A DNA stretch of 64,000 nucleotides. It comes from Burkholderiales bacterium (lineage in GTDB: Bacteria > Pseudomonadota > Gammaproteobacteria > Burkholderiales > SG8-41). The stretch lies in the NCBI GenBank assembly GCA_022841375.1, contig JALHRQ010000010.1, positions 1 through 64,000 on the forward strand, in the 5' to 3' direction. Below the pieces are notes generated by a model that had not been told where the DNA came from, did not search any database, and saw only the letters and a program-made list of their open reading frames with translations. This document shows positions 1 through 64,000 of the stretch, piece after piece; the stretch's first letter is position 1; the number at the start of each line of letters is the position of its first letter. Made by a program: the position numbers and the translations under genes.

Positions 1-57
1 CAACGCCTGGCGCACCGCCTCCGCCTTGAACTCCGCTGTAAATCGCCTTCTCTGCAT
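1..57 (-). pseudogene. IS3-family transposase OrfA, N-terminal start only (cut by window edge)
   Basis: The reverse strand reads MQRRRFTAEFKAEAVRQAL from an ATG at 57, preceded by a GGAGGT ribosome site at 62-67. RRRFTAEFKAEAV is the usual start of IS3-family OrfA (helix-turn-helix transposase subunit). Only 19 codons lie inside the window, so whether the element is intact cannot be judged. Its position beside a recombinase gene fits a mobile region. Confidence 0.7.
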
Positions 58-83
58 CGGACACCTCCAATAAGTTCATTAAC

Positions 84-1013
84 TTACCAAATGTGTCCGG
101 CAAAGCGGGTGAAACCCATATCGCCCACTTGGAGAGTTTTTTTATTCTTGAATTGCTCTTGAAGCTCCGAGTCAAGTGTGGCATCAAGTGCGATGTCTAT
201 TTTTTCTTTGATATCCTGTTCTTCTGCCTCATCAATTAATTTTGGGGCGATGGCTTTAAACCACTGATTCCATGTGTAAGAGCGTTTGATCCAGTGTCGT
301 TTTTTGAACTTCCAGTGATGACTGGTTGAGCCAGGGTAGGATGGAACCCACTCTTGCTCATCGTAATAAATGTCCACTTCGAACATGTCATCGCCTTGCG
401 AGAGATTCTCCTGACCTTCCGGCGCCTTTTTGAGGGACTCAAGCTTTCCTTTAAGTTCGTCAATTTGATCTCTGAGAAGGAGGATTTGCTTGGGGTCGCC
501 AAGGGCGGATACCGCATCAGCTCGTATCCATCCGATTCCGGGGCTTTGACTTATTAACTGGGTAATGCTTCTGCTGACTTTTCCGCCAAGATCTGTTGGA
601 TCTCTGTACATTTTGCAAAGTCTTGATCCGACTAGATCGCGAAATTTGAGCAATGCATCCCTACCCTTCGGGGTTGCCTCGCACTGACCTTGAGGAATTT
701 TGCTTATATCTTCATGCAGAAAACCGATAACGGGCTTTTTCTGCTCAACCGCATATCTGTACTCCATTTCGGTGTAACTCATACCCTTACCGGGGGCAAT
801 CGTTCCATATCGCCCGGCCACAATAACGATGTAGTAGTCTGATTCGTCTATAACCTTCTTGATCCAGCCCCATTGAGTTTCATTTGCAGCTGGAAATAAT
901 TCCATCCCTGATGGAAAACAGTTCAATTCGAGTAGCGCTTGCATTACCTCCGATCTCTCATATTCCAGATCAGCGTATGTAGAGCTAACGAATACTTGAT
1001 ATCTTTTATCCAT
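84..1013 (-). CDS. DUF4062 domain protein (309 aa), possible defence or signalling cargo
   Basis: The first ~110 residues match the DUF4062 pattern: KRYQVFVSSTYADLEYERSEV at the start, then the conserved MELFPA...QWGWIKKVIDESDYYIVIVAGRYG core and the SYTEMEYRYA segment. This TIR-like/Rossmann fold often sits at the N-terminus of NTPase or effector proteins in accessory regions. Here the C-terminal half (about residues 180-309) holds a short probable coiled coil (LLRDQIDELKGKLESLKK) and then a region I do not recognise; no NTPase motif is visible. There is no signal peptide or membrane segment, so it is probably cytoplasmic. It is divergent from the small gene at 1068. The neighbouring IS remnant and integrase mark it as island cargo. 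A defence role is inference only. Confidence 0.75.
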   Translation of the reverse strand: MDKRYQVFVSSTYADLEYERSEVMQALLELNCFPSGMELFPAANETQWGWIKKVIDESDYYIVIVAGRYGTIAPGKGMSYTEMEYRYAVEQKKPVIGFLHEDISKIPQGQCEATPKGRDALLKFRDLVGSRLCKMYRDPTDLGGKVSRSITQLISQSPGIGWIRADAVSALGDPKQILLLRDQIDELKGKLESLKKAPEGQENLSQGDDMFEVDIYYDEQEWVPSYPGSTSHHWKFKKRHWIKRSYTWNQWFKAIAPKLIDEAEEQDIKEKIDIALDATLDSELQEQFKNKKTLQVGDMGFTRFAGHIW

Positions 1014-1067
1014 GATAGTCTTAAGGGGTATTTCATCTCCCCCTATTATTTTGAGTTAATTAATTCT

Positions 1068-1400
1068 ATGTCAGAAAAGCACTCAGAAAAACAGCTTATT
1101 GAAATCATTGATAAAGCCATCAAAGACTTCTCCGGGAATTCTGATTCGCTATCGGGTGCAATCGGATATCTTATGATTGGTCGTAAATTTGGTTGGCGTG
1201 TGATGTTTTTTATGCATAGCCAAAGTACGGTCCGCAAATACGAGAACATTCTAGGCGTTAGCTCGCGAGACGTTATGCCCGAAACTGGCCCTATGGCTAA
1301 AAAAGCCTTTGCTTGGCAGGCACTCCAGAAAGTCACGAATTACTGGAAAGCGGTTAAGGGCGAAATTGCAGGAATCAAATCAAAAGAAATACTTAAGTAA
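1068..1400 (+). CDS. small hypothetical protein (110 aa)
   Basis: The frame is open from further upstream, but the ATG at 1068 (MSEKHSEKQ) avoids overlap with the divergent DUF4062 promoter. The product is hydrophilic and basic at its C-terminus (ends KSKEILK), with a short hydrophobic patch WRVMFFMHS near residue 45. I recognise no family. It sits between a DUF4062 gene and an excisionase/integrase pair, so it is probably island cargo. No good ribosome site is visible before the chosen start (TTAATTAATTCT). Confidence 0.5.
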   Translation: MSEKHSEKQLIEIIDKAIKDFSGNSDSLSGAIGYLMIGRKFGWRVMFFMHSQSTVRKYENILGVSSRDVMPETGPMAKKAFAWQALQKVTNYWKAVKGEIAGIKSKEILK

Positions 1401-1411
1401 CAAACCCCAGG

Positions 1412-1470
1412 TAGGGGCACATTAAAAGCCCAATGGGTAGTTGACATGCCCCTATATACCCATTTATATT
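1412..1470 (+). promoter_or_regulatory. excisionase promoter with two interleaved inverted repeats
   Basis: TTGACA (1441-1446) and TATATT (1465-1470) form a near-consensus sigma-70 promoter with an 18-bp spacer. Two perfect 8-bp inverted repeats interlock around it: TAGGGGCA (1412-1419) with TGCCCCTA (1447-1454), and AATGGGTA (1432-1439) with TACCCATT (1457-1464). Both right arms lie in the -35/-10 spacer, so a bound protein would block RNA polymerase. The expected start point, about 7 nt after the -10, coincides with the ATG at 1477, suggesting a leaderless mRNA. Confidence 0.6.
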
Positions 1471-1476
1471 GCGCCC

Positions 1477-1656
1477 ATGTTCCCATGGGTGCTCATTCAT
1501 AAGCTTGTCGAACTTACCGGTTATTCGGATGACGCCGTACGCGCAAAAATTAAGCGTGGCGTATGGTTAGACGGCGTTCATTGGCGCAAGGCTCCAGACG
1601 GAAGAATCGTTTGTAATCTTGAGGCGGTAAAAGCGTGGATCGAAAGAAAGGATTAA
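1477..1656 (+). CDS. excisionase-like DNA-binding protein (59 aa)
   Basis: Starting at the ATG at 1477, the protein reads MFPWVLIHKLVELTGYSDDA followed by VRAKIKRGVWLDGVHWRKAPDGRI. This is the winged-helix pattern of the small excisionase family encoded just before DUF3596-type tyrosine recombinases. It would bend att DNA and favour excision over integration. The gene overlaps the integrase by 22 bp, so the two are translated together. No Shine-Dalgarno sequence precedes the ATG, which fits the leaderless promoter described at 1412-1470. An upstream TTG at 1441 is in frame but would lie inside the promoter. Confidence 0.8.
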   Translation: MFPWVLIHKLVELTGYSDDAVRAKIKRGVWLDGVHWRKAPDGRIVCNLEAVKAWIERKD

Positions 1657-2780
1657 GCGTTCGCAGCGGCTCTGGCATTCAAATTGACTTCATGTATCGA
1701 GGTCAGCGATGCCGTGAAACCCTCAAACTTCCGCCGACTCCCGCGAACAAGCTATACGCCTCCCGTAAGCGGGAAACTATCCTGTATGAAATCGCGCAAG
1801 GAGGCTTTAATTACGCGAAGCATTTCCCCGAAAGCCCCAAAGCCAAAGGCTACGCTACAGGCTCCCTCCAGACTGTCGGTCAGGCCCTAGATGCCTTCAT
1901 GAAGGCGGCGCAAAAGCGTTGCGCTCATAGCACCCTTCGCGACTATCAAAGCGCCATTGATTACCACCTAAAGCCAGTCTTCGGAAAACAGCTTTTATCT
2001 GAGGTAACGGCTGCCGACATTAAAGCGTGGATTGGCTTCCTTCAAATATCGCCAAAGCGGATAAATAACGTACTCGTTCCTTTGCGTGGCGTACTGGGCG
2101 ATGCGTTTTCGGATGGCCTGATAGACCGCAATCCTGCTGACAGAATAAAAAACCTCCCCCATCGCCCCGACGAACCGGATCCTCTCTCCCCTATTGAAAT
2201 TAACAAGCTACTTGAGTCCTGCGCTGGACAAGTGCGGAATCTCTTTCAATTCGCGATCTGGACAGGACTTCGCACCTCCGAATTGATTGCACTTGAATGG
2301 GGAGATATCGACTGGAACCGGAGCATTGCCCGTATTCGTCGCGCCAGCGTCCGAAAGCAAATCAAGGTTCCTAAGACTCAAGCGGGAGAACGCGATATCA
2401 AGCTGCTCTCGGGCGCCCTTGCTGCTCTAGAGGATCAAAAAAAGCACAGCTTCCTTCGCGGCAAAGAGATATTTCTAAATCCACGTACGAATTCTTTTTG
2501 GGAAACGGATGCTCAAATCCGTAAAACGGCATGGCAGCCGGCTATTAGGCGCTCTGGAATTCGCGATAGAAACCCGTATCAGACGCGCCACACGTTCGCG
2601 AGCCTTTGCTTGACTTCAGGGGAAGATATTGCTTGGGTAGCACGCCAGCTCGGTCATAAAAGCATTGCCATGACTTTGAAGCGCTACGCCCGATGGATTG
2701 AGGGTATCGAGACGTCCGGAGGCGAGAAATTATCTCGGCTTTTGTCACAGCCAAGCCACAGGAGCGTGGCAAGTGCTTGA
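1635..2780 (+). CDS. int: tyrosine recombinase / phage-type integrase (381 aa)
   Basis: A GTG start at 1635 gives a full-length integrase. Residues 1-80 resemble the arm-binding DUF3596 domain (GSGIQIDFMYRGQRCRETL). A SAM-like core-binding domain follows (TLRDYQSAIDYHLKPVFG), then the catalytic domain. Box I Arg is visible in WTGLRTSELIALEW, box II in YQTRHTFAS (Tyr in place of the usual first His, as in relatives I recall), then RQLGHKS and the probable nucleophile Tyr in TLKRYARW. It ends 19 bp before a tmRNA 3'-end sequence, its likely attachment site. Nothing in the frame suggests inactivation. Confidence 0.92.
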   Translation: MDRKKGLSVRSGSGIQIDFMYRGQRCRETLKLPPTPANKLYASRKRETILYEIAQGGFNYAKHFPESPKAKGYATGSLQTVGQALDAFMKAAQKRCAHSTLRDYQSAIDYHLKPVFGKQLLSEVTAADIKAWIGFLQISPKRINNVLVPLRGVLGDAFSDGLIDRNPADRIKNLPHRPDEPDPLSPIEINKLLESCAGQVRNLFQFAIWTGLRTSELIALEWGDIDWNRSIARIRRASVRKQIKVPKTQAGERDIKLLSGALAALEDQKKHSFLRGKEIFLNPRTNSFWETDAQIRKTAWQPAIRRSGIRDRNPYQTRHTFASLCLTSGEDIAWVARQLGHKSIAMTLKRYARWIEGIETSGGEKLSRLLSQPSHRSVASA

Positions 2781-2799
2781 TCTTAATATGATCATCCAA

Positions 2800-2824
2800 G
2801 GTTCAATTCCCGCCGCCTCCACCA
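2800..2824 (+). other. attachment site: tmRNA (ssrA) 3' end sequence
   Basis: GGTTCAATTCCCGCCGCCTCC plus ACCA has the T-arm, acceptor strand and CCA end typical of betaproteobacterial tmRNA (compare ...TTCAATTCCCCCCGCCTCCACCA of Neisseria, from memory). The sequence before it is the integrase gene, not tmRNA, so this is the 3' fragment left at one junction of an integrated element. The functional tmRNA gene should lie left of the window. Confidence 0.75.
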
Positions 2825-2831
2825 ACTATAT

Positions 2832-2860
2832 GATTTAATTATGTTTTTTATAATTAAATC
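2832..2860. repeat. AT-rich 11-bp inverted repeat beside att
   Basis: GATTTAATTAT (2832-2842) and ATAATTAAATC (2850-2860) are perfect arms around a GTTTTTT loop, 8 bp past the att sequence. It may be a weak terminator or part of the recombination site. The rest of 2825-3091 holds no gene that I can support. Confidence 0.5.
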
Positions 2861-2967
2861 GGCGGGCATGAAACCCGCGTCCTTAGTTTTCGAATCAACT
2901 GCTTAGGACAATCCACCGGCGCCAATAGACCTCGGCAGCCAATACCCCTTCCCAAGGCTCCAGAGCC

Positions 2968-3024
2968 ATTTTGTGCGAATTTTTGGCTAAAAATCGGAGG
3001 GAATTCGCACATTATTCGCACAAA
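2968..3024. repeat. GTGCGAA/TTCGCAC repeats, putative recombinase arm sites
   Basis: TTGTGCGAAT at 2971-2980 is followed by two inverted copies, ATTCGCAC at 3003-3010 and ATTCGCACAAA at 3014-3024. The same paired motif recurs at 19924-19952 and 29888-29916, each time close to a tmRNA-end-like sequence. Short repeats flanking the core att are typical of integrase arm-binding sites. The assignment is inference. Confidence 0.5.
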
Positions 3025-3091
3025 TTGCTGCTGGCTCCTCTGGCAGGGCGCGCGTAATGCCCAGTTCAATCGATTAATTGCCCCAACGCAG

Positions 3092-4048
3092 CTACGAAGA
3101 CTTGATCCCGGCCTGGGTTATTACCTTCCGCCACTTCTCGGTCTCCTTCAGGATGTGCTCCCTGAACTCGGCGGGACTGTTGGTTTGCGGTTCAAAACCC
3201 TGCGCCTCCATCTTCCCGCGCGTATCTGATGCATTCACTACCTTGCGGACCTCCGTAGCAAGATGTTGTACCAGCTTTGACGGCGTAGATGCCGGTGCGA
3301 GAAGACCAAACCAAGCCACAAATTCGTACCCCGGAAGACCCGTTTCGGCAATGGTTGGGATGTCCTCTGCGGCCGGCGAACGCTTCAGGCCGGAAACTCC
3401 AAGCGCCCGAAGGCGCCCCGCCCGGACCAGGGAAATCGATGCGGGCATCGGAGCGATCGTGAAATTCAGCTCACCAGCAACAACCGCAGCAACCGCCGGT
3501 CCGGCTCCCTTGAACGGAACGTGATTAAAACGCGTTCCCGACAAGATGCCGAATAATTCGACTGCAAGATGTGACGAACTACCCACCCCTCCCGTCCCGT
3601 AGGTAACTATTCCGGGTTTTTCCTTGGCCATCGCGATCAGATCGCGTGCCGACTTTGCCGGAAAGGCGGGATGCGCAACAAGAAGATTGGGGGTTACCCC
3701 GACCAGAGTGATTGGAGCCAGATCCCTCATCGCATCGTAAGGTAGCTTGGCGCGTAGCGCCGGCTCAGATGCGATGGCGGCACTGTGAAGCAGCAACGTA
3801 TAGCCGTCCCCCCGTGCCTGAACAGTCATATCCGTGCCAATGACACCTCCACCACCGCCTCTATTATCAACAACAACCTGTTGCCCGAATGCCTCAGTCA
3901 TCCCTACCGCCGCGATGCGGGCAACGACGTCCACCGCACCGCCCGGTGCAAAAGGAACAATCATACGTACGGGACGAGTCGGAAAATTTTGAGCCTGGGC
4001 AGGAATCACGAAGAACGCTGCCAGAAGGATGACTAAAGGATATCGCAT
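3092..4048 (-). CDS. Bug/TctC-family tricarboxylate-type binding protein (318 aa)
   Basis: A Sec signal peptide (MRYPLVILLAAFFVIPAQAQ) precedes the family hallmark FPTRPVRMIVPFAPGGAVDV. Other family motifs follow: GQQVVVDNRGGGGGVIGTDM, DGYTLL, GTGGVGSSSHLAVELF and the FKGAGPA loop. Family members are periplasmic receptors that bind carboxylates. Most are orphans with no TctAB next to them, as here. It starts 15 nt after the UGSC selenoprotein gene on the same strand, with an AAGGAGA ribosome site, so it is probably the last gene of the 5651-to-3092 operon. The ligand is unknown, but the operon suggests it feeds the selenoprotein pathway. Confidence 0.9.
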   Translation of the reverse strand: MRYPLVILLAAFFVIPAQAQNFPTRPVRMIVPFAPGGAVDVVARIAAVGMTEAFGQQVVVDNRGGGGGVIGTDMTVQARGDGYTLLLHSAAIASEPALRAKLPYDAMRDLAPITLVGVTPNLLVAHPAFPAKSARDLIAMAKEKPGIVTYGTGGVGSSSHLAVELFGILSGTRFNHVPFKGAGPAVAAVVAGELNFTIAPMPASISLVRAGRLRALGVSGLKRSPAAEDIPTIAETGLPGYEFVAWFGLLAPASTPSKLVQHLATEVRKVVNASDTRGKMEAQGFEPQTNSPAEFREHILKETEKWRKVITQAGIKSS

Positions 4049-4063
4049 GCCAAATCTCCTTGA

Positions 4064-4594
4064 TCAGGATGTCAGCTGACGTACAAACTCATCGACATAA
4101 CGCAGCGTCACTTCACGCATTTCATCCCGATTCAGATTGCTGATCGGATGAGGTAGTTCGATCAAGGGATGTCCATCCATTCCCTTGCTACGGAAGGTGT
4201 GAACGGCTGAGTTTTTGAAAATTTGCGTGAGAAATACCGTTGCAGGTATACCGCGCTTCTCGAATTCCACTGTGTCGTGCACACTGCACAACGTGCAGGA
4301 TCCTCACCCACCAACGGCAGCAGCTGCCACCTGTACTTCGCTCGCCATCTCATTGATCAGTTCTTCGCTCGCGGGCTTGGAGTAATACTCCTTGCGGCGG
4401 ATGATCACCTTCGCCACTCCGTAGCGCTCTTTCAGCACTTCAGCAATCGACTCAAGAATTACGTCTGCCTGCTCCTTGGTGTTGTCGAGCAGCCCGACAA
4501 CCTTCCCAGCAAGATCCATTGGCCGGGGTGCAAGCGGAATCCTTTTAGCACCCCCACCGGCGGTGGGATCAATGAATCCGAGATCATTTGTCAT
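4064..4594 (-). CDS. UGSC-family selenoprotein (176 aa, Sec97 encoded by in-frame TGA)
   Basis: From the ATG at 4594 (GGGGA ribosome site 9 nt before) the frame runs for 96 codons to a TGA at 4304-4306. It then continues without a shift through GSCTLCSVHDTVEFEKRGIP to a TGA stop at 4064. The TGA is followed directly by Gly-Ser-Cys, giving the U-G-S-C motif that defines the UGSC family of (seleno)proteins, probably a redox centre. Upstream sequence (DLAGKVVGLLDNTKEQADVI) and downstream sequence (EMREVTLRYVDEFV) both look coding. A hairpin at 4274-4292 sits where a bacterial SECIS is expected. Without selenocysteine insertion the product would stop at residue 96 and lose the motif. The gene lies between an unknown 339-aa partner and a Bug receptor on the same strand. 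The biochemical reaction is unknown. Confidence 0.85.
4274..4292 (-). promoter_or_regulatory. candidate bacterial SECIS hairpin for the UGSC gene
   Basis: On the coding strand GTTGTGCAGTGTGCACGAC folds into an 8-bp stem (one G-T pair) with a 3-nt GTG loop. The loop begins 19 nt after the TGA. That spacing and a G in the apical loop agree with known bacterial SECIS features. An overlapping alternative, CTGCAC-GTT-GTGCAG, is closer to the TGA. The structure has not been computed. Confidence 0.55.
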
Positions 4595-4631
4595 GTTTGT
4601 TTCCCCAAAGTTTTTTTCGAACTGTTTCCGA

Positions 4632-5651
4632 TCAAACCTCGTATTTTCCATGCACCGAATGACTGGAATCATTCCAGCCGTGGCACACCGCTGTGATCGG
4701 CCCTAATCCGCCAGCCACGACAAGATGTAACCGGTTCGGATCCTTTACTGCCGCGATCGGAAACTCATCGTCATCGGGGTCTACCCCCATTGCTATCGCC
4801 CGCTCGGGCCGCCAATTTCCGCCTCGTTTAAGGTTTCCCTGCTTGCGCACCGCCAGTTCACAGAGCCGATGCTGTACGTCCGATCGGCTCATTCCAGCAT
4901 CGGCACACAGCTTTGCGTGCTGTGGACCCATGACGGCAACGACATCCGAGTTAAACCACATATTCCATGAACCTGATGCCGTCATTGCATCACCAATGCC
5001 TATTAGAAGCCGCTCGGGTTCAGTGCTCACATCGTCAAAATGCAGTCTCGGACTGTCTACCATTGCACATGTAATCACGTTGTCAGTCGGGGAGTAGCCG
5101 CGGGAAACGGAAAGACTCTCCCAGGGACTTTTCGCCATATGTTCGGTCAGGCATGCGGTATAACGAATCGGTGATGCAAAAACGCTCGCCGATGCCATGC
5201 CGGGTATACCGCCACCGAGGTTGGTCAACATCAGCCGGATAGCGCGACCGATTGTGGCATTCGCACGGAATCCGGGACCGAAGCAACCATTTCCACCGTG
5301 CAGGCCTATTTTCTCTGCGTACGGTCCGTTGACAATCATGAGGGGGGCCACACCGTGCATCGTGCACTGCACTCCTCCCATATTGAATTCGTCTCGCAGA
5401 ATCAGTTCAAGCGCCCCCAAAACGACCGGCAGGTATTCAGGCTTGCAACCGGCCATCAGCGCATGAATGGCAGCGGTACGAACGGTGACAGGTTCCAGGG
5501 CTGGTGGAACGCGGCCAATCATTTCCTCTGGTGATCTGCGCGTCCCTGTCAGCATCCACTGAACACGCTCCTCAGTCGGAGTTACGACAGGAAAACCGTC
5601 GGACCAGACCTTTTCAAGAAAAAACTCAAACGGATCAACAGCGGCATTCAT
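4632..5651 (-). CDS. UGSC-associated protein of unknown function (339 aa)
   Basis: The ATG at 5651 has a GAGGAG ribosome site. The product has no signal peptide. It begins with an EKVWSDGFPVVTPTEERV segment, followed by VRTAAIHALMAGCKPEYLPV, a Gly/Asn-rich GGNGCFGPGFRANATIGRA and LGGGIPGMAS. From memory, DGxPVxPPT-type domains like this occur beside or fused to UGSC proteins; I cannot verify that here. It ends 37 nt before the UGSC start, with a Bug receptor after it, so the three are very likely one operon. Cys residues occur in MAGC, VQCTMHG and GGNGCF, which could matter for a redox partner. The function is unknown. The 169 nt upstream (5652-5820) hold no gene I can support. Confidence 0.75.
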   Translation of the reverse strand: MNAAVDPFEFFLEKVWSDGFPVVTPTEERVQWMLTGTRRSPEEMIGRVPPALEPVTVRTAAIHALMAGCKPEYLPVVLGALELILRDEFNMGGVQCTMHGVAPLMIVNGPYAEKIGLHGGNGCFGPGFRANATIGRAIRLMLTNLGGGIPGMASASVFASPIRYTACLTEHMAKSPWESLSVSRGYSPTDNVITCAMVDSPRLHFDDVSTEPERLLIGIGDAMTASGSWNMWFNSDVVAVMGPQHAKLCADAGMSRSDVQHRLCELAVRKQGNLKRGGNWRPERAIAMGVDPDDDEFPIAAVKDPNRLHLVVAGGLGPITAVCHGWNDSSHSVHGKYEV

Positions 5652-5820
5652 ATCAACTCCTCAATGCAATTACGGATCGGAAAGCCTCCGATATTCACAC
5701 AAAATGCATCTGCTCCATTTGGTAGGCCGCTGGAAATTTGCACGCTCAAATTAAAACTTTGATGCAGAATAGAATTACGGTCCGAGTGGAAGCCATTGCA
5801 ACACTTGAAATAGATAAAGG

Positions 5821-7131
5821 TTACTTGCCTTTAAACTCAAGAATATCGAAACCCGCAAACCTGTCCATTAAATAAACCAACCCCCGTCCATCAGTATCCA
5901 CGTCATTACTCATGGGACCCGTGTTTTTACCAACTGGTTCAGGAATGAAGTAACCAACCTCCTTCGGACGAAGCGGATTAGCAATATCAACTATACGTAG
6001 CCCTCCACCAAACCAAGTGCAGTAAACAAAGGTATCGTCCATATGCTCCTGGAACTGATGTGCGCCGAAACGACCGCCCGCCGCGCGGCTCCAAGGGGAA
6101 TCCAATTCTCCGATCGTGAAGCAAGACAGTGGTTTGATATTGCCAAAATCCGCTACATCAAAGACCCATAATGCAGCATGCGGCAATCCGGTATGTCGTT
6201 CCCCATCTTTGGTATCGACATGCTGATGTTCTTCATCAACAACTAAGGCGACATCTCGCCCAGCCACTTTAAACGGAACACGCATGAATGTATGGCTAGG
6301 TTCCGGAAATGGAGGATGATAATTGTATTCACCGACAGTCTTGGGCTTCGTAATGTCGTTTACGTCAATGATTTGAACACCTGCATGCCAGCAGCCAGCG
6401 TAAAGATAATTTCCATGACGCATAGTGTGGTGCAGGCGGTTGTCAAACCCTCTCCATGTTGGCTGCTCTCCGGCCGCAACATTTTGCCCAGGCATCCACC
6501 AACGAGAAACTTCTTGTGGTCTTGTGGGGTTCTGAATGTCATAGATTACGAGAATATTTCCATGAAAGCCTTCCATTTCTGTGGATATATACGCATAGCG
6601 TTCATCCATATCGAAACGGTGAACGCCAAGCCCATGGGTTGCCACATATGCTAAAAGTTTTGGATTTGCCTTATCCTTAATGTCCCATACTTTGAAGCCC
6701 CCCCCCTCGAAACCACGGCTTGAAATCTCTTCAAGTTTTGCAACATCGCTCTCCTCGACAAGCAGCTCTTGAGATATTTCTTTTGTCGTCGCATCTTTTC
6801 CAGTTTTTTGTTTGATCGCAATTTTTGCCGCAGCAAGCTTTTCCGCCTTACGAACGAATAGATAGTTATAACGCTCACAATTGGTAATCATGATGTCTCC
6901 CACAACACGGGCCTTGTGGCTGTGCATGTAGGGATCATCTATCATTAGTTGCGAAACAATTTTAGGTTTTCGAGGATCCGAAATATCCAGAATCGTTGTT
7001 CCATAAGGGGGGCGTAAATGCCCTATGTATGCATAGTTACCAACAACCATGATTTGGCCAGCGCCTGGAAGATCCATATGCGAAAGCCGATTTACATTCA
7101 TTGACAAGGGAATTTCTTTTTCAATCTTCAC
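5821..7131 (-). CDS. LVIVD-repeat beta-propeller protein (436 aa)
   Basis: At least six repeats of the LVIVD type are visible: TTILDISDPRKPKIV, VWDIKDKANPKLL, VIYDIQNPTRPQEV, IIDVNDITKPKTV, VFDVADFGNIK and IVDIANPLRPKEV. These predict a beta-propeller. The family is usually secreted or surface-bound, but no signal peptide is visible at this start (GTG at 7131, AGAGGT ribosome site). It begins 31 nt after the Bug receptor gene at 7163-8137 and probably shares its transcript. An insert near residues 110-150 (EKLAAAKIAIKQKTGKDATT) interrupts the repeat pattern. It may bind or process the ligand, which cannot be told from sequence. Confidence 0.8.
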   Translation of the reverse strand: MKIEKEIPLSMNVNRLSHMDLPGAGQIMVVGNYAYIGHLRPPYGTTILDISDPRKPKIVSQLMIDDPYMHSHKARVVGDIMITNCERYNYLFVRKAEKLAAAKIAIKQKTGKDATTKEISQELLVEESDVAKLEEISSRGFEGGGFKVWDIKDKANPKLLAYVATHGLGVHRFDMDERYAYISTEMEGFHGNILVIYDIQNPTRPQEVSRWWMPGQNVAAGEQPTWRGFDNRLHHTMRHGNYLYAGCWHAGVQIIDVNDITKPKTVGEYNYHPPFPEPSHTFMRVPFKVAGRDVALVVDEEHQHVDTKDGERHTGLPHAALWVFDVADFGNIKPLSCFTIGELDSPWSRAAGGRFGAHQFQEHMDDTFVYCTWFGGGLRIVDIANPLRPKEVGYFIPEPVGKNTGPMSNDVDTDGRGLVYLMDRFAGFDILEFKGK

Positions 7132-7162
7132 TTTACATACCTCTTCTGTTTGCGTCTTTTTA

Positions 7163-8137
7163 TTAAATGGGATTCAAGCCCGCATCTTTTACAACTTTCG
7201 CCATTTTTTCAATTTCGGTAGTAATGAATTTCGCGTATTCAGTTACGGAGTTCCCGATGGGGACAGCACCCTGACTGGAGAATATTTTGCGCACTTCTTC
7301 TGAATTTAATGTCTCAACGATTGCTCTGTTTAAAATGTCAATCACTGAACGAGGTGTACCTGCTGGAGCCAGCATCCCGAACCCTTGGTTAAACTCATAA
7401 CCCGGTAACGACTCTGAGATTGTTGGGACATTAGGCAATTGTGGTGATCGTTTTGCGCTCGTTACACCGATTGGAACGAGTTTATTTGCCTGGATGTGAG
7501 GCATAGCTGCGGGCTGCGCCCCCATCATAAACTGCACTTGCCCACCGAGAAGATCAGAGGTTGCAGGACCATTCCCCTTGTATGCGATGTGCTGAATTTT
7601 CACGCCCGCAAGGGTGTTAAAAAGCTCGAAAGCCAAATGAGCAAAGGTCCCGGTTCCAGAGGACGCGTAGTTAAGCTTCCCGGGGCTCGCCTTGGCAAGA
7701 TTAATCAGCGTAGAAACAGTTTTTACTGGAACAGAGGGATTTGCGACCAACAAACTTGGAACATCGACTACAAGAGTTATGGGTGAAAAATCTTTTAACG
7801 TATCGTAGGGCAATGACTTGTATATATGAGGGTTAACGACATGGCTTCCTGACACCATCAGAAGCGTGTAACCGTCCGGAGCAGCCCTTGCAACCATTGC
7901 AGTTCCAATAGTTGCACCCGCTCCCCCACGATTATCAACAACGACCTGTTGTCCCAATTTTTCGGTGATTTTTGCCCCAATTACTCTCGCAAAGATATCT
8001 GTGTTACCGCCAGCTGCAAAAGGAACAACTAAACGAATCGGACGATCAGGATATTTTTGTGACGCGGCAAAAGAATAATTTACGGAAAAAATAGATGAAA
8101 GAAATATAAGTCCTAACTTCCAAAAGATTTTGGCCAT
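7163..8137 (-). CDS. Bug/TctC-family binding protein (324 aa)
   Basis: The ATG at 8137 is chosen because GGAGGAG lies 4-10 nt before it; an in-frame TTG at 8149 overlaps that ribosome site. A signal peptide (FLSSIFSVNYSFAASQ) leads into YPDRPIRLVVPFAAGGNTDI, GQQVVVDNRGGAGATIG, DGYTLLMVSG and YKGNGPA, the standard family landmarks. It is an orphan receptor with no TctA or TctB near it, next to an LVIVD propeller gene on the same strand. Ligand unknown. Confidence 0.9.
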   Translation of the reverse strand: MAKIFWKLGLIFLSSIFSVNYSFAASQKYPDRPIRLVVPFAAGGNTDIFARVIGAKITEKLGQQVVVDNRGGAGATIGTAMVARAAPDGYTLLMVSGSHVVNPHIYKSLPYDTLKDFSPITLVVDVPSLLVANPSVPVKTVSTLINLAKASPGKLNYASSGTGTFAHLAFELFNTLAGVKIQHIAYKGNGPATSDLLGGQVQFMMGAQPAAMPHIQANKLVPIGVTSAKRSPQLPNVPTISESLPGYEFNQGFGMLAPAGTPRSVIDILNRAIVETLNSEEVRKIFSSQGAVPIGNSVTEYAKFITTEIEKMAKVVKDAGLNPI

Positions 8138-8235
8138 GAACTCCTCCAATCGAATAAACGATTTACTCAGCTGTCGTTATAATATTTTTAAGATTTCCGC
8201 TTTAATAGTTGCGCAAACTTAGGGCGGTCAGCTTG

Positions 8236-8385
8236 CTACTTATTTTCGTTCAATGCAGGCTTCTCTTTATGCTCCCTGACGATGCTTTCTAATCCATAAA
8301 CTTTACGGGCTTGTAAGTTGGTCGTCCGAATGCTGTCAGCCCCCCCCAGAGCCTGTGCAGGGAAATTAACATTCGCTAATCCACT
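8236..8385 (-). pseudogene. possible gene remnant (49 codons, no start codon)
   Basis: Between two Bug genes the reverse strand reads a protein-like tail with no start: ...LGGADSIRTTNLQARKVYGL, then ESIVREHKEKPALNENK and a TAG stop at 8236-8238. The frame opens only after a stop inside the end of the upstream Bug gene, so no full gene is present. It looks like the C-terminus of a protein lost by deletion, but I cannot name the parent, and a chance open frame remains possible. Nothing else is seen in 8138-8375. Confidence 0.3.
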
Positions 8386-9356
8386 TTAATCTTTGCTTCC
8401 TTCAGAACAGCGCGCCATCTGGCGATCTCTATTTTCAAATAGTCCTTAAACTCTTGTTGGGAATTTCCACCAGGATCAAGACCAAATCGTCTGAATCTAT
8501 CACTAACGTCTGGCATATTAAGTATTCGAATCATTTCGGTGTTCAGCCTGGCCGTAATCGCCTTTGGAGTTTTAGCTGGAACAAAGGCGCCATACCACGT
8601 CAGCACTTCATAACCTGGAACACCCGCCTCCGCGATAGTCGGAACATCCGGAAGAGCAGATGTCCGCTTCGCCCCAGTAACGCCGAGAGCACGCAATTTC
8701 CCAGCATTTATTTGCGGAATCGCGGGCGTTAAAGCCACAAACTGCATCATTACCTGACCACTCAATACATCCCGCATGGCTGGAGTGTTGCCGGTGTACG
8801 GCACGTGAATCATTTTAATTTTTGCCATCCACATCAAGAGCTCCATGGATAGATGGGACGACTGTCCCGTCCCCCCCGATGCAAACGTTAGCTGTCCGGG
8901 TTTGCTTGCTGCCAACGCAATTAGCTCTTTTACTGATTTAACGGAAACAGACGGATTAACGACAAGAATGTTCTGTCCCGAAGAGATTAATGTGATGGGA
9001 TCGAAATCCCGAATAGGATCGTACGAAAGCTTTTCATAAAGACCAGGGTTAATTGCGAAAGGCCCTGCATAACCTAAAATTAATGTGTGGCCATCTGGAA
9101 CTGATTGAGCACCGATTTCCGAACCGATAATTCCTCGCCCACCAGCCCTGGCATCGATTACTACAGGTTGACCCAACGTCTCGCTAAGATGCTGCCCGAT
9201 AAGGCGTGCCGAAAAATCTGGTGCCCCGCCGGGAGCCGCGGGCACAATAAAACGAATCGGTTTACTTGGATAAGCTTGGCCGTAACTAGAAGCACTGCCC
9301 CAGAAAAAAACGAAAAGTAGCACTCGGATTAATTTACAAGATGTCGAATCGTTCAT
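8376..9356 (-). CDS. Bug/TctC-family binding protein (326 aa)
   Basis: The ATG at 9356 follows a GGAGGGAG ribosome site. The N-terminus (CKLIRVLLFVFFWGSASSYG) is a Sec signal, then YPSKPIRFIVPAAPGGAPDF, GQPVVIDARAGGRGIIGSEI, GGTGQSSHLSMELL and VPYTGNTPA. It begins 17 nt after the aconitase gene and so is probably its operon partner, likely bringing in a tri- or dicarboxylate related to that pathway. The usual Asn-Arg of the second motif is changed to DARAGG, which may affect ligand choice. Confidence 0.9.
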   Translation of the reverse strand: MNDSTSCKLIRVLLFVFFWGSASSYGQAYPSKPIRFIVPAAPGGAPDFSARLIGQHLSETLGQPVVIDARAGGRGIIGSEIGAQSVPDGHTLILGYAGPFAINPGLYEKLSYDPIRDFDPITLISSGQNILVVNPSVSVKSVKELIALAASKPGQLTFASGGTGQSSHLSMELLMWMAKIKMIHVPYTGNTPAMRDVLSGQVMMQFVALTPAIPQINAGKLRALGVTGAKRTSALPDVPTIAEAGVPGYEVLTWYGAFVPAKTPKAITARLNTEMIRILNMPDVSDRFRRFGLDPGGNSQQEFKDYLKIEIARWRAVLKEAKIKVD

Positions 9357-9373
9357 GACTCCCTCCAATAAAA

Positions 9374-12028
9374 CTACGACAGCATTGAGCGCAATGTATA
9401 TGGCAAAACACCACGATTTCGAATGTATTCAACCTCAGCACGTGTATCAACACGTACACGCAGATTTATCGCATCAACCTTCCCGTCTTTCCGCTTGATA
9501 ACCAGCGTGGCATTTTGAAGAGGCTGAAGGTTACTCGACAGACCACGAATCTCGAATACTTCGCTCCCATCCAAATTCAGTGTCTGAATGCTGCAACCTT
9601 CGTCAAACTGACAAGGTATAACACCAAGTGCCGCTAAATTCGTACGATGAATTCGCTCAAAACTACGGGCGATTACAGCTTTAACTCCTAGTAGCTGAGT
9701 TCCCTTTGCAGCCCAATCACGCGCACTACCCATGCCATAGTCAAGCCCTCCAAATACAATGGATGCAACGCCCTCCTGTTGATACCGGACGGCAGCATCG
9801 TAAATTGACATCACTTCACCGCTCGGCTGATGCAGCGCAACACTACCTTCGCGATTAGGGACCATGAAATTACGCAGTCTGGGGTTTGCAAAAGTACCGC
9901 GAATCATTACGTCGTGATTGATCCTTCTCGACCCATAAGTATTAAATTTATCTTTTGTTATGCCTAAAGATTGCAAATACTTACCCGCAGGGGAGTCTGG
10001 CATGATTACAGTTACCGGACTGATATGATCAGTTGTTACAGTATCTCCAAGCAGAACTAATGCCCGAGCATTAGTGATATCAGCAATCCCCTCAGCCTCC
10101 ATCGTAAAGTTTTTAAAGAATGGAGGCTCTTTGATATACATGGAGCTTTCGTTCCATTCAAATAAGTCACCAGATGCAGATTTGATATCTATCCATTCTG
10201 CACTTGCCCCAGGCTTCTCATACACAGCTGAATAAATTGAGGCATCCCTGGAAATTGGAAGAACAGCGGCGATCTCATCGGCTGTGGGCCACAAATCTTT
10301 TAGATAAACATCCTTGCCATCCCGCCCCTTGCCAAGAGGGTCTTTAGAAACATCCACATCAATCCGACCAGTAATTGCATAAGCAACTACCAGCGGAGGA
10401 CTCATCAAAAAGCTTGCCTTCAAGGCAGGATGAATGCGCGCCTCAAAGTTTCTATTTCCTGAAAGTACCGCAACTCCAACTTCACCGCTTTTGTTCAGTT
10501 GAGCTTCGTAGTCCTCATACAATGGACCGGTCATACCATTACAGGTTGCGCAACCGTATCCCACCACACGAAACCCCAATTGATCTAACGAATCTTGCAG
10601 ACCAGCGCTCGACAGATAAGCACTTACAGCACGGGATCCAGGCGTTAACGACGTTTTTACCCAAGGCTTGGTTTTCAGTCCTTTCGCTACAGCTTTTTTT
10701 GCCAGCAAGCCGGCAGCCAACATTACCCCCGGGTTTGATGTGTTTGTACATGAGGTAATGGAAGCCACATATATAACCCCATCGCCCGTCGAATTCGCAC
10801 CGTATGATTTTTTCTTACCATAGCCGCCATTACTAACCGGAGCGACCAATAATTCATCAAATTTCTTTGGAACATTTGAAAGCGTAATTCGATCCTGGGG
10901 TCTTTTCGGGCCTGCAACGCTTGGCTTAACACTAGAGATATCAAACGTTACGACGCGTGTGTAATCGATTGCCCCCGGCTTCGGGATGCCAAACATCTCC
11001 TGAGCTTTGTAGTAACTGCGGAAAGTATCGATCTCCTCCTCACTGCGCCCCGTATTCGCCAGAAATCTGCAAACCTCTTCGTCTGGAGCGAAAAATCCGA
11101 TAGTCGCGCCATATTCGGGAACCATGTTGGAAAGAGTGGCTCGATCTGGAACGGTCAGCCCTTCAACTCCCTCGCCAAAATATTCAACAAACGCCCCGAC
11201 AACCCCAGCTTTGCGCAATGCTTCGGTTATGCTGAGAACAACATCGGTTGCCGTAACACCGTCACTCATGCGACCGTGGAGTTCTACTCCGACCACATCC
11301 GGTGTAAGAATAAAAATCGGCTGACCTAATGTAGCCGCCCCCGCATCTATACCTCCAACCCCCCAACCAACAACCCCGATTCCATTGATCATTACAGTAT
11401 GAGAATCAGTGCCAACCAAGGTATCCGGATAGCAAACCCCGTCTTTCTGTAAAACACCGCGCGCCAAGTATTCAAGGTTTACTTGGTGCAGGATACCGTT
11501 GCCGGGGGGAATGACTTTCAGCCCATCAAACGCCACCATTGCCCACTTTAAAAACTGAAATCGTTCGACGTTGCGTCGAACTTCCAGTTCCATATTTTTC
11601 TCAAGCGCGTCGGGTCCATCGTTATGATCAACCGCCAAGGTGTGATCAACAACCATGGTTACCGGAACTTTTGGCGCGATTAATCTGACATCTTTTTTTA
11701 ATCGTGAAGCAGCACTACGCATTGCAGCCAAATCGCCGAGGGTCGGAATCCCCGCTAACTCGTGCATTACTACGCGACCGACAATGAATGGTATCTCCGA
11801 TACACGCTTACCGTTGGGCTCCCAATTTGCCAATTGCTTTACGTGCTCTTCAGTAACTCGAATCCCATCACAGTTTCTGACCAGTGACTCAAGTATCATC
11901 CTTAACGAAACCGGAAGACGGCTAACATCGGCAATTCCGTTGCCTTTAAGCGAGGGCAAGGAGAAAAAGGACTTAGATATACCCGAGCTGTTTTTGAATT
12001 TCGATTTGGCGCGAAGGGGGTCATGCAT
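9374..12028 (-). CDS. acnA: aconitate hydratase A (884 aa)
   Basis: Full-length AcnA-type aconitase. Landmarks are PVTMVVDHTLAVDHN, YPDTLVGTDSHTVMINGIGV, the first iron-sulfur Cys in SITSCTNTSNP and the Cys pair in YGCATCNGMTGP. The swivel domain contains GSARDWAAKGTQLLGVKAVI. It interconverts citrate, cis-aconitate and isocitrate in the cytoplasm. The ATG at 12028 (MHDPLRA) is preferred over the one at 12043 because a GGAG precedes it. It lies between a TcuA-like flavoprotein (which could supply cis-aconitate from tricarballylate) and a Bug receptor. This fits a tricarballylate or aconitate utilisation set. Probably a second, island-borne copy beside the housekeeping aconitase; that is inference. 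Confidence 0.93.
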   Translation of the reverse strand: MHDPLRAKSKFKNSSGISKSFFSLPSLKGNGIADVSRLPVSLRMILESLVRNCDGIRVTEEHVKQLANWEPNGKRVSEIPFIVGRVVMHELAGIPTLGDLAAMRSAASRLKKDVRLIAPKVPVTMVVDHTLAVDHNDGPDALEKNMELEVRRNVERFQFLKWAMVAFDGLKVIPPGNGILHQVNLEYLARGVLQKDGVCYPDTLVGTDSHTVMINGIGVVGWGVGGIDAGAATLGQPIFILTPDVVGVELHGRMSDGVTATDVVLSITEALRKAGVVGAFVEYFGEGVEGLTVPDRATLSNMVPEYGATIGFFAPDEEVCRFLANTGRSEEEIDTFRSYYKAQEMFGIPKPGAIDYTRVVTFDISSVKPSVAGPKRPQDRITLSNVPKKFDELLVAPVSNGGYGKKKSYGANSTGDGVIYVASITSCTNTSNPGVMLAAGLLAKKAVAKGLKTKPWVKTSLTPGSRAVSAYLSSAGLQDSLDQLGFRVVGYGCATCNGMTGPLYEDYEAQLNKSGEVGVAVLSGNRNFEARIHPALKASFLMSPPLVVAYAITGRIDVDVSKDPLGKGRDGKDVYLKDLWPTADEIAAVLPISRDASIYSAVYEKPGASAEWIDIKSASGDLFEWNESSMYIKEPPFFKNFTMEAEGIADITNARALVLLGDTVTTDHISPVTVIMPDSPAGKYLQSLGITKDKFNTYGSRRINHDVMIRGTFANPRLRNFMVPNREGSVALHQPSGEVMSIYDAAVRYQQEGVASIVFGGLDYGMGSARDWAAKGTQLLGVKAVIARSFERIHRTNLAALGVIPCQFDEGCSIQTLNLDGSEVFEIRGLSSNLQPLQNATLVIKRKDGKVDAINLRVRVDTRAEVEYIRNRGVLPYTLRSMLS

Positions 12029-12126
12029 TTTCAGAATCTCCATTGGCGCCCGGCTTTAATATCAACAAACAGTAAAGGTCCGGAGCCTGTGTTTATCGAG
12101 CGCGCGATTAATGTAGGGAAACTCCC

Positions 12127-12147
12127 TTAAGGGGATTCTCCCCTTAA
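12127..12147. repeat. 9-bp inverted repeat between tcuA-like and acnA genes
   Basis: TTAAGGGGA and TCCCCTTAA form a perfect hairpin around TTC. No T-run follows on the transcribed strand, so it is more likely an operator or an mRNA processing structure than a terminator. Confidence 0.45.
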
Positions 12148-12180
12148 AGGCGACACATAAACGCTATGCCGTCTAACGAG

Positions 12181-13680
12181 CTACACGCCCGATTTCGCGT
12201 GCAGTGCAGCTTGCGTGCCTGCAATTCGTCCAAATACCGCACCAGAAACAAGTCCTGTGCCACTCGGATAGTTGAAGTAAAACAAACCGCCTACCATTTC
12301 ACCGGCTGCAAACAATCCGGGAATTTCACGTCCAGCGACACTTTGGACTGCCGCTTTCGTCGAAACTTTGACGCCACCAAAAGTAAAGGTAATACCGCAG
12401 GTGACGGCGTATGCCTGGTAAGGCGGCTTGTCTATCGTTTCCGCCCAATTCGATTTAGGAACCGCTAGTCCTTGAGTGCATTTCCCATCTTTGATCACAG
12501 AATTGAACGGAATATCTTTTCTCACCGCTGCATTAAAGTGTTTTACTGTTTCCAGGAATCGATTCTTGTTAACCCCCTCCATCTTGTCCGCGAGTTCTTC
12601 CAGTGAATTCGCCTCCACTTTCGTCACTTGCTTAATGCGGTATTCATCCCGTAGCAGAGGTATCACCTTGGAATCATAAACTTGCCAAGAAAACATCCCT
12701 GGCTGTTTCAGAACATCTAAGCCGTATTTAGCGTAAGTAAAGTTCCGGAAATCAGCACCTTCGTCTACGAATCGCTCACCATCCGCATTGATCATTATTG
12801 AGTAGGGATAGCTATGCTTCTGAAACCCGTCGCCCACAACGCGATCACCAAACGTTGGTGCATTCATGTCCCAGCCAACCGCGTGAGCACCCGACCAATG
12901 CCCACAGGGCATCGCCCCCGCGCGCAAAGCCATGTTGATGCCGTCCCCCATGTTGAAGCGCGTCCCCCGCACTTTCGCGAGGTCCCAATTGGGTCCCAGA
13001 TACCGCGCCCTCATTTCGGCATTTGACTCAAATCCGCCTGCAGCCAGAACAACAGCTTTTGCCATTATTTTTGACTGAATCCCATGAGATTCAGCCACGA
13101 TACCGACAACTTTTCCGGCTTCTTGAATAAGTGAAACCCCTGCGGTCTCATAAAGAATGGGGATCCCAGCAGTCTTAGCAATCTTATGCAGAGATTCCAC
13201 CAACCCCGCACCACCACCCCAGAATGCGCAAACCTGTCCGCCAAAGAACTTAAATCGCCCATCCACCTTGTGCGCTTGCCTTCCATACATCGGCTCAAAC
13301 TTCACACCCTTCTTTTTCATCCACGCCAAAGTGGATCGGCTGTTCCCAATAAGTGTTTCCGTCAAATCCGGGTCACAGCGATACTGTGTAACGCGGCCCA
13401 TATCATCGAAAAAGTTCTCCGAAGTATAGACACCGAAATCTACATTTCTCTCTTCATCCGCGGACACATCCAGAACTTCGCGTAACTCAGCAATATTGTT
13501 AAAAACAAAACGTGTTGCACCAGCGGTAAAAAAGCTATTCCCCCCAGCTTCGACTTCAGGTGCCCGCTCTAATACAATCACTTTGACACCATTCTCATGC
13601 GCTGCCATAGCAGCACAAACTGCGGCATTTCCCGCGCCAACGATAACCACATCCGTTTCAGTTACATCTTTCAACAGCAT
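12181..13680 (-). CDS. TcuA-like FAD-dependent dehydrogenase (499 aa)
   Basis: The N-terminal dinucleotide fold is clear (DVVIVGAGNAAVCAAMAAHE, then VLERAPEVEAGGNS). It belongs to the FAD-binding family 2 group (fumarate reductase/succinate dehydrogenase flavoproteins). The C-terminal signature YAVTCGITFTFGGVKVST plus GLFAAGEMVGGLFYFNYPSG is like tricarballylate dehydrogenase TcuA. TcuA oxidises tricarballylate to cis-aconitate. AcnA follows on the same strand, which agrees. The iron-sulfur/heme partner TcuB is not in the window, so the electron acceptor is open. The start at 13680 has an AAAGGAG site. A divergent FadR-type regulator and a candidate operator lie upstream. A paralogue is at 24551-26053. 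Confidence 0.85.
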   Translation of the reverse strand: MLLKDVTETDVVIVGAGNAAVCAAMAAHENGVKVIVLERAPEVEAGGNSFFTAGATRFVFNNIAELREVLDVSADEERNVDFGVYTSENFFDDMGRVTQYRCDPDLTETLIGNSRSTLAWMKKKGVKFEPMYGRQAHKVDGRFKFFGGQVCAFWGGGAGLVESLHKIAKTAGIPILYETAGVSLIQEAGKVVGIVAESHGIQSKIMAKAVVLAAGGFESNAEMRARYLGPNWDLAKVRGTRFNMGDGINMALRAGAMPCGHWSGAHAVGWDMNAPTFGDRVVGDGFQKHSYPYSIMINADGERFVDEGADFRNFTYAKYGLDVLKQPGMFSWQVYDSKVIPLLRDEYRIKQVTKVEANSLEELADKMEGVNKNRFLETVKHFNAAVRKDIPFNSVIKDGKCTQGLAVPKSNWAETIDKPPYQAYAVTCGITFTFGGVKVSTKAAVQSVAGREIPGLFAAGEMVGGLFYFNYPSGTGLVSGAVFGRIAGTQAALHAKSGV

Positions 13681-13888
13681 TTCGCTCTCCTTTGGTGTTC
13701 CTTCAGATGCTTTTTTAATACCTTAGCCAGGGCGACCGCATATAAAAACCTGTCAGTAAAGAAGAGCCGCCAGCCCCTTTACTTCCTTTCCTGTCTAACA
13801 AGCAGGCCTTAATCGTTAAACGACCGCCGAGAGATTTTTTTGTTTACGGTTGTTTGCCATGTTAGGGCAATTTCGGTATCTTGTTAAG

Positions 13889-13899
13889 TAGTCTTACAA
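13889..13899. promoter_or_regulatory. candidate FadR-family operator TAGTCTTACAA
   Basis: Read on the minus strand this is TTGTAAGACTA, which fits the TNGTNNNACNA pattern of FadR-subfamily sites. It lies in the 305-bp divergent region between the TcuA-like gene and the FadR-type regulator. Near-identical sites recur at 18579-18589 and 18677-18687. Confidence 0.5.
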
Positions 13900-13985
13900 C
13901 TTTCCTAAAAAATAGCTTACTCGTGAGCCAATACAAATCAAGTTCCAGACAGGGATTGACCCTACTCGCTACAAAGGTGAAATCT

Positions 13986-14723
13986 GTGGCTCGTAAAGCA
14001 AATTCAACCTTGCTTCTTAACAAAGTAGTGCCTGCCAAATACGCGGACCAGTTGTATGGAGACATCGTGGCCGCGATCGTCAGTGGTGCCTTGCCGGAAG
14101 GGGAAAAACTTCCGTCTGAGAATGAACTGGCAGAGTCATTCGGTGTATCCCGGCCAGTTGTCCGCGAGGCGCTATCAAGACTACGTGCGGATGGTGTGCT
14201 TGTTTCTCGAAGGGGATCCGGATCTTATGTTCAACGTCGCCCGAGTCCACAATTCTTAAAATTAGCACCAATATCAGAGATTGCTGATTTGATGAGGTGC
14301 TTTGAGTTTCGAATTGCGATCGAAGGTGAAACAGCTGCCTTAGCTGCTACACGAAGAACAGACGAGGATCTGGCAGAAATGCGTTCAGCCCTTAAAGAAC
14401 TCGATGAAAATATCCGAACAAAAACATTAGGAGCAGACGCAGACATTCGATTCCACAATGCGATTTCTGAGGCAAGCAAAAACAAGCTTTTCACGTCCTG
14501 CTTACAAACAATTTCGGACGCAATTTTGCAAGGTATGACCGTTGCAAGAAAACTCTCGTTGCAAGCAAATGCGAAGCGCCTCCAAATAGTCCAAGCTGAG
14601 CATCGGCGAGTTTTTGAAGCCATACAGAAAAAGGATTCTGTTGGGGCTCGAAGGATTGTGAGATCACATATTGAGAATGCACGCGACCGTGTACTGAGCT
14701 ACACGATGAGTGACAACGACTAA
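13986..14723 (+). CDS. FadR-subfamily GntR regulator (245 aa)
   Basis: The GTG at 13986 is chosen: AAGGTGA lies 6 nt upstream, and it starts about 20 residues before the winged helix. The HTH domain reads LYGDIVAAIVSGALPEGEKL then NELAESFGVSRPVVREALSR. An all-helical FCD sensor domain follows, with the metal/ligand residues suggested by FEFRIAIEGETAALA, RFHNAISEAS and EHRRVFEAI. Such proteins are usually repressors released by small carboxylates. Placement between divergent TcuA-like/AcnA genes and the LeuCD genes makes it the likely local regulator of both. Confidence 0.9.
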   Translation: MARKANSTLLLNKVVPAKYADQLYGDIVAAIVSGALPEGEKLPSENELAESFGVSRPVVREALSRLRADGVLVSRRGSGSYVQRRPSPQFLKLAPISEIADLMRCFEFRIAIEGETAALAATRRTDEDLAEMRSALKELDENIRTKTLGADADIRFHNAISEASKNKLFTSCLQTISDAILQGMTVARKLSLQANAKRLQIVQAEHRRVFEAIQKKDSVGARRIVRSHIENARDRVLSYTMSDND

Positions 14724-14767
14724 TCCTTATTGCCGGAACACTAAATAATCAAAGGACAGCCCTTTCT

Positions 14768-16174
14768 ATGCCAATCCCAAAGACCATGTTTCAAAAAGTT
14801 TTTGACCTCCACACAATTCGCGAACGTGGAGAGAATGAAGCCCTCATTTATGTTGACTACAACGTCGTTCACGAAGGTGCCTTTTACTCCTTTGACGGTC
14901 TCCGGGAAGAAGGTCGAACCATTCGCCATCGCCATCAAACTCTCGCCTTCGCAGACCACTATGTACCAACGGTCAATCGAGAGAAAGGCTTAGACGGAAT
15001 AAAGGATCCCGAGGCCAGGACAATGGTTGAAAACCTTGAGAAGAACGCCAAAGAAACAGGAATTAGACATTACGGCATGCATCACCCGCAGCAAGGGATC
15101 ATGCACGTGGTCGCACCAGAACTTGGTTTCCTTCACCCGGGAATGGTCGTAACAGGATCAGACTCCCATATCGCCACAAATGGTGCATTTGGTGCATTTG
15201 GTTTTGGTGTTGGCGCCTCTCAAGTCAAGCACATACTTGCCACACAAACAGTCTGGTTTCGAAGGCCTAAAGTGATGCGTGTCAACGTAACTGGATCACT
15301 TAAAGTTGGCGTATCAGCCAAGGATGTGATCCTTGCCATTATCGAAAAAATTGGTATTGCTGGTGGCAATGGACATGTAATTGAATATTGCGGAAGTGCG
15401 ATAACCGGCTTGAGCATGGAAGGCCGAATGACTCTTTGCAATATGTCGATTGAGGCCGGCGCTCGTGCTGGTATGGTCGCGCCTGATGACAAAACCATAG
15501 AATACCTGCGTGGTCTCCCCTTCGCCCCCACGGCGGAGCATTGGGATAATGCTGTTGCCTTTTGGAAAAGCATCCCATCCGACAGTGGCGCCCATTTTGA
15601 TAAGGAAGTCACACTCGATGGAAGTCTAATCGAGCCAATGGTTACCTGGGGAACATGTCAGGATGAAGCCTGTGGCATTACCGCCAAAGTTCCAGACCCA
15701 GCAACATTTTCTGACCCTGCAAGAAGGGGGCGCGCTGAAAAAGCGATCAGCTATATGGGTCTGAAACCAGGAACGTCCATTACTGAAATAAAAATTGATC
15801 GCGTATTTATTGGCTCCTGCACAAACGCGAGACTTGAAGATCTGCGTGAAGCATCCAAAATTGCAAAGGGTAAGCAAGTGGTAATTCCTTCAATTATAGT
15901 TCCCGGCTCCCAGACTGTTAAAGAAGCGGCTGAACGTGAAGGGTTACACGAGATTTTTATAAAAGCTGGTTTTGAATGGCGCTCACCCGGATGCTCCATG
16001 TGTACAGGCTCGAACGGAGACCGCGTCCCTAGTGGTGAACGCTGCGCCTCCACCTCAAATAGAAACTTCGAAGGACGCCAAGGAAGGGGATCTCTGACCC
16101 ATTTAGTCAGTCCAGCAATGGCTGCAGCAGCTGCGATAAGCGGTCGCTTGGCCGATGTAAGAGATTTTATTTAA
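14768..16174 (+). CDS. LeuC-type dehydratase, large subunit (468 aa)
   Basis: The length and motifs match bacterial 3-isopropylmalate dehydratase large subunits. VVTGSDSHIATNGAFGAFGF, the first cluster Cys in VFIGSCTNARLEDL and the CxxC pair in RSPGCSMCTGSN would bind a 4Fe-4S cluster. Substrate specificity cannot be read from sequence. In this island it sits beside a TcuA-like dehydrogenase and a regulator, not with leuA or leuB, so a catabolic role on a citramalate- or malate-like acid is as likely as leucine synthesis. AAAGGAC precedes the ATG by about 10 nt. The small subunit follows after 9 nt. Confidence 0.88.
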   Translation: MPIPKTMFQKVFDLHTIRERGENEALIYVDYNVVHEGAFYSFDGLREEGRTIRHRHQTLAFADHYVPTVNREKGLDGIKDPEARTMVENLEKNAKETGIRHYGMHHPQQGIMHVVAPELGFLHPGMVVTGSDSHIATNGAFGAFGFGVGASQVKHILATQTVWFRRPKVMRVNVTGSLKVGVSAKDVILAIIEKIGIAGGNGHVIEYCGSAITGLSMEGRMTLCNMSIEAGARAGMVAPDDKTIEYLRGLPFAPTAEHWDNAVAFWKSIPSDSGAHFDKEVTLDGSLIEPMVTWGTCQDEACGITAKVPDPATFSDPARRGRAEKAISYMGLKPGTSITEIKIDRVFIGSCTNARLEDLREASKIAKGKQVVIPSIIVPGSQTVKEAAEREGLHEIFIKAGFEWRSPGCSMCTGSNGDRVPSGERCASTSNRNFEGRQGRGSLTHLVSPAMAAAAAISGRLADVRDFI

Positions 16175-16183
16175 GGATACAAC

Positions 16184-16786
16184 ATGCAACCGTTTACTAA
16201 ATACTCCGCGATAGCAGCCCCCTACTTCTTTCCGGACGTAGACACCGACAAGATCATTCCACACGTTTTCTTAAGAAAGCCTTTGTCGGCCGGCTACCGA
16301 AATTTTCTTTTCTACAACCTGCGATTTACTCCAGAGGGAAAAACAAAGTCATTTATTCTGCACGAGCCACCATTCAACAAGGCCGGAATCTTGATTTCAG
16401 GCACCAATTTTGGATGTGGATCAACGCGGGAAGGTGCGGTTTACGCACTTACTGACTTTGGGTTTCGTGCGGTTATTGCACCGAGCTTCGGAGACATCTT
16501 TCAGGCCAACTGCCTCCAAAACGGTCTTCTTCCAGTGGTGTTGGCGGCAAATGTGGTCGAGCAACTTGCAACTTACGTCTCCGCAAACCCCGGCGCAACG
16601 ATTTCAATTGATCTTGAGGATCAATCGGTTACCGCACCAGACGGCACGGTGTACAAGTTTGCCATCGACGCATCTCGCAAGGAGCAATTGCTTAAAGGCT
16701 TGGATGACATCGGGATTACATTAACTGACAGTAAGCTTATTGATGATTTCGAGGCTGCGTATAAGAAAAAACTTGCTTGGCTCTAA
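16184..16786 (+). CDS. LeuD-type dehydratase, small subunit (200 aa)
   Basis: This is the swivel domain partner of the large subunit just upstream (9-nt gap, AAGGA ribosome site). The characteristic VDTDKIIPHVFLRKP, ISGTNFGCGSTREGAVYAL and APSFGDIFQANCLQNGLLPV segments are complete, and the length is typical for bacterial LeuD. It completes a heterodimeric (iso)aconitase-like enzyme in the cytoplasm. It faces the SDR and TauD genes, which run towards it on the other strand. Confidence 0.9.
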   Translation: MQPFTKYSAIAAPYFFPDVDTDKIIPHVFLRKPLSAGYRNFLFYNLRFTPEGKTKSFILHEPPFNKAGILISGTNFGCGSTREGAVYALTDFGFRAVIAPSFGDIFQANCLQNGLLPVVLAANVVEQLATYVSANPGATISIDLEDQSVTAPDGTVYKFAIDASRKEQLLKGLDDIGITLTDSKLIDDFEAAYKKKLAWL

Positions 16787-16840
16787 TATTAAAAGCCTGA
16801 AGCATAAAAATTAGCCGATTGAGTCGCTGAGCGTTTAAAC

Positions 16841-17596
16841 CTAAAATGCAAAGCGACTCATCCCACCATCCACAGGGATTACGGTTCCGGTTATATAGCC
16901 GGCCCGTGGAGAAGATAAAAAAACCGCGAGATCACTTAATTCCTCCGGCTCACCAAATCTTGCCATAGGGATTTCCTCCGACGCAAATTTTCGTCGCTCC
17001 TCATCCGTAGGATAACGTCGATCGATTTGCTCGCTCCGAATACGCCCAGGTTGAAGGCAATTGATTGTGACGCCAAAAGGCGCGACCTCTCGCGACAGTC
17101 CCTTCGACCAAACGTGAACAGCCGCTTTTGCAGTAAATGCCGCATTAAGCGCCTTTGGCTCAGATGTCCCCGTAAGATTTATTATCCGACCGTACCTGTT
17201 CTTTTTCATGGAAGGGATAAGAGCATGAGTCAGTTCGCGTAAACGCCAAAAATTTAATGTCATTCCCTCTTGCCATTGCTCTTTCGTCGCCTCGAAGGGA
17301 ATCGGTCTACTGCCGCCTGCCGAATTAATCAGAATATCGACTTGGCCCAAATGTTCTAATGCCTTTTGAGCGAGTTCCTCCGAGGCATCACTTTCATAGA
17401 AGTCACAAACAAGAACTATCGGTCTTTCTCCACCGGATCTCTCAATATCATCTGCCAGTGATTCCAGAAATGGAGCGCGACGTGCAGCAATCGCAATCCG
17501 CGCTCCCTCTTTGGCAAGTTCCTTCGCTATAACTCGGCCGATCCCTTGGCTCGCCCCCGTCACCAACGCCGTACGTCCTTTCAACCTAAGATCCAC
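16841..17596 (-). CDS. short-chain dehydrogenase-like protein lacking the usual catalytic Tyr (251 aa)
   Basis: A GTG at 17596 is chosen: GGGAGGGG lies just before it and the resulting VDLRLKGRTALVTGASQGIG is the standard SDR start. NAD(P)-binding TGxxxGIG and the NSAGG segment are present. The active-site stretch reads LNAAFTAKAAVHVWSKGLSR: the position four before the Lys, normally Tyr, is Ala, although a Phe lies three before it. Oxidoreductase activity is therefore uncertain. The C-terminus (GYITGTVIPVDGGMSRFAF) is intact. It follows the TauD-like gene by 34 nt, probably in one operon. Confidence 0.85.
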   Translation of the reverse strand: MDLRLKGRTALVTGASQGIGRVIAKELAKEGARIAIAARRAPFLESLADDIERSGGERPIVLVCDFYESDASEELAQKALEHLGQVDILINSAGGSRPIPFEATKEQWQEGMTLNFWRLRELTHALIPSMKKNRYGRIINLTGTSEPKALNAAFTAKAAVHVWSKGLSREVAPFGVTINCLQPGRIRSEQIDRRYPTDEERRKFASEEIPMARFGEPEELSDLAVFLSSPRAGYITGTVIPVDGGMSRFAF

Positions 17597-17630
17597 CGCC
17601 CCCCTCCCTTCCATCAAACTCAACTCATTT

Positions 17631-18551
17631 TTAAAGGGCGACATTACCCAGATAAACCCGACCTCGATCATGCGGAGTATCGGGAACGGTGAAATCCCTT
17701 GCCGGACGAAGATCGTCTCGCGCTTGCGCTCTGTGCATTATCCGATGTGTTTTTGGATCAAAATTGTCGCGATGGTGCATCGTGCATCGATTATCCCAAA
17801 TCACTACATCGCCGACTTTCCATTTGTGATGCCAATTCAAAAAGTCTTGTGTCGCATGGCTCCAGAGCTGGTCCAGTAGCGCCTCAGAATCCTCTACTTT
17901 TAGACCGGGAATGTATGCGTTTCGACGTCGCCCGAGGTACAAACAGTTTCGCTTTGTCTCAGGGTGTGTCCGAATAATGGGGTGAATTGCACCAGGACAT
18001 TTCGTTACGTCTTTTACAGGTTCAAAGCCTTCTCTCAATTGTCCACCTGCGTTGTAAGTAATATCGTTTTTAATCTCCAAACGATCAACTTTCTTTCGTA
18101 ACGCTGGCTCCAGAGTTTCCAAAGCAAGATACATGTTGGCAAAGCCCGTATCCCCCCCCCACGCTGGCAACTTTAGTGAATATAGGATGCTCGCTGATGG
18201 CGGCTTCTCGCGATATGAAGTATCTGAATGCCAAATAACTTCATCATCGGCTAATCCCCCTATCGGAACGCCATCCTCAATGACATTTGAAATTACTGAA
18301 ATATATTTGTTGTCTCTGGGCTTTTGCCCTTTCCCAACGGGGGGCAATTCATCCAAGACACCAAAACGTTGCCCGAAACTTGTGAGTTGATCATCTGTGA
18401 CGTTTTGGTTTCGAATAACAATTACCAGGTTCTCTAGCCAAGCAGCACGAATCTGCCCAAACTGTTGATCACTATATGCGCGCAAATCGACGCCCCGAAC
18501 CTCGGCCCCACAGGCGTAAGGCAGCCGCAGAATCTCCAATTGGTCAGCCAT
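17631..18551 (-). CDS. TauD/TfdA-family Fe(II)/2-oxoglutarate dioxygenase (306 aa)
   Basis: The ATG at 18551 follows AAGGTGA. The HxD iron-binding pair is in IWHSDTSYREKPPSAS, the distal His in CTMHHRDNFDP and the 2-oxoglutarate Arg in RIMHRAQARDD. The family hydroxylates small sulfonates, aryloxy acids and other carboxylates with O2 and 2-oxoglutarate. The substrate here is unknown. It is in an operon with an SDR-like gene and diverges from a Bug receptor gene at 18762, so it may act on that receptor's ligand. Two candidate FadR-type sites lie in the 210-bp divergent promoter region. Confidence 0.9.
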   Translation of the reverse strand: MADQLEILRLPYACGAEVRGVDLRAYSDQQFGQIRAAWLENLVIVIRNQNVTDDQLTSFGQRFGVLDELPPVGKGQKPRDNKYISVISNVIEDGVPIGGLADDEVIWHSDTSYREKPPSASILYSLKLPAWGGDTGFANMYLALETLEPALRKKVDRLEIKNDITYNAGGQLREGFEPVKDVTKCPGAIHPIIRTHPETKRNCLYLGRRRNAYIPGLKVEDSEALLDQLWSHATQDFLNWHHKWKVGDVVIWDNRCTMHHRDNFDPKTHRIMHRAQARDDLRPARDFTVPDTPHDRGRVYLGNVAL

Positions 18552-18578
18552 CGGATCACCTTTCAAAGTTAATAATTA

Positions 18579-18589
18579 TTGTAAGACTT
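18579..18589. promoter_or_regulatory. candidate FadR-type operator TTGTAAGACTT
   Basis: It is followed by CCTTACAG, so TGTAAG and CTTACA arms are present on both strands. The core matches the site at 13889-13899 except at its last base. It is 28 nt before the TauD-like start. Confidence 0.4.
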
Positions 18590-18676
18590 CCTTACAGCTT
18601 TGAGCAATGCTTGATGTCGGATTATGGGCTTTTATAGAGTGTAAATTTCCCGCTTGCACACTACGAGCGTTCGACG

Positions 18677-18687
18677 TAATCTTACAA
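18677..18687. promoter_or_regulatory. candidate FadR-type operator TAATCTTACAA
   Basis: With its flank, TAATCTTACAACTT matches TAGTCTTACAACTT of the site at 13889 in 13 of 14 bases. It lies 75 nt upstream of the Bug gene at 18762 and could link its control to the FadR-type regulator at 13986. Confidence 0.4.
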
Positions 18688-18761
18688 CTTGAAAAAAAAC
18701 AAAAATAATAAACCTGCAAAAATGCATTAATTAATAAGCGAAACCGCTACCGGAGGGTGTC

Positions 18762-19745
18762 ATGCTGAGGAGCTCCAAAGTAATTCGCGCATCTGTTTTC
18801 CCGCTTGTATGTGCTGTTTTATTCCAGTCAAACATCTCTCTTGGACAGGAATACCCTACCAAGCCAATTCGTATGTTGGTTGGACTAGGGCCAGGCGGAG
18901 CCGCCGACACAACCGCAAGACTAATCGGCCAAAAGCTGACCTCAGAACTAGGCCAAACCGTAGTAGTTGAAAATCGCACAGGGGCAAGCGGAGTCATTGC
19001 TTACGACAAAGTAGCAACCTCCACTCCCGACGGTTACACCCTCGTCATGGTCACAGCAGCCGTAACCACGTTGCCTTTTCTACAAGCAAAGCTTCCATAT
19101 GACATCACTAAGGATCTAGCACCAGTAGCCCTTGCAAGTACTAGTTCCCATGTATTGTTGGTTCATCCCGCTGTTAAAGCGAACTCGGTTGCGGAATTAA
19201 TAGCCTTAGCACGCTCTCAGCCTGGTAAGCTGACCTATGCCTCCACCGGAATAGGCAGCGCACAGCATATGGCTGGTGAATATTTCAATATCTTAGCTAA
19301 AACCGAAGTCACACATGTCGCTTACAAGGGCGGTGCCGAGAGCGTATTAGCGACCGTCTCTGGACAGGTTGACATCACATACGGCAGTCTTGTCGCGGCA
19401 ACCAATTTCATCAACGCCGGCCGGTTACGCGCACTTGGTATTACTGGCACTAAACGCTCTCCGTTGCTCCCCTCTGTGCCAACAATCAGCGAGGCGGGAC
19501 TACAGGGTTACGATTCCATCGCATGGTACGGGGTAATGGCCCCAGCTCGCGTTCCTGAAAAAATTATTATCAAGCTGAACACCGTCATTGTTAAAGGAAC
19601 GCAGACTGGCGACGTTAAGGAAGCTTTCAACAAAATTGGTCTTGAAACACAAACCCACACCCCAAAAGAATTCGGAGAACTCATTCGCGCTGAATTAGTA
19701 AAAAATAAAAGTCTGGTTGCGCAAGCAGGTATCAAAGCGCAATAA
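18762..19745 (+). CDS. Bug/TctC-family binding protein (327 aa)
   Basis: The ATG at 18762 is preceded by GGAGGGTG. A signal peptide (VFPLVCAVLFQSNISLGQ) is followed by YPTKPIRMLVGLGPGGAADT, GQTVVVENRTGASGVIAYDK, DGYTLVMVTA and VAYKGGAESV, and then family motifs to the C-terminus. It is divergent from the TauD/SDR pair and is the last gene before the att-like sequence at 20.0 kb. No transporter membrane subunits are near. Ligand unknown. Confidence 0.9.
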   Translation: MLRSSKVIRASVFPLVCAVLFQSNISLGQEYPTKPIRMLVGLGPGGAADTTARLIGQKLTSELGQTVVVENRTGASGVIAYDKVATSTPDGYTLVMVTAAVTTLPFLQAKLPYDITKDLAPVALASTSSHVLLVHPAVKANSVAELIALARSQPGKLTYASTGIGSAQHMAGEYFNILAKTEVTHVAYKGGAESVLATVSGQVDITYGSLVAATNFINAGRLRALGITGTKRSPLLPSVPTISEAGLQGYDSIAWYGVMAPARVPEKIIIKLNTVIVKGTQTGDVKEAFNKIGLETQTHTPKEFGELIRAELVKNKSLVAQAGIKAQ

Positions 19746-19923
19746 CTGAGCACTTCGCTTATGCGCTTGCCCAAATGATGCCACCAAGAATTTGTAGTCC
19801 TTTACGCTAATAGCGTCGCGCAGGACCTGACCTGCCCCCCAAGAATTAGCTACAGGCAAATGGGGAGTGTATGAGATGAATATCCGGGAGCCCTTTGAGG
19901 GAAGCTGTGGTTACCCCCTCCTG

Positions 19924-19952
19924 ATTCGCACAAAATTCGCACAAGAGCCCTA
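19924..19952 (+). repeat. 29-bp repeat, copy B (paired ATTCGCACAA)
   Basis: The stretch starts ATTCGCACAAAATTCGCAC and ends GAGCCCTA. It matches 29888-29916 at 27 of 29 positions and shares the doubled motif with 3003-3024. It probably holds binding sites of the same recombinase family. Confidence 0.6.
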
Positions 19953-19994
19953 CCCTCTAACCTCACGAATGGTGCTCAAATAAACCTCGAAAAT

Positions 19995-20009
19995 CCGCCG
20001 CCTCCAGCA
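19995..20009 (+). other. degenerate tmRNA-3'-end-like att, copy B
   Basis: CCGCCGCCTCCAGCA differs at one base from the end of the att at 2800-2824 (CCGCCGCCTCCACCA). It lies 42 nt after the paired repeat. It could be a decayed att between two island segments. Its GC-rich nature makes chance similarity possible. Confidence 0.45.
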
Positions 20010-20051
20010 GACCTCGCACATTTCCATTTAATTCCAGCAAAGGTTTATCGC

Positions 20052-21503
20052 TTAACTTAAAAGAAGTATCAGGTCCGCGACATCACTTAGCTCATCAAGA
20101 TTTCGGATCAGCCCTATCGCATCATCGACGTTTCTCGCGGAAACGGGCTTGGCTGAAAAAGACACGCAATCCCGGAACTTTGCTTCAAGCAACTCCCAAC
20201 CCACTGGATTCTTCGGATCCCCAGGAACCCCCGCCGATCTGTGTTCGAAGCGACGTCCGTCGCGCGTCACAACCTCAACCGAGGTGCTGGAAATATCGGC
20301 AGAGCCACCACGTCCTGTCACTGCCTTTTCTGCCGGACGATAACTGACCCGATCCGCCATGGCCAGAACAACTGGATCCCGTAATCCTTCTTCCGTGTAG
20401 GCACGAAGGGTGACATTCCCTTTCGCCGCCATTATTGCGGTCGTGAATGGAATGCTGTATTTGCCGTCGATACTCACCTTTGGCCTGCGCTTCAATTCAA
20501 TCGGCTCACAGAGAAGCTGTGTCCCACCTGTTCCGCCGACGATGATTATTTCCCCAATATCTTCCGGCTCGAGGCGCTGATTTTTCATGATCGCCGAAAC
20601 TGAGGCATTGGTTGTCCGAGTGTAGGCGCATGCGGGCCAAACCTTAAAACCATGCTTCTCAATTAATGGAAAGTTCTCACCTAACCGGTCAACAATACCG
20701 CCCCAATCTGGCTCCTTTCCACGAATGTAGGTACGGAAAAAACCGTAGCGTCCTTCAATGACCTCTTTAGAGCCAATAATTCCGCGCTGAGCCAGTTGTG
20801 CGGCCAGGATCGCGCCTTGACCTGAAAAACCCGCCTGCATGGATCTCATGTGAGTGGCGGCCCCCACTGCCATCTGCCTGCTCCCACTCATTTGGTTAAA
20901 TCCGATGCCCAGCGCATTTTCCATACGCTGCTCATCCAAGCCGAGCAGCCGTCCGCCAGTCGCAGCACCTGCAATATAGCCAATGAGCTGCGTTGCAAAC
21001 CACCCTTCGGTCATTGTCCAATCAGGCACATCAATGGCCCGACTGATTCGGGTCATCAAATCCATGCCGGCGGCGATGGCGGTAATCAGTTCCTTGCCAC
21101 AGACACCACCATTTTTTTCGGCCAAGGCTATTGCTACAGGTATGGTGACAATGCTCGGGTGACCACTCTCCCCGATGTCATCGAAATCAAGCATGTGTCC
21201 CAGACTGCCGTTAACAAATACAGCCCAGCCAGCGGGAGCCTTGCCTCCAAACCCCAAAATCGTCGATTCTGGATTGCCGCCCATTTCCGCAACGTATTCA
21301 GAGAGTATCTTCGCTTCAGGGGCAAGACTGCTGGCGCCAATAGATACCCCCAGGGTATCCATTACGCACTGCTTGATGATATCCACCAGCGGCTGAGGCA
21401 AGTCCTCGTAACGCAAGTTTGCTGCGTGTTGCGCAAGTTTGCATGTAACACCAACCGCAGCTGGCATTTCTTGTTGCGCAGAAGAATTTACCTTAATGGT
21501 CAT
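20052..21503 (-). CDS. MmgE/PrpD-family protein (483 aa)
   Basis: The ATG at 21503 (MTIKVNSSAQQEMP) is chosen because GAAGGG precedes it; it lies 3 nt after the stop of the Bug gene. The family pattern is clear: VMDTLGVSIGASSLAPEAKI, LDFDDIGESGHPSIVTIPVA, KVWPACAYTRTTNASVSAIM and SIPFTTAIMAAKGN. Members include 2-methylcitrate dehydratase PrpD and cis-aconitate decarboxylases. The exact reaction cannot be assigned. As the last gene of the operon that starts near 27.9 kb, it may dehydrate or decarboxylate a tricarboxylate made by the LeuCD-like and TcuA-like enzymes. Confidence 0.9.
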   Translation of the reverse strand: MTIKVNSSAQQEMPAAVGVTCKLAQHAANLRYEDLPQPLVDIIKQCVMDTLGVSIGASSLAPEAKILSEYVAEMGGNPESTILGFGGKAPAGWAVFVNGSLGHMLDFDDIGESGHPSIVTIPVAIALAEKNGGVCGKELITAIAAGMDLMTRISRAIDVPDWTMTEGWFATQLIGYIAGAATGGRLLGLDEQRMENALGIGFNQMSGSRQMAVGAATHMRSMQAGFSGQGAILAAQLAQRGIIGSKEVIEGRYGFFRTYIRGKEPDWGGIVDRLGENFPLIEKHGFKVWPACAYTRTTNASVSAIMKNQRLEPEDIGEIIIVGGTGGTQLLCEPIELKRRPKVSIDGKYSIPFTTAIMAAKGNVTLRAYTEEGLRDPVVLAMADRVSYRPAEKAVTGRGGSADISSTSVEVVTRDGRRFEHRSAGVPGDPKNPVGWELLEAKFRDCVSFSAKPVSARNVDDAIGLIRNLDELSDVADLILLLS

Positions 21504-21505
21504 GA

Positions 21506-22480
21506 CTATCCCTTCTTGTTTACCAATCCAAGGTTTTTGATGATTTTCCCCCACCGGGCCGTTTCTGCATCAATAAATCCCCGAAACTGTTCTGGCGAAT
21601 TCGGTAATGCCGCATCAGCTCCTTCAGCGGCCAAACGCGCTTTCATTTCTGGCGCATTCACAACTGCAATGGACTCACGGTTGATTGCAACAATGATGGA
21701 TGTTGGCGTGCCCTTTGGTGCAAGAAACCCGTACCAACTGCGAAGGTCATATCCCGGCACACCGGATTCTGCAACTGTAGGCAAATCGGGCAACGCCTGT
21801 ATTCGTTGCGGACTGGTAATGGCCAGCGCCTTCAACTTGCCGCTACGCACCAAAGGTCCCGCCGTCAATGTATTCGTAATGGACAGTTGCACGCGACCAC
21901 CCATTAAATCAATCATTGACAGTCCACTGCCCTTGTAAGGCACATGCGTCATTTCTACGGCCGCCATTGTTTTGAAAAGCTCCATGCCAAGATGGACTAC
22001 CGTACCAACGCCACTTGAGGCGTAAACCAGAGGCTTGGATTTAGCCAGGGATATCAACTCCTTGACCGTATTAGCCTCCAGCGAAGGATTCGCCACCAGC
22101 ATGTACGGCTGCGACAGCAGCATGCAGACGGGTGCAAGCTCCTTTGTGATATCGGTGGAAACAGTGCCTAACAGCATGGCGGTCACATTCTGCGCACTTA
22201 GAGTGACCAACGTGTATCCGTCTGGGGTGGCCTGCGCACCCATCTGCAGAGAAATCGCACCCGAGGCGCCCGCTCTGTTGTCTACCACGACTGATTGCCC
22301 AAGACGTTCTGATAGTTTCTGAGCGACCGTCCGGGTCATGACATCACTGCCACTGCCAGCTGGCGTACCCACAAGTACCCTGATGGGTTTTTTCGGATAA
22401 CCCGGCAGCAACGATTGCGCGGCCACCGGCAGCACACAAAGCATCCCGAGAGTCGCCAGAAATCCTTGAAGAACTCGCAT
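21506..22480 (-). CDS. Bug/TctC-family binding protein (324 aa)
   Basis: It starts at the ATG at 22480 with AAGGAGGAG upstream. A signal peptide (LATLGMLCVLPVAAQS) leads to YPKKPIRVLVGTPAGSGSDV, GQSVVVDNRAGASGAISLQM, DGYTLVTLSA and VPYKGSGLSM. It is embedded in the seven-enzyme minus-strand operon between a CapA-like gene and an MmgE/PrpD gene, the only receptor inside it. It therefore probably imports the substrate or delivers it to a TctAB pair encoded elsewhere. Confidence 0.9.
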   Translation of the reverse strand: MRVLQGFLATLGMLCVLPVAAQSLLPGYPKKPIRVLVGTPAGSGSDVMTRTVAQKLSERLGQSVVVDNRAGASGAISLQMGAQATPDGYTLVTLSAQNVTAMLLGTVSTDITKELAPVCMLLSQPYMLVANPSLEANTVKELISLAKSKPLVYASSGVGTVVHLGMELFKTMAAVEMTHVPYKGSGLSMIDLMGGRVQLSITNTLTAGPLVRSGKLKALAITSPQRIQALPDLPTVAESGVPGYDLRSWYGFLAPKGTPTSIIVAINRESIAVVNAPEMKARLAAEGADAALPNSPEQFRGFIDAETARWGKIIKNLGLVNKKG

Positions 22481-22495
22481 TTTCTCCTCCTTGAT

Positions 22496-23602
22496 TTATT
22501 TACGGCTTGTTATTAGGACCTCGCCACCTTCAACTTTAAAGTGATGGTCAAAGTCTTCAGATACCCAATCCATGAACTGCACCGCATCCTGAAAACGCGC
22601 ATCTCCACTACGCAAAATCTCAGGGCGTAGTTTTTTATCAATCACTACCGGAAGGAACGATACTCGCTCAATTCCCTTCTCTCCGATGATGGCCTTTGCT
22701 ATCAGGCTGCGCTTGGCATCCGATCCGTAAGACAGATGCGGATAATCCGGATCAAGGACAACACCATATTTCTTCTCGAAGGCGGCTGCTTTTTCAGGTG
22801 ATTTGGCCGTCGATGACATAATGAAATTCGACAGACTATAAAAACACACAGCGCCCTGATGGACCCCAATCGCCTTTGGCGTATGCGCATGATGACCCAG
22901 CAAAAGGTCGGCGCCGGCATTGATGGCCGCCTCTGCGACAGTGATCTGATAGTCGGCAATCAGACGTGGAATGTAGTGAATCCCCCAGTGCAGAGAGACC
23001 ACCACCGCATCGGCTCTGGACTTTGCACTTTTTATGTCCTCAACGAGATCCGCGAGGTCTTCAGCATAAGGGACGGTAGTCACCCTGGGGGGAATACCCG
23101 GCTGATAATCAAATGCCTCGTAATAGGTGTGTACCCGCAAAGGTGCCACGCCAGGACTATCAGGTCCGGCGGCATAACCATTCTGCAAAATGGAACAATA
23201 GGCAAGAAAGGCCACCTTGACGCCGTTTTTTTCAATAATTTCCGGGGCGCGAGCCTCCTTGAGATTCTTTCCAGCCCCAACAACCTTGATGCCTCTGCCG
23301 CGCAGCAAATCCAATGTATCCAGCAGCGCATCACTTCCCCAGTCCATGGCATGGTTACTGGCGAGTGAAACAATGTCAAAACCGCAATCAGAAAACACGG
23401 AAATCATCTGCGGCGGAACACGACTGTGCGCCCCATTGGAGTGCAGTTGGAATTCGCCGCGCGTTGAATAGACGCGCTCAACCTGAGCGAAGCGCAGGTC
23501 CGCTTCTTGCAACACCGGCTTTACCAACTCGGAATACCGCTCAATCGGCTCATGAATCGGTCCGACATCACCGCACGCCATTAGACTTACTGTTTTCATC
23601 AT
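22496..23602 (-). CDS. CapA-family (poly-gamma-glutamate capsule type) metallophosphatase-like protein (368 aa)
   Basis: CapA-domain motifs are present: MACGDVGPIHEP at the start, FDIVSLASNHAMDWGSDALL, GADLLLGHHAHTPKAIGV and CFYSLSNFIMS. These are the Asp, Asn-His and His-x-His metal ligands of a calcineurin-like fold. No signal peptide or membrane segment is seen, unlike capsule-anchoring CapA, so it is probably cytoplasmic. Its place inside a catabolic operon, with no capB or capC, argues for a hydrolase role on an amide, phosphate or polymer form of the substrate. That is inference. Met2 (23599) is an equal start. Confidence 0.85.
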   Translation of the reverse strand: MMKTVSLMACGDVGPIHEPIERYSELVKPVLQEADLRFAQVERVYSTRGEFQLHSNGAHSRVPPQMISVFSDCGFDIVSLASNHAMDWGSDALLDTLDLLRGRGIKVVGAGKNLKEARAPEIIEKNGVKVAFLAYCSILQNGYAAGPDSPGVAPLRVHTYYEAFDYQPGIPPRVTTVPYAEDLADLVEDIKSAKSRADAVVVSLHWGIHYIPRLIADYQITVAEAAINAGADLLLGHHAHTPKAIGVHQGAVCFYSLSNFIMSSTAKSPEKAAAFEKKYGVVLDPDYPHLSYGSDAKRSLIAKAIIGEKGIERVSFLPVVIDKKLRPEILRSGDARFQDAVQFMDWVSEDFDHHFKVEGGEVLITSRK

Positions 23603-23615
23603 CTAGCCTGCCTGA

Positions 23616-24551
23616 TCAGCTGTATTTGGTTTTTGCTGCAGCACCCAGGTAGCGGGCCTCCAGTTCCTGCTGCCGGTCTGCACCTTCGCCTTCCGCCCCA
23701 ACAAAAGGCCGTGGATAAGGCCGGTCCTTCCGGCTTAACTCGAAATCTTCCCAGGCCGCGATTCCGCGATGCTGGAAGTCCTGCATGAAGTCATGCAAGG
23801 CAGCCCACATCACCTGATGCGTAAATCCCGGATACCAGGCGATGTTGACACCCAGCGCCAGATGTTCATCCAGGCCAAGATAACGGGGTAACTTGCCTTT
23901 CATGAACGAAAACGGTCCCTCCAATGCCTTGCGTGCCTGCAGGATCTCGGCTTCCGAGTGAGGAGACTCAAGCTGCACCCAGTCCACACCAGCTTCATCA
24001 CGGTAGGCTTTCAGGCGAACAATCGCGTCCTCAAGGCTGCTGTTCACAGCATCGCGGGCGTAGCACTGCGACATGATCACAAAATCAGGATCAATTTCGT
24101 TTTTCATGTCGACCGCAGCTTTATAACGGGCCACAGCCTGCTCGATTGGAACGACCTCGACTCCAGCGCTTTGCGTGCGCCGCTTGCCCTCAATGGGCTG
24201 ATCATCGATGCGAATTCCCGCAATACCGGCACGAATTGATTCGCGAACCAGCCGCCGGACGGCCATGATTCCTCCATGGCCGGTGTCACCGTCAAGAATG
24301 ATCGGGAATTCGGCACTCTGCGCAATCCAGCCGCCGATCTGAATGCATTCCGTCATGCTCGCGGTGCCCACGTCTGCCAGCCCCGTATACGAACCGACTA
24401 CGCCGCTGGTACCAACAAAACCGACTTCGCAACCGGCTTGCTCCATGATTCGTGCATGCGTGGCCGAAGGCGGATGCAACACCACCAGCACTTTGCCCTG
24501 CCGATGGATGAGCTGCTTCAGGCGGGTGGTTTTCTTGAGGTGATCCACCAT
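23616..24551 (-). CDS. isocitrate lyase/PEP mutase superfamily protein with altered active-site loop (311 aa)
   Basis: The (beta/alpha)8 family is recognised by MEQAGCEVGFVGTSGVVGS, the metal-binding IILDGDTGHGG, AGIAGIRIDDQP and DPDFVIMSQCYARD. In lyases of the family the gating loop is K-(K/R)-C-G-H with a catalytic Cys; here the same place reads EGKRRTQSAG, so that Cys and His are absent. It may be a mutase, decarboxylase or hydrolase type rather than a methylisocitrate lyase. It overlaps the TcuA-like gene by one base (TGATG), so the two are translationally coupled. It probably cleaves or modifies the product of the upstream enzymes. Confidence 0.85.
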   Translation of the reverse strand: MVDHLKKTTRLKQLIHRQGKVLVVLHPPSATHARIMEQAGCEVGFVGTSGVVGSYTGLADVGTASMTECIQIGGWIAQSAEFPIILDGDTGHGGIMAVRRLVRESIRAGIAGIRIDDQPIEGKRRTQSAGVEVVPIEQAVARYKAAVDMKNEIDPDFVIMSQCYARDAVNSSLEDAIVRLKAYRDEAGVDWVQLESPHSEAEILQARKALEGPFSFMKGKLPRYLGLDEHLALGVNIAWYPGFTHQVMWAALHDFMQDFQHRGIAAWEDFELSRKDRPYPRPFVGAEGEGADRQQELEARYLGAAAKTKYS

Positions 24552-26053
24552 CAGCCGGCCTGCTTTGTATTGGAAAGAGACTGCAAAGCCGCTTCGCGGC
24601 CTGCAATGCGGCCAAATACTGCACCGGCCATCAACCCTGAGCTGCCGGGATAATTGAAATAAAACAGTCCACCCACCAGTTCTCCCGCAGCATAGAGGCC
24701 AGGCAGCGGTTGATCCTCAATGTCAAGCACTTGGGTAGTGGGCGCGATCTTGAGTCCGCCAAATGTAAAAGTAATGCCGCAAGTCACTGCGTACGCACTG
24801 AAGGGCGCCTTTTCGATCGGATTTGCCCAATTTGACTTGTTGATTGCAAGACCTTCCGTGCATTTCCCATCCTTGATATTGGGATTGAATGAAACATCCC
24901 TTTTGACCGAAGCATTGAACTCGCGCACCGTTTGCAGAAACTTCGGAGCGTGGACATCCTCCATCTTGGCCACCAGTTCCTCCAGCGTGTTGGCCTGAAC
25001 TTTTGTGGTCCCTTTGGAGCGATATTCATCATGAAGCAGATGATCCACCTGCGAGTCGAACACATGCCACGCGAAACTGCCTGGCTGCTCCAGCACGATG
25101 CGGCCATATTTTGCGTAGGTATAGTTCCGGAAATCCGCGCCCTCATCGACAAAACGCTCGCCATTGGCATTGATCATGAGACTGAATGGATAACCGTTAC
25201 GGCTCGCCGTGATCGGACGATCAAGATCACCAAAGTCCGGCGCATAACGTTCCCATGACACTGAATGACAGCCGGACCATTGCCCGTAAGGCTGCGCGCC
25301 GGCATCCAGCGCCATTCTTATACCGTCACCGGTGTTGTAGCGTGTCCCCCTGACTTTGGCCATTTCCCAGCCAGCGCCAAGGTAGCGCGTCCGCCACTCA
25401 CGGTTGGCTTCGAAACCACCCGCAGCGATCACCACCGCATTGGCGTGAATCTGCTCCTCTACCCCTTTGGTTTCAACGCGCACACCACAGATGCCTGATG
25501 GCCCGCGAAGGAGCCCTGTGGCACGGACGCCGTATCGAATAACCACACCGAATTTCACCGCCGCCTTGTATTCCGCCTCGACAAGGCCTCGGCCGCCGCC
25601 TGTGGCCTCTACAACCGTGCCACCGAAAAATTTGAATTTTCCTTCATGCTTGAAGGCATATCGGCCAAACCGTGGGACAAAGCGGACACCTCGCCCGTGA
25701 AGCCATTGGACAGTGTCCGTGCTGTTGAGCACCACCGTCTCCGCCAGATCCGGATCGCAGTAGTATTGAGTCACACGCCCGAGGTCATCCAGATACTGCT
25801 CCGCGGTATATTCGCCAAAATCCGTATTGGCAATCTCGCCCTCCGACAGATCCGGGACTACGGATCGTACGGTTTCAGCGCCGTTGTGCACCATGCGAAA
25901 TCCTCCGCCAGTGAAAGCACTGTTCCCGCCCCGTTTTTCCTCAGGCGCACGCTCTAGCAGCAATACCGATGCACCGTGCTCTCTTGCCGACAAAGCGGCA
26001 CACAGTGCCGCATTACCACCACCGACTACCACGACATCGTAATTTTCAGCCAT
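24551..26053 (-). CDS. TcuA-like FAD-dependent dehydrogenase, second copy (500 aa)
   Basis: Start at the second ATG (MAENYDVV), with AGAGG 8 nt upstream. The FAD fold (DVVVVGGGNAALCAALSARE, then LLERAPEEKRGGNSAFTGGG) and the C-terminal YAVTCGITFTFGGLKI...GLYAAGELVGGLFYFNYPGS parallel the protein at 12181-13680 throughout, so the two are paralogues. No TcuB partner is present here either. It overlaps the LeuD-like gene by 8 nt. Tricarballylate is the known substrate of TcuA; other saturated tricarboxylates are possible. Confidence 0.87.
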   Translation of the reverse strand: MAENYDVVVVGGGNAALCAALSAREHGASVLLLERAPEEKRGGNSAFTGGGFRMVHNGAETVRSVVPDLSEGEIANTDFGEYTAEQYLDDLGRVTQYYCDPDLAETVVLNSTDTVQWLHGRGVRFVPRFGRYAFKHEGKFKFFGGTVVEATGGGRGLVEAEYKAAVKFGVVIRYGVRATGLLRGPSGICGVRVETKGVEEQIHANAVVIAAGGFEANREWRTRYLGAGWEMAKVRGTRYNTGDGIRMALDAGAQPYGQWSGCHSVSWERYAPDFGDLDRPITASRNGYPFSLMINANGERFVDEGADFRNYTYAKYGRIVLEQPGSFAWHVFDSQVDHLLHDEYRSKGTTKVQANTLEELVAKMEDVHAPKFLQTVREFNASVKRDVSFNPNIKDGKCTEGLAINKSNWANPIEKAPFSAYAVTCGITFTFGGLKIAPTTQVLDIEDQPLPGLYAAGELVGGLFYFNYPGSSGLMAGAVFGRIAGREAALQSLSNTKQAG

Positions 26054-26597
26054 TCTTGCCATCCTCTTTCATTACATTGCTTTTTGCCAACGCGCGCTTG
26101 CGCTGATAGCGCTCATACGCGAATTGCGGAAGACCGCCGCATTCAAAGATCTCTTCAATCGCAGCCGGATATTTTCTTAGCGCAACACTGCTTCCGTTCT
26201 GGGGATTGCTGACGATCCCCCGCGGGTAATCCACCTCCAGTTGATCGCCGTCATTGATCAGGGACGAAATCCCTGGAGCAACAAAGATTGGAATCGCACG
26301 GGAGATGCTGTTGCGTAGAAACAAGCGCGCCACTGACTCGGCAATAATGGCCGCGATCCCGACCTCGCGAAGCACCAGTCCGGGGCGGCTGGAACCACAG
26401 CCGAAATTACGGCCGGCAACCAGAATGTCGCCCGTTTTGACCTCCCGGGGAAACTCGGGCCTGTAGACCTCCATCGTGTGCAACTTGAGTTCTTCCATGG
26501 TGGGATACCGGTAATAGGGATTAATCGCATCCGTTTCGATCGAGTCACCGAATTTCCAGACCCGCCCGCGGATCACCTGCTTCAGATTAAAGCCCAC
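26046..26597 (-). CDS. LeuD-like (homoaconitase-type) small subunit (183 aa)
   Basis: The short swivel domain shows GRVWKFGDSIETDAINPYY, the VAGRNFGCGSSRPGLVL loop, FLRNSISRAIPIFVAP and the KYPAAIEEIFECGGLPQFA tail. The length is nearer to archaeal/homoaconitase-type LeuD than to the 200-aa copy at 16184. It overlaps the large-subunit gene by 11 nt and the TcuA-like gene by 8 nt. Together with the large subunit it should form an aconitase-like hydro-lyase for a tricarboxylate or substituted malate. Confidence 0.87.
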   Translation of the reverse strand: MGFNLKQVIRGRVWKFGDSIETDAINPYYRYPTMEELKLHTMEVYRPEFPREVKTGDILVAGRNFGCGSSRPGLVLREVGIAAIIAESVARLFLRNSISRAIPIFVAPGISSLINDGDQLEVDYPRGIVSNPQNGSSVALRKYPAAIEEIFECGGLPQFAYERYQRKRALAKSNVMKEDGKNG

Positions 26598-27867
26598 GCA
26601 GCACCTCTTTCGGATTCACGATTTCGCCGGCTACGGCGGCAGCAGCAACGGTCAGCGGTCCGCCCAGATAAATTTCCGCGCTCTGGCTGCCCTTGCGCCC
26701 TCTGAAATTCCGGGTGGTCGCCGTGATGCAAACCTCTCTATCCGATAGAAAACCGACGCGAGGCTGGCAGATACCGCAGCCGGGCGTAATCACCTGAGCC
26801 CCGCCTTCAATAAGAGTCTCGATCAGGCCCGCCTTCAGACACTGCAAATACACCTGTTGCGATGCCGGAGAAATGATGAAACGGACGCCTTTGGCCACCT
26901 TGTTTTTCTTGAGAACACGGGCTGCGATCTCAATGTCCTCGTAGTGGCCGTTTGCGCACGATCCGATCTGCGCCTGATGGATACGCGTCCCCAGCACCTC
27001 ATCGACCGGCGCAATATTGCCGAACTGATGGGGTTTCGCTACCACGAACGGCAGTTCATCGACGTCAAGGATGATTTCTCTCGCATATTCCGCCCCCGTA
27101 TCCGCCGCCAGCGGCTCGTAGGGCTTTCCGGTGCGGGACTTGACGAAGGACTCTGTGGTTGCATCCGCAGGGAACATCGCGAATTTCGCTCCGAGCTCGA
27201 CGCCGTGGGTCGACAGGCACACGCGGCTGTCAATCGACAGTTGCGGGACCAGGGAACCCGCATATTCAATGGACATGCCTTGGGCGAAATCCTCACCGTA
27301 AAGGCCAGCCAATTGAAGGATGATGTCTTTGGCGATTGGATAGTCGGGCTGTGTGCCATTCAGATGGATCTTGACCGAGTGCGGCACCTGAAACCATAAC
27401 TCGCCGAACAGCAGCACATACAGCATGTCGGCACGGGTAATTCCGGTCGCACCCGCGTTGATTGCCCCGTAACCAAGAGTATGCGAATCATTGCCCACCA
27501 CCAGTTCGCCCGGCCGCACCAATCCGTAATCGAGCATCATCTGATGTGCAATCCCGGGCTCGGAATCATGGAAACATCGAATGCCCAGCCGCTCGACCTC
27601 ACGCCTGACCAACGCATTTTCGTCGGCGAGCTTCTGGGACAATGTCGGCTGGTGATGGTCCAGGAGCACAAAAATGCGATCGCGATCCCAGACTTCAGGC
27701 AGGCCATTTTCAAAACCAGCCTCGATCGCCATGTCATGCATGGGCTCGCTGGCATGGTAGTGACACATCGCACCATCAATACGGGCCTCAAGGAAATCGC
27801 CAGCCCGGACCTCCTCTCCCTTCAGATTGTTCCGGGTCAGTAGTTTTTCTGCAATTGTTTGCGCCAT
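26587..27867 (-). CDS. LeuC-like (homoaconitase-type) large subunit (426 aa)
   Basis: The ATG at 27867 (MAQTIAEKLL) follows an AGG; an earlier ATG at 27885 is possible. Family landmarks are VFVLLDHHQPTLSQ, ELVVGNDSHTLGYGAINAGA, the cluster Cys in AQIGSCANGHYEDI and the Cys pair in ITPGCGICQPRVG. The first cluster motif carries Ala-Asn instead of Thr-Asn, and the length is short, as in archaeal-type/homoaconitase LeuC. It is the first enzyme of the operon, 52 nt after a GntR gene. It probably hydrates the alkene made by the TcuA-like enzyme, or the reverse. Confidence 0.88.
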   Translation of the reverse strand: MAQTIAEKLLTRNNLKGEEVRAGDFLEARIDGAMCHYHASEPMHDMAIEAGFENGLPEVWDRDRIFVLLDHHQPTLSQKLADENALVRREVERLGIRCFHDSEPGIAHQMMLDYGLVRPGELVVGNDSHTLGYGAINAGATGITRADMLYVLLFGELWFQVPHSVKIHLNGTQPDYPIAKDIILQLAGLYGEDFAQGMSIEYAGSLVPQLSIDSRVCLSTHGVELGAKFAMFPADATTESFVKSRTGKPYEPLAADTGAEYAREIILDVDELPFVVAKPHQFGNIAPVDEVLGTRIHQAQIGSCANGHYEDIEIAARVLKKNKVAKGVRFIISPASQQVYLQCLKAGLIETLIEGGAQVITPGCGICQPRVGFLSDREVCITATTRNFRGRKGSQSAEIYLGGPLTVAAAAVAGEIVNPKEVLRGL

Positions 27868-27919
27868 CGTTAACCTGTTCCTCATCTGTGGGATTTAATC
27901 GTTATTCCTGCGACATTCG

Positions 27920-28597
27920 CTATGAATGTCCGTTCGGGAACAGCCGCTTGAGCCTCTCCCGCTGCGCGGCATTGACATGACTACGCGCAGCCTCCTCTGC
28001 CTTTTCCGGTTCACGGCGGCGAATGGCATCTGCCAGCTTCGCATGTTCCATGAGGGCAGTTTTCGCACGCTCCGGCAACAGCATCAGCGGCCTACCCAAC
28101 AGCCACATGGAGTCATTGACAGCAGCAAGACTCTTTTCAAGGTATCTGTTATGCGCGCCTCTGTGGATCGCATCATGAAACCGGCGGTTGTGATCCGCGA
28201 GTGCTTCGTGATCACCCCCCAATTCACGTTCGCGCACCACCAGGTCAGTTAAATCCTGCACCTCCATGTCCGAAGCATGTCGGGCACAGAGCCGGGCGGC
28301 AGTACCCTCAAGCACCTCTCGCATTACATACAATTCCATTACGGCCTGCCGGTCAAGCGTTGCCACAACCAATCCGATTCGCGGCTCATGAACAAGCATT
28401 CCTTCATTTTCCAGGCGGCGAATTGCATCACGGACAGGAGTGCGACTGAGCTTTAACCAATCAGCCACATCCACTTCCATGACTCGCTCACCAGGCTTGA
28501 TCTGGCTTCCGTGTATGGCATCACGCAGGCATCGGTATGCGTGCTCGCTACGCGAACCATGACGAAGAATTTCTGCTGTGGATTTCTTTGGCGACAT
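27920..28597 (-). CDS. GntR-family regulator with FCD domain (225 aa)
   Basis: HTH domain: AYRCLRDAIHGSQIKPGERV with LKLSRTPVRDAIRRLENEGM. The FCD sensor contains REVLEGTAARLCARHA, DHNRRFHDAIHRGAHNRY and EHAKLADAIRRREPEKAEEA, the usual ligand/metal residues. It reads in the same direction as the operon that starts 52 nt later and is divergent from a Bug gene at 28792. A palindrome at 28665-28674 lies in the divergent region. It is the probable local regulator, likely a repressor relieved by a carboxylate. Confidence 0.9.
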   Translation of the reverse strand: MSPKKSTAEILRHGSRSEHAYRCLRDAIHGSQIKPGERVMEVDVADWLKLSRTPVRDAIRRLENEGMLVHEPRIGLVVATLDRQAVMELYVMREVLEGTAARLCARHASDMEVQDLTDLVVRERELGGDHEALADHNRRFHDAIHRGAHNRYLEKSLAAVNDSMWLLGRPLMLLPERAKTALMEHAKLADAIRRREPEKAEEAARSHVNAAQRERLKRLFPNGHS

Positions 28598-28664
28598 GGA
28601 CGGATGATTTCAAGTTACGTTGATAATCCAGAATTGACGCGTGCTATTTTCGTCAGTATTCTAA

Positions 28665-28674
28665 TGTATACATG
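28665..28674. promoter_or_regulatory. candidate GntR operator ATGTATACAT
   Basis: A perfect 10-bp palindrome, 68 bp before the GntR start and 118 bp before the Bug start. GTATAC-centred palindromes are usual for VanR/FadR-type GntR proteins. Confidence 0.5.
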
Positions 28675-28791
28675 TAAATACTGTTAGCACAAACGCAATG
28701 CAAGCAAAAAAGCCGCAGCCAAAAAGCCGATGTCAGCGATCGGCATTCTTGCAGTAACACTTAAAATATAAGTTTATCCGGAGGAGTCCAA

Positions 28792-29757
28792 TTGATTAAA
28801 GCCGTCTTTATTGCCTGCGCAGCATTGCCCTGCTTCGTACCGATTGGGCTGTTTGCGCAATCCAACTATCCTGTCAAACCAATACGGTTTGTCGTCGGTC
28901 AGGCACCTGGTGGAGCGACTGATGTTATTGCCCGACTGGTCAGCCCGAAACTAAGCGAACATCTCGGACAGCAGGTCATCGTAGAAAACCGCACCGGGGC
29001 AGCCGGATCAATCGGTGCGGCGTTTATCGCCAAAAGTGCACCGGATGGCTACAACCTTCTTGTTGCATCCAGCAGCTACGCAATCAATCCGAGCCTATAT
29101 GCCGATATGCCCTTTGATCCGGTACGGGACCTGCTACCCGTCACACTGATCGCTGAGGCCCCGTTTCTGCTGGTCGTTCACCCGTCCATGCCCGTTCGCT
29201 CTGTAGGTGATCTCGTCACCCTTGCAAAACAAAAACCCGGAACATTGAATTTCGCCTCAGGCGGAAATGGCAGTTCAGGTCATTTGGCTGGCGAACTTTT
29301 CAAGTTTCTCGCCGGGGTAAATATTGTCCACATCCCGTATAAGGGTGCAGGACCCGCTTTGGTGGACGTCATGGCAGGGCAGGTGCACTTTACATTCGGC
29401 AGCGTGCTTTCCTCCATGGGGCACGTCAAAAGTGGCAGACTTCGTGGACTGGGCGTAACCGGGGGTAAACGATCACCCGGCGCTCCAGACCTGCCCACCA
29501 TTGCTGAAGCAGGCGTAAAAGGTTATCAAACGACAAGCTGGTACGGCTTGCTGGCGCCGGCCAACACTCCTTCACAGATTGTTAATCTGCTCAGCGCAAG
29601 CATGAATAAAGCCGTGCACTCTCCAGATGTAAAAAACAAGATACTCACTGACGGCGCCGAACCTGATGGCGGCACACCGAAGCAGTTTCAGGATCTCATG
29701 ACCGCAGAGATGCGAAGAGCGGCAGAAATCGTCAAACGCGCCGGTATCAAACCATGA
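28792..29757 (+). CDS. Bug/TctC-family binding protein (321 aa)
   Basis: A TTG at 28792 is the start: GGAGGAG lies 5 nt upstream and the signal peptide begins at once (IKAVFIACAALPCFVPIGL). Family motifs follow: YPVKPIRFVVGQAPGGATDV, GQQVIVENRTGAAGSIGAAF, DGYNLLVASS, GGNGSSGHLAGELF and IPYKGAGPA. It is divergent from the GntR-led operon, so the same regulator may control it. It is the last gene of the island before the att-like sequence at 29965. Confidence 0.9.
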   Translation: MIKAVFIACAALPCFVPIGLFAQSNYPVKPIRFVVGQAPGGATDVIARLVSPKLSEHLGQQVIVENRTGAAGSIGAAFIAKSAPDGYNLLVASSSYAINPSLYADMPFDPVRDLLPVTLIAEAPFLLVVHPSMPVRSVGDLVTLAKQKPGTLNFASGGNGSSGHLAGELFKFLAGVNIVHIPYKGAGPALVDVMAGQVHFTFGSVLSSMGHVKSGRLRGLGVTGGKRSPGAPDLPTIAEAGVKGYQTTSWYGLLAPANTPSQIVNLLSASMNKAVHSPDVKNKILTDGAEPDGGTPKQFQDLMTAEMRRAAEIVKRAGIKP

Positions 29758-29887
29758 ATGAAATTTTAATTCACAAGAATATTGCCTTGATTGAACCCTG
29801 ATTTTTATGACCTACACCACCGTTGGAATTGCGAATTACAACAGAGCAATCGGAAATTTCTGTATGTACCTTCTTAAATCGCCGACA

Positions 29888-29916
29888 ATTCGCACAAATT
29901 TCGCACAACAGCCCTA
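29888..29916 (+). repeat. 29-bp repeat, copy C (paired TTCGCACAA)
   Basis: It begins ATTCGCACAAATTTCGCAC and ends CAGCCCTA, 27 of 29 positions identical with 19924-19952. It precedes the att-like sequence at 29965 by 48 nt, similar to copy B (42 nt). Confidence 0.6.
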
Positions 29917-29964
29917 ACGATTTAAAAGCCCTTGATTTAAATGAGGAATCCGTAAAAAGATTGC

Positions 29965-29990
29965 GGTTTCAATTGCCCCCGCATTCACCA
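29965..29990 (+). other. degenerate tmRNA-3'-end-like att, copy C
   Basis: GGTTTCAATTGCCCCCGCAT plus TCACCA aligns to the att at 2800-2824 with one inserted T and four mismatches, and keeps the terminal CACCA. It is followed directly by a strong terminator, as a tmRNA gene end would be. Read as the old, decayed chromosome-side att. Confidence 0.45.
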
Positions 29991-29994
29991 ATTC

Positions 29995-30026
29995 AATGCC
30001 CAATTGCGATGCAATTGGGCATTTTT
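29995..30026 (+). terminator. rho-independent terminator
   Basis: AATGCCCAATTGC and GCAATTGGGCATT form a 13-bp perfect stem with a GAT loop, followed by TTTTT. It could be the original tmRNA terminator or that of the Bug gene. Confidence 0.85.
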
Positions 30027-30153
30027 CATTGATCCGGCAGACTGCAAAACCGCCGTCTGAACAGGGGAATGCGTTTACCAATGATACTCAAGCCTTCAAA
30101 AACCGGGTTGGAAAGAAATCCAATGTCTAAGTCATAATCCACCCTACAATCAG

Positions 30154-31266
30154 TTGGTTGCAGTCACAAACCAGCAAAAAACCGCAGCCCTGCTTTCAGT
30201 GGAAAAAACTTTGGACTCCAAGCCTGCCAACGTACACAGCATCGCGCAAGAGGAACTGCGTGGCATCTCCCGCACAGTCGCCGAAATCGAGTGGCTGCTA
30301 TTGATCCTGGTATTGCTGTATCAGGTATTCGAGGGTCCTGCCCCCGATGACCGGGTGGCCATTTCCATGGGTTTGTTCTTCTACTCGGCATTCGTACTGA
30401 TCTTCCGCTACGCAAACTTCTACAAAACCGAATCGCGCTGGAAAATTGCGATCGAAACCTTCGGGATGCTGCTGTTCATCACCTGGGTATTGTGGTTCAC
30501 CGGAAAACTTGCAAGCCCGCTGATCAACACCTATCTGCTGGTCATCATCACCAGCGCGTTGACGCTGGGCAAGCTGACCACGATGCTGGAAATGGCGCTG
30601 ATTGCCGCATGCTTCGTGCTGCTCGGTGAAAATTCCAGTTTTGGTGAAGTGTTCACACTGGCGTTTGTCGGCGGACTGACCGCGCAGCTTGCACCCATGC
30701 TACTGGTCGCCTATATCACCACCATGTTTTCCGCTGACATCCGTTACGGACTCAACCAGGCCAGGCTGCTGTCTGAAACCGATGAACTGACCGGCCTCTA
30801 CAACATGCGCGGCTTCAGTATCGTGGTCGATCGCCTGTTTGCCCAGGCAGTCCGCTACAACCGTCCCGCGAGCATGCTGATGATCGACTCGGACGACCTG
30901 AAGACCGTCAATGACAACAATGGCCACGAAGCCGGCAACCGCCTGCTTAAACTGGTGGCTAAATGCATCGAATCGGAACTGCGCCATACCGACGTATTGG
31001 CGCGTTACGGCGGAGACGAATTTGTGGTGTTGCTGCCGGAGACGGCGGCGGATCGCGCCATTGAAGTCGCGCAACGGATTCTTCAGGCCGTTACCGCCGC
31101 GCCGCTCGAGTTTGAAGGACACCGCATCGAAACCAGCGTCAGCATCGGACTCGCATGCTATCCCGAAGACGGCCGCAGCATCGACGCCATCAAGGCCCGC
31201 GCCGACCGCGCGATGTACCATGCCAAAGAAAAAGGACGTAACCGGGTCGAGAAATTTACGCCCTGA
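30154..31266 (+). CDS. membrane-bound diguanylate cyclase (GGDEF) (370 aa)
   Basis: About five to six hydrophobic segments between residues 45 and 200 (IEWLLLILVLLYQVF, MGLFFYSAFVLIF, FGMLLFITWVLWF and others) anchor the protein. The cytoplasmic GGDEF domain follows (DELTGLYNMRGF, MIDSDDLKTVNDNNGHEAGN). RYGGDEFVVLLPE near residue 286 is an intact active site, and RHTD five residues before it is the product-inhibition I-site. It should make cyclic di-GMP. The start is uncertain: TTG at 30154 is used, and no ATG lies near. This is the first core-like gene after the island. Confidence 0.88.
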   Translation: MVAVTNQQKTAALLSVEKTLDSKPANVHSIAQEELRGISRTVAEIEWLLLILVLLYQVFEGPAPDDRVAISMGLFFYSAFVLIFRYANFYKTESRWKIAIETFGMLLFITWVLWFTGKLASPLINTYLLVIITSALTLGKLTTMLEMALIAACFVLLGENSSFGEVFTLAFVGGLTAQLAPMLLVAYITTMFSADIRYGLNQARLLSETDELTGLYNMRGFSIVVDRLFAQAVRYNRPASMLMIDSDDLKTVNDNNGHEAGNRLLKLVAKCIESELRHTDVLARYGGDEFVVLLPETAADRAIEVAQRILQAVTAAPLEFEGHRIETSVSIGLACYPEDGRSIDAIKARADRAMYHAKEKGRNRVEKFTP

Positions 31267-31335
31267 CCGGAGAAGGTATGACCGTCGCAGCCGCTATAAA
31301 ATAATAATAAAATCAAATAGTTATAAAGAGTCCGC

Positions 31336-31695
31336 TCAAGCCGCTTTAATCTGCACCGCAGTAGCCACGATCTCAATCCGGTAATCCGCAGCGGACAAGG
31401 CCGCCTGTACCGTGGCACGCGGTGGTGCGGTTCCTGGAGTCACCCAGGCGTCCCATACTTCATTCATTGCCGCGATGTCGTGGATGTCGGCTAAATAAAC
31501 CTGGACGCGCAACAGATGCGCCTTGCTGCTGCCTGCTTCCGCCAGCCGGTGGTCAATCTGCGCCAGCACATCGGCAGTCTGGTTGCGGATATCCGTAGCC
31601 TCGCACTCCGGCACCATCCCGGCCAGATAAACCACGCCGTTAAAAATGGCCGCTTCGCTGTAACGCGCGGCAACATGCAGTCTTTGCAGGCCCAT
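31336..31695 (-). CDS. RidA-family protein (119 aa)
   Basis: The ATG at 31695 has GGAGAG upstream and gives the usual RidA length. GVVYLAGMVPE, a LAQIDHRLAEAGSSKAHLLR segment and the C-terminal WVTPGTAPPRATVQAAL with its conserved Arg fit the imine/enamine deaminase family, which clears reactive 2-aminoacrylate-type intermediates in the cytoplasm. It is divergent from rlmJ and convergent with the GGDEF gene. Confidence 0.88.
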   Translation of the reverse strand: MGLQRLHVAARYSEAAIFNGVVYLAGMVPECEATDIRNQTADVLAQIDHRLAEAGSSKAHLLRVQVYLADIHDIAAMNEVWDAWVTPGTAPPRATVQAALSAADYRIEIVATAVQIKAA

Positions 31696-31768
31696 GGTGA
31701 TTCTCTCCGAAAAAATTGAATGATTGCACGGCAGGCGCAGCTGCGCCGACTGTGCTGTAATCCGCCCC

Positions 31769-32611
31769 ATGCTTTCCTACCGCCACCAGTTCCACGCCGG
31801 CAATGTATCCGACGTTTTCAAACACGCACTGCTGTCGCGACTGCTGATCGCCCTCGCACGCAAAGACAAACCGTTTTTCATGCTCGACACCCATGCCGGC
31901 CTCGGCCTTTACGATCTGGAACATCCCTGGTCGCAAAAAACCGCCGAGTGGCGGCTCGGCATCGGCCGGATCTGGGCGCGTGCTGATGCGCCAGCGGCCC
32001 TGCAGCCTTACCTGGAAACCGTCCGCGCCGACAACCCGGACGGACAGCTGCGCCATTATCCGGGATCGCCGCGCATCGCCCGCAAGATTATGCGTGCTGA
32101 CGATCGTCTGGCGCTGTGCGAACTCAACAAGGACGACTGCGCCACGCTGAAAGTTGTTTTTGCTCATGCGCGCCACACCGCCATCCACAACCAGGATGGC
32201 TTCAGTGCAATCCGCGCATTCCTGCCGCCGCAGGAGCGGCGCGGGCTGACATTTATTGATGCCTCGTTCGATCAAGCCGATGAGTTCGGCCGCATCGTGC
32301 GCAGTGTCAAGGAAGCGCATACGCGGTTTGCCACCGGCACGATCGCCGTCTGGTATCCGCTGATGGCGTCGTCGGCGATGCAGGCCTTCGCCCGCAGCCT
32401 GCAGGCCGCAGGACTGCCCAAAACGCTGCAACTGGAACTGACGGTTCACCCGGAGGACTGGACTGAACACATCCGCGGCAGCGGCATGGTGATCGTCAAT
32501 CCGCCCTTCGGGCTGGACCAGGAAGCCCGTCCCCTGCTCGATTGGCTGTGGCAGGCGCTGTCGCCGCAAAAAGAAGGCGGCACACGCTGCGACTGGCTGA
32601 TCACAGAATAA
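31769..32611 (+). CDS. rlmJ: 23S rRNA (adenine2030-N6)-methyltransferase RlmJ (280 aa)
   Basis: Starting at the ATG at 31769, MLSYRHQFHAGNVSDVFKHA is the standard RlmJ N-terminus, and the length equals the E. coli protein. FMLDTHAGLGLYDL would bind S-adenosylmethionine, and MVIVNPPFGLDQEA holds the NPPF catalytic motif of N6-adenine methylases. It modifies A2030 of 23S rRNA. A strong terminator follows immediately. Confidence 0.93.
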   Translation: MLSYRHQFHAGNVSDVFKHALLSRLLIALARKDKPFFMLDTHAGLGLYDLEHPWSQKTAEWRLGIGRIWARADAPAALQPYLETVRADNPDGQLRHYPGSPRIARKIMRADDRLALCELNKDDCATLKVVFAHARHTAIHNQDGFSAIRAFLPPQERRGLTFIDASFDQADEFGRIVRSVKEAHTRFATGTIAVWYPLMASSAMQAFARSLQAAGLPKTLQLELTVHPEDWTEHIRGSGMVIVNPPFGLDQEARPLLDWLWQALSPQKEGGTRCDWLITE

Positions 32612-32613
32612 AA

Positions 32614-32643
32614 AACGCCGCAGAGTTTCTGCGGCGTTTTTTA
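32614..32643 (+). terminator. rho-independent terminator of rlmJ
   Basis: AACGCCGCAGA and TCTGCGGCGTT make an 11-bp stem with a GTT loop and a T-run. An A-run precedes it, so it could act in both directions and also stop transcription from the efp side. Confidence 0.9.
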
Positions 32644-32702
32644 TTCAAACAGCCTACTAATTTAAACGAAGAACCGTAGCGAGCGCCGCGCGCAGTAGGT
32701 TC

Positions 32703-33263
32703 TCAGCCTTTGGTCCGGCTGCGGTATTCGCCGGTGCGGGTATCAATTTCAATCTTGTCGCCAGTGGCACAGAACAACGGCACCGGAATTTCATAACCCG
32801 TGCTCAGTTTGGCCGGCTTGAGCACTTTGCCCGACGTGTCGCCGCGGACCGCGGGTTCGGTATAAATGATTTCGCGGACGATGGTCTGCGGGATTTCCAC
32901 GGAAATGGCGCGCCCCTCATACAAAGTGACTTCGCATTCCATGCCGTCCTCGAGATAGTTCAGCGCATCGCCGAGGTTTTCCTTGTCCACTTCAAACTGG
33001 TTGAACTCGGCGTCCATGAATACATACGACGGCTCGGCAAAGTAGGAATAAGTCACTTCCTTGCGTTCGAGTTGCACGACATCAAATTTTTCATCGGCGC
33101 GATACACCGTTTCCGTACCGCCGTTCGACAGCAGGTTCTTCAGTTTCATTTTTACCACTGACGCGTTGCGGCCGGACTTGCTGAAGTCGGCCTTCAACAC
33201 CACCATCGGGTCCTTGCCCACCATGATGACGTTGCCCGCGCGGATTTCCTGAGCGATTTTCAT
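32703..33263 (-). CDS. efp: elongation factor P (186 aa)
   Basis: Complete [23 protein letters not shown], KGxxA-like [18 protein letters not shown], and a C-terminal [16 protein letters not shown]. The modified residue is Arg32 (in KSGRNAS), not Lys, which is the arginine-type EF-P glycosylated by EarP. The protein relieves ribosome stalling at polyproline. The earP gene lies 49 nt upstream on the same strand, as expected. Confidence 0.96.
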
Positions 33264-33312
33264 AACCTACATCCTTGATTAAGCGTAATAAATTGAGCGG
33301 TTGAAAAACGCG

Positions 33313-34467
33313 CTATTTTACCTTGTTGCGCCCAAACTCCACCAGTTTGGCGGACATTTCACCCAAATCAGCCAGTTCTGCGGACCAATTGCGGGCATGG
33401 CGCTCCAATTCATCCCGGGATGCGCGCAAGGCGGGCCATAGCGCCCGCACCGGAGTGCTCGCACTCCATGCCTCGCTGAAGGCGCTCAACGCGGCACCGG
33501 CCCCCGTCTCGATGCCCGCGGTGTAGCACTGCAAAAACGCCTGCAGCTTGCGGTGATGTGCCCCGTCGTCCTGCCGATAGGGTTGCCAGATCAAGGGCTT
33601 GCCGGCCCACTGCGCCCGGACAAAGGAATCCTCGCCGCGCACCAGATTGAGGTCGCAGGCCCACAGCAATTCGTCATATTCGCTTTGGGGCAAAAACGGC
33701 AATAACCGCAACCCCAGTGCCCCCCGACGCACGGTCGCCCCTGTCGTACCAGACCCTGTCGCGCCAAAAAAACCCTGCACCGCCGGCACCACAGCACCGG
33801 CGGGCACCACCAGCACCGTGGGCCGCGGATCTTCTGCCATAGCCGTCAGCAAATCCGTAACCGGCGCTTGGGCATAAGCAAACAGCGACACCACGAACTC
33901 ATCCCGGGCCGGCACGCTCATGCCCAAACGGCGCCAGAACCCGGCACGCGCCACCGCGTCAAAAGCATCCCGGCGCTGGAACAGATCCTGTTCGCGCGGC
34001 AGTCCGCCTGTCGCTGCGGTAAACCCCGGATAAAAATACCAGCGGGGAAGTCCGAAAGACGGATGCGGCGAGGCGAGCCCGTGATGGCTGTCCACCCATG
34101 ACTCGGCACTGAGATAATCCAGCACGATCCACACCGGCGGCCGGGTCAACCTCGCCATGGCCGAAACGTAGGTCTCGGGCAGTCCGCAGGCAAAAGCCTC
34201 GATCACCACATCGACACCGGATGGCTGCGCAACAAGGGTTGACCAGTCACGCACTTCAATGCCGTCGATTACTTGCTCCGGCGCCGCGACATCAATTGCA
34301 GGGCACAGAACCTGCAAGATTGGCAGGCGGTCGATCCACAACCGGACTTGAAGGCCGTGCTGATGATGCAGCAAACGGGCGACGCGCCAGCACACGCCGG
34401 CATCGCCGTAGTTATCGACAACCTTGCAGAATATGTCCCAGACGGGCGCTGACGGAGTGACGGCCAT
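33313..34467 (-). CDS. earP: EF-P arginine rhamnosyltransferase EarP (384 aa)
   Basis: DIFCKVVDNYGDAGVCWRVA is the EarP N-terminal signature with the Asp residues needed for catalysis. Further family segments are FEAFACGLPETYVSAM, WIVLDYLSAESWV and LVRGEDSFVRAQWAGKPLIW, which bind dTDP-rhamnose in a GT-B fold. It attaches rhamnose to Arg32 of the EF-P encoded next to it. Length is typical. Confidence 0.95.
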   Translation of the reverse strand: MAVTPSAPVWDIFCKVVDNYGDAGVCWRVARLLHHQHGLQVRLWIDRLPILQVLCPAIDVAAPEQVIDGIEVRDWSTLVAQPSGVDVVIEAFACGLPETYVSAMARLTRPPVWIVLDYLSAESWVDSHHGLASPHPSFGLPRWYFYPGFTAATGGLPREQDLFQRRDAFDAVARAGFWRRLGMSVPARDEFVVSLFAYAQAPVTDLLTAMAEDPRPTVLVVPAGAVVPAVQGFFGATGSGTTGATVRRGALGLRLLPFLPQSEYDELLWACDLNLVRGEDSFVRAQWAGKPLIWQPYRQDDGAHHRKLQAFLQCYTAGIETGAGAALSAFSEAWSASTPVRALWPALRASRDELERHARNWSAELADLGEMSAKLVEFGRNKVK

Positions 34468-34498
34468 GGAGGGCCGGATTATGCAGCGCAGCCCCGTC

Positions 34499-35962
34499 CT
34501 AGTGAAGCGTCAGTTGGAAACGTCGCTCCAGCAGATCAGCATCGTCAAAATGGCGGCGGCCGAGGAATGCGGTGGCATGATTGCCCCATTGGCGCATTGC
34601 ACCGGCGCTGGGAATGCCCATCGGCCAGAACAGGAAACGCTCGCCGCGTTCAGTGCCTTGCACCAGCGCATCCGTGCCGTAGATGCTGCGGTATCCGCCG
34701 CCCGGCAGCGGCAGTGAGCGCAATTCGTTCTCATCCAGAACCGCATAGTCGCGGGCAGCGGTGCCCGCGCCCGACTGCACGCCGACGTCGATCAGGTAAT
34801 GGCTGCGCGTTGCGATACGCAAACGCATCTGCTCGTCATCTTTCAGCCGCGGCAACATCGCCGGGATAAACGCCCACTCGTCGCCGGGGTTCGGTGCCGG
34901 CTGAGCCGTCGCCAGCGGGGTCGGAAAAAACATGTGATAGCAGCCGCAGGGATGCATGGTGTCGAACACCAGCGGCTCGCCATTCGGTGCCAGCGTCACG
35001 CGCCACACCAGCCCGTCGAGGCCGCCTGCAAGAATGTCGAAGGATTTATCCACCGGACGCTCGCCGAACCACATCGTATAAACCAGCTGCACCAGCGTCC
35101 GACCGCCGTAACGCGTATAGGCCAGACGCTGGTAAACCGTCGGTAGTTGGATATCCACCACCGGATGTTTGGCTTCGCTCCAGCGCAACACACCGGGACG
35201 GTCAAAGTCACCGGTCGTCTCGACTTCAAATAGCGGCGCATAGGTCGCGAACAGCCGTGCCTCCTCCGCGACATTCAACTGCAGCACACCCAAAGCCGGA
35301 TCGGCGCGTGCCAGCAGGCCCGCCACTTCCACGCGCGTATAACGCGGGCCCTTCGCCGGCGCGTAACGCTCAATGGGATGGGCAGATTCCACGCCGCTGC
35401 GCGAATGATCAAACATCGCCTTCGCTTCGGCATGCCATTGCGCTACGCCCTTGGCAAAAGGAATCCGCGTCAGCCCGTAAAGGCCGATGATGCGCAATCC
35501 ATCGCTGTAAGCATCTGCCACCTGCACCCGCTCCATCAGCAGTTCCGGCAATGCCGGATCGGCCAGATCCCTCGCCATCAGCAATGTACCGCAGCGCTGC
35601 ACCATCGCCGGTCCGTTCTCGACCATCTGCGCTGCGGGCAGATTACGCAATTCGGCGGCGCGGGCCTGCAGATCTGTCGCCCGCAACTGATCCAGCCAGG
35701 TCGGTTGCAACGCATCCGTTCCCGCGGCGGGCATCAACGCGGCCAGAAAACGCGTGCTGCGCAAATACGGAAAGCCCGCCACCGTGGCAGCCTCACGATC
35801 GCGGACCCCCGCCGTATCCACGGCCGCGTCCAGTGATTGAAACCATTGGGCGCAGTCACGCACACCGCCATCGGGTGCCTGCAAATGCAAGCTCTGCGGC
35901 GGCTGCACGGTTGCGCAGGCGCCCAGCGTCAATACCGCAGCTGCGGCAAACCAACGCATCAT
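34499..35962 (-). CDS. predicted outer-membrane lipoprotein of unknown function (487 aa)
   Basis: Starting at the ATG at 35962, MMRWFAAAAVLTLGAC ends in a lipobox (LGAC), so the mature protein should be lipid-anchored at the cell envelope. No known domain is recognised. The central part has TRVEVAGLLARADPALGVLQ and YTRYGGRTLVQLVYTMWFGE, and an HPCGCYHMFFPTP segment that might bind metal. The GTG at 35977 is an alternative start. It follows the SRPBCC gene by 45 nt on the same strand and may belong to the rquA transcript. Confidence 0.75.
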   Translation of the reverse strand: MMRWFAAAAVLTLGACATVQPPQSLHLQAPDGGVRDCAQWFQSLDAAVDTAGVRDREAATVAGFPYLRSTRFLAALMPAAGTDALQPTWLDQLRATDLQARAAELRNLPAAQMVENGPAMVQRCGTLLMARDLADPALPELLMERVQVADAYSDGLRIIGLYGLTRIPFAKGVAQWHAEAKAMFDHSRSGVESAHPIERYAPAKGPRYTRVEVAGLLARADPALGVLQLNVAEEARLFATYAPLFEVETTGDFDRPGVLRWSEAKHPVVDIQLPTVYQRLAYTRYGGRTLVQLVYTMWFGERPVDKSFDILAGGLDGLVWRVTLAPNGEPLVFDTMHPCGCYHMFFPTPLATAQPAPNPGDEWAFIPAMLPRLKDDEQMRLRIATRSHYLIDVGVQSGAGTAARDYAVLDENELRSLPLPGGGYRSIYGTDALVQGTERGERFLFWPMGIPSAGAMRQWGNHATAFLGRRHFDDADLLERRFQLTLH

Positions 35963-36007
35963 GTTTTTTGAACCCACCGGGATTTCATGCCCTTAAACTT
36001 CATGCCT

Positions 36008-36613
36008 TCAATTTCCTTTTGCCGATGCCGTGCGCCGCACCACATCCCGACGTTCAATTTCATCAATCATGCCGCGAAACTGATCCACCAGACTACCGCG
36101 AATCAACCGCACGCTGAGAAACTGCGGTATCGACAGCGACGGCTCAATGAGGCCAACCCAGCGCACCGTCCAGGTGCCTTCTTTCTCGCCGTGCTCCACC
36201 TGGTAACGTCCGTCGAGGCGCTTGAGATTGCCCTTGAGCACGCGGATTTCAATCGTCTCGGGGTGATATTCCGTTGATGCCACCACAACATCAATGCCAT
36301 ATGAAAAAAGCAGAAAACCCGCTTCGCCACGCTGCTCGACAATGGCCGTTGGACCGCGACGCTCGGTAATCTTGCTGCTCTGCATGCCCGGAATGAACTC
36401 GGACAAATGGCCGTAATCGGTCAGCGTGCTCCAGATGACCGCATGCGATGCCGTGACCGTGGTGCGGATGTCCACAGACACCGCAGATCCGCGTGCTTCC
36501 GCAGCAACCACCAGACCGTCCGCTGCCGTGGCGATGCCGCTCCGCGCAAACAGCAGGACAAGAACCGTCACTGCCAGCCATAAGCGGAGCGCGGGGATCG
36601 CTCGCATATCCAT
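36008..36613 (-). CDS. SRPBCC-fold (START-like) protein with signal peptide (201 aa)
   Basis: A hydrophobic N-terminus (LWLAVTVLVLLFARSGIATA) predicts export. The rest resembles polyketide-cyclase/coenzyme Q-binding SRPBCC domains (VIWSTLTDYGHLSEFIPGMQ and QFRGMIDEIERRD). Its ATG overlaps the TAA of the rquA gene (TAATG), so the two are translationally coupled. A hydrophobic-ligand carrier role linked to quinones is an attractive inference, not shown. Confidence 0.8.
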   Translation of the reverse strand: MDMRAIPALRLWLAVTVLVLLFARSGIATAADGLVVAAEARGSAVSVDIRTTVTASHAVIWSTLTDYGHLSEFIPGMQSSKITERRGPTAIVEQRGEAGFLLFSYGIDVVVASTEYHPETIEIRVLKGNLKRLDGRYQVEHGEKEGTWTVRWVGLIEPSLSIPQFLSVRLIRGSLVDQFRGMIDEIERRDVVRRTASAKGN

Positions 36614-37335
36614 TACTCCCGGACCAGCACGACCAGTTGATAAAGTCCGCCGAAAAACGTGCGCCTGGATTCAATGCGCACTTTGATGTCCTGCGGCAGC
36701 CAGGAAGCGATATCGTTGCGCCACAGGTCCAACGCATAGGGCTCCAGCAACGCCAGCACCGGGCGCAACAGGTAATACAGCGGATGCCAGCGGCTCGGGC
36801 AATGATAATCAGCAATCACGATACGCCCGCCCGGCGCCGTCACCCGCAGCGCCTCAGCCAGCGTCTGCCGGCGCACTGCTTCCGGCTGCTCATGCAGCAG
36901 AAAAAACAGCAGTGTGCGGTCGTAGGTGTTATCTGCGAAACCGAGCGCCACCGAATTGCGCTGGAACAGCGAAATGCCGGCACGCCCCGCCAGCTTGCGT
37001 TGCAGATTGCCGAGCTGGCCGGGGACGATGTCAACGACATCGAGACTGGAAGTGCCGACGATACGATCTGCCAGGCGGCCAGTGAGATCACCGTAGACGC
37101 AGGCAATCTGCAGCACCCGTCCCTGCACCGGCGACAAGGCATGCAGCGCCACATCGCGCAGTTTTGAAAAATTCCCCCAGAGGATCGCGTTGACCAGCCA
37201 CTGCCGTTCAAACACGCGTATTGCATTGGGATGGACATAAGCCCACCAATACACTTCCTGAAGATACCGCGGCAGGGCAAGCACCCGGGGTAAAACCGCA
37301 TCGCTCCTGAGATCCTCGACGAGTTCCTGTTTCAA
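36613..37335 (-). CDS. rquA: RquA-type rhodoquinone biosynthesis methyltransferase (240 aa)
   Basis: The stretch YLQEVYWWAYVHPNAIRVF followed by ERQWLVNAILWGNFSKLRD, VLQIACVYGDLTGRLA, LLFFLLHEQPEAVRRQTLAE and TFFGGLYQLVVLV is characteristic of RquA as I know it. RquA is related to class I methyltransferases and converts ubiquinone to rhodoquinone. The frame is open to 37521, but that part runs through the cold-shock gene terminator. A TTG at 37335 with AAGG 6 nt upstream gives a normal RquA start; this is uncertain. It would allow fumarate reduction under low oxygen. Confidence 0.85.
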   Translation of the reverse strand: MKQELVEDLRSDAVLPRVLALPRYLQEVYWWAYVHPNAIRVFERQWLVNAILWGNFSKLRDVALHALSPVQGRVLQIACVYGDLTGRLADRIVGTSSLDVVDIVPGQLGNLQRKLAGRAGISLFQRNSVALGFADNTYDRTLLFFLLHEQPEAVRRQTLAEALRVTAPGGRIVIADYHCPSRWHPLYYLLRPVLALLEPYALDLWRNDIASWLPQDIKVRIESRRTFFGGLYQLVVLVRE

Positions 37336-37480
37336 TTCAGCCTTATTCCAGCCGGCAACAACACCGGACTCCTGTTGGGATGGCTGAAACAGTAACGCGG
37401 TCGACGTGAAGATTCCGTGAGGCGGTTCAAACCGCGATGATCGATACGGCTGCAGGATCGATGAACGAAAAAAAGGACGA

Positions 37481-37506
37481 AAAAAAACCGGGCCTAAGCC
37501 CGGTTT
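37481..37506 (-). terminator. terminator of the cold-shock gene
   Basis: AAACCGGGC and GCCCGGTTT form a 9-bp stem with a 4-nt loop. On the minus strand the stem runs into TTTTTTT. It lies just after the stop at 37525 and excludes a start of the next gene before it. Confidence 0.85.
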
Positions 37507-37524
37507 CTTCAGCTGCTGCAACGA

Positions 37525-37731
37525 TCAGGCTGCTTGGATGTTGCTGGCTTGCTGTTTGCCTTTGTTGCCGGCGGTAATGTCGAAGGTGACCTTTTGGCCT
37601 TCCTTCAGGGTCTTGAAACCGCTCATCGCGATGCCGGAGAAGTGTGCGAACAGATCTTCGCCGCCGCCGTCAGGAGTAATAAAACCAAAACCTTTGGCGT
37701 CGTTGAACCACTTAACTGTACCAGTTGCCAT
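37525..37731 (-). CDS. CspA-family cold-shock protein (68 aa)
   Basis: [20 protein letters not shown] with the RNP1 motif KGFGFI and RNP2-like DLFAHF is a standard single-OB-fold cold-shock protein that binds single-stranded RNA. The C-terminus ([20 protein letters not shown]) is usual. AAAAGGA precedes the ATG. The 302-bp stretch 37732-38033 upstream holds no gene; part of it is probably the long 5' leader common to csp mRNAs. Confidence 0.95.
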
Positions 37732-38033
37732 TTGTGCATTTCCTTTTGAGGATGATTAAAGCCGGCTTGCGCCGAATAACGTATTTAAATCTCACAGCCC
37801 CAAAAGCACGCACACCACAACTTGCTTTACGCGGAACAGCTGACTTTCAAGTACCTGGAAACCAAACACGCGTGGCCGTTATACGTAATGCTTGGCAAGC
37901 CGTCAAGCACAATGTGGAAAGCTTTAGGGGTAGAATAATTATTTATTATTAATCAATTAGTTACAGAGCACTCTTGATAGGCAAAAGGCTGATGATTTGA
38001 CGGTATCCGGCGCCACCCATTACGGGTAAATGC

Positions 38034-38657
38034 CTATTTCGCACCCCCTGCTTCCAGCACTGCGTTCCTGACGTCCTGCCGTTTCGGCAAGGCGGTGCGC
38101 GAAATCCTTACGTAACGGATGCCGGCATGGGCCAGACACCGGGTTTTGAAATCCGGCGCCGCAGTCAGCGCGGCCGGCGCCTCCCCCGCCAACAGATCGA
38201 TGGCTACCCGCGGCTGCATGGTTTTGTCACAAAGCACAAAATCGACGGCATGTTGCGACAGCCCGCGCAACAGCCGGTCATTCTCCGATTCTGAAGCGCC
38301 GGACACCGTCAACAGGCGCTGCAGACTGACTCCGCACAAAACCTCGTATTCCGGAATGTTGGTGCGCAGCAGAAAATAAAACAAAGTTTCAGCGGGATCC
38401 AGCAAGCGCTCCCGGCGTCGGTAAGGCAATGAGGCAAGCGGTTGCACCGGCTTCAGCGGATGAGTTGTAACGGATGCGGCGCTTTCACTAACGGCCGCAG
38501 AAGCAACATTTCCGGGCGCTGCCGCTTTGCCGACCATTTGCTGCCAGCGTTCATTCGCCAGGCGTTCCCGGGCTGCCTGTTTACGCCGGTAGCTCCACCA
38601 AAAAATCGCCATCGCGATCAAAGGCGCCAGCATCAGCAGATACCAGATGGCAACCAC
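38034..38657 (-). CDS. DUF2726-type membrane-anchored protein (207 aa)
   Basis: One N-terminal membrane segment (IWYLLMLAPLIAMAIFWW) from a GTG start at 38657 is followed by a positively charged stretch. The soluble domain has RRRERLLDPAETLFYFLLRT, VDFVLCDKTMQPRVAIDL and a GIRYVRI ending, the pattern of DUF2726 (a restriction-endonuclease-like fold). Function unknown. It is 55 nt downstream of the small membrane protein and may be read from the soe transcript. Confidence 0.75.
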   Translation of the reverse strand: MVAIWYLLMLAPLIAMAIFWWSYRRKQAARERLANERWQQMVGKAAAPGNVASAAVSESAASVTTHPLKPVQPLASLPYRRRERLLDPAETLFYFLLRTNIPEYEVLCGVSLQRLLTVSGASESENDRLLRGLSQHAVDFVLCDKTMQPRVAIDLLAGEAPAALTAAPDFKTRCLAHAGIRYVRISRTALPKRQDVRNAVLEAGGAK

Positions 38658-38712
38658 GGGGACGGGGGCTCAAGCCTGAATGAAGTCGGTCATGGCACAG
38701 CTGGCGCACTGT

Positions 38713-39045
38713 TCAGTGCATCGGCGGCAAGCCGGTGCCATCACGCACCCGGAGCCGGCGCCGGTCCAGCCACCACGCAAACACCGGAAGCGCCAGAAAT
38801 CCGCCCGGCATTACCACCAGCACCAGATAGGGACTCAGACGCGAAAGGCGATTGAAATGGTCGCGCAACTCGGCGCGATCCTCCGCAGACCATTGCTTGC
38901 CGTTGCGCGGCTTCATCAGGATGGGCATCAGCCCCCGGGTTTGCTGGATCTGCCCCAGCAGATGCTGTTTTTCCCGCTGGGTCAGGCCGTAGACATAATA
39001 AAAAGCGCTGGAGGCACGGTTGCGCAAAGACGAAATCGGGGGCAT
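38713..39045 (-). CDS. small membrane protein following soeC (110 aa)
   Basis: The frame is open upstream through soeC, but the ATG at 39045 (MPPISSLRNRASSAFYYVYG) starts just 16 nt after the soeC stop and is the likely start. A soluble LTQREKQHLLGQIQQTRGLM half is followed by LVLVVMPGGFLALPVFAWWL, one membrane segment, and a basic tail. It resembles LETM1-like small proteins. Probably the fourth gene of the soe operon. Role unknown. Confidence 0.65.
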   Translation of the reverse strand: MPPISSLRNRASSAFYYVYGLTQREKQHLLGQIQQTRGLMPILMKPRNGKQWSAEDRAELRDHFNRLSRLSPYLVLVVMPGGFLALPVFAWWLDRRRLRVRDGTGLPPMH

Positions 39046-39061
39046 CGAAGCGGATGGTTGT

Positions 39062-40000
39062 TCAGGAAACCGCCTGATAATAAAGGTTTTGCGGATGATT
39101 GGCTTGCGCAAAAAAATACCAGCGTTCCGCCACCAGACCGCCGAACTGAACGGTAAACGCGAGCACCAGCAGCACAGGGGATCCGGTAGCCAGCCCTGTT
39201 TGCACCAGCAACACCGGCACGACAAAGGCGCCGGCAATGAACAGCCATTTCACATTCCGCAGCGTGCCCGGCGCGCGGCCGTGAAAAAACTCGCGGGTGT
39301 TGAACGATCCGCCCATGAAACCCTGAGCCTTTTGCACGATGCGCGGATGCTTGATGCCGATCGCCGTCTGCAGGTTCGAGCGCGGCTTGAGACGTGCGTT
39401 GCGCCACAGCGATGCCATGCGCGACACCATGCCTGCCACCGTCAATACCACCGCCCAGCTGCCAACCACGCCGGCATTGGGCTCGCCGCGCAGCGCCGCC
39501 AGCGCAGCCGCCAGCATCACGCCGGACGCGCAACCCAGCAGCACGAAATTCACCAGCGTCAACGGCGTCGCCCATTCCTGCAGGAACTTGATGCACGCAT
39601 AGATCATCGCGGTGCACAGGAACAAGGCGAGACAAACCGCGGCGCCGACCATGCCGATCAGCAGCGTGCCGGACCAGCCCTGCCAGTGCGCCCAGCCGTA
39701 GGCGGCGACCACCGCCATGAACGCCGGCAGCACGATGACTTCACGCGACAACCACGAGGTGCGCCACATCGCCGCCGAACGCCAGGCACGCTCGGGATGG
39801 CCAAGATGGAAAAATGATGCCAGCAGCCCCGCCGCCAGCAGCGCCACGGCAATCGCGCTGCCGAGCGGATAGAAGCCGGCCGAGGGCGCCGGCAACAGGT
39901 CTGTGGCGACACGAACCTCGATCACGAACAGCGCAAGGAACAGCCCCTGCCCGGCACCGAGCAGCGTGGTCAGGAAAATGACGGAAAGAGCAGGATTCAT
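39062..40000 (-). CDS. soeC: SoeC/DmsC-family membrane anchor (312 aa)
   Basis: Eight or so hydrophobic segments and the conserved SFFHLGHPERAWRSAAMWRTSWLSREV stretch (residues about 62-88) identify a DmsC-type anchor subunit that passes electrons to or from quinone. The ATG at 40000 is 13 nt after soeB. The product holds the cytoplasmic A and B subunits at the inner membrane. Confidence 0.88.
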   Translation of the reverse strand: MNPALSVIFLTTLLGAGQGLFLALFVIEVRVATDLLPAPSAGFYPLGSAIAVALLAAGLLASFFHLGHPERAWRSAAMWRTSWLSREVIVLPAFMAVVAAYGWAHWQGWSGTLLIGMVGAAVCLALFLCTAMIYACIKFLQEWATPLTLVNFVLLGCASGVMLAAALAALRGEPNAGVVGSWAVVLTVAGMVSRMASLWRNARLKPRSNLQTAIGIKHPRIVQKAQGFMGGSFNTREFFHGRAPGTLRNVKWLFIAGAFVVPVLLVQTGLATGSPVLLVLAFTVQFGGLVAERWYFFAQANHPQNLYYQAVS

Positions 40001-40013
40001 CTCTGCGGCTCCG

Positions 40014-40745
40014 TTACCACGAGGTCACGTCGTCGAGCGACGGCGCCTTGGCCCCGGGCTTGGGCAGACGGCCGTCGATCTTCAGCGGATTGTCGGCACG
40101 CTCGAGTTCGTCCTCGTGGATGCGCATCTCGGTCTTGCGTCGCGGCAGGTAGTGGTTCGCCGGCTGCGTGCCCCACTCCGGCATCAGCGCATAACCGGCG
40201 CTCTCGCGGATCGCCTTCGACACGATCGATTCTTCGTCGTGGATGTCGCCGTACAGCCGCGCGCTGGTCGGGCAGGCCAGCACGCAGGCCGGCTTGCGCT
40301 CGGACTCCGGCAGCCTGGTGTCGTAGATGCGGTCGACGCACAGCGTGCATTTCTTCATCACCTTCTGATGCTCGTCGAGTTCGCGCGCGCCGTACGGGCA
40401 GGCCCACGAACAGTATTTGCAGCCGATGCATTTGTCGTAATCGACCAGCACGATGCCGTCTTCGGGCCGCTTGTAGCTGGCGCCCGTCGGACATACCGGC
40501 ACGCACGGCGGATCCTCGCAGTGCAGGCAGGACTTCGGGAAATGCACGGTCTGCGTATTCGGAAACTCGCCGACCTCGAAAGTCTGCACGCGATTGAAAA
40601 ACGTGCCCGTCGGATCGCGGTCGTACGGGTTGTCATCCGACATGAAACCCGCTTCGCCGGAAGTGTTCCATTCCTTGCAGCTGGTCACGCAGGCATGGCA
40701 GCCGACGCAGACGTTGAGATCGATCACCAACGCGAGCTGGGTCAT
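40014..40745 (-). CDS. soeB: SoeB/DmsB-family iron-sulfur subunit (243 aa)
   Basis: Four cysteine clusters for 4Fe-4S centres are visible: CVGCHACVTSCKEWN, SCLHCEDPPCVPVCPTG, CIGCKYCSWACPYG and CTLCVDRI with a late CVLACPT. MTQLALVIDLNVCVGC at the ATG at 40745 is the normal start; a GTG at 40754 is in frame. It wires the molybdenum subunit to the SoeC anchor. Confidence 0.92.
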   Translation of the reverse strand: MTQLALVIDLNVCVGCHACVTSCKEWNTSGEAGFMSDDNPYDRDPTGTFFNRVQTFEVGEFPNTQTVHFPKSCLHCEDPPCVPVCPTGASYKRPEDGIVLVDYDKCIGCKYCSWACPYGARELDEHQKVMKKCTLCVDRIYDTRLPESERKPACVLACPTSARLYGDIHDEESIVSKAIRESAGYALMPEWGTQPANHYLPRRKTEMRIHEDELERADNPLKIDGRLPKPGAKAPSLDDVTSW

Positions 40746-40830
40746 CGCGAGCACTCCTGGTTATCGAGCTGGGTCATCTCGAGCACCCCTGTTGATCTAT
40801 TGTGCTTTTCATCATGGCTGACAAACCAAC

Positions 40831-40890
40831 ACCGTTCGCCCTGAGCCTGTCGAAGGGCGGAAGGGCTTCGACAGGCTCAGCCCGAACGGT
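40831..40890. repeat. palindromic intergenic repeat between soeB and soeA
   Basis: ACCGTTCGCCCTGAGCCTGT continuing CGAAG (40831-40855) is an imperfect inverted copy (two mismatches) of 40866-40890. Its left half recurs with one change at 47445-47472. Such CTGAGCCTGTCGAAGG repeats are scattered widely in proteobacterial genomes. It sits inside the operon and may stabilise or attenuate the mRNA. Confidence 0.8.
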
Positions 40891-40912
40891 GCTGTGTAGA
40901 TCAATCGTTGGG

Positions 40913-43801
40913 TCATTTGAATTCCCCCTTGCCGGCGACGAAGGCCTGCCACAAGCGGCGCACGCGATTGGTGCCTGGCGCCGCCGGCAGCGGTGCGAAT
41001 TGCGGCGAGGTTTCCGCCGGTTCGGTGGCACCCGCCTTGCTGACGCGCACACGCACGTCGTACCAGCCGGCCTGGCCGGTCACCGGATCCGAATTCGACA
41101 TGCGTTTGCCATCAGCACCTTGCAGCTCTTCGGATATCACGTGATTGAGCAGGAAACCGCGTTGCGACTCGTTGGCGTCCGGCGCCAAATGCCACGCGCC
41201 CTGCGCCTTGCCGATGGCATTCCAGGTCCACACCGTGCCCGGCTCCACCGCCTCGCTGGTGCGGCACATGCAACGCACACGGCCGTGGGGTGACTCCACC
41301 CACACCCAGTCACCATCGGCAACGCCCAGCGCGGATGCCGTTTTCCCATTAATAAACAGATAGTTATGAGTATGTATCTGACGCAGCCAGGCGTTCTGCG
41401 AATCCCAGGAGTGATACATCGCCATCGGCCGCTGGGTCACCGCCGCCAGCGGATAACGCACGGTGTCGGTGGCCTGCACTTCCAGCGGCGCGTAATAGAA
41501 CGGCAGCGGATCGCAGTAAGTGACGATGCGTACACGCAGATGCTCGGGCGGCCGTCGCGGCGACTCGCCACGACCCTGTGCAGCCATGCGGAACTTCTGC
41601 AGCACCTCGGAATAAATCTGGATCACGATCGGATCGGTATAACGACGCACGCGCGTGCGCTGCGCCCATTCGTGATAACCCTGGTTCCAGTTGCGCATGT
41701 ACTGATAGGACCGCGGCAAGCGGTGATGAAACACGCAATTGTTTTTTTCGTACATTTCCCACTGCCTCGGATTGGGTTCGCCGACCATCGCCTTCTCGCC
41801 GCCGCGGCCGCGCCAGCCGGCAAGGAAACCGATGCCCGAGCCCGGCTCGGTCTCATAGTTGATGATGAAATCCGGATAGTCGCGGTATTTGCGCGCGCCG
41901 TCCGCGGTGACGAACGCCGGAAACTTCAGCCGCGACGCCAGTTCAATCAATACTTCCTGGAAGGGTTTGCATTCGCCCTTGGGCGGCACCACCGGAATGC
42001 GCACCGAATCCACCGGGCCGTCGAATTCCGAAATCGGCCGGTCGAGCATCGACATCACATCATGGCGCTCGAGGTAAGTGGTATCCGGCAGCACCAGGTC
42101 GGCGAATGCCGTCATCTCCGACTGGAAGGCATCGCAGACGATCAGGAACGGGATCTTGTATTCGCCCTGTTCATCGCGGTCGTTGAGCATCTTGCGCACC
42201 TCGACGGTATTCATCGTCGAGTTCCATGCCATGTTGGCCATGAAGATCAGCAGGGTGTCGATGCGGTACGGATCACCGCGCCAGGCATTGGTGATCACGT
42301 TGTGCATCATGCCGTGCACCGCCAGCGGGTATTCCCAGGAAAACGCCTTGTCCAGCCGCAACGGGCCGCCGTCGGCATCGAGGCTCAGATCATCAGGCCC
42401 CGCCGGCCAGCCCAGCGCAAGCCCGCCCAGCGGTGTGTCGGGACGCACTGCCTCCGGCCCCTTCGGCGGCTTGGCCACCGGCGGGATCGCCCGCGGAAAC
42501 GGCGCCTTGTGGCGGAAGCCGCCGGGCCGGTCGATGGTGCCCAGCAGCGACATCAGGATCGCCAGCGAGCGGATGGCCTGGAATCCGTTGGAATGCGCAG
42601 CAAGGCCGCGCATTGCATGGAAGGCCACCGGGTTGCCGGTGACGGTTTCGTGTTCCTTGCCCCAGGAATCCGTCCAGGCGATCGGCAGTTCGATTTTCTG
42701 GTCGCGCGCGGTGATGCCCATTTCATGCGCGAGGCGCCGTATGCGTTCGGCCGGAATGCCGGTGATGCCCTCGGCCCACTCCGGCGTGTATTCCTTGACC
42801 CGCTCCAGCAGCAACTGGAAGGCCGGCTTCACCGGCGTGCCGTCGTCGAGTTTGTAATTGCCGAGCAGCGCGGGATCGGCATCGGGCGTATGGTTGGCGA
42901 CAGCGCGACCGCTGTGCCGGTCCCACCACATTTGATCGTGGCGGTGTTCCGGGTTGTCACCCCTGGGCTGTGCGCCGGATTTCATCGCCGTACCATTCAG
43001 CGGACTCGCCGGATCGACGTTGATCAGATAACCGGAGTTGGTATAACGCGCCAGAAAATCGCGGTCATAAAGGCCGGTGTTGATGATTTCGTGGGTCAGC
43101 GCCAGCAGCAGCGCGCCATCGGTGCCGGGACGGATCGGCACCCACTCGTCGGCGATCGCCGAGTAGCCGGTGCGCACCGGATTCACCGAAATGAAACGGC
43201 CGCCGCGGCGCTTGAATTTGGAGATGGCGATTTTCAGCGGGTTCGAATGATGATCTTCGGCGGTACCGATCATCACGAACAGCTTGGCGCGGTCGAGGTC
43301 GGGGCCGCCGAATTCCCAGAAACTGCCGCCGATGGTGTAGATCATGCCGGCGGCCATGTTCACCGAGCAGAATCCGCCGTGCGCAGCGTAATTCGGCGTG
43401 CCGAACTGGCGCGCGAACATGCCGGTCAGCGCCTGCATCTGGTCGCGGCCGGTGAACAGCGCGAATTTTTTCGGGTCGGTCGAACGGATCTTGCGCAGGC
43501 GTTCTTCCATGATGGCGAAGGCCTCGTCCCAGCTGATCGCTTCGAACTCGCCGGCACCGCGCTCCGCACCCGCCTTGCGCCGCAACGGCTTGGTCAGCCG
43601 CGCCGGCGAATACTGTTTCATGATCCCCGACGCGCCCTTGGCGCAGATCACACCCTTGTTCAGCGGATGCTCGGGATTGCCCTCGATATAGCGGATTTCA
43701 CCGTTCTTCAGGTGCACGCGGATGCCACAGCGGCATGCACACATGTAGCAGGTGGTGTTGCGGGTTTCGCTGCGGTCGCTGATCTCGGGGCGAGCGGTCA
43801 T
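40913..43801 (-). CDS. soeA: SoeA-type molybdopterin oxidoreductase, cytoplasmic sulfite dehydrogenase-like (962 aa)
   Basis: The N-terminus TRNTTCYMCACRCGIRVHLK and PLNKGVICAKGASGIM supply four Cys for a 4Fe-4S cluster, and the family body includes GTPNYAAHGGFCSVNMAAGM and FISVNPVRTGYSAIADEW. There is no twin-arginine signal, so the enzyme faces the cytoplasm, as known for SoeABC. From memory, these motifs agree with SoeA better than DmsA. SoeA oxidises sulfite to sulfate with electrons going to quinone. Another substrate of the DMSO-reductase family cannot be excluded. The gap to soeB (167 bp) holds a palindromic repeat. Confidence 0.82.
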   Translation of the reverse strand: MTARPEISDRSETRNTTCYMCACRCGIRVHLKNGEIRYIEGNPEHPLNKGVICAKGASGIMKQYSPARLTKPLRRKAGAERGAGEFEAISWDEAFAIMEERLRKIRSTDPKKFALFTGRDQMQALTGMFARQFGTPNYAAHGGFCSVNMAAGMIYTIGGSFWEFGGPDLDRAKLFVMIGTAEDHHSNPLKIAISKFKRRGGRFISVNPVRTGYSAIADEWVPIRPGTDGALLLALTHEIINTGLYDRDFLARYTNSGYLINVDPASPLNGTAMKSGAQPRGDNPEHRHDQMWWDRHSGRAVANHTPDADPALLGNYKLDDGTPVKPAFQLLLERVKEYTPEWAEGITGIPAERIRRLAHEMGITARDQKIELPIAWTDSWGKEHETVTGNPVAFHAMRGLAAHSNGFQAIRSLAILMSLLGTIDRPGGFRHKAPFPRAIPPVAKPPKGPEAVRPDTPLGGLALGWPAGPDDLSLDADGGPLRLDKAFSWEYPLAVHGMMHNVITNAWRGDPYRIDTLLIFMANMAWNSTMNTVEVRKMLNDRDEQGEYKIPFLIVCDAFQSEMTAFADLVLPDTTYLERHDVMSMLDRPISEFDGPVDSVRIPVVPPKGECKPFQEVLIELASRLKFPAFVTADGARKYRDYPDFIINYETEPGSGIGFLAGWRGRGGEKAMVGEPNPRQWEMYEKNNCVFHHRLPRSYQYMRNWNQGYHEWAQRTRVRRYTDPIVIQIYSEVLQKFRMAAQGRGESPRRPPEHLRVRIVTYCDPLPFYYAPLEVQATDTVRYPLAAVTQRPMAMYHSWDSQNAWLRQIHTHNYLFINGKTASALGVADGDWVWVESPHGRVRCMCRTSEAVEPGTVWTWNAIGKAQGAWHLAPDANESQRGFLLNHVISEELQGADGKRMSNSDPVTGQAGWYDVRVRVSKAGATEPAETSPQFAPLPAAPGTNRVRRLWQAFVAGKGEFK

Positions 43802-43903
43802 CTGATAGCCAATGGATTCAATGATTTACATCGCATTGTAGGCGCATCAACCGATAGTCTGATTTGAAAATTCTTATACGCCCATTAGAGCGCCGTCTGC
43901 AAC

Positions 43904-44485
43904 TCAGGCTTTTGCATCCAGCCATTTGCTGGTCTGCGGCAGCGTCCAGCCACGCAGGCGCTCGATCATGCCCGCGGGATCAGCGTCGATGACGATCATG
44001 TCGCGATGTGCAGGATTGACGAAACGCTCATCGACCGCGTGGTCGAGAAAAGCGCGCAGGTGGTCGAAGTAACCTTCGACGTTGAGCAGGCCGCAGGGCT
44101 TGCGCTGCACACCGAGCTGGATCAGCGTCACCATCTCGAACAACTCATCCAGCGTGCCCATGCCGCCCGGCAGCGCGATAAAGGCATCGGACATTTCCGC
44201 CATCATCACCTTGCGCTCGTGCATCGACTCCACCACATGCAGTTCGGTCAACCCGGTGTGCACCATCTCGCGCTCGAGCAGCCGGCGCGGCGTGACCCCG
44301 GTCACATGAACCCCCGCCGCGAGAGCGGCTTCGGCGACCACGCCCATCAGCCCGATATTGCCGCCGCCGAACACGATACCCATGCCGGCGCCGGCAATGG
44401 CGCGCACCATGCCGCGAGCGGCGTCCGCGTAAACCGCACTCTTGCCCGTATTCGAACCGCAGAATATGCAGATGTTTTTCATCAT
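43904..44485 (-). CDS. LOG-family nucleoside 5'-monophosphate phosphoribohydrolase (193 aa)
   Basis: MMKNICIFCGSNTGKSAVYA, GIVFGGGNIGLMGVVAEAAL and the hallmark ALPGGMGTLDELFEMVTLIQ (PGGxGTxxE) define the LOG (TIGR00730) family, which releases the base from (cytokinin-type) nucleotides. It is complete and of normal size. Met1 or Met2 may be the start. It is divergent from the DUF4139 gene. Confidence 0.92.
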   Translation of the reverse strand: MMKNICIFCGSNTGKSAVYADAARGMVRAIAGAGMGIVFGGGNIGLMGVVAEAALAAGVHVTGVTPRRLLEREMVHTGLTELHVVESMHERKVMMAEMSDAFIALPGGMGTLDELFEMVTLIQLGVQRKPCGLLNVEGYFDHLRAFLDHAVDERFVNPAHRDMIVIDADPAGMIERLRGWTLPQTSKWLDAKA

Positions 44486-44610
44486 TGTCCTTGCCCCTGA
44501 TTTTCCTGTTCCGGGAATGCCCGGATTCTAGTTCATCATGTTCCGCTTAACCCCGAATGCCCGCGCCGTGCGTTAACAGACCGGTATCCCGATCACACGA
44601 AAGGAACACC

Positions 44611-46125
44611 ATGAAACCGTACACCGCCCTGCTCGGCGCCGCCCTTGCCGCGACGTTCTCCGCAACCGCCGCGGCCCAGAATGACGGCAGCGGCCAGGCA
44701 CTGACCATCTACAGCACCGCCCGCCCCGGCGCCCTGCCGCCGGAACTGTACCGCGGCGGCGCCAGCGGCCCCGCCGTGCCCGGCTACGCCGTGGTCCGCC
44801 ACCAGCGTGAACTCGCCCTCAACCGCGGCCGCAACAACGTGCGCTTCACTGATGTCGCCGCCTTGATCGATCCCACCACGGTGCATTTCGAGTCGCTGAC
44901 TGATGCATCAGGCACCCGGGTCATCGAACAGAACTTCCAGTTCGACCTGGTCAGCACGCAGAAGCTGCTGGAAAAATACATCGACCGCCGCATCACCGTC
45001 GATCAGGTGCGCGGCAACAGCACCGAATCGTTTTCAGGAACACTGCTGTCCACGGCAGGCGGCATCGTGCTCAAACGCGACGACGGCAGTATCCAGACCC
45101 TGCCGCACAACGCCGGCGTGCGCCTTCCGGAACTGCCGGGCGGCCTGATCACCCGGCCGACGCTGGTGTGGGACATCAACGCCAATCGCGCCGGCAGCCA
45201 CGCCACGCGGGTGTCCTACCAGACCACCGGCATCACCTGGTGGGCGGACTACAACCTGACGTACCAGGAAGGCGGCGATGCCAACAGCTGCAAGCTCGAT
45301 GTCGGCGCCTGGGTCAGCATCGTCAACAAGTCCGGCGCGAGCTACGCCGACGCCAAACTGAAACTCGTCGCCGGTGACGTGCATCGCCCGCAGCCGCAAG
45401 GCCGCGCCTACGCCGCACCCGCCGCACAGCGCGCGCTGGCGATGGAAATGAGTGACAAGGGGTTCGAGGAAAAATCGTTCTTCGAATACCACCTCTACAC
45501 CCTGGGTCGCCCCGCCACCATTCCCGACAACTCCACTCAGCAACTCGAACTGTTCCCCGCAGCCCGCGGCGTCGCCTGCGAAAAAACCCTGGTCTATTAC
45601 GGCGCCGCCGGCGCCCGCCCCTACGGCAGCCCCGCCACCGACCGCAACTACGGCATCCAGAGCAACCGCAAGGTCGACGTCTACCTCGGCTTCAAAAACG
45701 CCAAGGAACAGAATATGGGCATGCCCCTGCCGGCCGGCCGCATCCGCGTCTCCAAACTCGACAGCGCCGACCAGACCCTGGAATTCATCGGCGAAGACAT
45801 CATCGACCACACCCCGCGCAACGAAGCCGTGCTGATCAAAATGGGCTCCGCCTTCGACGTCGTCGGCGAACGCCGCCAGGTCAATTTCACGGTGGACACC
45901 ACACGCAAAACCATGACCGAGGAAATCGAAGTCAAGGTGCGCAATCAGAAAAAGGAAGCGGCCACCGTAATGGTCAAAGAGAATCTCTACCGCTGGACCA
46001 ACTGGCAGATCACCAGCAAGAGTCAGGACTATCGCAAGGATGATGCGCGGACGGTGACGTTTCCGGTGAAGATTGCTGCGGGAGCGGAAACCGTGGTGCG
46101 GTATAGCGTGACTTACACTTGGTAA
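44611..46125 (+). CDS. exported DUF4139-domain protein (504 aa)
   Basis: AAAGGAAC precedes the ATG at 44611. A signal peptide (ALLGAALAATFSATAAAQ) is followed by a beta-rich protein with LNRGRNNVRFTDVAALIDPT, QTTGITWWADYNLTYQEGG and a C-terminal KEAATVMVKENLYRWTNWQI, typical of DUF4139. Function unknown. The gene is very GC-rich and core-like, in contrast to the two AT-richer genes after it. Confidence 0.85.
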   Translation: MKPYTALLGAALAATFSATAAAQNDGSGQALTIYSTARPGALPPELYRGGASGPAVPGYAVVRHQRELALNRGRNNVRFTDVAALIDPTTVHFESLTDASGTRVIEQNFQFDLVSTQKLLEKYIDRRITVDQVRGNSTESFSGTLLSTAGGIVLKRDDGSIQTLPHNAGVRLPELPGGLITRPTLVWDINANRAGSHATRVSYQTTGITWWADYNLTYQEGGDANSCKLDVGAWVSIVNKSGASYADAKLKLVAGDVHRPQPQGRAYAAPAAQRALAMEMSDKGFEEKSFFEYHLYTLGRPATIPDNSTQQLELFPAARGVACEKTLVYYGAAGARPYGSPATDRNYGIQSNRKVDVYLGFKNAKEQNMGMPLPAGRIRVSKLDSADQTLEFIGEDIIDHTPRNEAVLIKMGSAFDVVGERRQVNFTVDTTRKTMTEEIEVKVRNQKKEAATVMVKENLYRWTNWQITSKSQDYRKDDARTVTFPVKIAAGAETVVRYSVTYTW

Positions 46126-46237
46126 ATCGGCAGTCGCGCGGGCGATTGAGTGTAGGTGTGGCGTGGACTATGATGAGCACTAAACAGTTGCACAACGTCA
46201 GCCAAAATGCCAATCAACTCGCGTTGGAGCTTACGAT

Positions 46238-46600
46238 ATGGCGCTTACCCTATATGCTTTCCATGATCGACCGCATGACTTTGCCGCTACGAAATCAGGC
46301 GCAAGCTTGGAAGACTGCGTATTTTTACTGGATTTCACGCGACCGCTCGAAAGAACTCGTTGGTTCGGCATAGCCAATCGATGGCTGGGTATTACAGTGA
46401 GCTTTCTTATACCTGTGGTTCACAAGGGGCAAGGCAAAGGCGAATACGTCATTAGCCTTCATCGAGATCAGCCCTATTTTGAAGACATCCAAAATCTCTG
46501 GCGCCAGCACTACCGCACCACACGAACCACAAAGTCCGAAGCCGTAGATGACCTAGTGGTGATCGCTGATTTTGGAGGACATTTCCCCGAAGACTGCTAA
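46238..46600 (+). CDS. unrecognised partner of a PIN-domain protein (120 aa)
   Basis: GGAG lies 7 nt before the ATG at 46238. The product (MALTLYAFHDRPHDFAATKS, LDFTRPLERTRWFG, KGEYVISLHRDQPYF) belongs to no family I know. It does not show the ribbon-helix-helix, AbrB or Phd pattern of usual antitoxins. It has one hydrophobic stretch (WLGITVSFLIPVV). Its TAA overlaps the start of the PIN gene (TAATG), so the two are coupled. Base composition is clearly lower in GC than the genes on either side, which suggests joint acquisition. Confidence 0.65.
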   Translation: MALTLYAFHDRPHDFAATKSGASLEDCVFLLDFTRPLERTRWFGIANRWLGITVSFLIPVVHKGQGKGEYVISLHRDQPYFEDIQNLWRQHYRTTRTTKSEAVDDLVVIADFGGHFPEDC

Positions 46601-47100
46601 TGAGCATGAATTACACCGCTGCACGAGCGGACTTCTTTGACGCGTCGGCGCTTGTTAAGGTTTACACGAAAGAACCTTGCTCGGACGTTGCGCGCCACTA
46701 CTTCGACAATCGTCCCACAAAGTACACGACACCGTTTTGCTTCTACGAGGCAATGAATATTCTCAAAGGAAAGTGGAAGTACCAGGGCCAACTCTCAATT
46801 GAGGAGTACCTTGACGCCGCTTTTCAACTCACAGCGTGGTACGGCACGTCCTCTTCCACGATTAAGGATCTTAGTTTTACGGATCCGACGACCTTTGGTG
46901 AAGCAAAGGCAATTGCGCAGCGGAGTCACCTAGACCTTTCGGATGCGTTTCAGATACTCAGCGTAAAGAAAGGCTATTTTTCTGTACTCGTAAATGATTC
47001 AACGACCGTACTTGTTACTGCAGATGGCGGGCTTGCGACAGCAGCAAGAACCGAAGGTCTTCGCGTATGGAACCTCATGACGGAACCGGCACCCCAGTAA
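46600..47100 (+). CDS. PIN-domain protein, VapC-like (166 aa)
   Basis: FFDASALVKVYTKEPCSDVA near the start gives the first PIN acidic residue; Glu in FCFYEAMNIL, Asp in HLDLSDAFQI and Asp in VLVTADGGLATAA complete the acidic set of a metal-dependent RNase. It is longer than most VapC (about 130-140 aa), with an inserted middle region (AWYGTSSSTIKDLSFTDPTT). Coupling with the upstream gene resembles a toxin-antitoxin pair, but the partner is not a known antitoxin. Met3 (46606) is an alternative start. Confidence 0.75.
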   Translation: MSMNYTAARADFFDASALVKVYTKEPCSDVARHYFDNRPTKYTTPFCFYEAMNILKGKWKYQGQLSIEEYLDAAFQLTAWYGTSSSTIKDLSFTDPTTFGEAKAIAQRSHLDLSDAFQILSVKKGYFSVLVNDSTTVLVTADGGLATAARTEGLRVWNLMTEPAPQ

Positions 47101-47603
47101 GATCTTGTAGAGCGCATTAGCGAAGCGTAATACGCCCTACCACCCCACCATTACAGCCCCCCCTTCCGAGCCGCCGAGTAGCGCAGTGCGGCCGGGGGCC
47201 GTCGGCGAGCACTGTCTGAGCCCTCGCGCAATTTGCGAGGGCGAGTTGCGCGCCCCGAAGGAAGTCACCTTGGGTGAGAGCCGCCCGGCTGCGCGAGCAA
47301 CGCAGGGAACCCGGAGGGCGGCTCGGCAGGGTCGCCTTCTCTTTGGTTACTTTCTCTTGGCGAAGCAAGAGAAAGTAACTGGCCGCCGGGCCACCCCCGG
47401 CGAATTTGAAGGCCCGCAACCGGATAAAAAACAGTGGCAAGAACGCCCTTCGACAAGCTCAGGGCGAACGGTGTTGTGCATCGAGTCAACCCAACCGACA
47501 GATTTTGCCGCATGCCAGCGAAGTTGAATTTGTTCCTGTAACCAACAACTCCCCCTGCTATACAATCCCCCCATCCCAACAAGGGATTTCAGGGAGAATA
47601 AAA
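47101..47603. repeat. non-coding extragenic repeat block (GTTACTTTCTCTTG palindrome type)
   Basis: This 503-bp GC-rich stretch contains a perfect 14-bp inverted repeat, GTTACTTTCTCTTG (47346-47359) and CAAGAGAAAGTAAC (47366-47379), with GCGAAG as loop. Other stem-like pairs occur around it (CTCGCGCAATTTGCGAG near 47222). From memory, GGTTACTTTCT...AGAAAGTAAC blocks occur between genes in many proteobacteria and are often mis-called as genes. I see no real coding sequence here. The lemA promoter should lie at its right end. Confidence 0.6.
47445..47472. repeat. second copy of the CTGAGCCTGTCGAAGG-type repeat
   Basis: GCCCTTCGACAAGCTCAGGG and CGAACGGT match the reverse complement of 40831-40858 with one change. 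Here only a single arm is present. Confidence 0.75.
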
Positions 47604-48179
47604 ATGGGTCTAGGCACCATCATCACCCTAGCCGTACTGGCCGTCATCGTCATCTACGTGATCACGATCTACAACGCGCTGGTACAGATCAAACACAACG
47701 TCTCCAAGGCCTGGGCCAACATCGACGTGCTGCTCAAACAGCGCCACGACGAACTGCCCAAGCTGGTCGAAACCTGCAAGCAGTACATGAAGTTCGAGCA
47801 GGACACACTGACCCGGGTGATCGAAGCGCGCTCAAAGGTGTTCACCGCGCGTGAAGCGCAGAACGTGCCTGCGCTGGGCCAAGCCGAAACCGGCATGCGC
47901 GCGGCGCTGGGCAGCCTGTTCGCGCTGGCCGAGTCCTATCCCGACCTCAAGGCCAACCAGACCTTCCAGCAATTGCAGACGCGCATCAGCGCGCTGGAAA
48001 ACGCCATCGCCGACCGCCGCGAGTTCTATAACGAGTCGGTCAATATCAACAATGTGCGCATCGAGCAGTTCCCGGACGTGATCATCGCCCGCCTGCTCGC
48101 TTTCAAGGAGGCCCAGCTGCTGGAGTTCTCCGAGGAAGAAAAGAAGGACGTCGACGTCAAGCAGCTGTTCGGCAGTTGA
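47604..48179 (+). CDS. LemA family protein (191 aa)
   Basis: AGGGAGA precedes the ATG at 47604. One N-terminal membrane segment (IITLAVLAVIVIYVITIYNA) is followed by LVQIKHNVSKAWANIDVLLK and QRHDELPKLVETCKQYM, the LemA signature, and a helical bundle ending DVKQLFGS. The precise role of LemA proteins is unknown. It is followed after 17 nt by a GIDE-like membrane protein gene; LemA/GIDE pairs recur in bacteria. Confidence 0.92.
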   Translation: MGLGTIITLAVLAVIVIYVITIYNALVQIKHNVSKAWANIDVLLKQRHDELPKLVETCKQYMKFEQDTLTRVIEARSKVFTAREAQNVPALGQAETGMRAALGSLFALAESYPDLKANQTFQQLQTRISALENAIADRREFYNESVNINNVRIEQFPDVIIARLLAFKEAQLLEFSEEEKKDVDVKQLFGS

Positions 48180-48196
48180 ACCGCCGGCAGCGCTGA

Positions 48197-49117
48197 ATGG
48201 CGTTTTCGTTCAACGTCTCCAGCAGCAGGGGCCGCGCCCCGCTGCTGCTGACCGGCGGCCTGCATTTCATCATCCTGGCCATCGCCGGCCAGGCCGATAC
48301 GCCGGAAGCCTGGCCCTGGGCGCTGCTGGCGATGTCCGTGGTCAGCTTTTTCGCCTGGCTCGGCAATCACCGGCGTTACCGGCAGATCCATGACCTGCCG
48401 ACCTCCAAAGTGGCATCCGCGTCCCAAGGCTATGTCGAACTGCTCGGCATCGGCCGTCTGATCGATGGTTCGGCCGTGCATTGTCCGGTCAGCTTGAGCC
48501 CTTGCTGCTGGTACCGTTACATGGTCGAAGAAGAACAGAACGACAACAAATGGAAAACCGTCGATGAAGGCCATAGCGTCGCGCATTTTTTCCTGGTCGA
48601 CGACAGCGGATCCTGCGTGATTTCGCCGGACGGCGCTGAAGTCGTCACCAGTGCGCACAAATCCTGGCGTGACGGCAACATGCGCTACAACGAATGGCTG
48701 CTGCTGCCGGGCGATACGCTGTATGCCATCGGGGAATTTGTCACCCATACCGCCAACGCGCCGTCGGTCACTGAAGAGCGCGAGGACATCAGCGCCTTGC
48801 TCAGTGAATGGAAAAATGACCGGCAGAACCTGATCAAACGATTTGATCTTGATCAGGACGGCACCATCAGCCTGAAGGAATGGGAACTCGCACGCATGCA
48901 GGCCATCCGTGAGGTGCGCAAGCGGCAACTGGAACAAACCGGCCGTCAAACCGAAGGCGTGCATCTTTTGCGCAAGCCGCGCGACAAGCGGCTGTTCCTG
49001 TTGTCCAACGAAATGCCCGACACCCTGGGGCGCCGTTATCTGTGGTGGAGCTGGGCACACCTCGGCGGCTTCATCGGCTTGGGCGCCTGGGGCCTGGTCA
49101 TGCTTGGCGTTAGATAG
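48197..49117 (+). CDS. GIDE-domain membrane protein with an EF-hand (306 aa)
   Basis: Two N-terminal membrane segments (LLLTGGLHFIILAIAG and WPWALLAMSVVSFFAWLG) and one C-terminal (HLGGFIGLGAWGLVMLGV) bracket a GIDE-like domain (VELLGIGRLIDGSAV, CCWYRYMVEEE, WRDGNMRYNEWLLLPGDTLY). A canonical EF-hand loop, DLDQDGTISLKE, lies near residue 220, so calcium binding is likely. It forms an operon with lemA. Bacterial GIDE proteins lack the RING finger of eukaryotic ones. The EF-hand insertion is unusual as far as I know. Confidence 0.82.
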   Translation: MAFSFNVSSSRGRAPLLLTGGLHFIILAIAGQADTPEAWPWALLAMSVVSFFAWLGNHRRYRQIHDLPTSKVASASQGYVELLGIGRLIDGSAVHCPVSLSPCCWYRYMVEEEQNDNKWKTVDEGHSVAHFFLVDDSGSCVISPDGAEVVTSAHKSWRDGNMRYNEWLLLPGDTLYAIGEFVTHTANAPSVTEEREDISALLSEWKNDRQNLIKRFDLDQDGTISLKEWELARMQAIREVRKRQLEQTGRQTEGVHLLRKPRDKRLFLLSNEMPDTLGRRYLWWSWAHLGGFIGLGAWGLVMLGVR

Positions 49118-49140
49118 ATAAATAAAAACAACAGGTTAAT

Positions 49141-49995
49141 ATGCGTGAAGAATATCTGACAGGTATCAACAGCAGCGGCTTTCACCGCCTGCACTACACC
49201 GACTGGGGCGACCTCGCGAATCCGCGCGCGGTGATCTGCGTGCACGGACTGACGCGCAATTGCCGTGACTTTGACGCGCTGGCTGCCGCGCTGCAGAACG
49301 ATCTGCGCGTGATCAGCGTGAGTATTGCCGGCCGCGGCAAAAGCGACTGTCTGCCGAACAAGGACGATTACGGCTACCCGCAGTACATGAATGACATGAC
49401 CGCATTGATGGCGCGCGTCACTGCCACCGGTGCGCAGGAAATCAACTGGGTCGGCACGTCGATGGGCGGCATGCTCGGCATGTTGCTCGCCTCGCGGCCG
49501 AACACGCCGCTGCGTCGTCTGGTGCTCAACGATGTCGGCACGCTGATACCCAAAGCGTCGATGGAACGGATCGGCGCCTATGTCGGCCGCAATCCGCTGT
49601 TCAACAGTTACGCTGAATTCGAACAGTACGTACGCATCGTATCCGCGCCCTTCGGGCCGCTGACCGATGCGCAATGGCGCCATCTTGCCGAGCACAACGC
49701 CAAATGCCACACCGATGGCCGCTGGGGCATGAACTACGATCCGGATATCGCGCTGCCCTTCCGCAAAACGGCAGCCAAGGACATCATGTTATGGAATTAC
49801 TACGACGCGATCCGCTGCCCGACGCTGTTGCTGCGCGGCGCGGAATCGGATCTGCTGCTGCATGAAACCGCTGTCGAAATGACCCAACGCGGTCCGCAGC
49901 CGAAACTGGTCGAATTTGCCGGCGTCGGCCATGCGCCGGCGTTGATGGCGGATGAGCAGATCGCCGCGATACGCGAATTTCTGCTGCCGCGCTGA
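49141..49995 (+). CDS. alpha/beta hydrolase (284 aa)
   Basis: AVICVHGLTRNCRDFDALAA (oxyanion HG), INWVGTSMGGMLGMLLASRP with nucleophile Ser in GTSMGG, an acid near LLLRGAESDLLLHE, and His in FAGVGHAPALMAD form the catalytic set of an alpha/beta hydrolase. No signal peptide. It is close to 2-hydroxymuconate hydrolase-like or proline iminopeptidase-like esterases; the substrate is unknown. It is convergent with the kinase gene, 7 nt apart. Confidence 0.9.
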   Translation: MREEYLTGINSSGFHRLHYTDWGDLANPRAVICVHGLTRNCRDFDALAAALQNDLRVISVSIAGRGKSDCLPNKDDYGYPQYMNDMTALMARVTATGAQEINWVGTSMGGMLGMLLASRPNTPLRRLVLNDVGTLIPKASMERIGAYVGRNPLFNSYAEFEQYVRIVSAPFGPLTDAQWRHLAEHNAKCHTDGRWGMNYDPDIALPFRKTAAKDIMLWNYYDAIRCPTLLLRGAESDLLLHETAVEMTQRGPQPKLVEFAGVGHAPALMADEQIAAIREFLLPR

Positions 49996-50002
49996 CCAGA
50001 GC

Positions 50003-51547
50003 CTAACGCGCCGGCTTGCGCGCCTCGAACTGCTGGCGCCGCAGGTCGATGAATTCTTCCAGCGAAATGCGCCGGTCGCCATTGCGGTCAACTTTGCCGA
50101 AATCCCTGGCGACCGCGGGAAACCGGCCCTCGACCTCGGCCTGCGTCAGATAACCGTCGCCATCACGGTCGGCGCCGCGAAACTCCTCGGTCACGCGCTC
50201 GCGGGCGCGCTCGGGAACCGGACTGGCGGTATCAGGCCTTGACGGCCGTTCACGGGGATCCCCGGTGGTCGCAAATTCACGGGACGGGCGCGAAGCGTCC
50301 TGCGGCTGCACGGCGACAAAGTCGGCCGCAGGCGCCGGTGTGGCGGGTCCGGACAAGGGCTGCTGTGGCAGCGGCACCTGCACTACTTCCACTTTCACCG
50401 GCGGGCGCAGGGGTTTCTCGCGCACCACAGGCAGCGGCTCGGGCTGAGGCTGCGGACGACGTTTGTACCAGCCGACTGCGACAACAATCGCAATAATCCA
50501 GGCCATCATCCAGCCGATACGCCGCCATGCCGAACCATGATCGGGCTGCACCGGTGCCGTGCGCCCCGTTGCGGGCCGCGTGGTCGGCGTAGTGACCGGC
50601 GCTGCGGTCGCGGCAGCCGGCACCGTGGCAGTCACGGACATCACGGGTGCGGCCTGGGGCATGGTCACCGTCAGTTGGGCATCGAAGGCGGCTTTCCAGT
50701 CCTGCACCCGCTGTGGCCGCAGATCGGGCTTCACCATCATTGCCCACTCAATCGCGCGCAGCAGCGGCGCGCTGTAACGGCCCTGCGCCGTCGCCAGTCC
50801 TTCCTTGAGCGCATCATTCTGCACACGGCTCACCGCATCCGGCGGATTGCGGTCGGTGACTGCGCGATACAACACCCCGCCCATGGCATAAATATCCGAC
50901 CATGGTCCCTGCTTGCCGTCGGTGGTGTATTGCTCCAGCGGCGCATAACCGGGCGTCAATACTGCAGTGAGGCTGCGCGTGCCGCCGCTGGTCGAACGCG
51001 CAGCGCCAAAATCGAGCAGCACCGGCAAACCATTGGCACGCATGAAAATGTTGCTGGGTTTGATATCGCGATGCAGAAATTGCGCAGCATGCACCGCGGC
51101 AAGCCCGCCGAGCAGCGGCAGCAGGATATGCCGCAGTTCCGCTTCAGGTGGCAACGGCGCGCGCTTCAGCAGTTGGCTCAGCGATTCGCCTTCCTCGTAG
51201 TCCATCACCATGTAGCCGGTGCCGTTGGCTTCGAAGTAACGGTTGACGCGGACGATATGCGGATGACTGAAGCGGGCCAGCGTGCGCGCTTCGATGATGA
51301 AACGCTCAAGGCCCCACTGGTAATCGTATTGATGGTCGGTCGATACCGGCACCACGCTGCCGTCGAGTGCGCGCAGCGCAAGGTCGCCCGGCAGGTATTC
51401 CTTGATCGCGACGTGTTTTTCGAGATTGGTATCCCAGGCGAGGTAGGTCATGCCGAAGCCGCCGACGCCCAGCACCGATTTGAGCTGATACTCGCCCAGC
51501 GTCGTGCCCATTTCCAGCGCGTTGCGGTATTCGGTTGATTCAGCCAT
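50003..51547 (-). CDS. serine/threonine protein kinase with C-terminal EF-hand pair (514 aa)
   Basis: The kinase domain (residues about 15-290) is complete: Gly loop VLGVGGFGMTYLAWD, Lys in HVAIKEYL, catalytic FLHRDIKPSNIFMRANG, DFGAARST and an APLEQY loop. A Pro/Ala/Thr-rich linker, a single membrane segment (IGWMMAWIIAIVVAVGW) and a second linker lead to two EF-hand-like loops, DRDGDGYLTQAE and DRNGDRRISLEE, at the C-terminus. These should be periplasmic, so the protein may sense calcium outside and signal inside. A GTG at 51565 is an alternative start. It starts 18 nt after the FrnE-like gene. Confidence 0.9.
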   Translation of the reverse strand: MAESTEYRNALEMGTTLGEYQLKSVLGVGGFGMTYLAWDTNLEKHVAIKEYLPGDLALRALDGSVVPVSTDHQYDYQWGLERFIIEARTLARFSHPHIVRVNRYFEANGTGYMVMDYEEGESLSQLLKRAPLPPEAELRHILLPLLGGLAAVHAAQFLHRDIKPSNIFMRANGLPVLLDFGAARSTSGGTRSLTAVLTPGYAPLEQYTTDGKQGPWSDIYAMGGVLYRAVTDRNPPDAVSRVQNDALKEGLATAQGRYSAPLLRAIEWAMMVKPDLRPQRVQDWKAAFDAQLTVTMPQAAPVMSVTATVPAAATAAPVTTPTTRPATGRTAPVQPDHGSAWRRIGWMMAWIIAIVVAVGWYKRRPQPQPEPLPVVREKPLRPPVKVEVVQVPLPQQPLSGPATPAPAADFVAVQPQDASRPSREFATTGDPRERPSRPDTASPVPERARERVTEEFRGADRDGDGYLTQAEVEGRFPAVARDFGKVDRNGDRRISLEEFIDLRRQQFEARKPAR

Positions 51548-51565
51548 TACCCACTCTCCCGCCAC

Positions 51566-52222
51566 CTAGGAATTGCCGCCCGCCCTCGCCTGCTCCATCG
51601 CCTGCAGCAGCACTTCCGGATCCTGCGCGCCGGATATTCCGATTGTGCGGTTGATGATGAAAAACGGCACGCCTTCGATGCCGACCTGCCGCGCTTCCTG
51701 GTCGGCGTTGCGGACCAGATCGGCGTCGGCGTCGCTGTCCAGATAAGCCTTCATCTGATCGCGGTCGAGTCCGGCTTGTGCCGCGTAATCCGCCAGCACC
51801 GCACTGTCGGTCAGATTGGCCCCTTCGACAAAATAGGCACGGAACAGCGCTTCGGCAAGCTCATCCTGTTTCCCAAGTTCGCCGGCACGATGCATCAGCC
51901 GGTGCACTTTCACCGTGTTCGGCTGCACCTTGATGTTGTCGAAGGCCATGTCGAGGCCGATGCTTTTGCCGACCAGTGCCACGCGCTTGTAGCGCGAACT
52001 GTCGCGTTCACCGAACTTGCGCATGATGTAATCGGCGCGCGAAATACCGCTCGCCGGGAGATCCGGATTCAACTGGAAAGGCAACCAGCGCACGGCCGGT
52101 TTTTGCTCATCGGGGTGCAGTTCTGCGAACTGCTGCAGCGCGATTTCCAGCTTGCGCTTGCCGATGAAGCACCAGGGTCAAACCACGTCGGAAACGATAT
52201 CGATGCTGATGCGTTGGCTCAT
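51566..52222 (-). CDS. FrnE-type DsbA-family selenoprotein, UPWC active site (218 aa, Sec15)
   Basis: From the ATG at 52222 the frame reads MSQRISIDIVSDVV, then TGA (52178-52180), then PWCFIGKRKLEIAL and on without a shift to the stop at 51566. FrnE/DsbA-family thiol oxidoreductases have CPWC at exactly this place, so the TGA replaces the nucleophilic Cys and probably encodes selenocysteine. The rest is normal: a long helical insert (residues about 60-150) and the cis-Pro segment IEGVPFFIINRTIGISGAQD near the end. The alternative is a pseudogene by one TGC-to-TGA change, but the frame is otherwise intact and another UGA-containing gene lies in this window. No signal peptide, so cytoplasmic. 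Confidence 0.82.
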
Positions 52223-52288
52223 GCCTGATCCCCTAATCGACGGTTAATTATAAGTATATGTTTTTATTGATACTTTATTCCAACCACC

Positions 52289-53662
52289 TCAAGCCCGCAA
52301 TGACTTCAGATCGGGCTTGCCGTTGAGCAGATTGGGCACCGAATTCAGGAACGCCGCAATCTGCTGCTCGCTCCAGCCGCCGAAAACACAATTGAGCCGG
52401 CATTTGTCTTCGATCTCCGCACGCGTCAGCGGCTCCTGCGCGCCGCCGCGGATATGCGGCTGACGCTCTTCGAACACCCGACCGTCTTTCAGGGTCATGC
52501 GCACATGGCCGGTATAAGCCTTGGGATAGGGGTTGTTCGGATCGACGACGTATTTCACTTTCGAAGCCAGTGCGAGGATGCGCTCATCGCGCACGGTCTT
52601 TTCGGTGAACGCCGCCAGCCCTGCGCCGCCGGTGACAAATGCCACCGCAATATTGAATGGCGCGCTGAATTTCGCCGCGTAATCGTTCGCCGGACGCTGC
52701 TTGGCAGGCAGCGGATCCCACAGCCGGTGTACATAACCTTCGGCTGTTTCACACAGCACATCCACCACATCCTCTGCAGCAAAGCCTTTTTTCGCCAAAC
52801 GCAGTGCACAGTCGGCATAGGGCTGGTTCATCGTGCCGGTCGCGTAGGGCTTGAAGGTGATACGCGACATATACCAGTCCTTGCCGAAATCACGCGTCAG
52901 CACGTCATAGTTACCGTCAGCGGAATGCGCAAATGCGTAATAAAGACCATGCGTGCCTTCAAACACCGTGCGTGGCCCGAGAAAACCCTGTTCACCGAAC
53001 CGCGCCGCCTGAATGCCCACCTGCGCCGCCCAGCCCGCGTGCAGCCGTTTGGTCCATGCGCCCTCTGCCAGGTATTCAATGATGCCGCTGGCCATGCTGC
53101 CGGCAATGCCCAGCGCATCAACGGTCTGCTGTTTGTTGAGTTTCAAAGTCCGCGCCACCGCCAGCGTTGCCGCCATTGCGCCGAGTATGGCTGTCGGATG
53201 AAAACCGGATTTGTGGATGGCCTTGGGAATCACCATCGACATCCGGCACAGCGTTTCAACGCCGGCGACAAATCCGGCCAGCACATCGCGACCGTCGCAA
53301 CCGAAGCGCTCGGCGGCCGCCAGCACCGCCGGACCGATCACCGTGCTCGAGTGCACCGGACCGCCCTCGAAGGTGTCGTCAAAATCCTCGCCATGGGTTG
53401 CGGTGCCGTTGATCAGTGCCGCGGCTTCGGCAGAAAACGTCTGGGTGTGACCAATTGCAGTGCACGGCCCACCGGCATCGACGCCGGCGATCACCGCCTT
53501 CACATAATCGGTATGGCGCGCGGCGACACACAGGCCGACCACATCGATCAGCAATTCTTCAGCACGCGCACGCACTTCAGCAGGAATGGCCTTGATCGTC
53601 AGCGCGATCGTCTGATCGGCCAGCCGTTCGGCCACCGCGACTTCAGGTAGTTTTGCACTCAT
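52289..53662 (-). CDS. MmgE/PrpD-family protein (457 aa)
   Basis: Family segments: AEELLIDVVGLCVAARHTDY, THGEDFDDTFEGGPVHSSTV, MVIPKAIHKSGFHPTAILGA and FKPYATGTMNQPYADCAL. The reaction is probably dehydration, decarboxylation or isomerisation of a tricarboxylate-like acid, not assignable further. It is the last gene after tctC on the same strand, but a terminator (53683-53707) lies between them, so its expression may be partly separate. Confidence 0.88.
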   Translation of the reverse strand: MSAKLPEVAVAERLADQTIALTIKAIPAEVRARAEELLIDVVGLCVAARHTDYVKAVIAGVDAGGPCTAIGHTQTFSAEAAALINGTATHGEDFDDTFEGGPVHSSTVIGPAVLAAAERFGCDGRDVLAGFVAGVETLCRMSMVIPKAIHKSGFHPTAILGAMAATLAVARTLKLNKQQTVDALGIAGSMASGIIEYLAEGAWTKRLHAGWAAQVGIQAARFGEQGFLGPRTVFEGTHGLYYAFAHSADGNYDVLTRDFGKDWYMSRITFKPYATGTMNQPYADCALRLAKKGFAAEDVVDVLCETAEGYVHRLWDPLPAKQRPANDYAAKFSAPFNIAVAFVTGGAGLAAFTEKTVRDERILALASKVKYVVDPNNPYPKAYTGHVRMTLKDGRVFEERQPHIRGGAQEPLTRAEIEDKCRLNCVFGGWSEQQIAAFLNSVPNLLNGKPDLKSLRA

Positions 53663-53682
53663 TATTTCATCCGCAACAGGTC

Positions 53683-53707
53683 AAAAAAACGGGGGTTTTC
53701 ACCCCCG
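53683..53707 (-). terminator. terminator after tctC
   Basis: CGGGGG and CCCCCG pair around a TTTTCA loop; on the minus strand the stem runs into seven Ts. It should end most transcripts from the tct operon before the MmgE/PrpD gene. Confidence 0.8.
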
Positions 53708-53753
53708 GGCAAACCGCTTCCCGCAATTGCAGGAAGCGCATCTCGTTCCAACT

Positions 53754-54728
53754 TCAGCGCACGACCGGGGTGCCGGCTTCTTTCAGAATCACCCGCATCT
53801 GATCCGTGAAAGTGTCAAAGAATTTGCTGAGCTCGGCCGACTTCTGGAAGCCGTCTTCGAACTGCTGTTCATCAAGATACTTGCGCCAGGTCGGGGTCCT
53901 CACCATGCGCTGGAACAGGTCTTCATAGTAGGCAACAACATCGGGAGCGACCCCTGCCGGCATCACAATACCGCGCACCTGCGGCACATTGGGAATATCG
54001 AAACCGGCTTCCTTGATGGTCGGAATGTTCGGATAGGCAGCGAGGCGTTTGTCAGCAACCTGCGCAATCACGCGCATACCGCCGGCCTTGATATGTTCAC
54101 CCGCCTCCTGCGGCTCGATCACCATCATGTTGACGTGGCCGCCGAGCAGCGCGGCGATGCGCTCACCGCCGCCCGGGAACGAAATATAGGCCCAGTTAGC
54201 ACCCGTTTCCTTCATCAACAACTGGCGCACGACGTTGTCACGGCTGGTCTGTGAACCGCCCGACTGTTTGAGCGAGCCCGGCGTTTTTTTCGCGGCATCA
54301 ATAAATTCCTTCAGTGTCTTGAACGGCGAGTCTGCTTTCACCGCAATCACCGCCGGCTCCAGCACCAGCCGTGCCACCGGAAGCATGTCCTTGACGGTGA
54401 ATTTGGCTTCAGAGCGGATCAGCGGATTGGTCAGCCAGTTGCCGGTAAAGACGGCGATGGTGTGGGTGTCACCCTTTTTCTCCGCCACATACGCCATTGC
54501 ACGCAGTCCGCCGCCGCCATCACGGTTGTTGACCTGGAAACGCACCGGTGCCAGGTTTTCCTTTTCGATCAGTTGCGTCATGAAGCGCGCCAATACGTCG
54601 GCGCCACCGCCGGGACCGGTATGCACGACGATTTCCACCGGCTTGGTCGGTTTGAACTGTGCCCAGGCCGGCGCTGCAGCCAGTGCAGCGGCACAGGCGG
54701 CCATGATGATGGATGTGCGTAATTTCAT
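53754..54728 (-). CDS. tctC: TctC-type substrate-binding protein (324 aa)
   Basis: The ATG at 54728 (MKLRTSIIMAACAAALAAAP) follows AGGAGA and starts a clear signal peptide. KPTKPVEIVVHTGPGGGADV, VNNRDGGGGLRAMAYV and GGSQTSRDNVVRQLLM mark it as a TTT-family receptor, more diverged from the six island Bug proteins than these are from one another. Unlike them it is encoded directly with TctA and TctB, so it is the dedicated receptor of this transporter. Confidence 0.9.
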   Translation of the reverse strand: MKLRTSIIMAACAAALAAAPAWAQFKPTKPVEIVVHTGPGGGADVLARFMTQLIEKENLAPVRFQVNNRDGGGGLRAMAYVAEKKGDTHTIAVFTGNWLTNPLIRSEAKFTVKDMLPVARLVLEPAVIAVKADSPFKTLKEFIDAAKKTPGSLKQSGGSQTSRDNVVRQLLMKETGANWAYISFPGGGERIAALLGGHVNMMVIEPQEAGEHIKAGGMRVIAQVADKRLAAYPNIPTIKEAGFDIPNVPQVRGIVMPAGVAPDVVAYYEDLFQRMVRTPTWRKYLDEQQFEDGFQKSAELSKFFDTFTDQMRVILKEAGTPVVR

Positions 54729-54795
54729 AGTATTTTCTCCTCGTAAATTAAACGGCAATTTCAGCCGTTGAATGTTCAGCTGAATTAAAAATCGG

Positions 54796-56307
54796 TCAGC
54801 CGTTTTCTTCGATTGCCCTGACCCGCCAGGAATTGAATTTGCGGAACAGCGGCATGATCAGCAGCAGCACAGCCAAGCCCAGCATTGTGGCTGAAATCGG
54901 TCTGGATACCAGGATCGACAGATCGCCCTGCGACATCATCAGCGACTGGCGCAGCGCCCGCTCCATCGAGTCGCCCAATACCAAGCCCAGGATCAACGGC
55001 GCCGAAGGGTAATCCAGCCGGCGCATCAGATAACCCAGCAAACCGAATGCCGCCAGCATATAGCAATCGAACAGGCTGCCCGACACCGTATACACGCCGA
55101 CCAGTGAAATGCCGAGGATGATCGGATACAGGATATAAACCGGCAGCTTGAGGATCTGCGCAAACAGCGGGATCAGCGGCAGGTTGAGTACCAGAAGCAT
55201 CACATTGCCCACATACATGCTCGCCACCAGCCCCCAGAACAGTTCCGGATTGTCCTGGATCATCAGGGGGCCCGGTTTCAGGCCCCACAGCACGAACGCC
55301 GCGAGCAGGATTGCCGTGGTGCCGGACCCGGGAATGCCCAGCGTCAGCAGCGGCACCAGTGCGCCGCCGGTTTCCGAATTGTTGGCGCCTTCAGGCGCCG
55401 CCACCCCTTCAGGCACGCCGGTGCCGAATTTCTCCGGATGTTTGGAGACGGCCTTCTCAATGCCATAGGATATAAACGAAGCAATGGTCGAGCCTGCACC
55501 GGGAAGCACACCGATGATGAATCCGACCACCGAACCATTGAGGAAGGCAAAACGGCAGGCCTTGAGTTCTGCCATGGTCGGCAGCAGGTTACGCAGGCCC
55601 TTGGGCACCGGCAGGACCGTGCCTTCTTCGCGCTGCTCCATATTGGCAAACACTTCGCTCAGTGCGAACACGCCGATGGCGACGATGACAAAATCAACAC
55701 CGTCGAGCATTTCACTGTTGCCGAAGGTGAAGCGCGAGGCGTCGCTGAACAGGTCGATGCCCATGCCGGCAATCCACAACCCGACCAGCATCGCCAGCAG
55801 CGCCTTGACCAGCGATTCGCCGGCCAGAAGCACGACCATCGCCAGTCCGAGAAACATCAGCGCAAAATATTCGGGCGAACTGAACGCCAGGCCGAATTTC
55901 GCCAGCGGCGGCGCTACCAGCATCAGCGCCACAACACCCACGGTGCCGGCGATGAACGAAGCAATGGCTGCGATGCCCAGTGCAGCGCCGGCCCTGCCTT
56001 TGCGCGCCATCTGATAACCGTCGAGACAGGTGACCACCGAAGCCGACTCGCCCGGTACATTGAGCAGGATGGCCGTGGTCGATCCGCCGTATTTGGCACC
56101 GTAATAAATGCCGGCAAGCATGATCAATGCGCTGGTCGGCGGCATCTTGAAGGTGAGCGGCAGCAGCATCGCAATGGTCGCCGCCGGTCCGAGGCCGGGC
56201 ATCACGCCGACCACAGTGCCGAGGAACACGCCGGCAAAACACCAGAACAGATTCAGCGGTTGCAGCGCGACAAAAAAGCCGTGTCCGAGATTGGCTAATA
56301 CGTCCAT
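54796..56307 (-). CDS. tctA: TctA-type large membrane subunit (503 aa)
   Basis: A polytopic protein with about 10-12 membrane segments and the family hallmarks GTVVGVMPGLGPAATIAMLL, GGSTTAILLNVPGESASVVT and GFIIGVLPGAGSTIASFISY, which form the two substrate-site Gly/Pro loops. It transports tri- or dicarboxylates using an ion gradient. It follows tctB by 9 nt. Confidence 0.95.
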   Translation of the reverse strand: MDVLANLGHGFFVALQPLNLFWCFAGVFLGTVVGVMPGLGPAATIAMLLPLTFKMPPTSALIMLAGIYYGAKYGGSTTAILLNVPGESASVVTCLDGYQMARKGRAGAALGIAAIASFIAGTVGVVALMLVAPPLAKFGLAFSSPEYFALMFLGLAMVVLLAGESLVKALLAMLVGLWIAGMGIDLFSDASRFTFGNSEMLDGVDFVIVAIGVFALSEVFANMEQREEGTVLPVPKGLRNLLPTMAELKACRFAFLNGSVVGFIIGVLPGAGSTIASFISYGIEKAVSKHPEKFGTGVPEGVAAPEGANNSETGGALVPLLTLGIPGSGTTAILLAAFVLWGLKPGPLMIQDNPELFWGLVASMYVGNVMLLVLNLPLIPLFAQILKLPVYILYPIILGISLVGVYTVSGSLFDCYMLAAFGLLGYLMRRLDYPSAPLILGLVLGDSMERALRQSLMMSQGDLSILVSRPISATMLGLAVLLLIMPLFRKFNSWRVRAIEENG

Positions 56308-56316
56308 GAGTTCAGC

Positions 56317-56778
56317 TCAGAAGCCCAGCGGTCCCACCGGCAGGCCGACGTTCAGCGCCAGTGAAAACAGCAGATAAAAACCAAGGGCATTGCCGGCAGC
56401 GGCCGCGCAGGCGATTTTCAAGGACTTGCCATACATCACCCCGACGATGAACAGCGTCAGCAGCGCCAATACCGTCAAAAATCCAAGCGGCTTCAATAGC
56501 GCGGTGCATACGGCAAACACCAGCCACACCAGCAACGCCTGCCCTACCCCGCGCCAGTTGATTTTGGCACCGGCTGCAACAGGACGAACCGCGGAAACAA
56601 CGACCATCCATATCGACAGGATCACCATCGCAATGCCGTACCACAGCGGGAAAAATCCGGGGCCTGGACCTTCAGGACCGCTGTAATTCCACTGCCGCGC
56701 TTCGGAAATGATGTAGACACCGAGCGCGGCCAATACCGCCCCCGAAACGACATCCCCCTTCATGAACCAGGATTTCAT
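56317..56778 (-). CDS. tctB: TctB-type small membrane subunit (153 aa)
   Basis: Four hydrophobic segments (VLAALGVYIISEARQWNY, LWYGIAMVILSIWMVVVSAV, LLVWLVFAVCTALLKPLGFL, ALGFYLLFSLALNVGLP) in about 150 residues are typical of TctB. The ATG at 56778 is used; an in-frame TTG at 56799 would overlap the gene upstream. Partner of TctA. Confidence 0.85.
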   Translation of the reverse strand: MKSWFMKGDVVSGAVLAALGVYIISEARQWNYSGPEGPGPGFFPLWYGIAMVILSIWMVVVSAVRPVAAGAKINWRGVGQALLVWLVFAVCTALLKPLGFLTVLALLTLFIVGVMYGKSLKIACAAAAGNALGFYLLFSLALNVGLPVGPLGF

Positions 56779-56795
56779 CGCCACGCTAAGCCTCG

Positions 56796-57497
56796 TCAAT
56801 CGATTTCGTAACCCGCGGCGCGCAACCGGGGCTGGAACTCCGGTGCCGTCAGCCGGCGGATGAAATCACGCGCCAGTTCAGGTTGTGCCCCACGTGCGGC
56901 GATACCCGCGGTATATACGGTTTTCATCTGGAATTCATCGGGCAAGGGGCCGACAAAAGTCACGCCCGTGAGGGGCAGGATTTCGGTGTTCTGGGTGATG
57001 CCCAGTTCGAAATGGCCGCTGCTCGCAGCCAGCCAGTTCATCGCCGCATTGCCGTTGGGGTAAAACTGCATGCGATCTTCAACTTGCGAGGCTACGCCCA
57101 GTCGTTCCATCAGTTTCATCACGATCTTGCCTGCAGTGGCCGTCGCCGGATCAGGACATACGATGATGGTAGCGGCCAGGATATTGGCGCGCAGCGCTTC
57201 GCGCGTGCGCACTTCCGGCAACGGCGTGCCCGCGCGCACCGCGACGCCGGTCCCGACCTTGCCGATGTCCCTGACCGACGAGATTGCGACCATGCCCGCC
57301 GACACCAGATCCTGAATCAGTTGCGCGCTGAGGATGATGGCATCGACCGGCTCGCCGCCAACCATGCGTGCCTTCATTGCGCCGACTGCACCGTAGGCCG
57401 CCTCAACACGATGCCCCGTGTCACGCTCGAACGCGGTGATCACTTCTTCACAAACCGCCTGTGCCGCACCGGCGCTCAGCAAGCGCAATACCGCCAT
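56796..57497 (-). CDS. periplasmic-binding-protein-like domain without signal peptide (233 aa)
   Basis: The start AVLRLLSAGAAQAVCEEVIT and FERDTGHRVEAAYGAVGAMK, with VDAIILSAQLIQDLVSAG and ELGITQNTEILPLTGVTFVG, match ModA-like type-2 binding proteins. No signal peptide is present from the ATG at 57497, so it is probably cytoplasmic and may act as a ligand sensor rather than a transporter receptor. It ends just before tctB, in the same operon. Confidence 0.8.
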   Translation of the reverse strand: MAVLRLLSAGAAQAVCEEVITAFERDTGHRVEAAYGAVGAMKARMVGGEPVDAIILSAQLIQDLVSAGMVAISSVRDIGKVGTGVAVRAGTPLPEVRTREALRANILAATIIVCPDPATATAGKIVMKLMERLGVASQVEDRMQFYPNGNAAMNWLAASSGHFELGITQNTEILPLTGVTFVGPLPDEFQMKTVYTAGIAARGAQPELARDFIRRLTAPEFQPRLRAAGYEID

Positions 57498-57615
57498 GTC
57501 GCCATCTCCTGCCCGTTGAATAAGCGCCCGATGTTACCAGCCCGACCGCGCTGCTCCTACCCCCCGGAAGGCGTCCTTGCACCGAAACAAGGCATCGCCT
57601 AGTCTGTTCAAGACC

Positions 57616-57930
57616 ATGAAACGCATCCATAACGCACGTCATGCCGCGGAAGCCCATCTGATCTGCGGCCTGTTACAGTCATGCGGCATTGCAGCAGTGG
57701 TGCGTGGTGAATGGCTCGCCGGCGGATTCGGTGAACTGCCGCTCGATGCCTGCGCGGTATGGGTGACACAAGACAGTCAGCTCGATGAGGCCGATCGGCT
57801 GCTGCGTGATTTCCTGGACGGCAAAATTGCTGCAGCCGCAATAAATGAGCGCTGGCAATGTCCGCAGTGCAAAGAATTTTGTGAAGGCCAGTTTACCGAT
57901 TGCTGGCAGTGCGGCACCGGCCGCCCCTGA
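57616..57930 (+). CDS. DUF2007-type protein with C-terminal zinc-ribbon (104 aa)
   Basis: From the ATG at 57616, MKRIHNARHAAEAHLICGLL and VWVTQDSQLDEADRLLRDFL fit the DUF2007 (PII-like signal transducing) pattern. WQCPQCKEFCEGQFTDCWQCG at the C-terminus has two CxxC pairs that could bind zinc (I recall this as a frequent extension). It is divergent from the tct operon and convergent with the ABC ATPase gene. Confidence 0.8.
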   Translation: MKRIHNARHAAEAHLICGLLQSCGIAAVVRGEWLAGGFGELPLDACAVWVTQDSQLDEADRLLRDFLDGKIAAAAINERWQCPQCKEFCEGQFTDCWQCGTGRP

Positions 57931-57940
57931 AACCTGCTCC

Positions 57941-58660
57941 TCACACTGCGGGTGTGTTGGTCCTGTCTGAGGCGATCTGACCATCCACCAGTTCGATGAT
58001 GCGGTCGCAGCGCGCTGCCAGTCGCGGATCGTGCGTGACGATCAGCAGCCCCGTCCCCCGCTCGCGGTTGAACTGGCGGAGCAGCGCAAAAATACTGTCG
58101 CTACTGTGGGTATCGAGATTGCCCGTGGGTTCGTCGGCCAGCACCAGTTGCGGATTGCGCACCAGTGCGCGGGCAATCGCCACCCGCTGCTGCATGCCTC
58201 CGGACAGTTCAGTGGGTTTTTTGTCACAGGCTTCGCGCAGCCCAACGGCGTCGAGCAGTTCCATCGCGCGTTCGCGCAAGTCGCTCTGCAGCACACCGCG
58301 GCTGCGACCCATCAATCCGGGCAGCATCACGTTCTCCAACGCGGTAAACGCCGGCAGCAGATGGTGAAACTGGAAAATGAACCCCAGCACTTGATGGCGC
58401 GCCAGCGTGCGTTCGTCATCGGCAAACGCGGTGACATCACGGCCGCCCAGCCGGTAGCTGCCGCCGGAAGCGCTTTCGAGCAGACCGAGAATATTCAGCA
58501 GCGTGCTTTTGCCCGAACCAGAAGGACCGATCAAAGCCGTGAATTCCCCCGGATGGATCACCAGATCAATGCCGTGCAGCACCTCCTCGGCATTGGGCAA
58601 ACCTTTGTTATAGGTCTTGTGCAGGTCGCGGATGGCAACCAGGGGTTCCGCAGCTGACAT
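57941..58660 (-). CDS. ABC transporter ATP-binding protein, LolD/MacB type (239 aa)
   Basis: Walker A (LIGPSGSGKSTLLNILG), signature (LSGGMQQRVAIARALV) and Walker B (LVLADEPTGNLDTHSSDSIF) are intact. The ADEPTGNLD form belongs to the LolD/FtsE/MacB group. The gene is the third of an adaptor-permease-ATPase operon (gap 2 nt), so it powers a tripartite export or lipoprotein-release system rather than LolCDE itself. Confidence 0.92.
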   Translation of the reverse strand: MSAAEPLVAIRDLHKTYNKGLPNAEEVLHGIDLVIHPGEFTALIGPSGSGKSTLLNILGLLESASGGSYRLGGRDVTAFADDERTLARHQVLGFIFQFHHLLPAFTALENVMLPGLMGRSRGVLQSDLRERAMELLDAVGLREACDKKPTELSGGMQQRVAIARALVRNPQLVLADEPTGNLDTHSSDSIFALLRQFNRERGTGLLIVTHDPRLAARCDRIIELVDGQIASDRTNTPAV

Positions 58661-58662
58661 CT

Positions 58663-59889
58663 TTAGCCCCGGATCGCCTGTGCCGGATCGAGCCGCGCCG
58701 CATTGCGTGCCGGCAGCACGGCGGCCAACAGCCCGAGCACGGCCGCGCCAACCACGACATAAGCAATCAGCCTGAAATCAAATGACAGCGAAAACAGCGC
58801 CTGGCCTTCCGCATTGCGCAGAATGCGGCTGAACAGCGACACCAGCATCAGGCCCAGCACCGATCCCAGCAACGCGCCGCCGACGCCGACTATGACACCC
58901 TGCAGCAGGAATACACCGAGCATCTGCCGGCGCGTGGCGCCGACTGCGCGCAGGATGCCGATTTCCTTGCGCTTCTGCACCACCGACACCACCAGCACGC
59001 TGGCGATACCCAGCGATACAACCACGGTGATGAAAAACCGGATCAGCAGCGTCATGATGTCCTGGTTCTTGATTGCCGCGAACACCTGATTGTTGGTCTG
59101 GATCCAGCTTTCGATCAGTTGCCCCGATTGTCCCCGCAACTGCGCCGACACGATGTCCGCACGCATGATGTCACGCACCGCCACATCAAGATTGGTAATG
59201 CGCCCCGGGATACCCAGCAGGCTCTGCGCCGCACGCAGATCGGTATAAACATAACGCCGGTTCAGTTCGCGCGAACCGAGGTCAAGCAATGCGCGGATGC
59301 GGAACACTTCACTGCCGCCCAGGGCCGACTGCACGCGGAAACGGTCGCCGAGCACCGCGCCCAGGTCCTTCGCCAGTTCGATGCCGATCAGTGCATCGCC
59401 GGTTTCGAGCAGCAGCACACCGGATTTGACCTTGTCGTCGAGACGCACCACGCGCAGGTATCGCTCCAGTTCGGTGCCGACAATCACCACCGAGCGCGAT
59501 GCCTCGCCCTTGATGCCCAGTCCCGATCCGGTGGCCACCGGCGCCACTGCAATCACGCCTTCGGTGGCTTCGGTCGCGCGCGCCAGCGCCGGCCAGCCGT
59601 CGATGGTGGTCAGCCGCTGCGGCCGCGCCTGGATCGAAGCCAGCCGCGAACCGTCGGCATCACCTGCTACCAGCGGCGCCACAATTTCTTCCGGCGGCTT
59701 GATGACGATATGCGCCTGCGCGCCGGTGACCCGTTTGATCAAATCGCCCTGCACACCGGTAAGCACGGCGGTGATGAAAAAAATCACAGATACACCAATC
59801 GCTGCGCCGCCGATGATCAGTGCGGTCTGCATGCGGCCCTCGCGCAGGAAGCGCAGGGCTACCGTCAGTTCAAACCCAAGCGTGTTCAT
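58663..59889 (-). CDS. MacB/LolC-type ABC permease (408 aa)
   Basis: The true start is the ATG at 59889 (MNTLGFELTVALRFLREGRM), which overlaps the adaptor gene by 4 nt (ATGA). One membrane segment (ALIIGGAAIGVSVIFFITAV), a large periplasmic domain, then three C-terminal segments with RKEIGILRAVGATRRQMLGV (FtsX/MacB family coupling motif) are seen. It acts with the adaptor and ATPase. Confidence 0.9.
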   Translation of the reverse strand: MNTLGFELTVALRFLREGRMQTALIIGGAAIGVSVIFFITAVLTGVQGDLIKRVTGAQAHIVIKPPEEIVAPLVAGDADGSRLASIQARPQRLTTIDGWPALARATEATEGVIAVAPVATGSGLGIKGEASRSVVIVGTELERYLRVVRLDDKVKSGVLLLETGDALIGIELAKDLGAVLGDRFRVQSALGGSEVFRIRALLDLGSRELNRRYVYTDLRAAQSLLGIPGRITNLDVAVRDIMRADIVSAQLRGQSGQLIESWIQTNNQVFAAIKNQDIMTLLIRFFITVVVSLGIASVLVVSVVQKRKEIGILRAVGATRRQMLGVFLLQGVIVGVGGALLGSVLGLMLVSLFSRILRNAEGQALFSLSFDFRLIAYVVVGAAVLGLLAAVLPARNAARLDPAQAIRG

Positions 59890-61091
59890 CGCCGGTCGCG
59901 GACCCGGCTGCCGACTTCCACTTCGCGAGTGAGAATCACGCGATCGCCGGCCTTGAGGCCTTCGGCAATCGCCACCCGGCCCTGGGTCTGCAAGCCGACC
60001 TTCACCGCCGCTTTGACCGCGGCGCCGTCGCGTTCGACCAGCACCCACGGCGCATCGGTCTGCAACTGGCGAACCGCATCAGCCGGCAGCATCAGCGCCT
60101 GCTTCAGCAACGGCCCCTGCAGATCCATTGAAATGGTCATGTCGGACTTCAGCAGTAAAGGCGGTTTTGCCACATCGAGCCGCAACTCCACCGATCCGCG
60201 GCTGGCATCGACACCGGGCGAGATGTAATTGACGACGGCCTCGAAACGTTCGCCGGGAAAGGCATCGGCAGTCGCCATGGCCACCGCGCCCTGGCGGATC
60301 AGCGGCAGATTCTTTTCATCGACCTGAACGATCAATCGCACCGGACCATCAAGCGCAAGGCTCATCATGCGTCGACCCGGCTGTGCAATGTCGCCGGGTT
60401 CCACCACCCGTTCCAGCACGACCCCGGCTGCGGGTGCGCGGATGCGCGTCTGCGCCAGCTTCGCTTCTGCCGCATCCAGTGCAGCCACGGCCTCGGCGAG
60501 CTGGCTTTGGGCCTGCTGGGCTTCCGCGCCGCTCGCCCCCTGCGCGCCCGCCTGCGCCTTCGCGCTGGTCAACTGGCTGCGTGCAACATCGAGCAGGCGT
60601 TCGGCCTCGTCGACACGCGCCTGGCTGATAAAACCCTTGGCCACGAGATCGCGATTGCGTTTGTCATCGCGCTCGGCCTGCAGCAGATTGGCTTCCGCCT
60701 GCTTCAGGCCCGCCTGCGCCGTCGGCAACGCCAGCGTCTGCACCGAAGACACCCGCGCTTTGGCGCGGGCCACGGCTGCGCGGGCCTGTGCGGCGGCGGC
60801 AGCCAGTTCATCGCGCTCCAGCTCAACCAGCACCTGATCAGCAACAATGCGCCCACCTTCGCGTACCAGAACCTTGTCGACCCGCGCGGTAATGGTGGCG
60901 CCGATTTCGACTCTCGCCGGGGGCAGCACGCGGCCGCTGGCCACCACACTGGTCTGCATGTCCGCCGCCGCCAGCGTCAGCATATCCACAGCTACGGCCT
61001 TGGGCCGCAGTGCCAAAAACAGCACCACCGCAAGCACAACCGCGGCAATCACAAACGGCAGAATCCGGCGCATCGACAGGGTATTCGTCAT
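59886..61091 (-). CDS. MacA/HlyD-type periplasmic adaptor (401 aa)
   Basis: An N-terminal membrane anchor (ILPFVIAAVVLAVVLFLALR) is followed by a barrel/lipoyl half (VASGRVLPPARVEIGATITA), a long Ala/Gln-rich hairpin coiled coil (residues about 95-210), the second lipoyl half (TRIRAPAAGVVLERVVEPGD) and a C-terminal beta-barrel. This layout is the membrane-fusion protein of MacAB-type efflux. It is the first gene of the three-gene operon and starts 6 nt after an MmgE/PrpD gene. Confidence 0.9.
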   Translation of the reverse strand: MTNTLSMRRILPFVIAAVVLAVVLFLALRPKAVAVDMLTLAAADMQTSVVASGRVLPPARVEIGATITARVDKVLVREGGRIVADQVLVELERDELAAAAAQARAAVARAKARVSSVQTLALPTAQAGLKQAEANLLQAERDDKRNRDLVAKGFISQARVDEAERLLDVARSQLTSAKAQAGAQGASGAEAQQAQSQLAEAVAALDAAEAKLAQTRIRAPAAGVVLERVVEPGDIAQPGRRMMSLALDGPVRLIVQVDEKNLPLIRQGAVAMATADAFPGERFEAVVNYISPGVDASRGSVELRLDVAKPPLLLKSDMTISMDLQGPLLKQALMLPADAVRQLQTDAPWVLVERDGAAVKAAVKVGLQTQGRVAIAEGLKAGDRVILTREVEVGSRVRDRR

Positions 61092-61097
61092 CAGCGA

Positions 61098-62510
61098 CTA
61101 TCGGCCGGCCATGAAATCACGCACATTGTTTTCGTTGCGCAAATGCCAGATGCGGTCGATGAATTGCTGTACTTCCGCCGGCGTCGCCGCGCCCGAATAA
61201 GCCACCAGACGCTGCGCCTTGTCTTCAAGCTCCGCGCGCGACAGCGTGTTGTCGGGGTCTCCTTTCGGCGTATCGACACGACATTCCAGCGTGCGGCCAT
61301 CGCGGGTCTGCACCGACACCCGCCCCAGCCAGCGCCGCGGATAGGCGCCGTCAACCTCGGCATCAAGAACCATCGTCACGCGATCATGGAAGCTTCGCAG
61401 TTCATTATTTTTTAATGATTTTTCCGTGAAGTCCGCGAGTGCGGCGCGGCCCAGCGTGGCAATCAGCGCGAGTACGAATCCCATCGAGAACTTGGACTGA
61501 TGAATGGTCTGCGGATCGGTCACCGGCCCCAGCACATCAATCGCACCCTGATGCACGTGCGCCGTGACCTTGAGGATGTCATCGGCCTTCAGCTGATGCT
61601 GCTGCATCAGCGCCTGCAGCGCATCGGCGGCAGGGTGCGTATGCCGGCACGACGCATGAAATTTGAACGAGGTTTCCGCGGTCGCCCAGCGTGTGCCCAG
61701 ACCATCGGTCAGCCAGTGCGCATCGGCGTCACTCGACATGCCGGCGGCCATGCCCTGTTTGCCTTCGAAAATGGCATGCGCCCCGGTGAAACCATCACGG
61801 GCAATATAGGCCGCCATCAGACCGTCGGCAGCAGCCTTGGCGGTATGGAGTTGTTTGGAGTCCGCAGCGTCACGCAGGAATTCCCACAGGCCGGCGGCCA
61901 TTGTGCCGGCCGAACCCAGGCAGTGCTGCGTTTGTTCAGCATCGAGTTTGAGGATATGCGCCACACCTGCCGCCGCCGCGAGCTTGCCCGCCGTGCCCGT
62001 GGTATGGAAAACCTTGTAATGCGAGCGGCCGAGGAATTCGCCGACGCGCACGCCGCATTCGTACCCGGCAACCGAAGCGGCAATCAATTCCTTGCCGGTT
62101 GCGCCGACATCCTGCGCCGCGGCCAGCACCGCAGGAAACACCACCGTGCCCGGATGCAATACCGAACTGTTGTGCAAGTCGTCCTGCTCGACAAAATGCG
62201 AGGCCGCGCCGTTGACCAGCGCCGCAAAAAACGGCGAGGTGCGTTTACGCGTCAGCAGATTTTCCGCATTGCCGTCGCGCGGCCCCATCGCCGCCGCAAA
62301 ACCATCAATGATCGAAACCGGACGCGCACCCTTGCCCGCCAGCGCCGAAGCGAACCAGTCGAGGAACAGTTCCTCGGTACGCGCCACCACCGGCTCCGGC
62401 AGATCTTCGTAACGGATCGCGGCCAGGAAACGGCTCAGGGTTTGCGTGGGGCTGCCCGCAGGCGCCGGATTTTGTTTTTTGACTGGCATTTGCATATTGG
62501 ACTCCGACAT
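61098..62510 (-). CDS. MmgE/PrpD-family protein (470 aa)
   Basis: Family landmarks: TEELFLDWFASALAGKGARP, FVEQDDLHNSSVLHPGTVVF, FKFHASCRHTHPAADALQAL and QSKFSMGFVLALIATLGRAA. It is a third member of the family in this window, clearly diverged from the other two. It is divergent from the citryl-CoA lyase-like gene (108-bp gap), a hint that both may act in one pathway. Met6 (62495) is an alternative start. Confidence 0.88.
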   Translation of the reverse strand: MSESNMQMPVKKQNPAPAGSPTQTLSRFLAAIRYEDLPEPVVARTEELFLDWFASALAGKGARPVSIIDGFAAAMGPRDGNAENLLTRKRTSPFFAALVNGAASHFVEQDDLHNSSVLHPGTVVFPAVLAAAQDVGATGKELIAASVAGYECGVRVGEFLGRSHYKVFHTTGTAGKLAAAAGVAHILKLDAEQTQHCLGSAGTMAAGLWEFLRDAADSKQLHTAKAAADGLMAAYIARDGFTGAHAIFEGKQGMAAGMSSDADAHWLTDGLGTRWATAETSFKFHASCRHTHPAADALQALMQQHQLKADDILKVTAHVHQGAIDVLGPVTDPQTIHQSKFSMGFVLALIATLGRAALADFTEKSLKNNELRSFHDRVTMVLDAEVDGAYPRRWLGRVSVQTRDGRTLECRVDTPKGDPDNTLSRAELEDKAQRLVAYSGAATPAEVQQFIDRIWHLRNENNVRDFMAGR

Positions 62511-62618
62511 CGTAATGAACCGCCATTTTAAAGTGAAACCGCAGGCCGGCCTCTCAAAAATGCGTCAATCCGCCGCCAGTGCTAAGCTCGATTGATCCAC
62601 ATCAACTCCGGACCCCCC

Positions 62619-63398
62619 ATGGCAAAACGTAAATCCATCCGCACCGACATCGCCTGGAGCGCGGTCGATCGCATCACCGTCAAGGGTTACGACCTGTGCA
62701 CCGAAATCCTCGGCAAATTGTCGCTGGGCGACATGGCTTTTCTCGAAATCACCGACCGTCTGCCGACGCCGCGCGAATCGGTGATGTTCAACGCCATTGC
62801 GGTGACCCTGGTCGAACACGGACTCACACCCAGCTCCATCGCCGCACGCATGACTTACACCGGCGCGCCGGAAGCCATGCAAGCGGCTGTGGCCGCCGGC
62901 CTGTGCGGCCTCGGCAGCGTATTCGTCGGCAGCATGGAAACGGCGGCGCGCATGCTGCAGGAAGCGCTGCCCGACCCGACAGTCGATGCCGACCTCGACC
63001 AGCTGGCCGTGCAGATCGTCGAGCGCTTCCATGCGCGCAAGCAGATCGTACCCGGCATCGGTCACACGCTGCACAAACCGGTGGATCCGCGCGCGCCGCG
63101 GCTGTTCGCCATCGCTGCCGAACAGGGTTTCGACGGGCCTTATGTCCGACTCATGCAGAAAGTCGGCGCACAGGCCGAAAAGGTTTATGGCAAATCGCTG
63201 CCGGTCAACGCCACCGGTGCCATCGGCGCGATCGCCAGCGAATTGAAATTACCGTGGAAAATCGTCCGCGGCATCGGCGTGCTGGCGCGCGCCATCGGCC
63301 TGGTCGGCCACATCCTCGAGGAAATGAAAAACCCGATGGCTTATGAAATCAAACAGCGCGCCGAGGAAGAAGCCACCGCACACCTGCGGGCACAATGA
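62619..63398 (+). CDS. citryl-CoA lyase-like protein, citrate synthase superfamily (259 aa)
   Basis: The ATG at 62619 gives a short citrate-synthase-fold protein. GLCGLGSVFVGSMETAARML and QIVPGIGHTLHKPVDPRAPR hold the active-site His region (like GxGHxxxxxxDPR of citrate synthase), and the small size (about 260 aa) matches citryl-CoA lyase proteins of this superfamily, not full citrate synthase. It would split or form a citryl-CoA-like thioester. Context with MmgE/PrpD proteins fits carboxylate metabolism. Confidence 0.8.
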   Translation: MAKRKSIRTDIAWSAVDRITVKGYDLCTEILGKLSLGDMAFLEITDRLPTPRESVMFNAIAVTLVEHGLTPSSIAARMTYTGAPEAMQAAVAAGLCGLGSVFVGSMETAARMLQEALPDPTVDADLDQLAVQIVERFHARKQIVPGIGHTLHKPVDPRAPRLFAIAAEQGFDGPYVRLMQKVGAQAEKVYGKSLPVNATGAIGAIASELKLPWKIVRGIGVLARAIGLVGHILEEMKNPMAYEIKQRAEEEATAHLRAQ

Positions 63399-63628
63399 AA
63401 CTGGCGAACCAACAGACGCCGGATGATCATTCGCCGGTAATCAAAAAAGCCGGACTGCGCCAGGTCATGGCGACGATGTTCTGGGGCCTGTGCATGATCG
63501 GAAAAAAAGGCACCTGGGAACGCGACGGCGCGACGGTGACTCTGATTCAGGTGGTGCTGGGCGCCGCCGTCATGACCTTACTGGTAATCGGGCTGCTGCT
63601 GCTCCTGGTGCGCATCGCCATCGCTTAG
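63395..63628 (+). CDS. DUF2970 small membrane protein (77 aa)
   Basis: Its ATG overlaps the stop of the preceding gene (ATGA). MATMFWGLCMIGKKGTWERD followed by VVLGAAVMTLLVIGLLLLLV is the DUF2970 pattern with one C-terminal membrane segment. Function unknown. Common in betaproteobacteria. Confidence 0.8.
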   Translation: MKLANQQTPDDHSPVIKKAGLRQVMATMFWGLCMIGKKGTWERDGATVTLIQVVLGAAVMTLLVIGLLLLLVRIAIA

Positions 63629-63728
63629 CGACTCCGGCAATCGCTTGCAAGGCACTTGATCCAGATCAGCAAATGATGCGGCAGGGCTACTAGACTGGGC
63701 GCCATCGACGTCTACAGTCGGAGGAGCC

Positions 63729-64000
63729 ATGAAATACGAAGATCCAGCCTGCGCTTATTGCCCGCCTACCGTACGCGCCTGCCGCCATGGCGAAGCCGAA
63801 GCCCGCGGACCCGGTTACTGCCCGACCAAGGTCGATCCCGAAACGCAGTGCGCCGCGCGCGCGCTGTATGACGATGCCGAGACCCGCAAAATTGCGGTGG
63901 AATCCGCCAAAGTGGAATCAGAGGGTTACTGCAAATGGACCCGGGTCGAAGAAATCGTCCACTTCGCCAGGAATATGGGCTACCGCAAAATCGGCATCGC
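63729..64000 (+). CDS. DUF1847-family metal-binding protein, N-terminal part (cut by window edge)
   Basis: GGAGGAG precedes the ATG at 63729. MKYEDPACAYCPPTVRACRH, GYCPTKVDPE, a CAARALYDD segment and GYCKWTRVEEIVHFARNMGY match DUF1847, a Cys-rich family thought to bind metal. The frame runs off the window after 90 codons. It is separated from the DUF2970 gene by 100 bp. Confidence 0.8.
   Translation, partial: MKYEDPACAYCPPTVRACRHGEAEARGPGYCPTKVDPETQCAARALYDDAETRKIAVESAKVESEGYCKWTRVEEIVHFARNMGYRKIGI

Follow-up and report, generated by a model that had tools for sequence, protein, structure and literature searches.

The UGSC gene of the window (the 64,000-nucleotide stretch of Burkholderiales DNA analysed here) appears to be one half of a two-gene unit that has multiplied within one bacterial family, and comparative sequence evidence supports well the view that the two halves make up one enzyme. 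Taken as a whole, we consider it likely that a UGSC protein with selenocysteine (Sec) at UGA97 and the product of the adjacent partner gene form a two-subunit selenoenzyme, for which a GrdB-like chemistry is the likeliest. The partner gene, ten paralogues, a hairpin and a kinship to GrdB go beyond an earlier note on this DNA, which had recognized the selenoprotein. In water metagenomes UGSC ranks with the most frequent selenoproteins (255 sequences with Sec in a single survey; PMC2398784), and a 2026 review describes the functions of such selenoprotein families as largely uncharacterized (PMC13188914). A linked partner offers a concrete handle on the function of UGSC.

The gene and its surroundings comprised the following features.
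4064-4594, minus strand: UGSC selenoprotein gene, 176 aa, ending in a terminal TGA (4066-4064), identified by family profiles
4304-4306, minus strand: in-frame TGA, read as Sec97 of the UGSC motif in the read-through translation
4602-4606, minus strand: Shine-Dalgarno-like GGGGA upstream of the ATG of the UGSC gene, read from the sequence
4632-5651, minus strand: partner gene, 339 aa, with 37 nt from its stop to the UGSC start codon

Read on the minus strand from 4594 to 4064, the translation starts with MTNDL, passes through VGG-U97-GSC-TLC and ends in QLTS before the terminal TGA; the plus strand of this interval is not one open frame. The earlier note, which named no strand, had described a frame continuous across a single TGA followed by Gly-Ser-Cys, and this is what the minus strand holds. 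Its expectation that gene callers would split the gene was also borne out, as open reading frame (ORF) calling cut it into two ORFs (4304-4672 and 4064-4291). The Pfam profile PF24696 spanned residues 8-175 uninterrupted over the TGA (166.1 bits, cut-off 25), and the NCBIfam profile NF041046, which matched 74 of 74 aligned UGSC members, scored 134.2 bits (cut-off 125). Both curated cut-offs were exceeded and the first place of the motif, occupied by Sec or Cys in the family, is the TGA at codon 97. The U-G-S-C motif and the family named in the earlier note were thus both recovered, and the gene at 4594-4064 truly belongs to this family. The match is more than chance, since PF24696 runs continuously across the TGA and a single TGA at the UGSC motif recurs in ten other genes of this genome. 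By read-through of its internal stop codon, the gene very probably gives rise to a protein that contains selenium.

The genome of the window (G000; 4.08 Mb in 66 contigs, 99.05% complete) contained 11 UGSC genes in a search with PF24696. All scored above the cut-off, each had exactly one TGA, and in 11 of 11 the UGSC motif was found at that TGA after read-through. Two of the genes were fused to the partner, in open frames of 573 and 619 aa, and the eight other unfused copies were 30-37% identical to the window copy. All 60 genomes of the family to which the window belongs, its own included, had UGSC genes (median 11 per genome), and all 60 had the partner. Together they held at least 876 UGSC and at least 910 partner genes, the high per-genome counts in this comparison being lower bounds, as up to 48 UGSC and up to 35 partner candidates were scored in each genome. 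Counting all UGSC matches, fragments included, the relatives G001, G050, G033 and G008 had 57, 34, 25 and 20, respectively. In G001, 51 of the 57 matches had exactly one TGA and no other stop, although a few of these cover only part of the profile and the motif itself was read for only part of them; the remaining six had another stop or no TGA. G001 is a draft assembly in about 330 contigs, with 98% completeness and 2% contamination, so strain mixing may have inflated its copy number. One UGSC-like copy in G001 (L141, contig C76) had lost the Sec motif (CNAGITQP) and still adjoined a partner match.

Neither Pfam nor NCBIfam matched the window partner at E 0.1, and in a Pfam scan of 76 partner proteins (E 0.05) no family was shared by two or more of them. 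The residues D18, G19, P21, A67, G68, C69, G109, P110, G135, R136, N144, E170 and G314 were invariant in the alignment of the 76 proteins. Of the 13 partner copies in G000, 11 adjoined or were fused to the 11 UGSC genes, and two (C21:45593-46552 and C3:156278-157225) had no UGSC neighbour. UGSC came first in five pairs and the partner in four, while two pairs were fused; adjacency has thus been kept but gene order has not, given five against four in the nine unfused pairs.

The same association was seen outside G000. External partner loci were taken as the 80 best from a profile scan with one genome per species, and their hosts included Beta-, Gamma- and Alphaproteobacteria, Chloroflexi, Acidimicrobiales, Rokuibacteriota, Poribacteria, Bacillus dakarensis and Natrialba asiatica. 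A recognizable UGSC match was present at 70 of these best 80 loci. It lay within 256 bp of the partner and on the same strand at 67 (at L089 as a partial match), at 393 bp at one locus and at about 2.6 kb at two. The retrieved stretch contained no UGSC at 10 of the 80 (L038, L078, L084, L087, L090, L091, L093, L105, L106 and L107), and in two of these, L105 and L107, the partner sat at a contig end. Some loci deviated from a simple pair. L031, L033, L035, L037 and L038 had two to four tandem partners beside two, one or no UGSC genes, L038 having three partners and no UGSC in the retrieved stretch. In the Poribacteria loci L090, L091, L093 and L106 the last part of the partner matched as a separate fragment, with no UGSC nearby.

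Copy numbers of UGSC and partner were closely correlated over the 60 family genomes (r = 0.976; r = 0.990 without G001 and G031, whose partner counts are lower bounds). Pairwise distances among the nine unfused UGSC proteins of G000 followed those among their partners (r = 0.80, permutation p = 0.002). Because of this strict linkage, the natural fusions, the matched copy numbers and the correlated divergence, UGSC and the adjacent 339-aa partner in all likelihood form a two-subunit enzyme, with UGSC as the putative Sec-bearing subunit. The ocean survey mentions UGSC fused to an unnamed domain, Unknown_1 (PMC2398784), just as two G000 genes are fused to the partner. Set beside the partner by its description only, Unknown_1 may or may not be the same protein; the partner found here is, in contrast to that fusion, mostly a separate gene, linked in 11 of 11 cases.

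A survey covering more than 5200 organisms gives 26 and 33 in its table row for UGSC (PMC5029168), taken here as organisms and genes; against this stand 11 genes in the single genome G000 and an occurrence in 60 of 60 family genomes. The largest bacterial selenoproteomes named in the 2026 review comprise 57 and 63 genes, of which the 63-gene Methylomirabilota genome is credited to a groundwater-genome study (PMC13188914); an expansion may already have been seen in that study. The passages on UGSC consulted in the selenoprotein literature describe neither this expansion nor an adjacent partner gene. According to the same review, most selenoprotein-rich bacteria are anaerobes, among them Thermodesulfobacteriota, Synergistota and Clostridia (PMC13188914). 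This picture would be altered by 51 intact-looking copies of one family in a single relative, from a lineage that is betaproteobacterial as judged by the names given to its nearest relatives. We give an even chance to the broader proposal that the pair represents an unrecognized, substrate-diversified class of two-subunit selenoenzymes, distantly akin to glycine reductase through the Sec domain only, whose radiation has left dozens of copies in single genomes. If so, the radiation would have taken place in a betaproteobacteria-like family known mostly from metagenomes, and the pair alone would yield a selenoproteome comparable in size to the largest described.

In the predicted model of UGSC (pLDDT 93.6) strands and helices alternated, and the Sec was placed after strand 3 (residues 89-93), ahead of the helix of residues 101-113. 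A fold search returned generic Rossmann- or flavodoxin-like structures (best E 6e-5). Across the 50 PDB matches listed, all of them weak, TM to query ranged from 0.28 to 0.56, and there was no thioredoxin among them. Judged by this predicted model, the UGSC domain is Rossmann-like and not thioredoxin-like. The partner model was equally confident (pLDDT 94.5), and its fold search gave nothing at E ≤ 0.001. Sequence searches against solved structures gave no convincing match for the partner (best E 0.053) or for UGSC (best E 0.023).

A distant kinship to GrdB, the selenoprotein of glycine, sarcosine and betaine reductase, was found in the Sec part of UGSC. The glycine reductase selenoprotein B model TIGR01917 matched 33 of the 74 UGSC members at E ≤ 0.05 (best E 2.2e-6), the sarcosine model 27 and the PrdB model four. 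A comparison of the UGSC profile with that of three GrdB homologues, a single pair, gave a probability of 85 and an E-value of 6.7e-7 with Sec aligned on Sec. UGSC is nevertheless no full-length GrdB as judged by PF07355 and TIGR01917: it scored 19.6 bits against a cut-off of 602.2, over residues 72-165 only, and within this weak similarity residue 97 fell on the Sec of GrdB. The likeness to GrdB is confined to the Sec part, with scores below the curated cut-offs. There the motifs correspond, UGT[SC] and then LERAGIPS in GrdB facing UGSC and then FEKRGIPA here. GrdB has a GrdE-type pyruvoyl partner; the partner described here is unrelated to GrdB, and the idea that it is a part of GrdB was discarded, as it had no profile resemblance to GrdB or to PrdB-like proteins.

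PF07355 matched in 40 of the 60 family genomes and gave no match in G000. Full-length GrdB homologues with a TGA were encoded separately in relatives (L147 and L148, ILTSTUGTSTRCG; L149, ILVSTUGTCTRCG). Seven short PF07355 matches in relatives were PrdB-like UxxC proteins reading LTPVUPNC or close variants, also with a TGA. They share with UGSC a TGA followed by xxC, but read UPNC instead of UGSC, matched the UGSC profile weakly (probability 0.7, E 0.038) and did not match the partner. These GrdB- and PrdB-like genes with in-frame TGA (L147, L148, L149 and L150-L156) are further candidate selenoproteins. UGSC-motif selenoproteins have also been described in Geodermatophilaceae, where the tRNA-Sec anticodon is CUA (PMC5330540), whereas the codon here is UGA.

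As the Rossmann-like Sec domain is similar to the C-terminal, Sec-bearing part of GrdB, the likeliest chemistry by analogy is GrdB-like: the selenolate would attack carbon, and the adduct would subsequently be resolved. We propose this mechanism tentatively, at clearly less than an even chance. The substrate would enter the cell through TctC receptors, and the partner would bind and polarize it; it would be small and is probably carboxylic, so that by analogy the pair probably acts on carboxylic acids. The selenolate would then attack the carbon and displace a leaving group, and the seleno-adduct would be resolved in a last step. The many paralogous pairs would be variants for different substrates.

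The 2008 ocean survey suggested a different function for the UGSC family, a thioredoxin-like redox role of the UxxC motif (PMC2398784). UGSC would then have a thioredoxin-like fold and act as a thiol-disulfide oxidoreductase, with UxxC as its redox centre; the spacing of the motif and the near-invariance of C100 (90% or more in 74 sequences) would fit this. The confident model, which alternates beta and alpha elements, and the fold matches listed speak against such a fold. Moreover, UGSS replaced UGSC in L046, L062, L102 and one G008 gene, from which we conclude that the second Cys of the motif is dispensable, and a thiol-disulfide exchange would leave the link to the partner unexplained. We consider this function unlikely.

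In some alphaproteobacteria the pair was found within a compact set of Sec genes. Two loci from Henriciella metagenome-assembled genomes (L085 and L097) comprised selA, selB, tRNA-Sec, partner, UGSC and a pyridine-nucleotide-oxidoreductase/SelD fusion, all on the same strand. Another alphaproteobacterial locus, L063, had selB, tRNA-Sec, partner and UGSC on one strand and selA on the opposite one; SelD was not seen at this locus. Profile matches identified tRNA-Sec at all three loci, selB at L063 and L085, and selA at L085; selB of L097 and selA of L063 and L097 were recognized by similarity. The fusions scored above the selD and Nterm_to_SelD cut-offs; the 'fusion_not_SelD' model matched them too, but under its own cut-off. 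Each of the three genomes had a single UGSC match, and the Henriciella cassette thus represents a small system with one UGSC gene. If the two-subunit selenoenzyme is real, the compact Sec cassette of some alphaproteobacteria would be assembled around the pair as its client.

In the window, the pair was part of a run of genes on one strand, from a TcuA-like gene (starting at 13680) down to a TctC gene (ending at 3092), with these neighbours.
3092-4048, minus strand: TctC (Bug) solute receptor, PF03401, 227 bits, 15 nt downstream of UGSC
5821-7131, minus strand: LVIVD-repeat beta-propeller protein upstream of the partner, by Pfam profile
7163-8149, minus strand: TctC solute receptor, by Pfam profile
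8376-9368, minus strand: TctC-like solute receptor, by the look of the sequence
9374-12043, minus strand: aconitate hydratase AcnA, three AcnA models at 1132-1216 bits, above cut-offs
12181-13680, minus strand: FAD-dependent tricarballylate dehydrogenase, TcuA-like, NF006130, 571 bits (cut-off 369)

The second TcuA model, TIGR02485, scored below its cut-off on the last of these (265 against 373). The TctC receptor at 3092-4048 is probably in the same operon as UGSC. TctC proteins made up 14 of the 77 neighbour proteins around the 11 G000 pairs, a set to which the protein at 8376-9368 belongs, and 10 of 102 external neighbour proteins, among which were also three SelB. The TctC neighbourhood may be background, since TctC-like sequences recur in the window (by eye) and in 34 searched loci, and the uncalibrated link between TctC and the UGSC pair is suggestive only. 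Other neighbours were discarded as conserved companions: the LVIVD protein had no match in the loci searched, AcnA had none above 80 bits there, and TcuA exceeded 80 bits only in L026 and L145.

This background leaves some room for the view that the pair is a selenium store or a peroxide defence module beside which the catabolic genes are incidental: a neighbourhood of frequent genes is weak evidence, and in the Henriciella cassette the Sec genes and the pair follow one another with no catabolic gene in between. The eleven diverged paralogues of G000 look instead like substrate diversification, the window copy sits in a same-strand run with TcuA-like and AcnA genes, and the Sec segment resembles GrdB. 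We consider storage or defence unlikely.

The selenoprotein reading itself was consistent with the gene content of G000. The earlier note had proposed a search of the genome for selA, selB, selC and selD, and this returned the whole bacterial set: tRNA-Sec on contig C3 (75.9 bits, cut-off 47), selB (421.6 bits, cut-off 242) and selA (577.2 bits, cut-off 268) near it, and selD on contig C15 (419.3 bits, cut-off 125). The selD gene had one TGA and its product reads GGGUGCK at that codon; SelD is therefore of the Sec type and itself encoded by a TGA gene. The alignment of homologues at residue 97, also proposed there, had U in 74 and C in one of 75 rows, the sole C row being that of the archaeon Natrialba asiatica. 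Among 160 sampled genomes of the phylum, three contained UGSC and 20 contained tRNA-Sec. Both genomes with a TGA-bearing UGSC gene (G000 and G199) had tRNA-Sec. The third, G202, had a UGSC gene without TGA, which reads CGSC and adjoins a partner, and tRNA-Sec was not detected in it by a search whose stricter filters lose weak matches. A CGTS variant was present in G008, a genome that also holds TGA copies.

We are nearly certain that UGA97 is decoded as selenocysteine by SelA, SelB, SelD and tRNA-Sec, as insertion can be inferred from the coding pattern and the machinery present. The two ORFs given by mechanical calling would also fit a true stop, in a decayed gene or two short genes. This is highly improbable and was rejected, since the TGA is common to 11 of 11 paralogues and 74 of 75 aligned rows, sequence is conserved on both of its sides among the aligned homologues, Cys replaces Sec where tRNA-Sec was undetected, and the UGSC gene sits within a complete Sec cassette in Henriciella. 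A variant code in which the open in-frame TGA is read as another amino acid, such as Trp, has a negligible probability and was likewise rejected, since the same gene terminates in TGA, the aligned rows hold only U or C at the Sec column and the full Sec gene set is present.

Bacterial SECIS elements are hairpins with an apical G shortly past the UGA. A candidate was found in the window gene.
4274-4292, minus strand: SECIS-like hairpin GUUGUGCA-GUG-UGCACGAC, 8 of 8 pairs, loop starting with G-U

The stem starts 11 nt past the UGA and encloses a three-base loop, which begins with G-U in most sequences. Over 66 unique sequences the hairpin was conserved and covarying. The fixed stem was paired in 89.6% of cells, compared with at most 54.5% when one side was slid by up to 6 nt, and pair 20-26 was C-G in 38, G-C in 23, U-A in one, U-G in one and unpaired in three; the two outermost pairs formed in only 45 and 48 of the 66. 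Hairpin energies of 84 TGA sequences were compared with 200 synonymous-codon shuffles per sequence, giving a mean z of -1.9 and p ≤ 0.05 in 43 of the 84, tests that are not independent because the sequences are related by descent. At least seven of the eight stem pairs formed in 59 of the 84 and in nine of the 11 G000 copies; the fused copies (C14a and C1) deviated, with five and two of eight. The window hairpin was not significant by itself (z -1.6, p 0.065). The TGC (Cys) copy of Natrialba asiatica (L055) also had a low hairpin energy at the same place (z -3.0, 7 of 8 pairs), perhaps as a remnant of a Sec ancestor or as an effect of the conserved protein sequence. Given this Cys copy, the hairpin may partly reflect protein sequence or shared ancestry; in the selenocysteine reading it would guide insertion at UGA97.

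Scans of the whole window gave no Rfam match and no tRNA. The segment 9374-27885 is, by its predicted gene content, a tricarboxylate-type catabolic island, with TcuA-like genes at 12181-13680 and 24551-26062, AcnA, LeuC/LeuD-like proteins and another aconitase-family protein. Measured in 2-kb steps, the G+C content ranged from 0.46 to 0.56 up to position 30000 and from 0.55 to 0.64 in the remainder (30000-64000). The left end of the window encodes an integrase (1635-2780, plus strand; PF00589) and a DUF4062 protein (84-1013, minus strand). Given the lower G+C content and these two genes, the first 30 kb of the window looks horizontally acquired.
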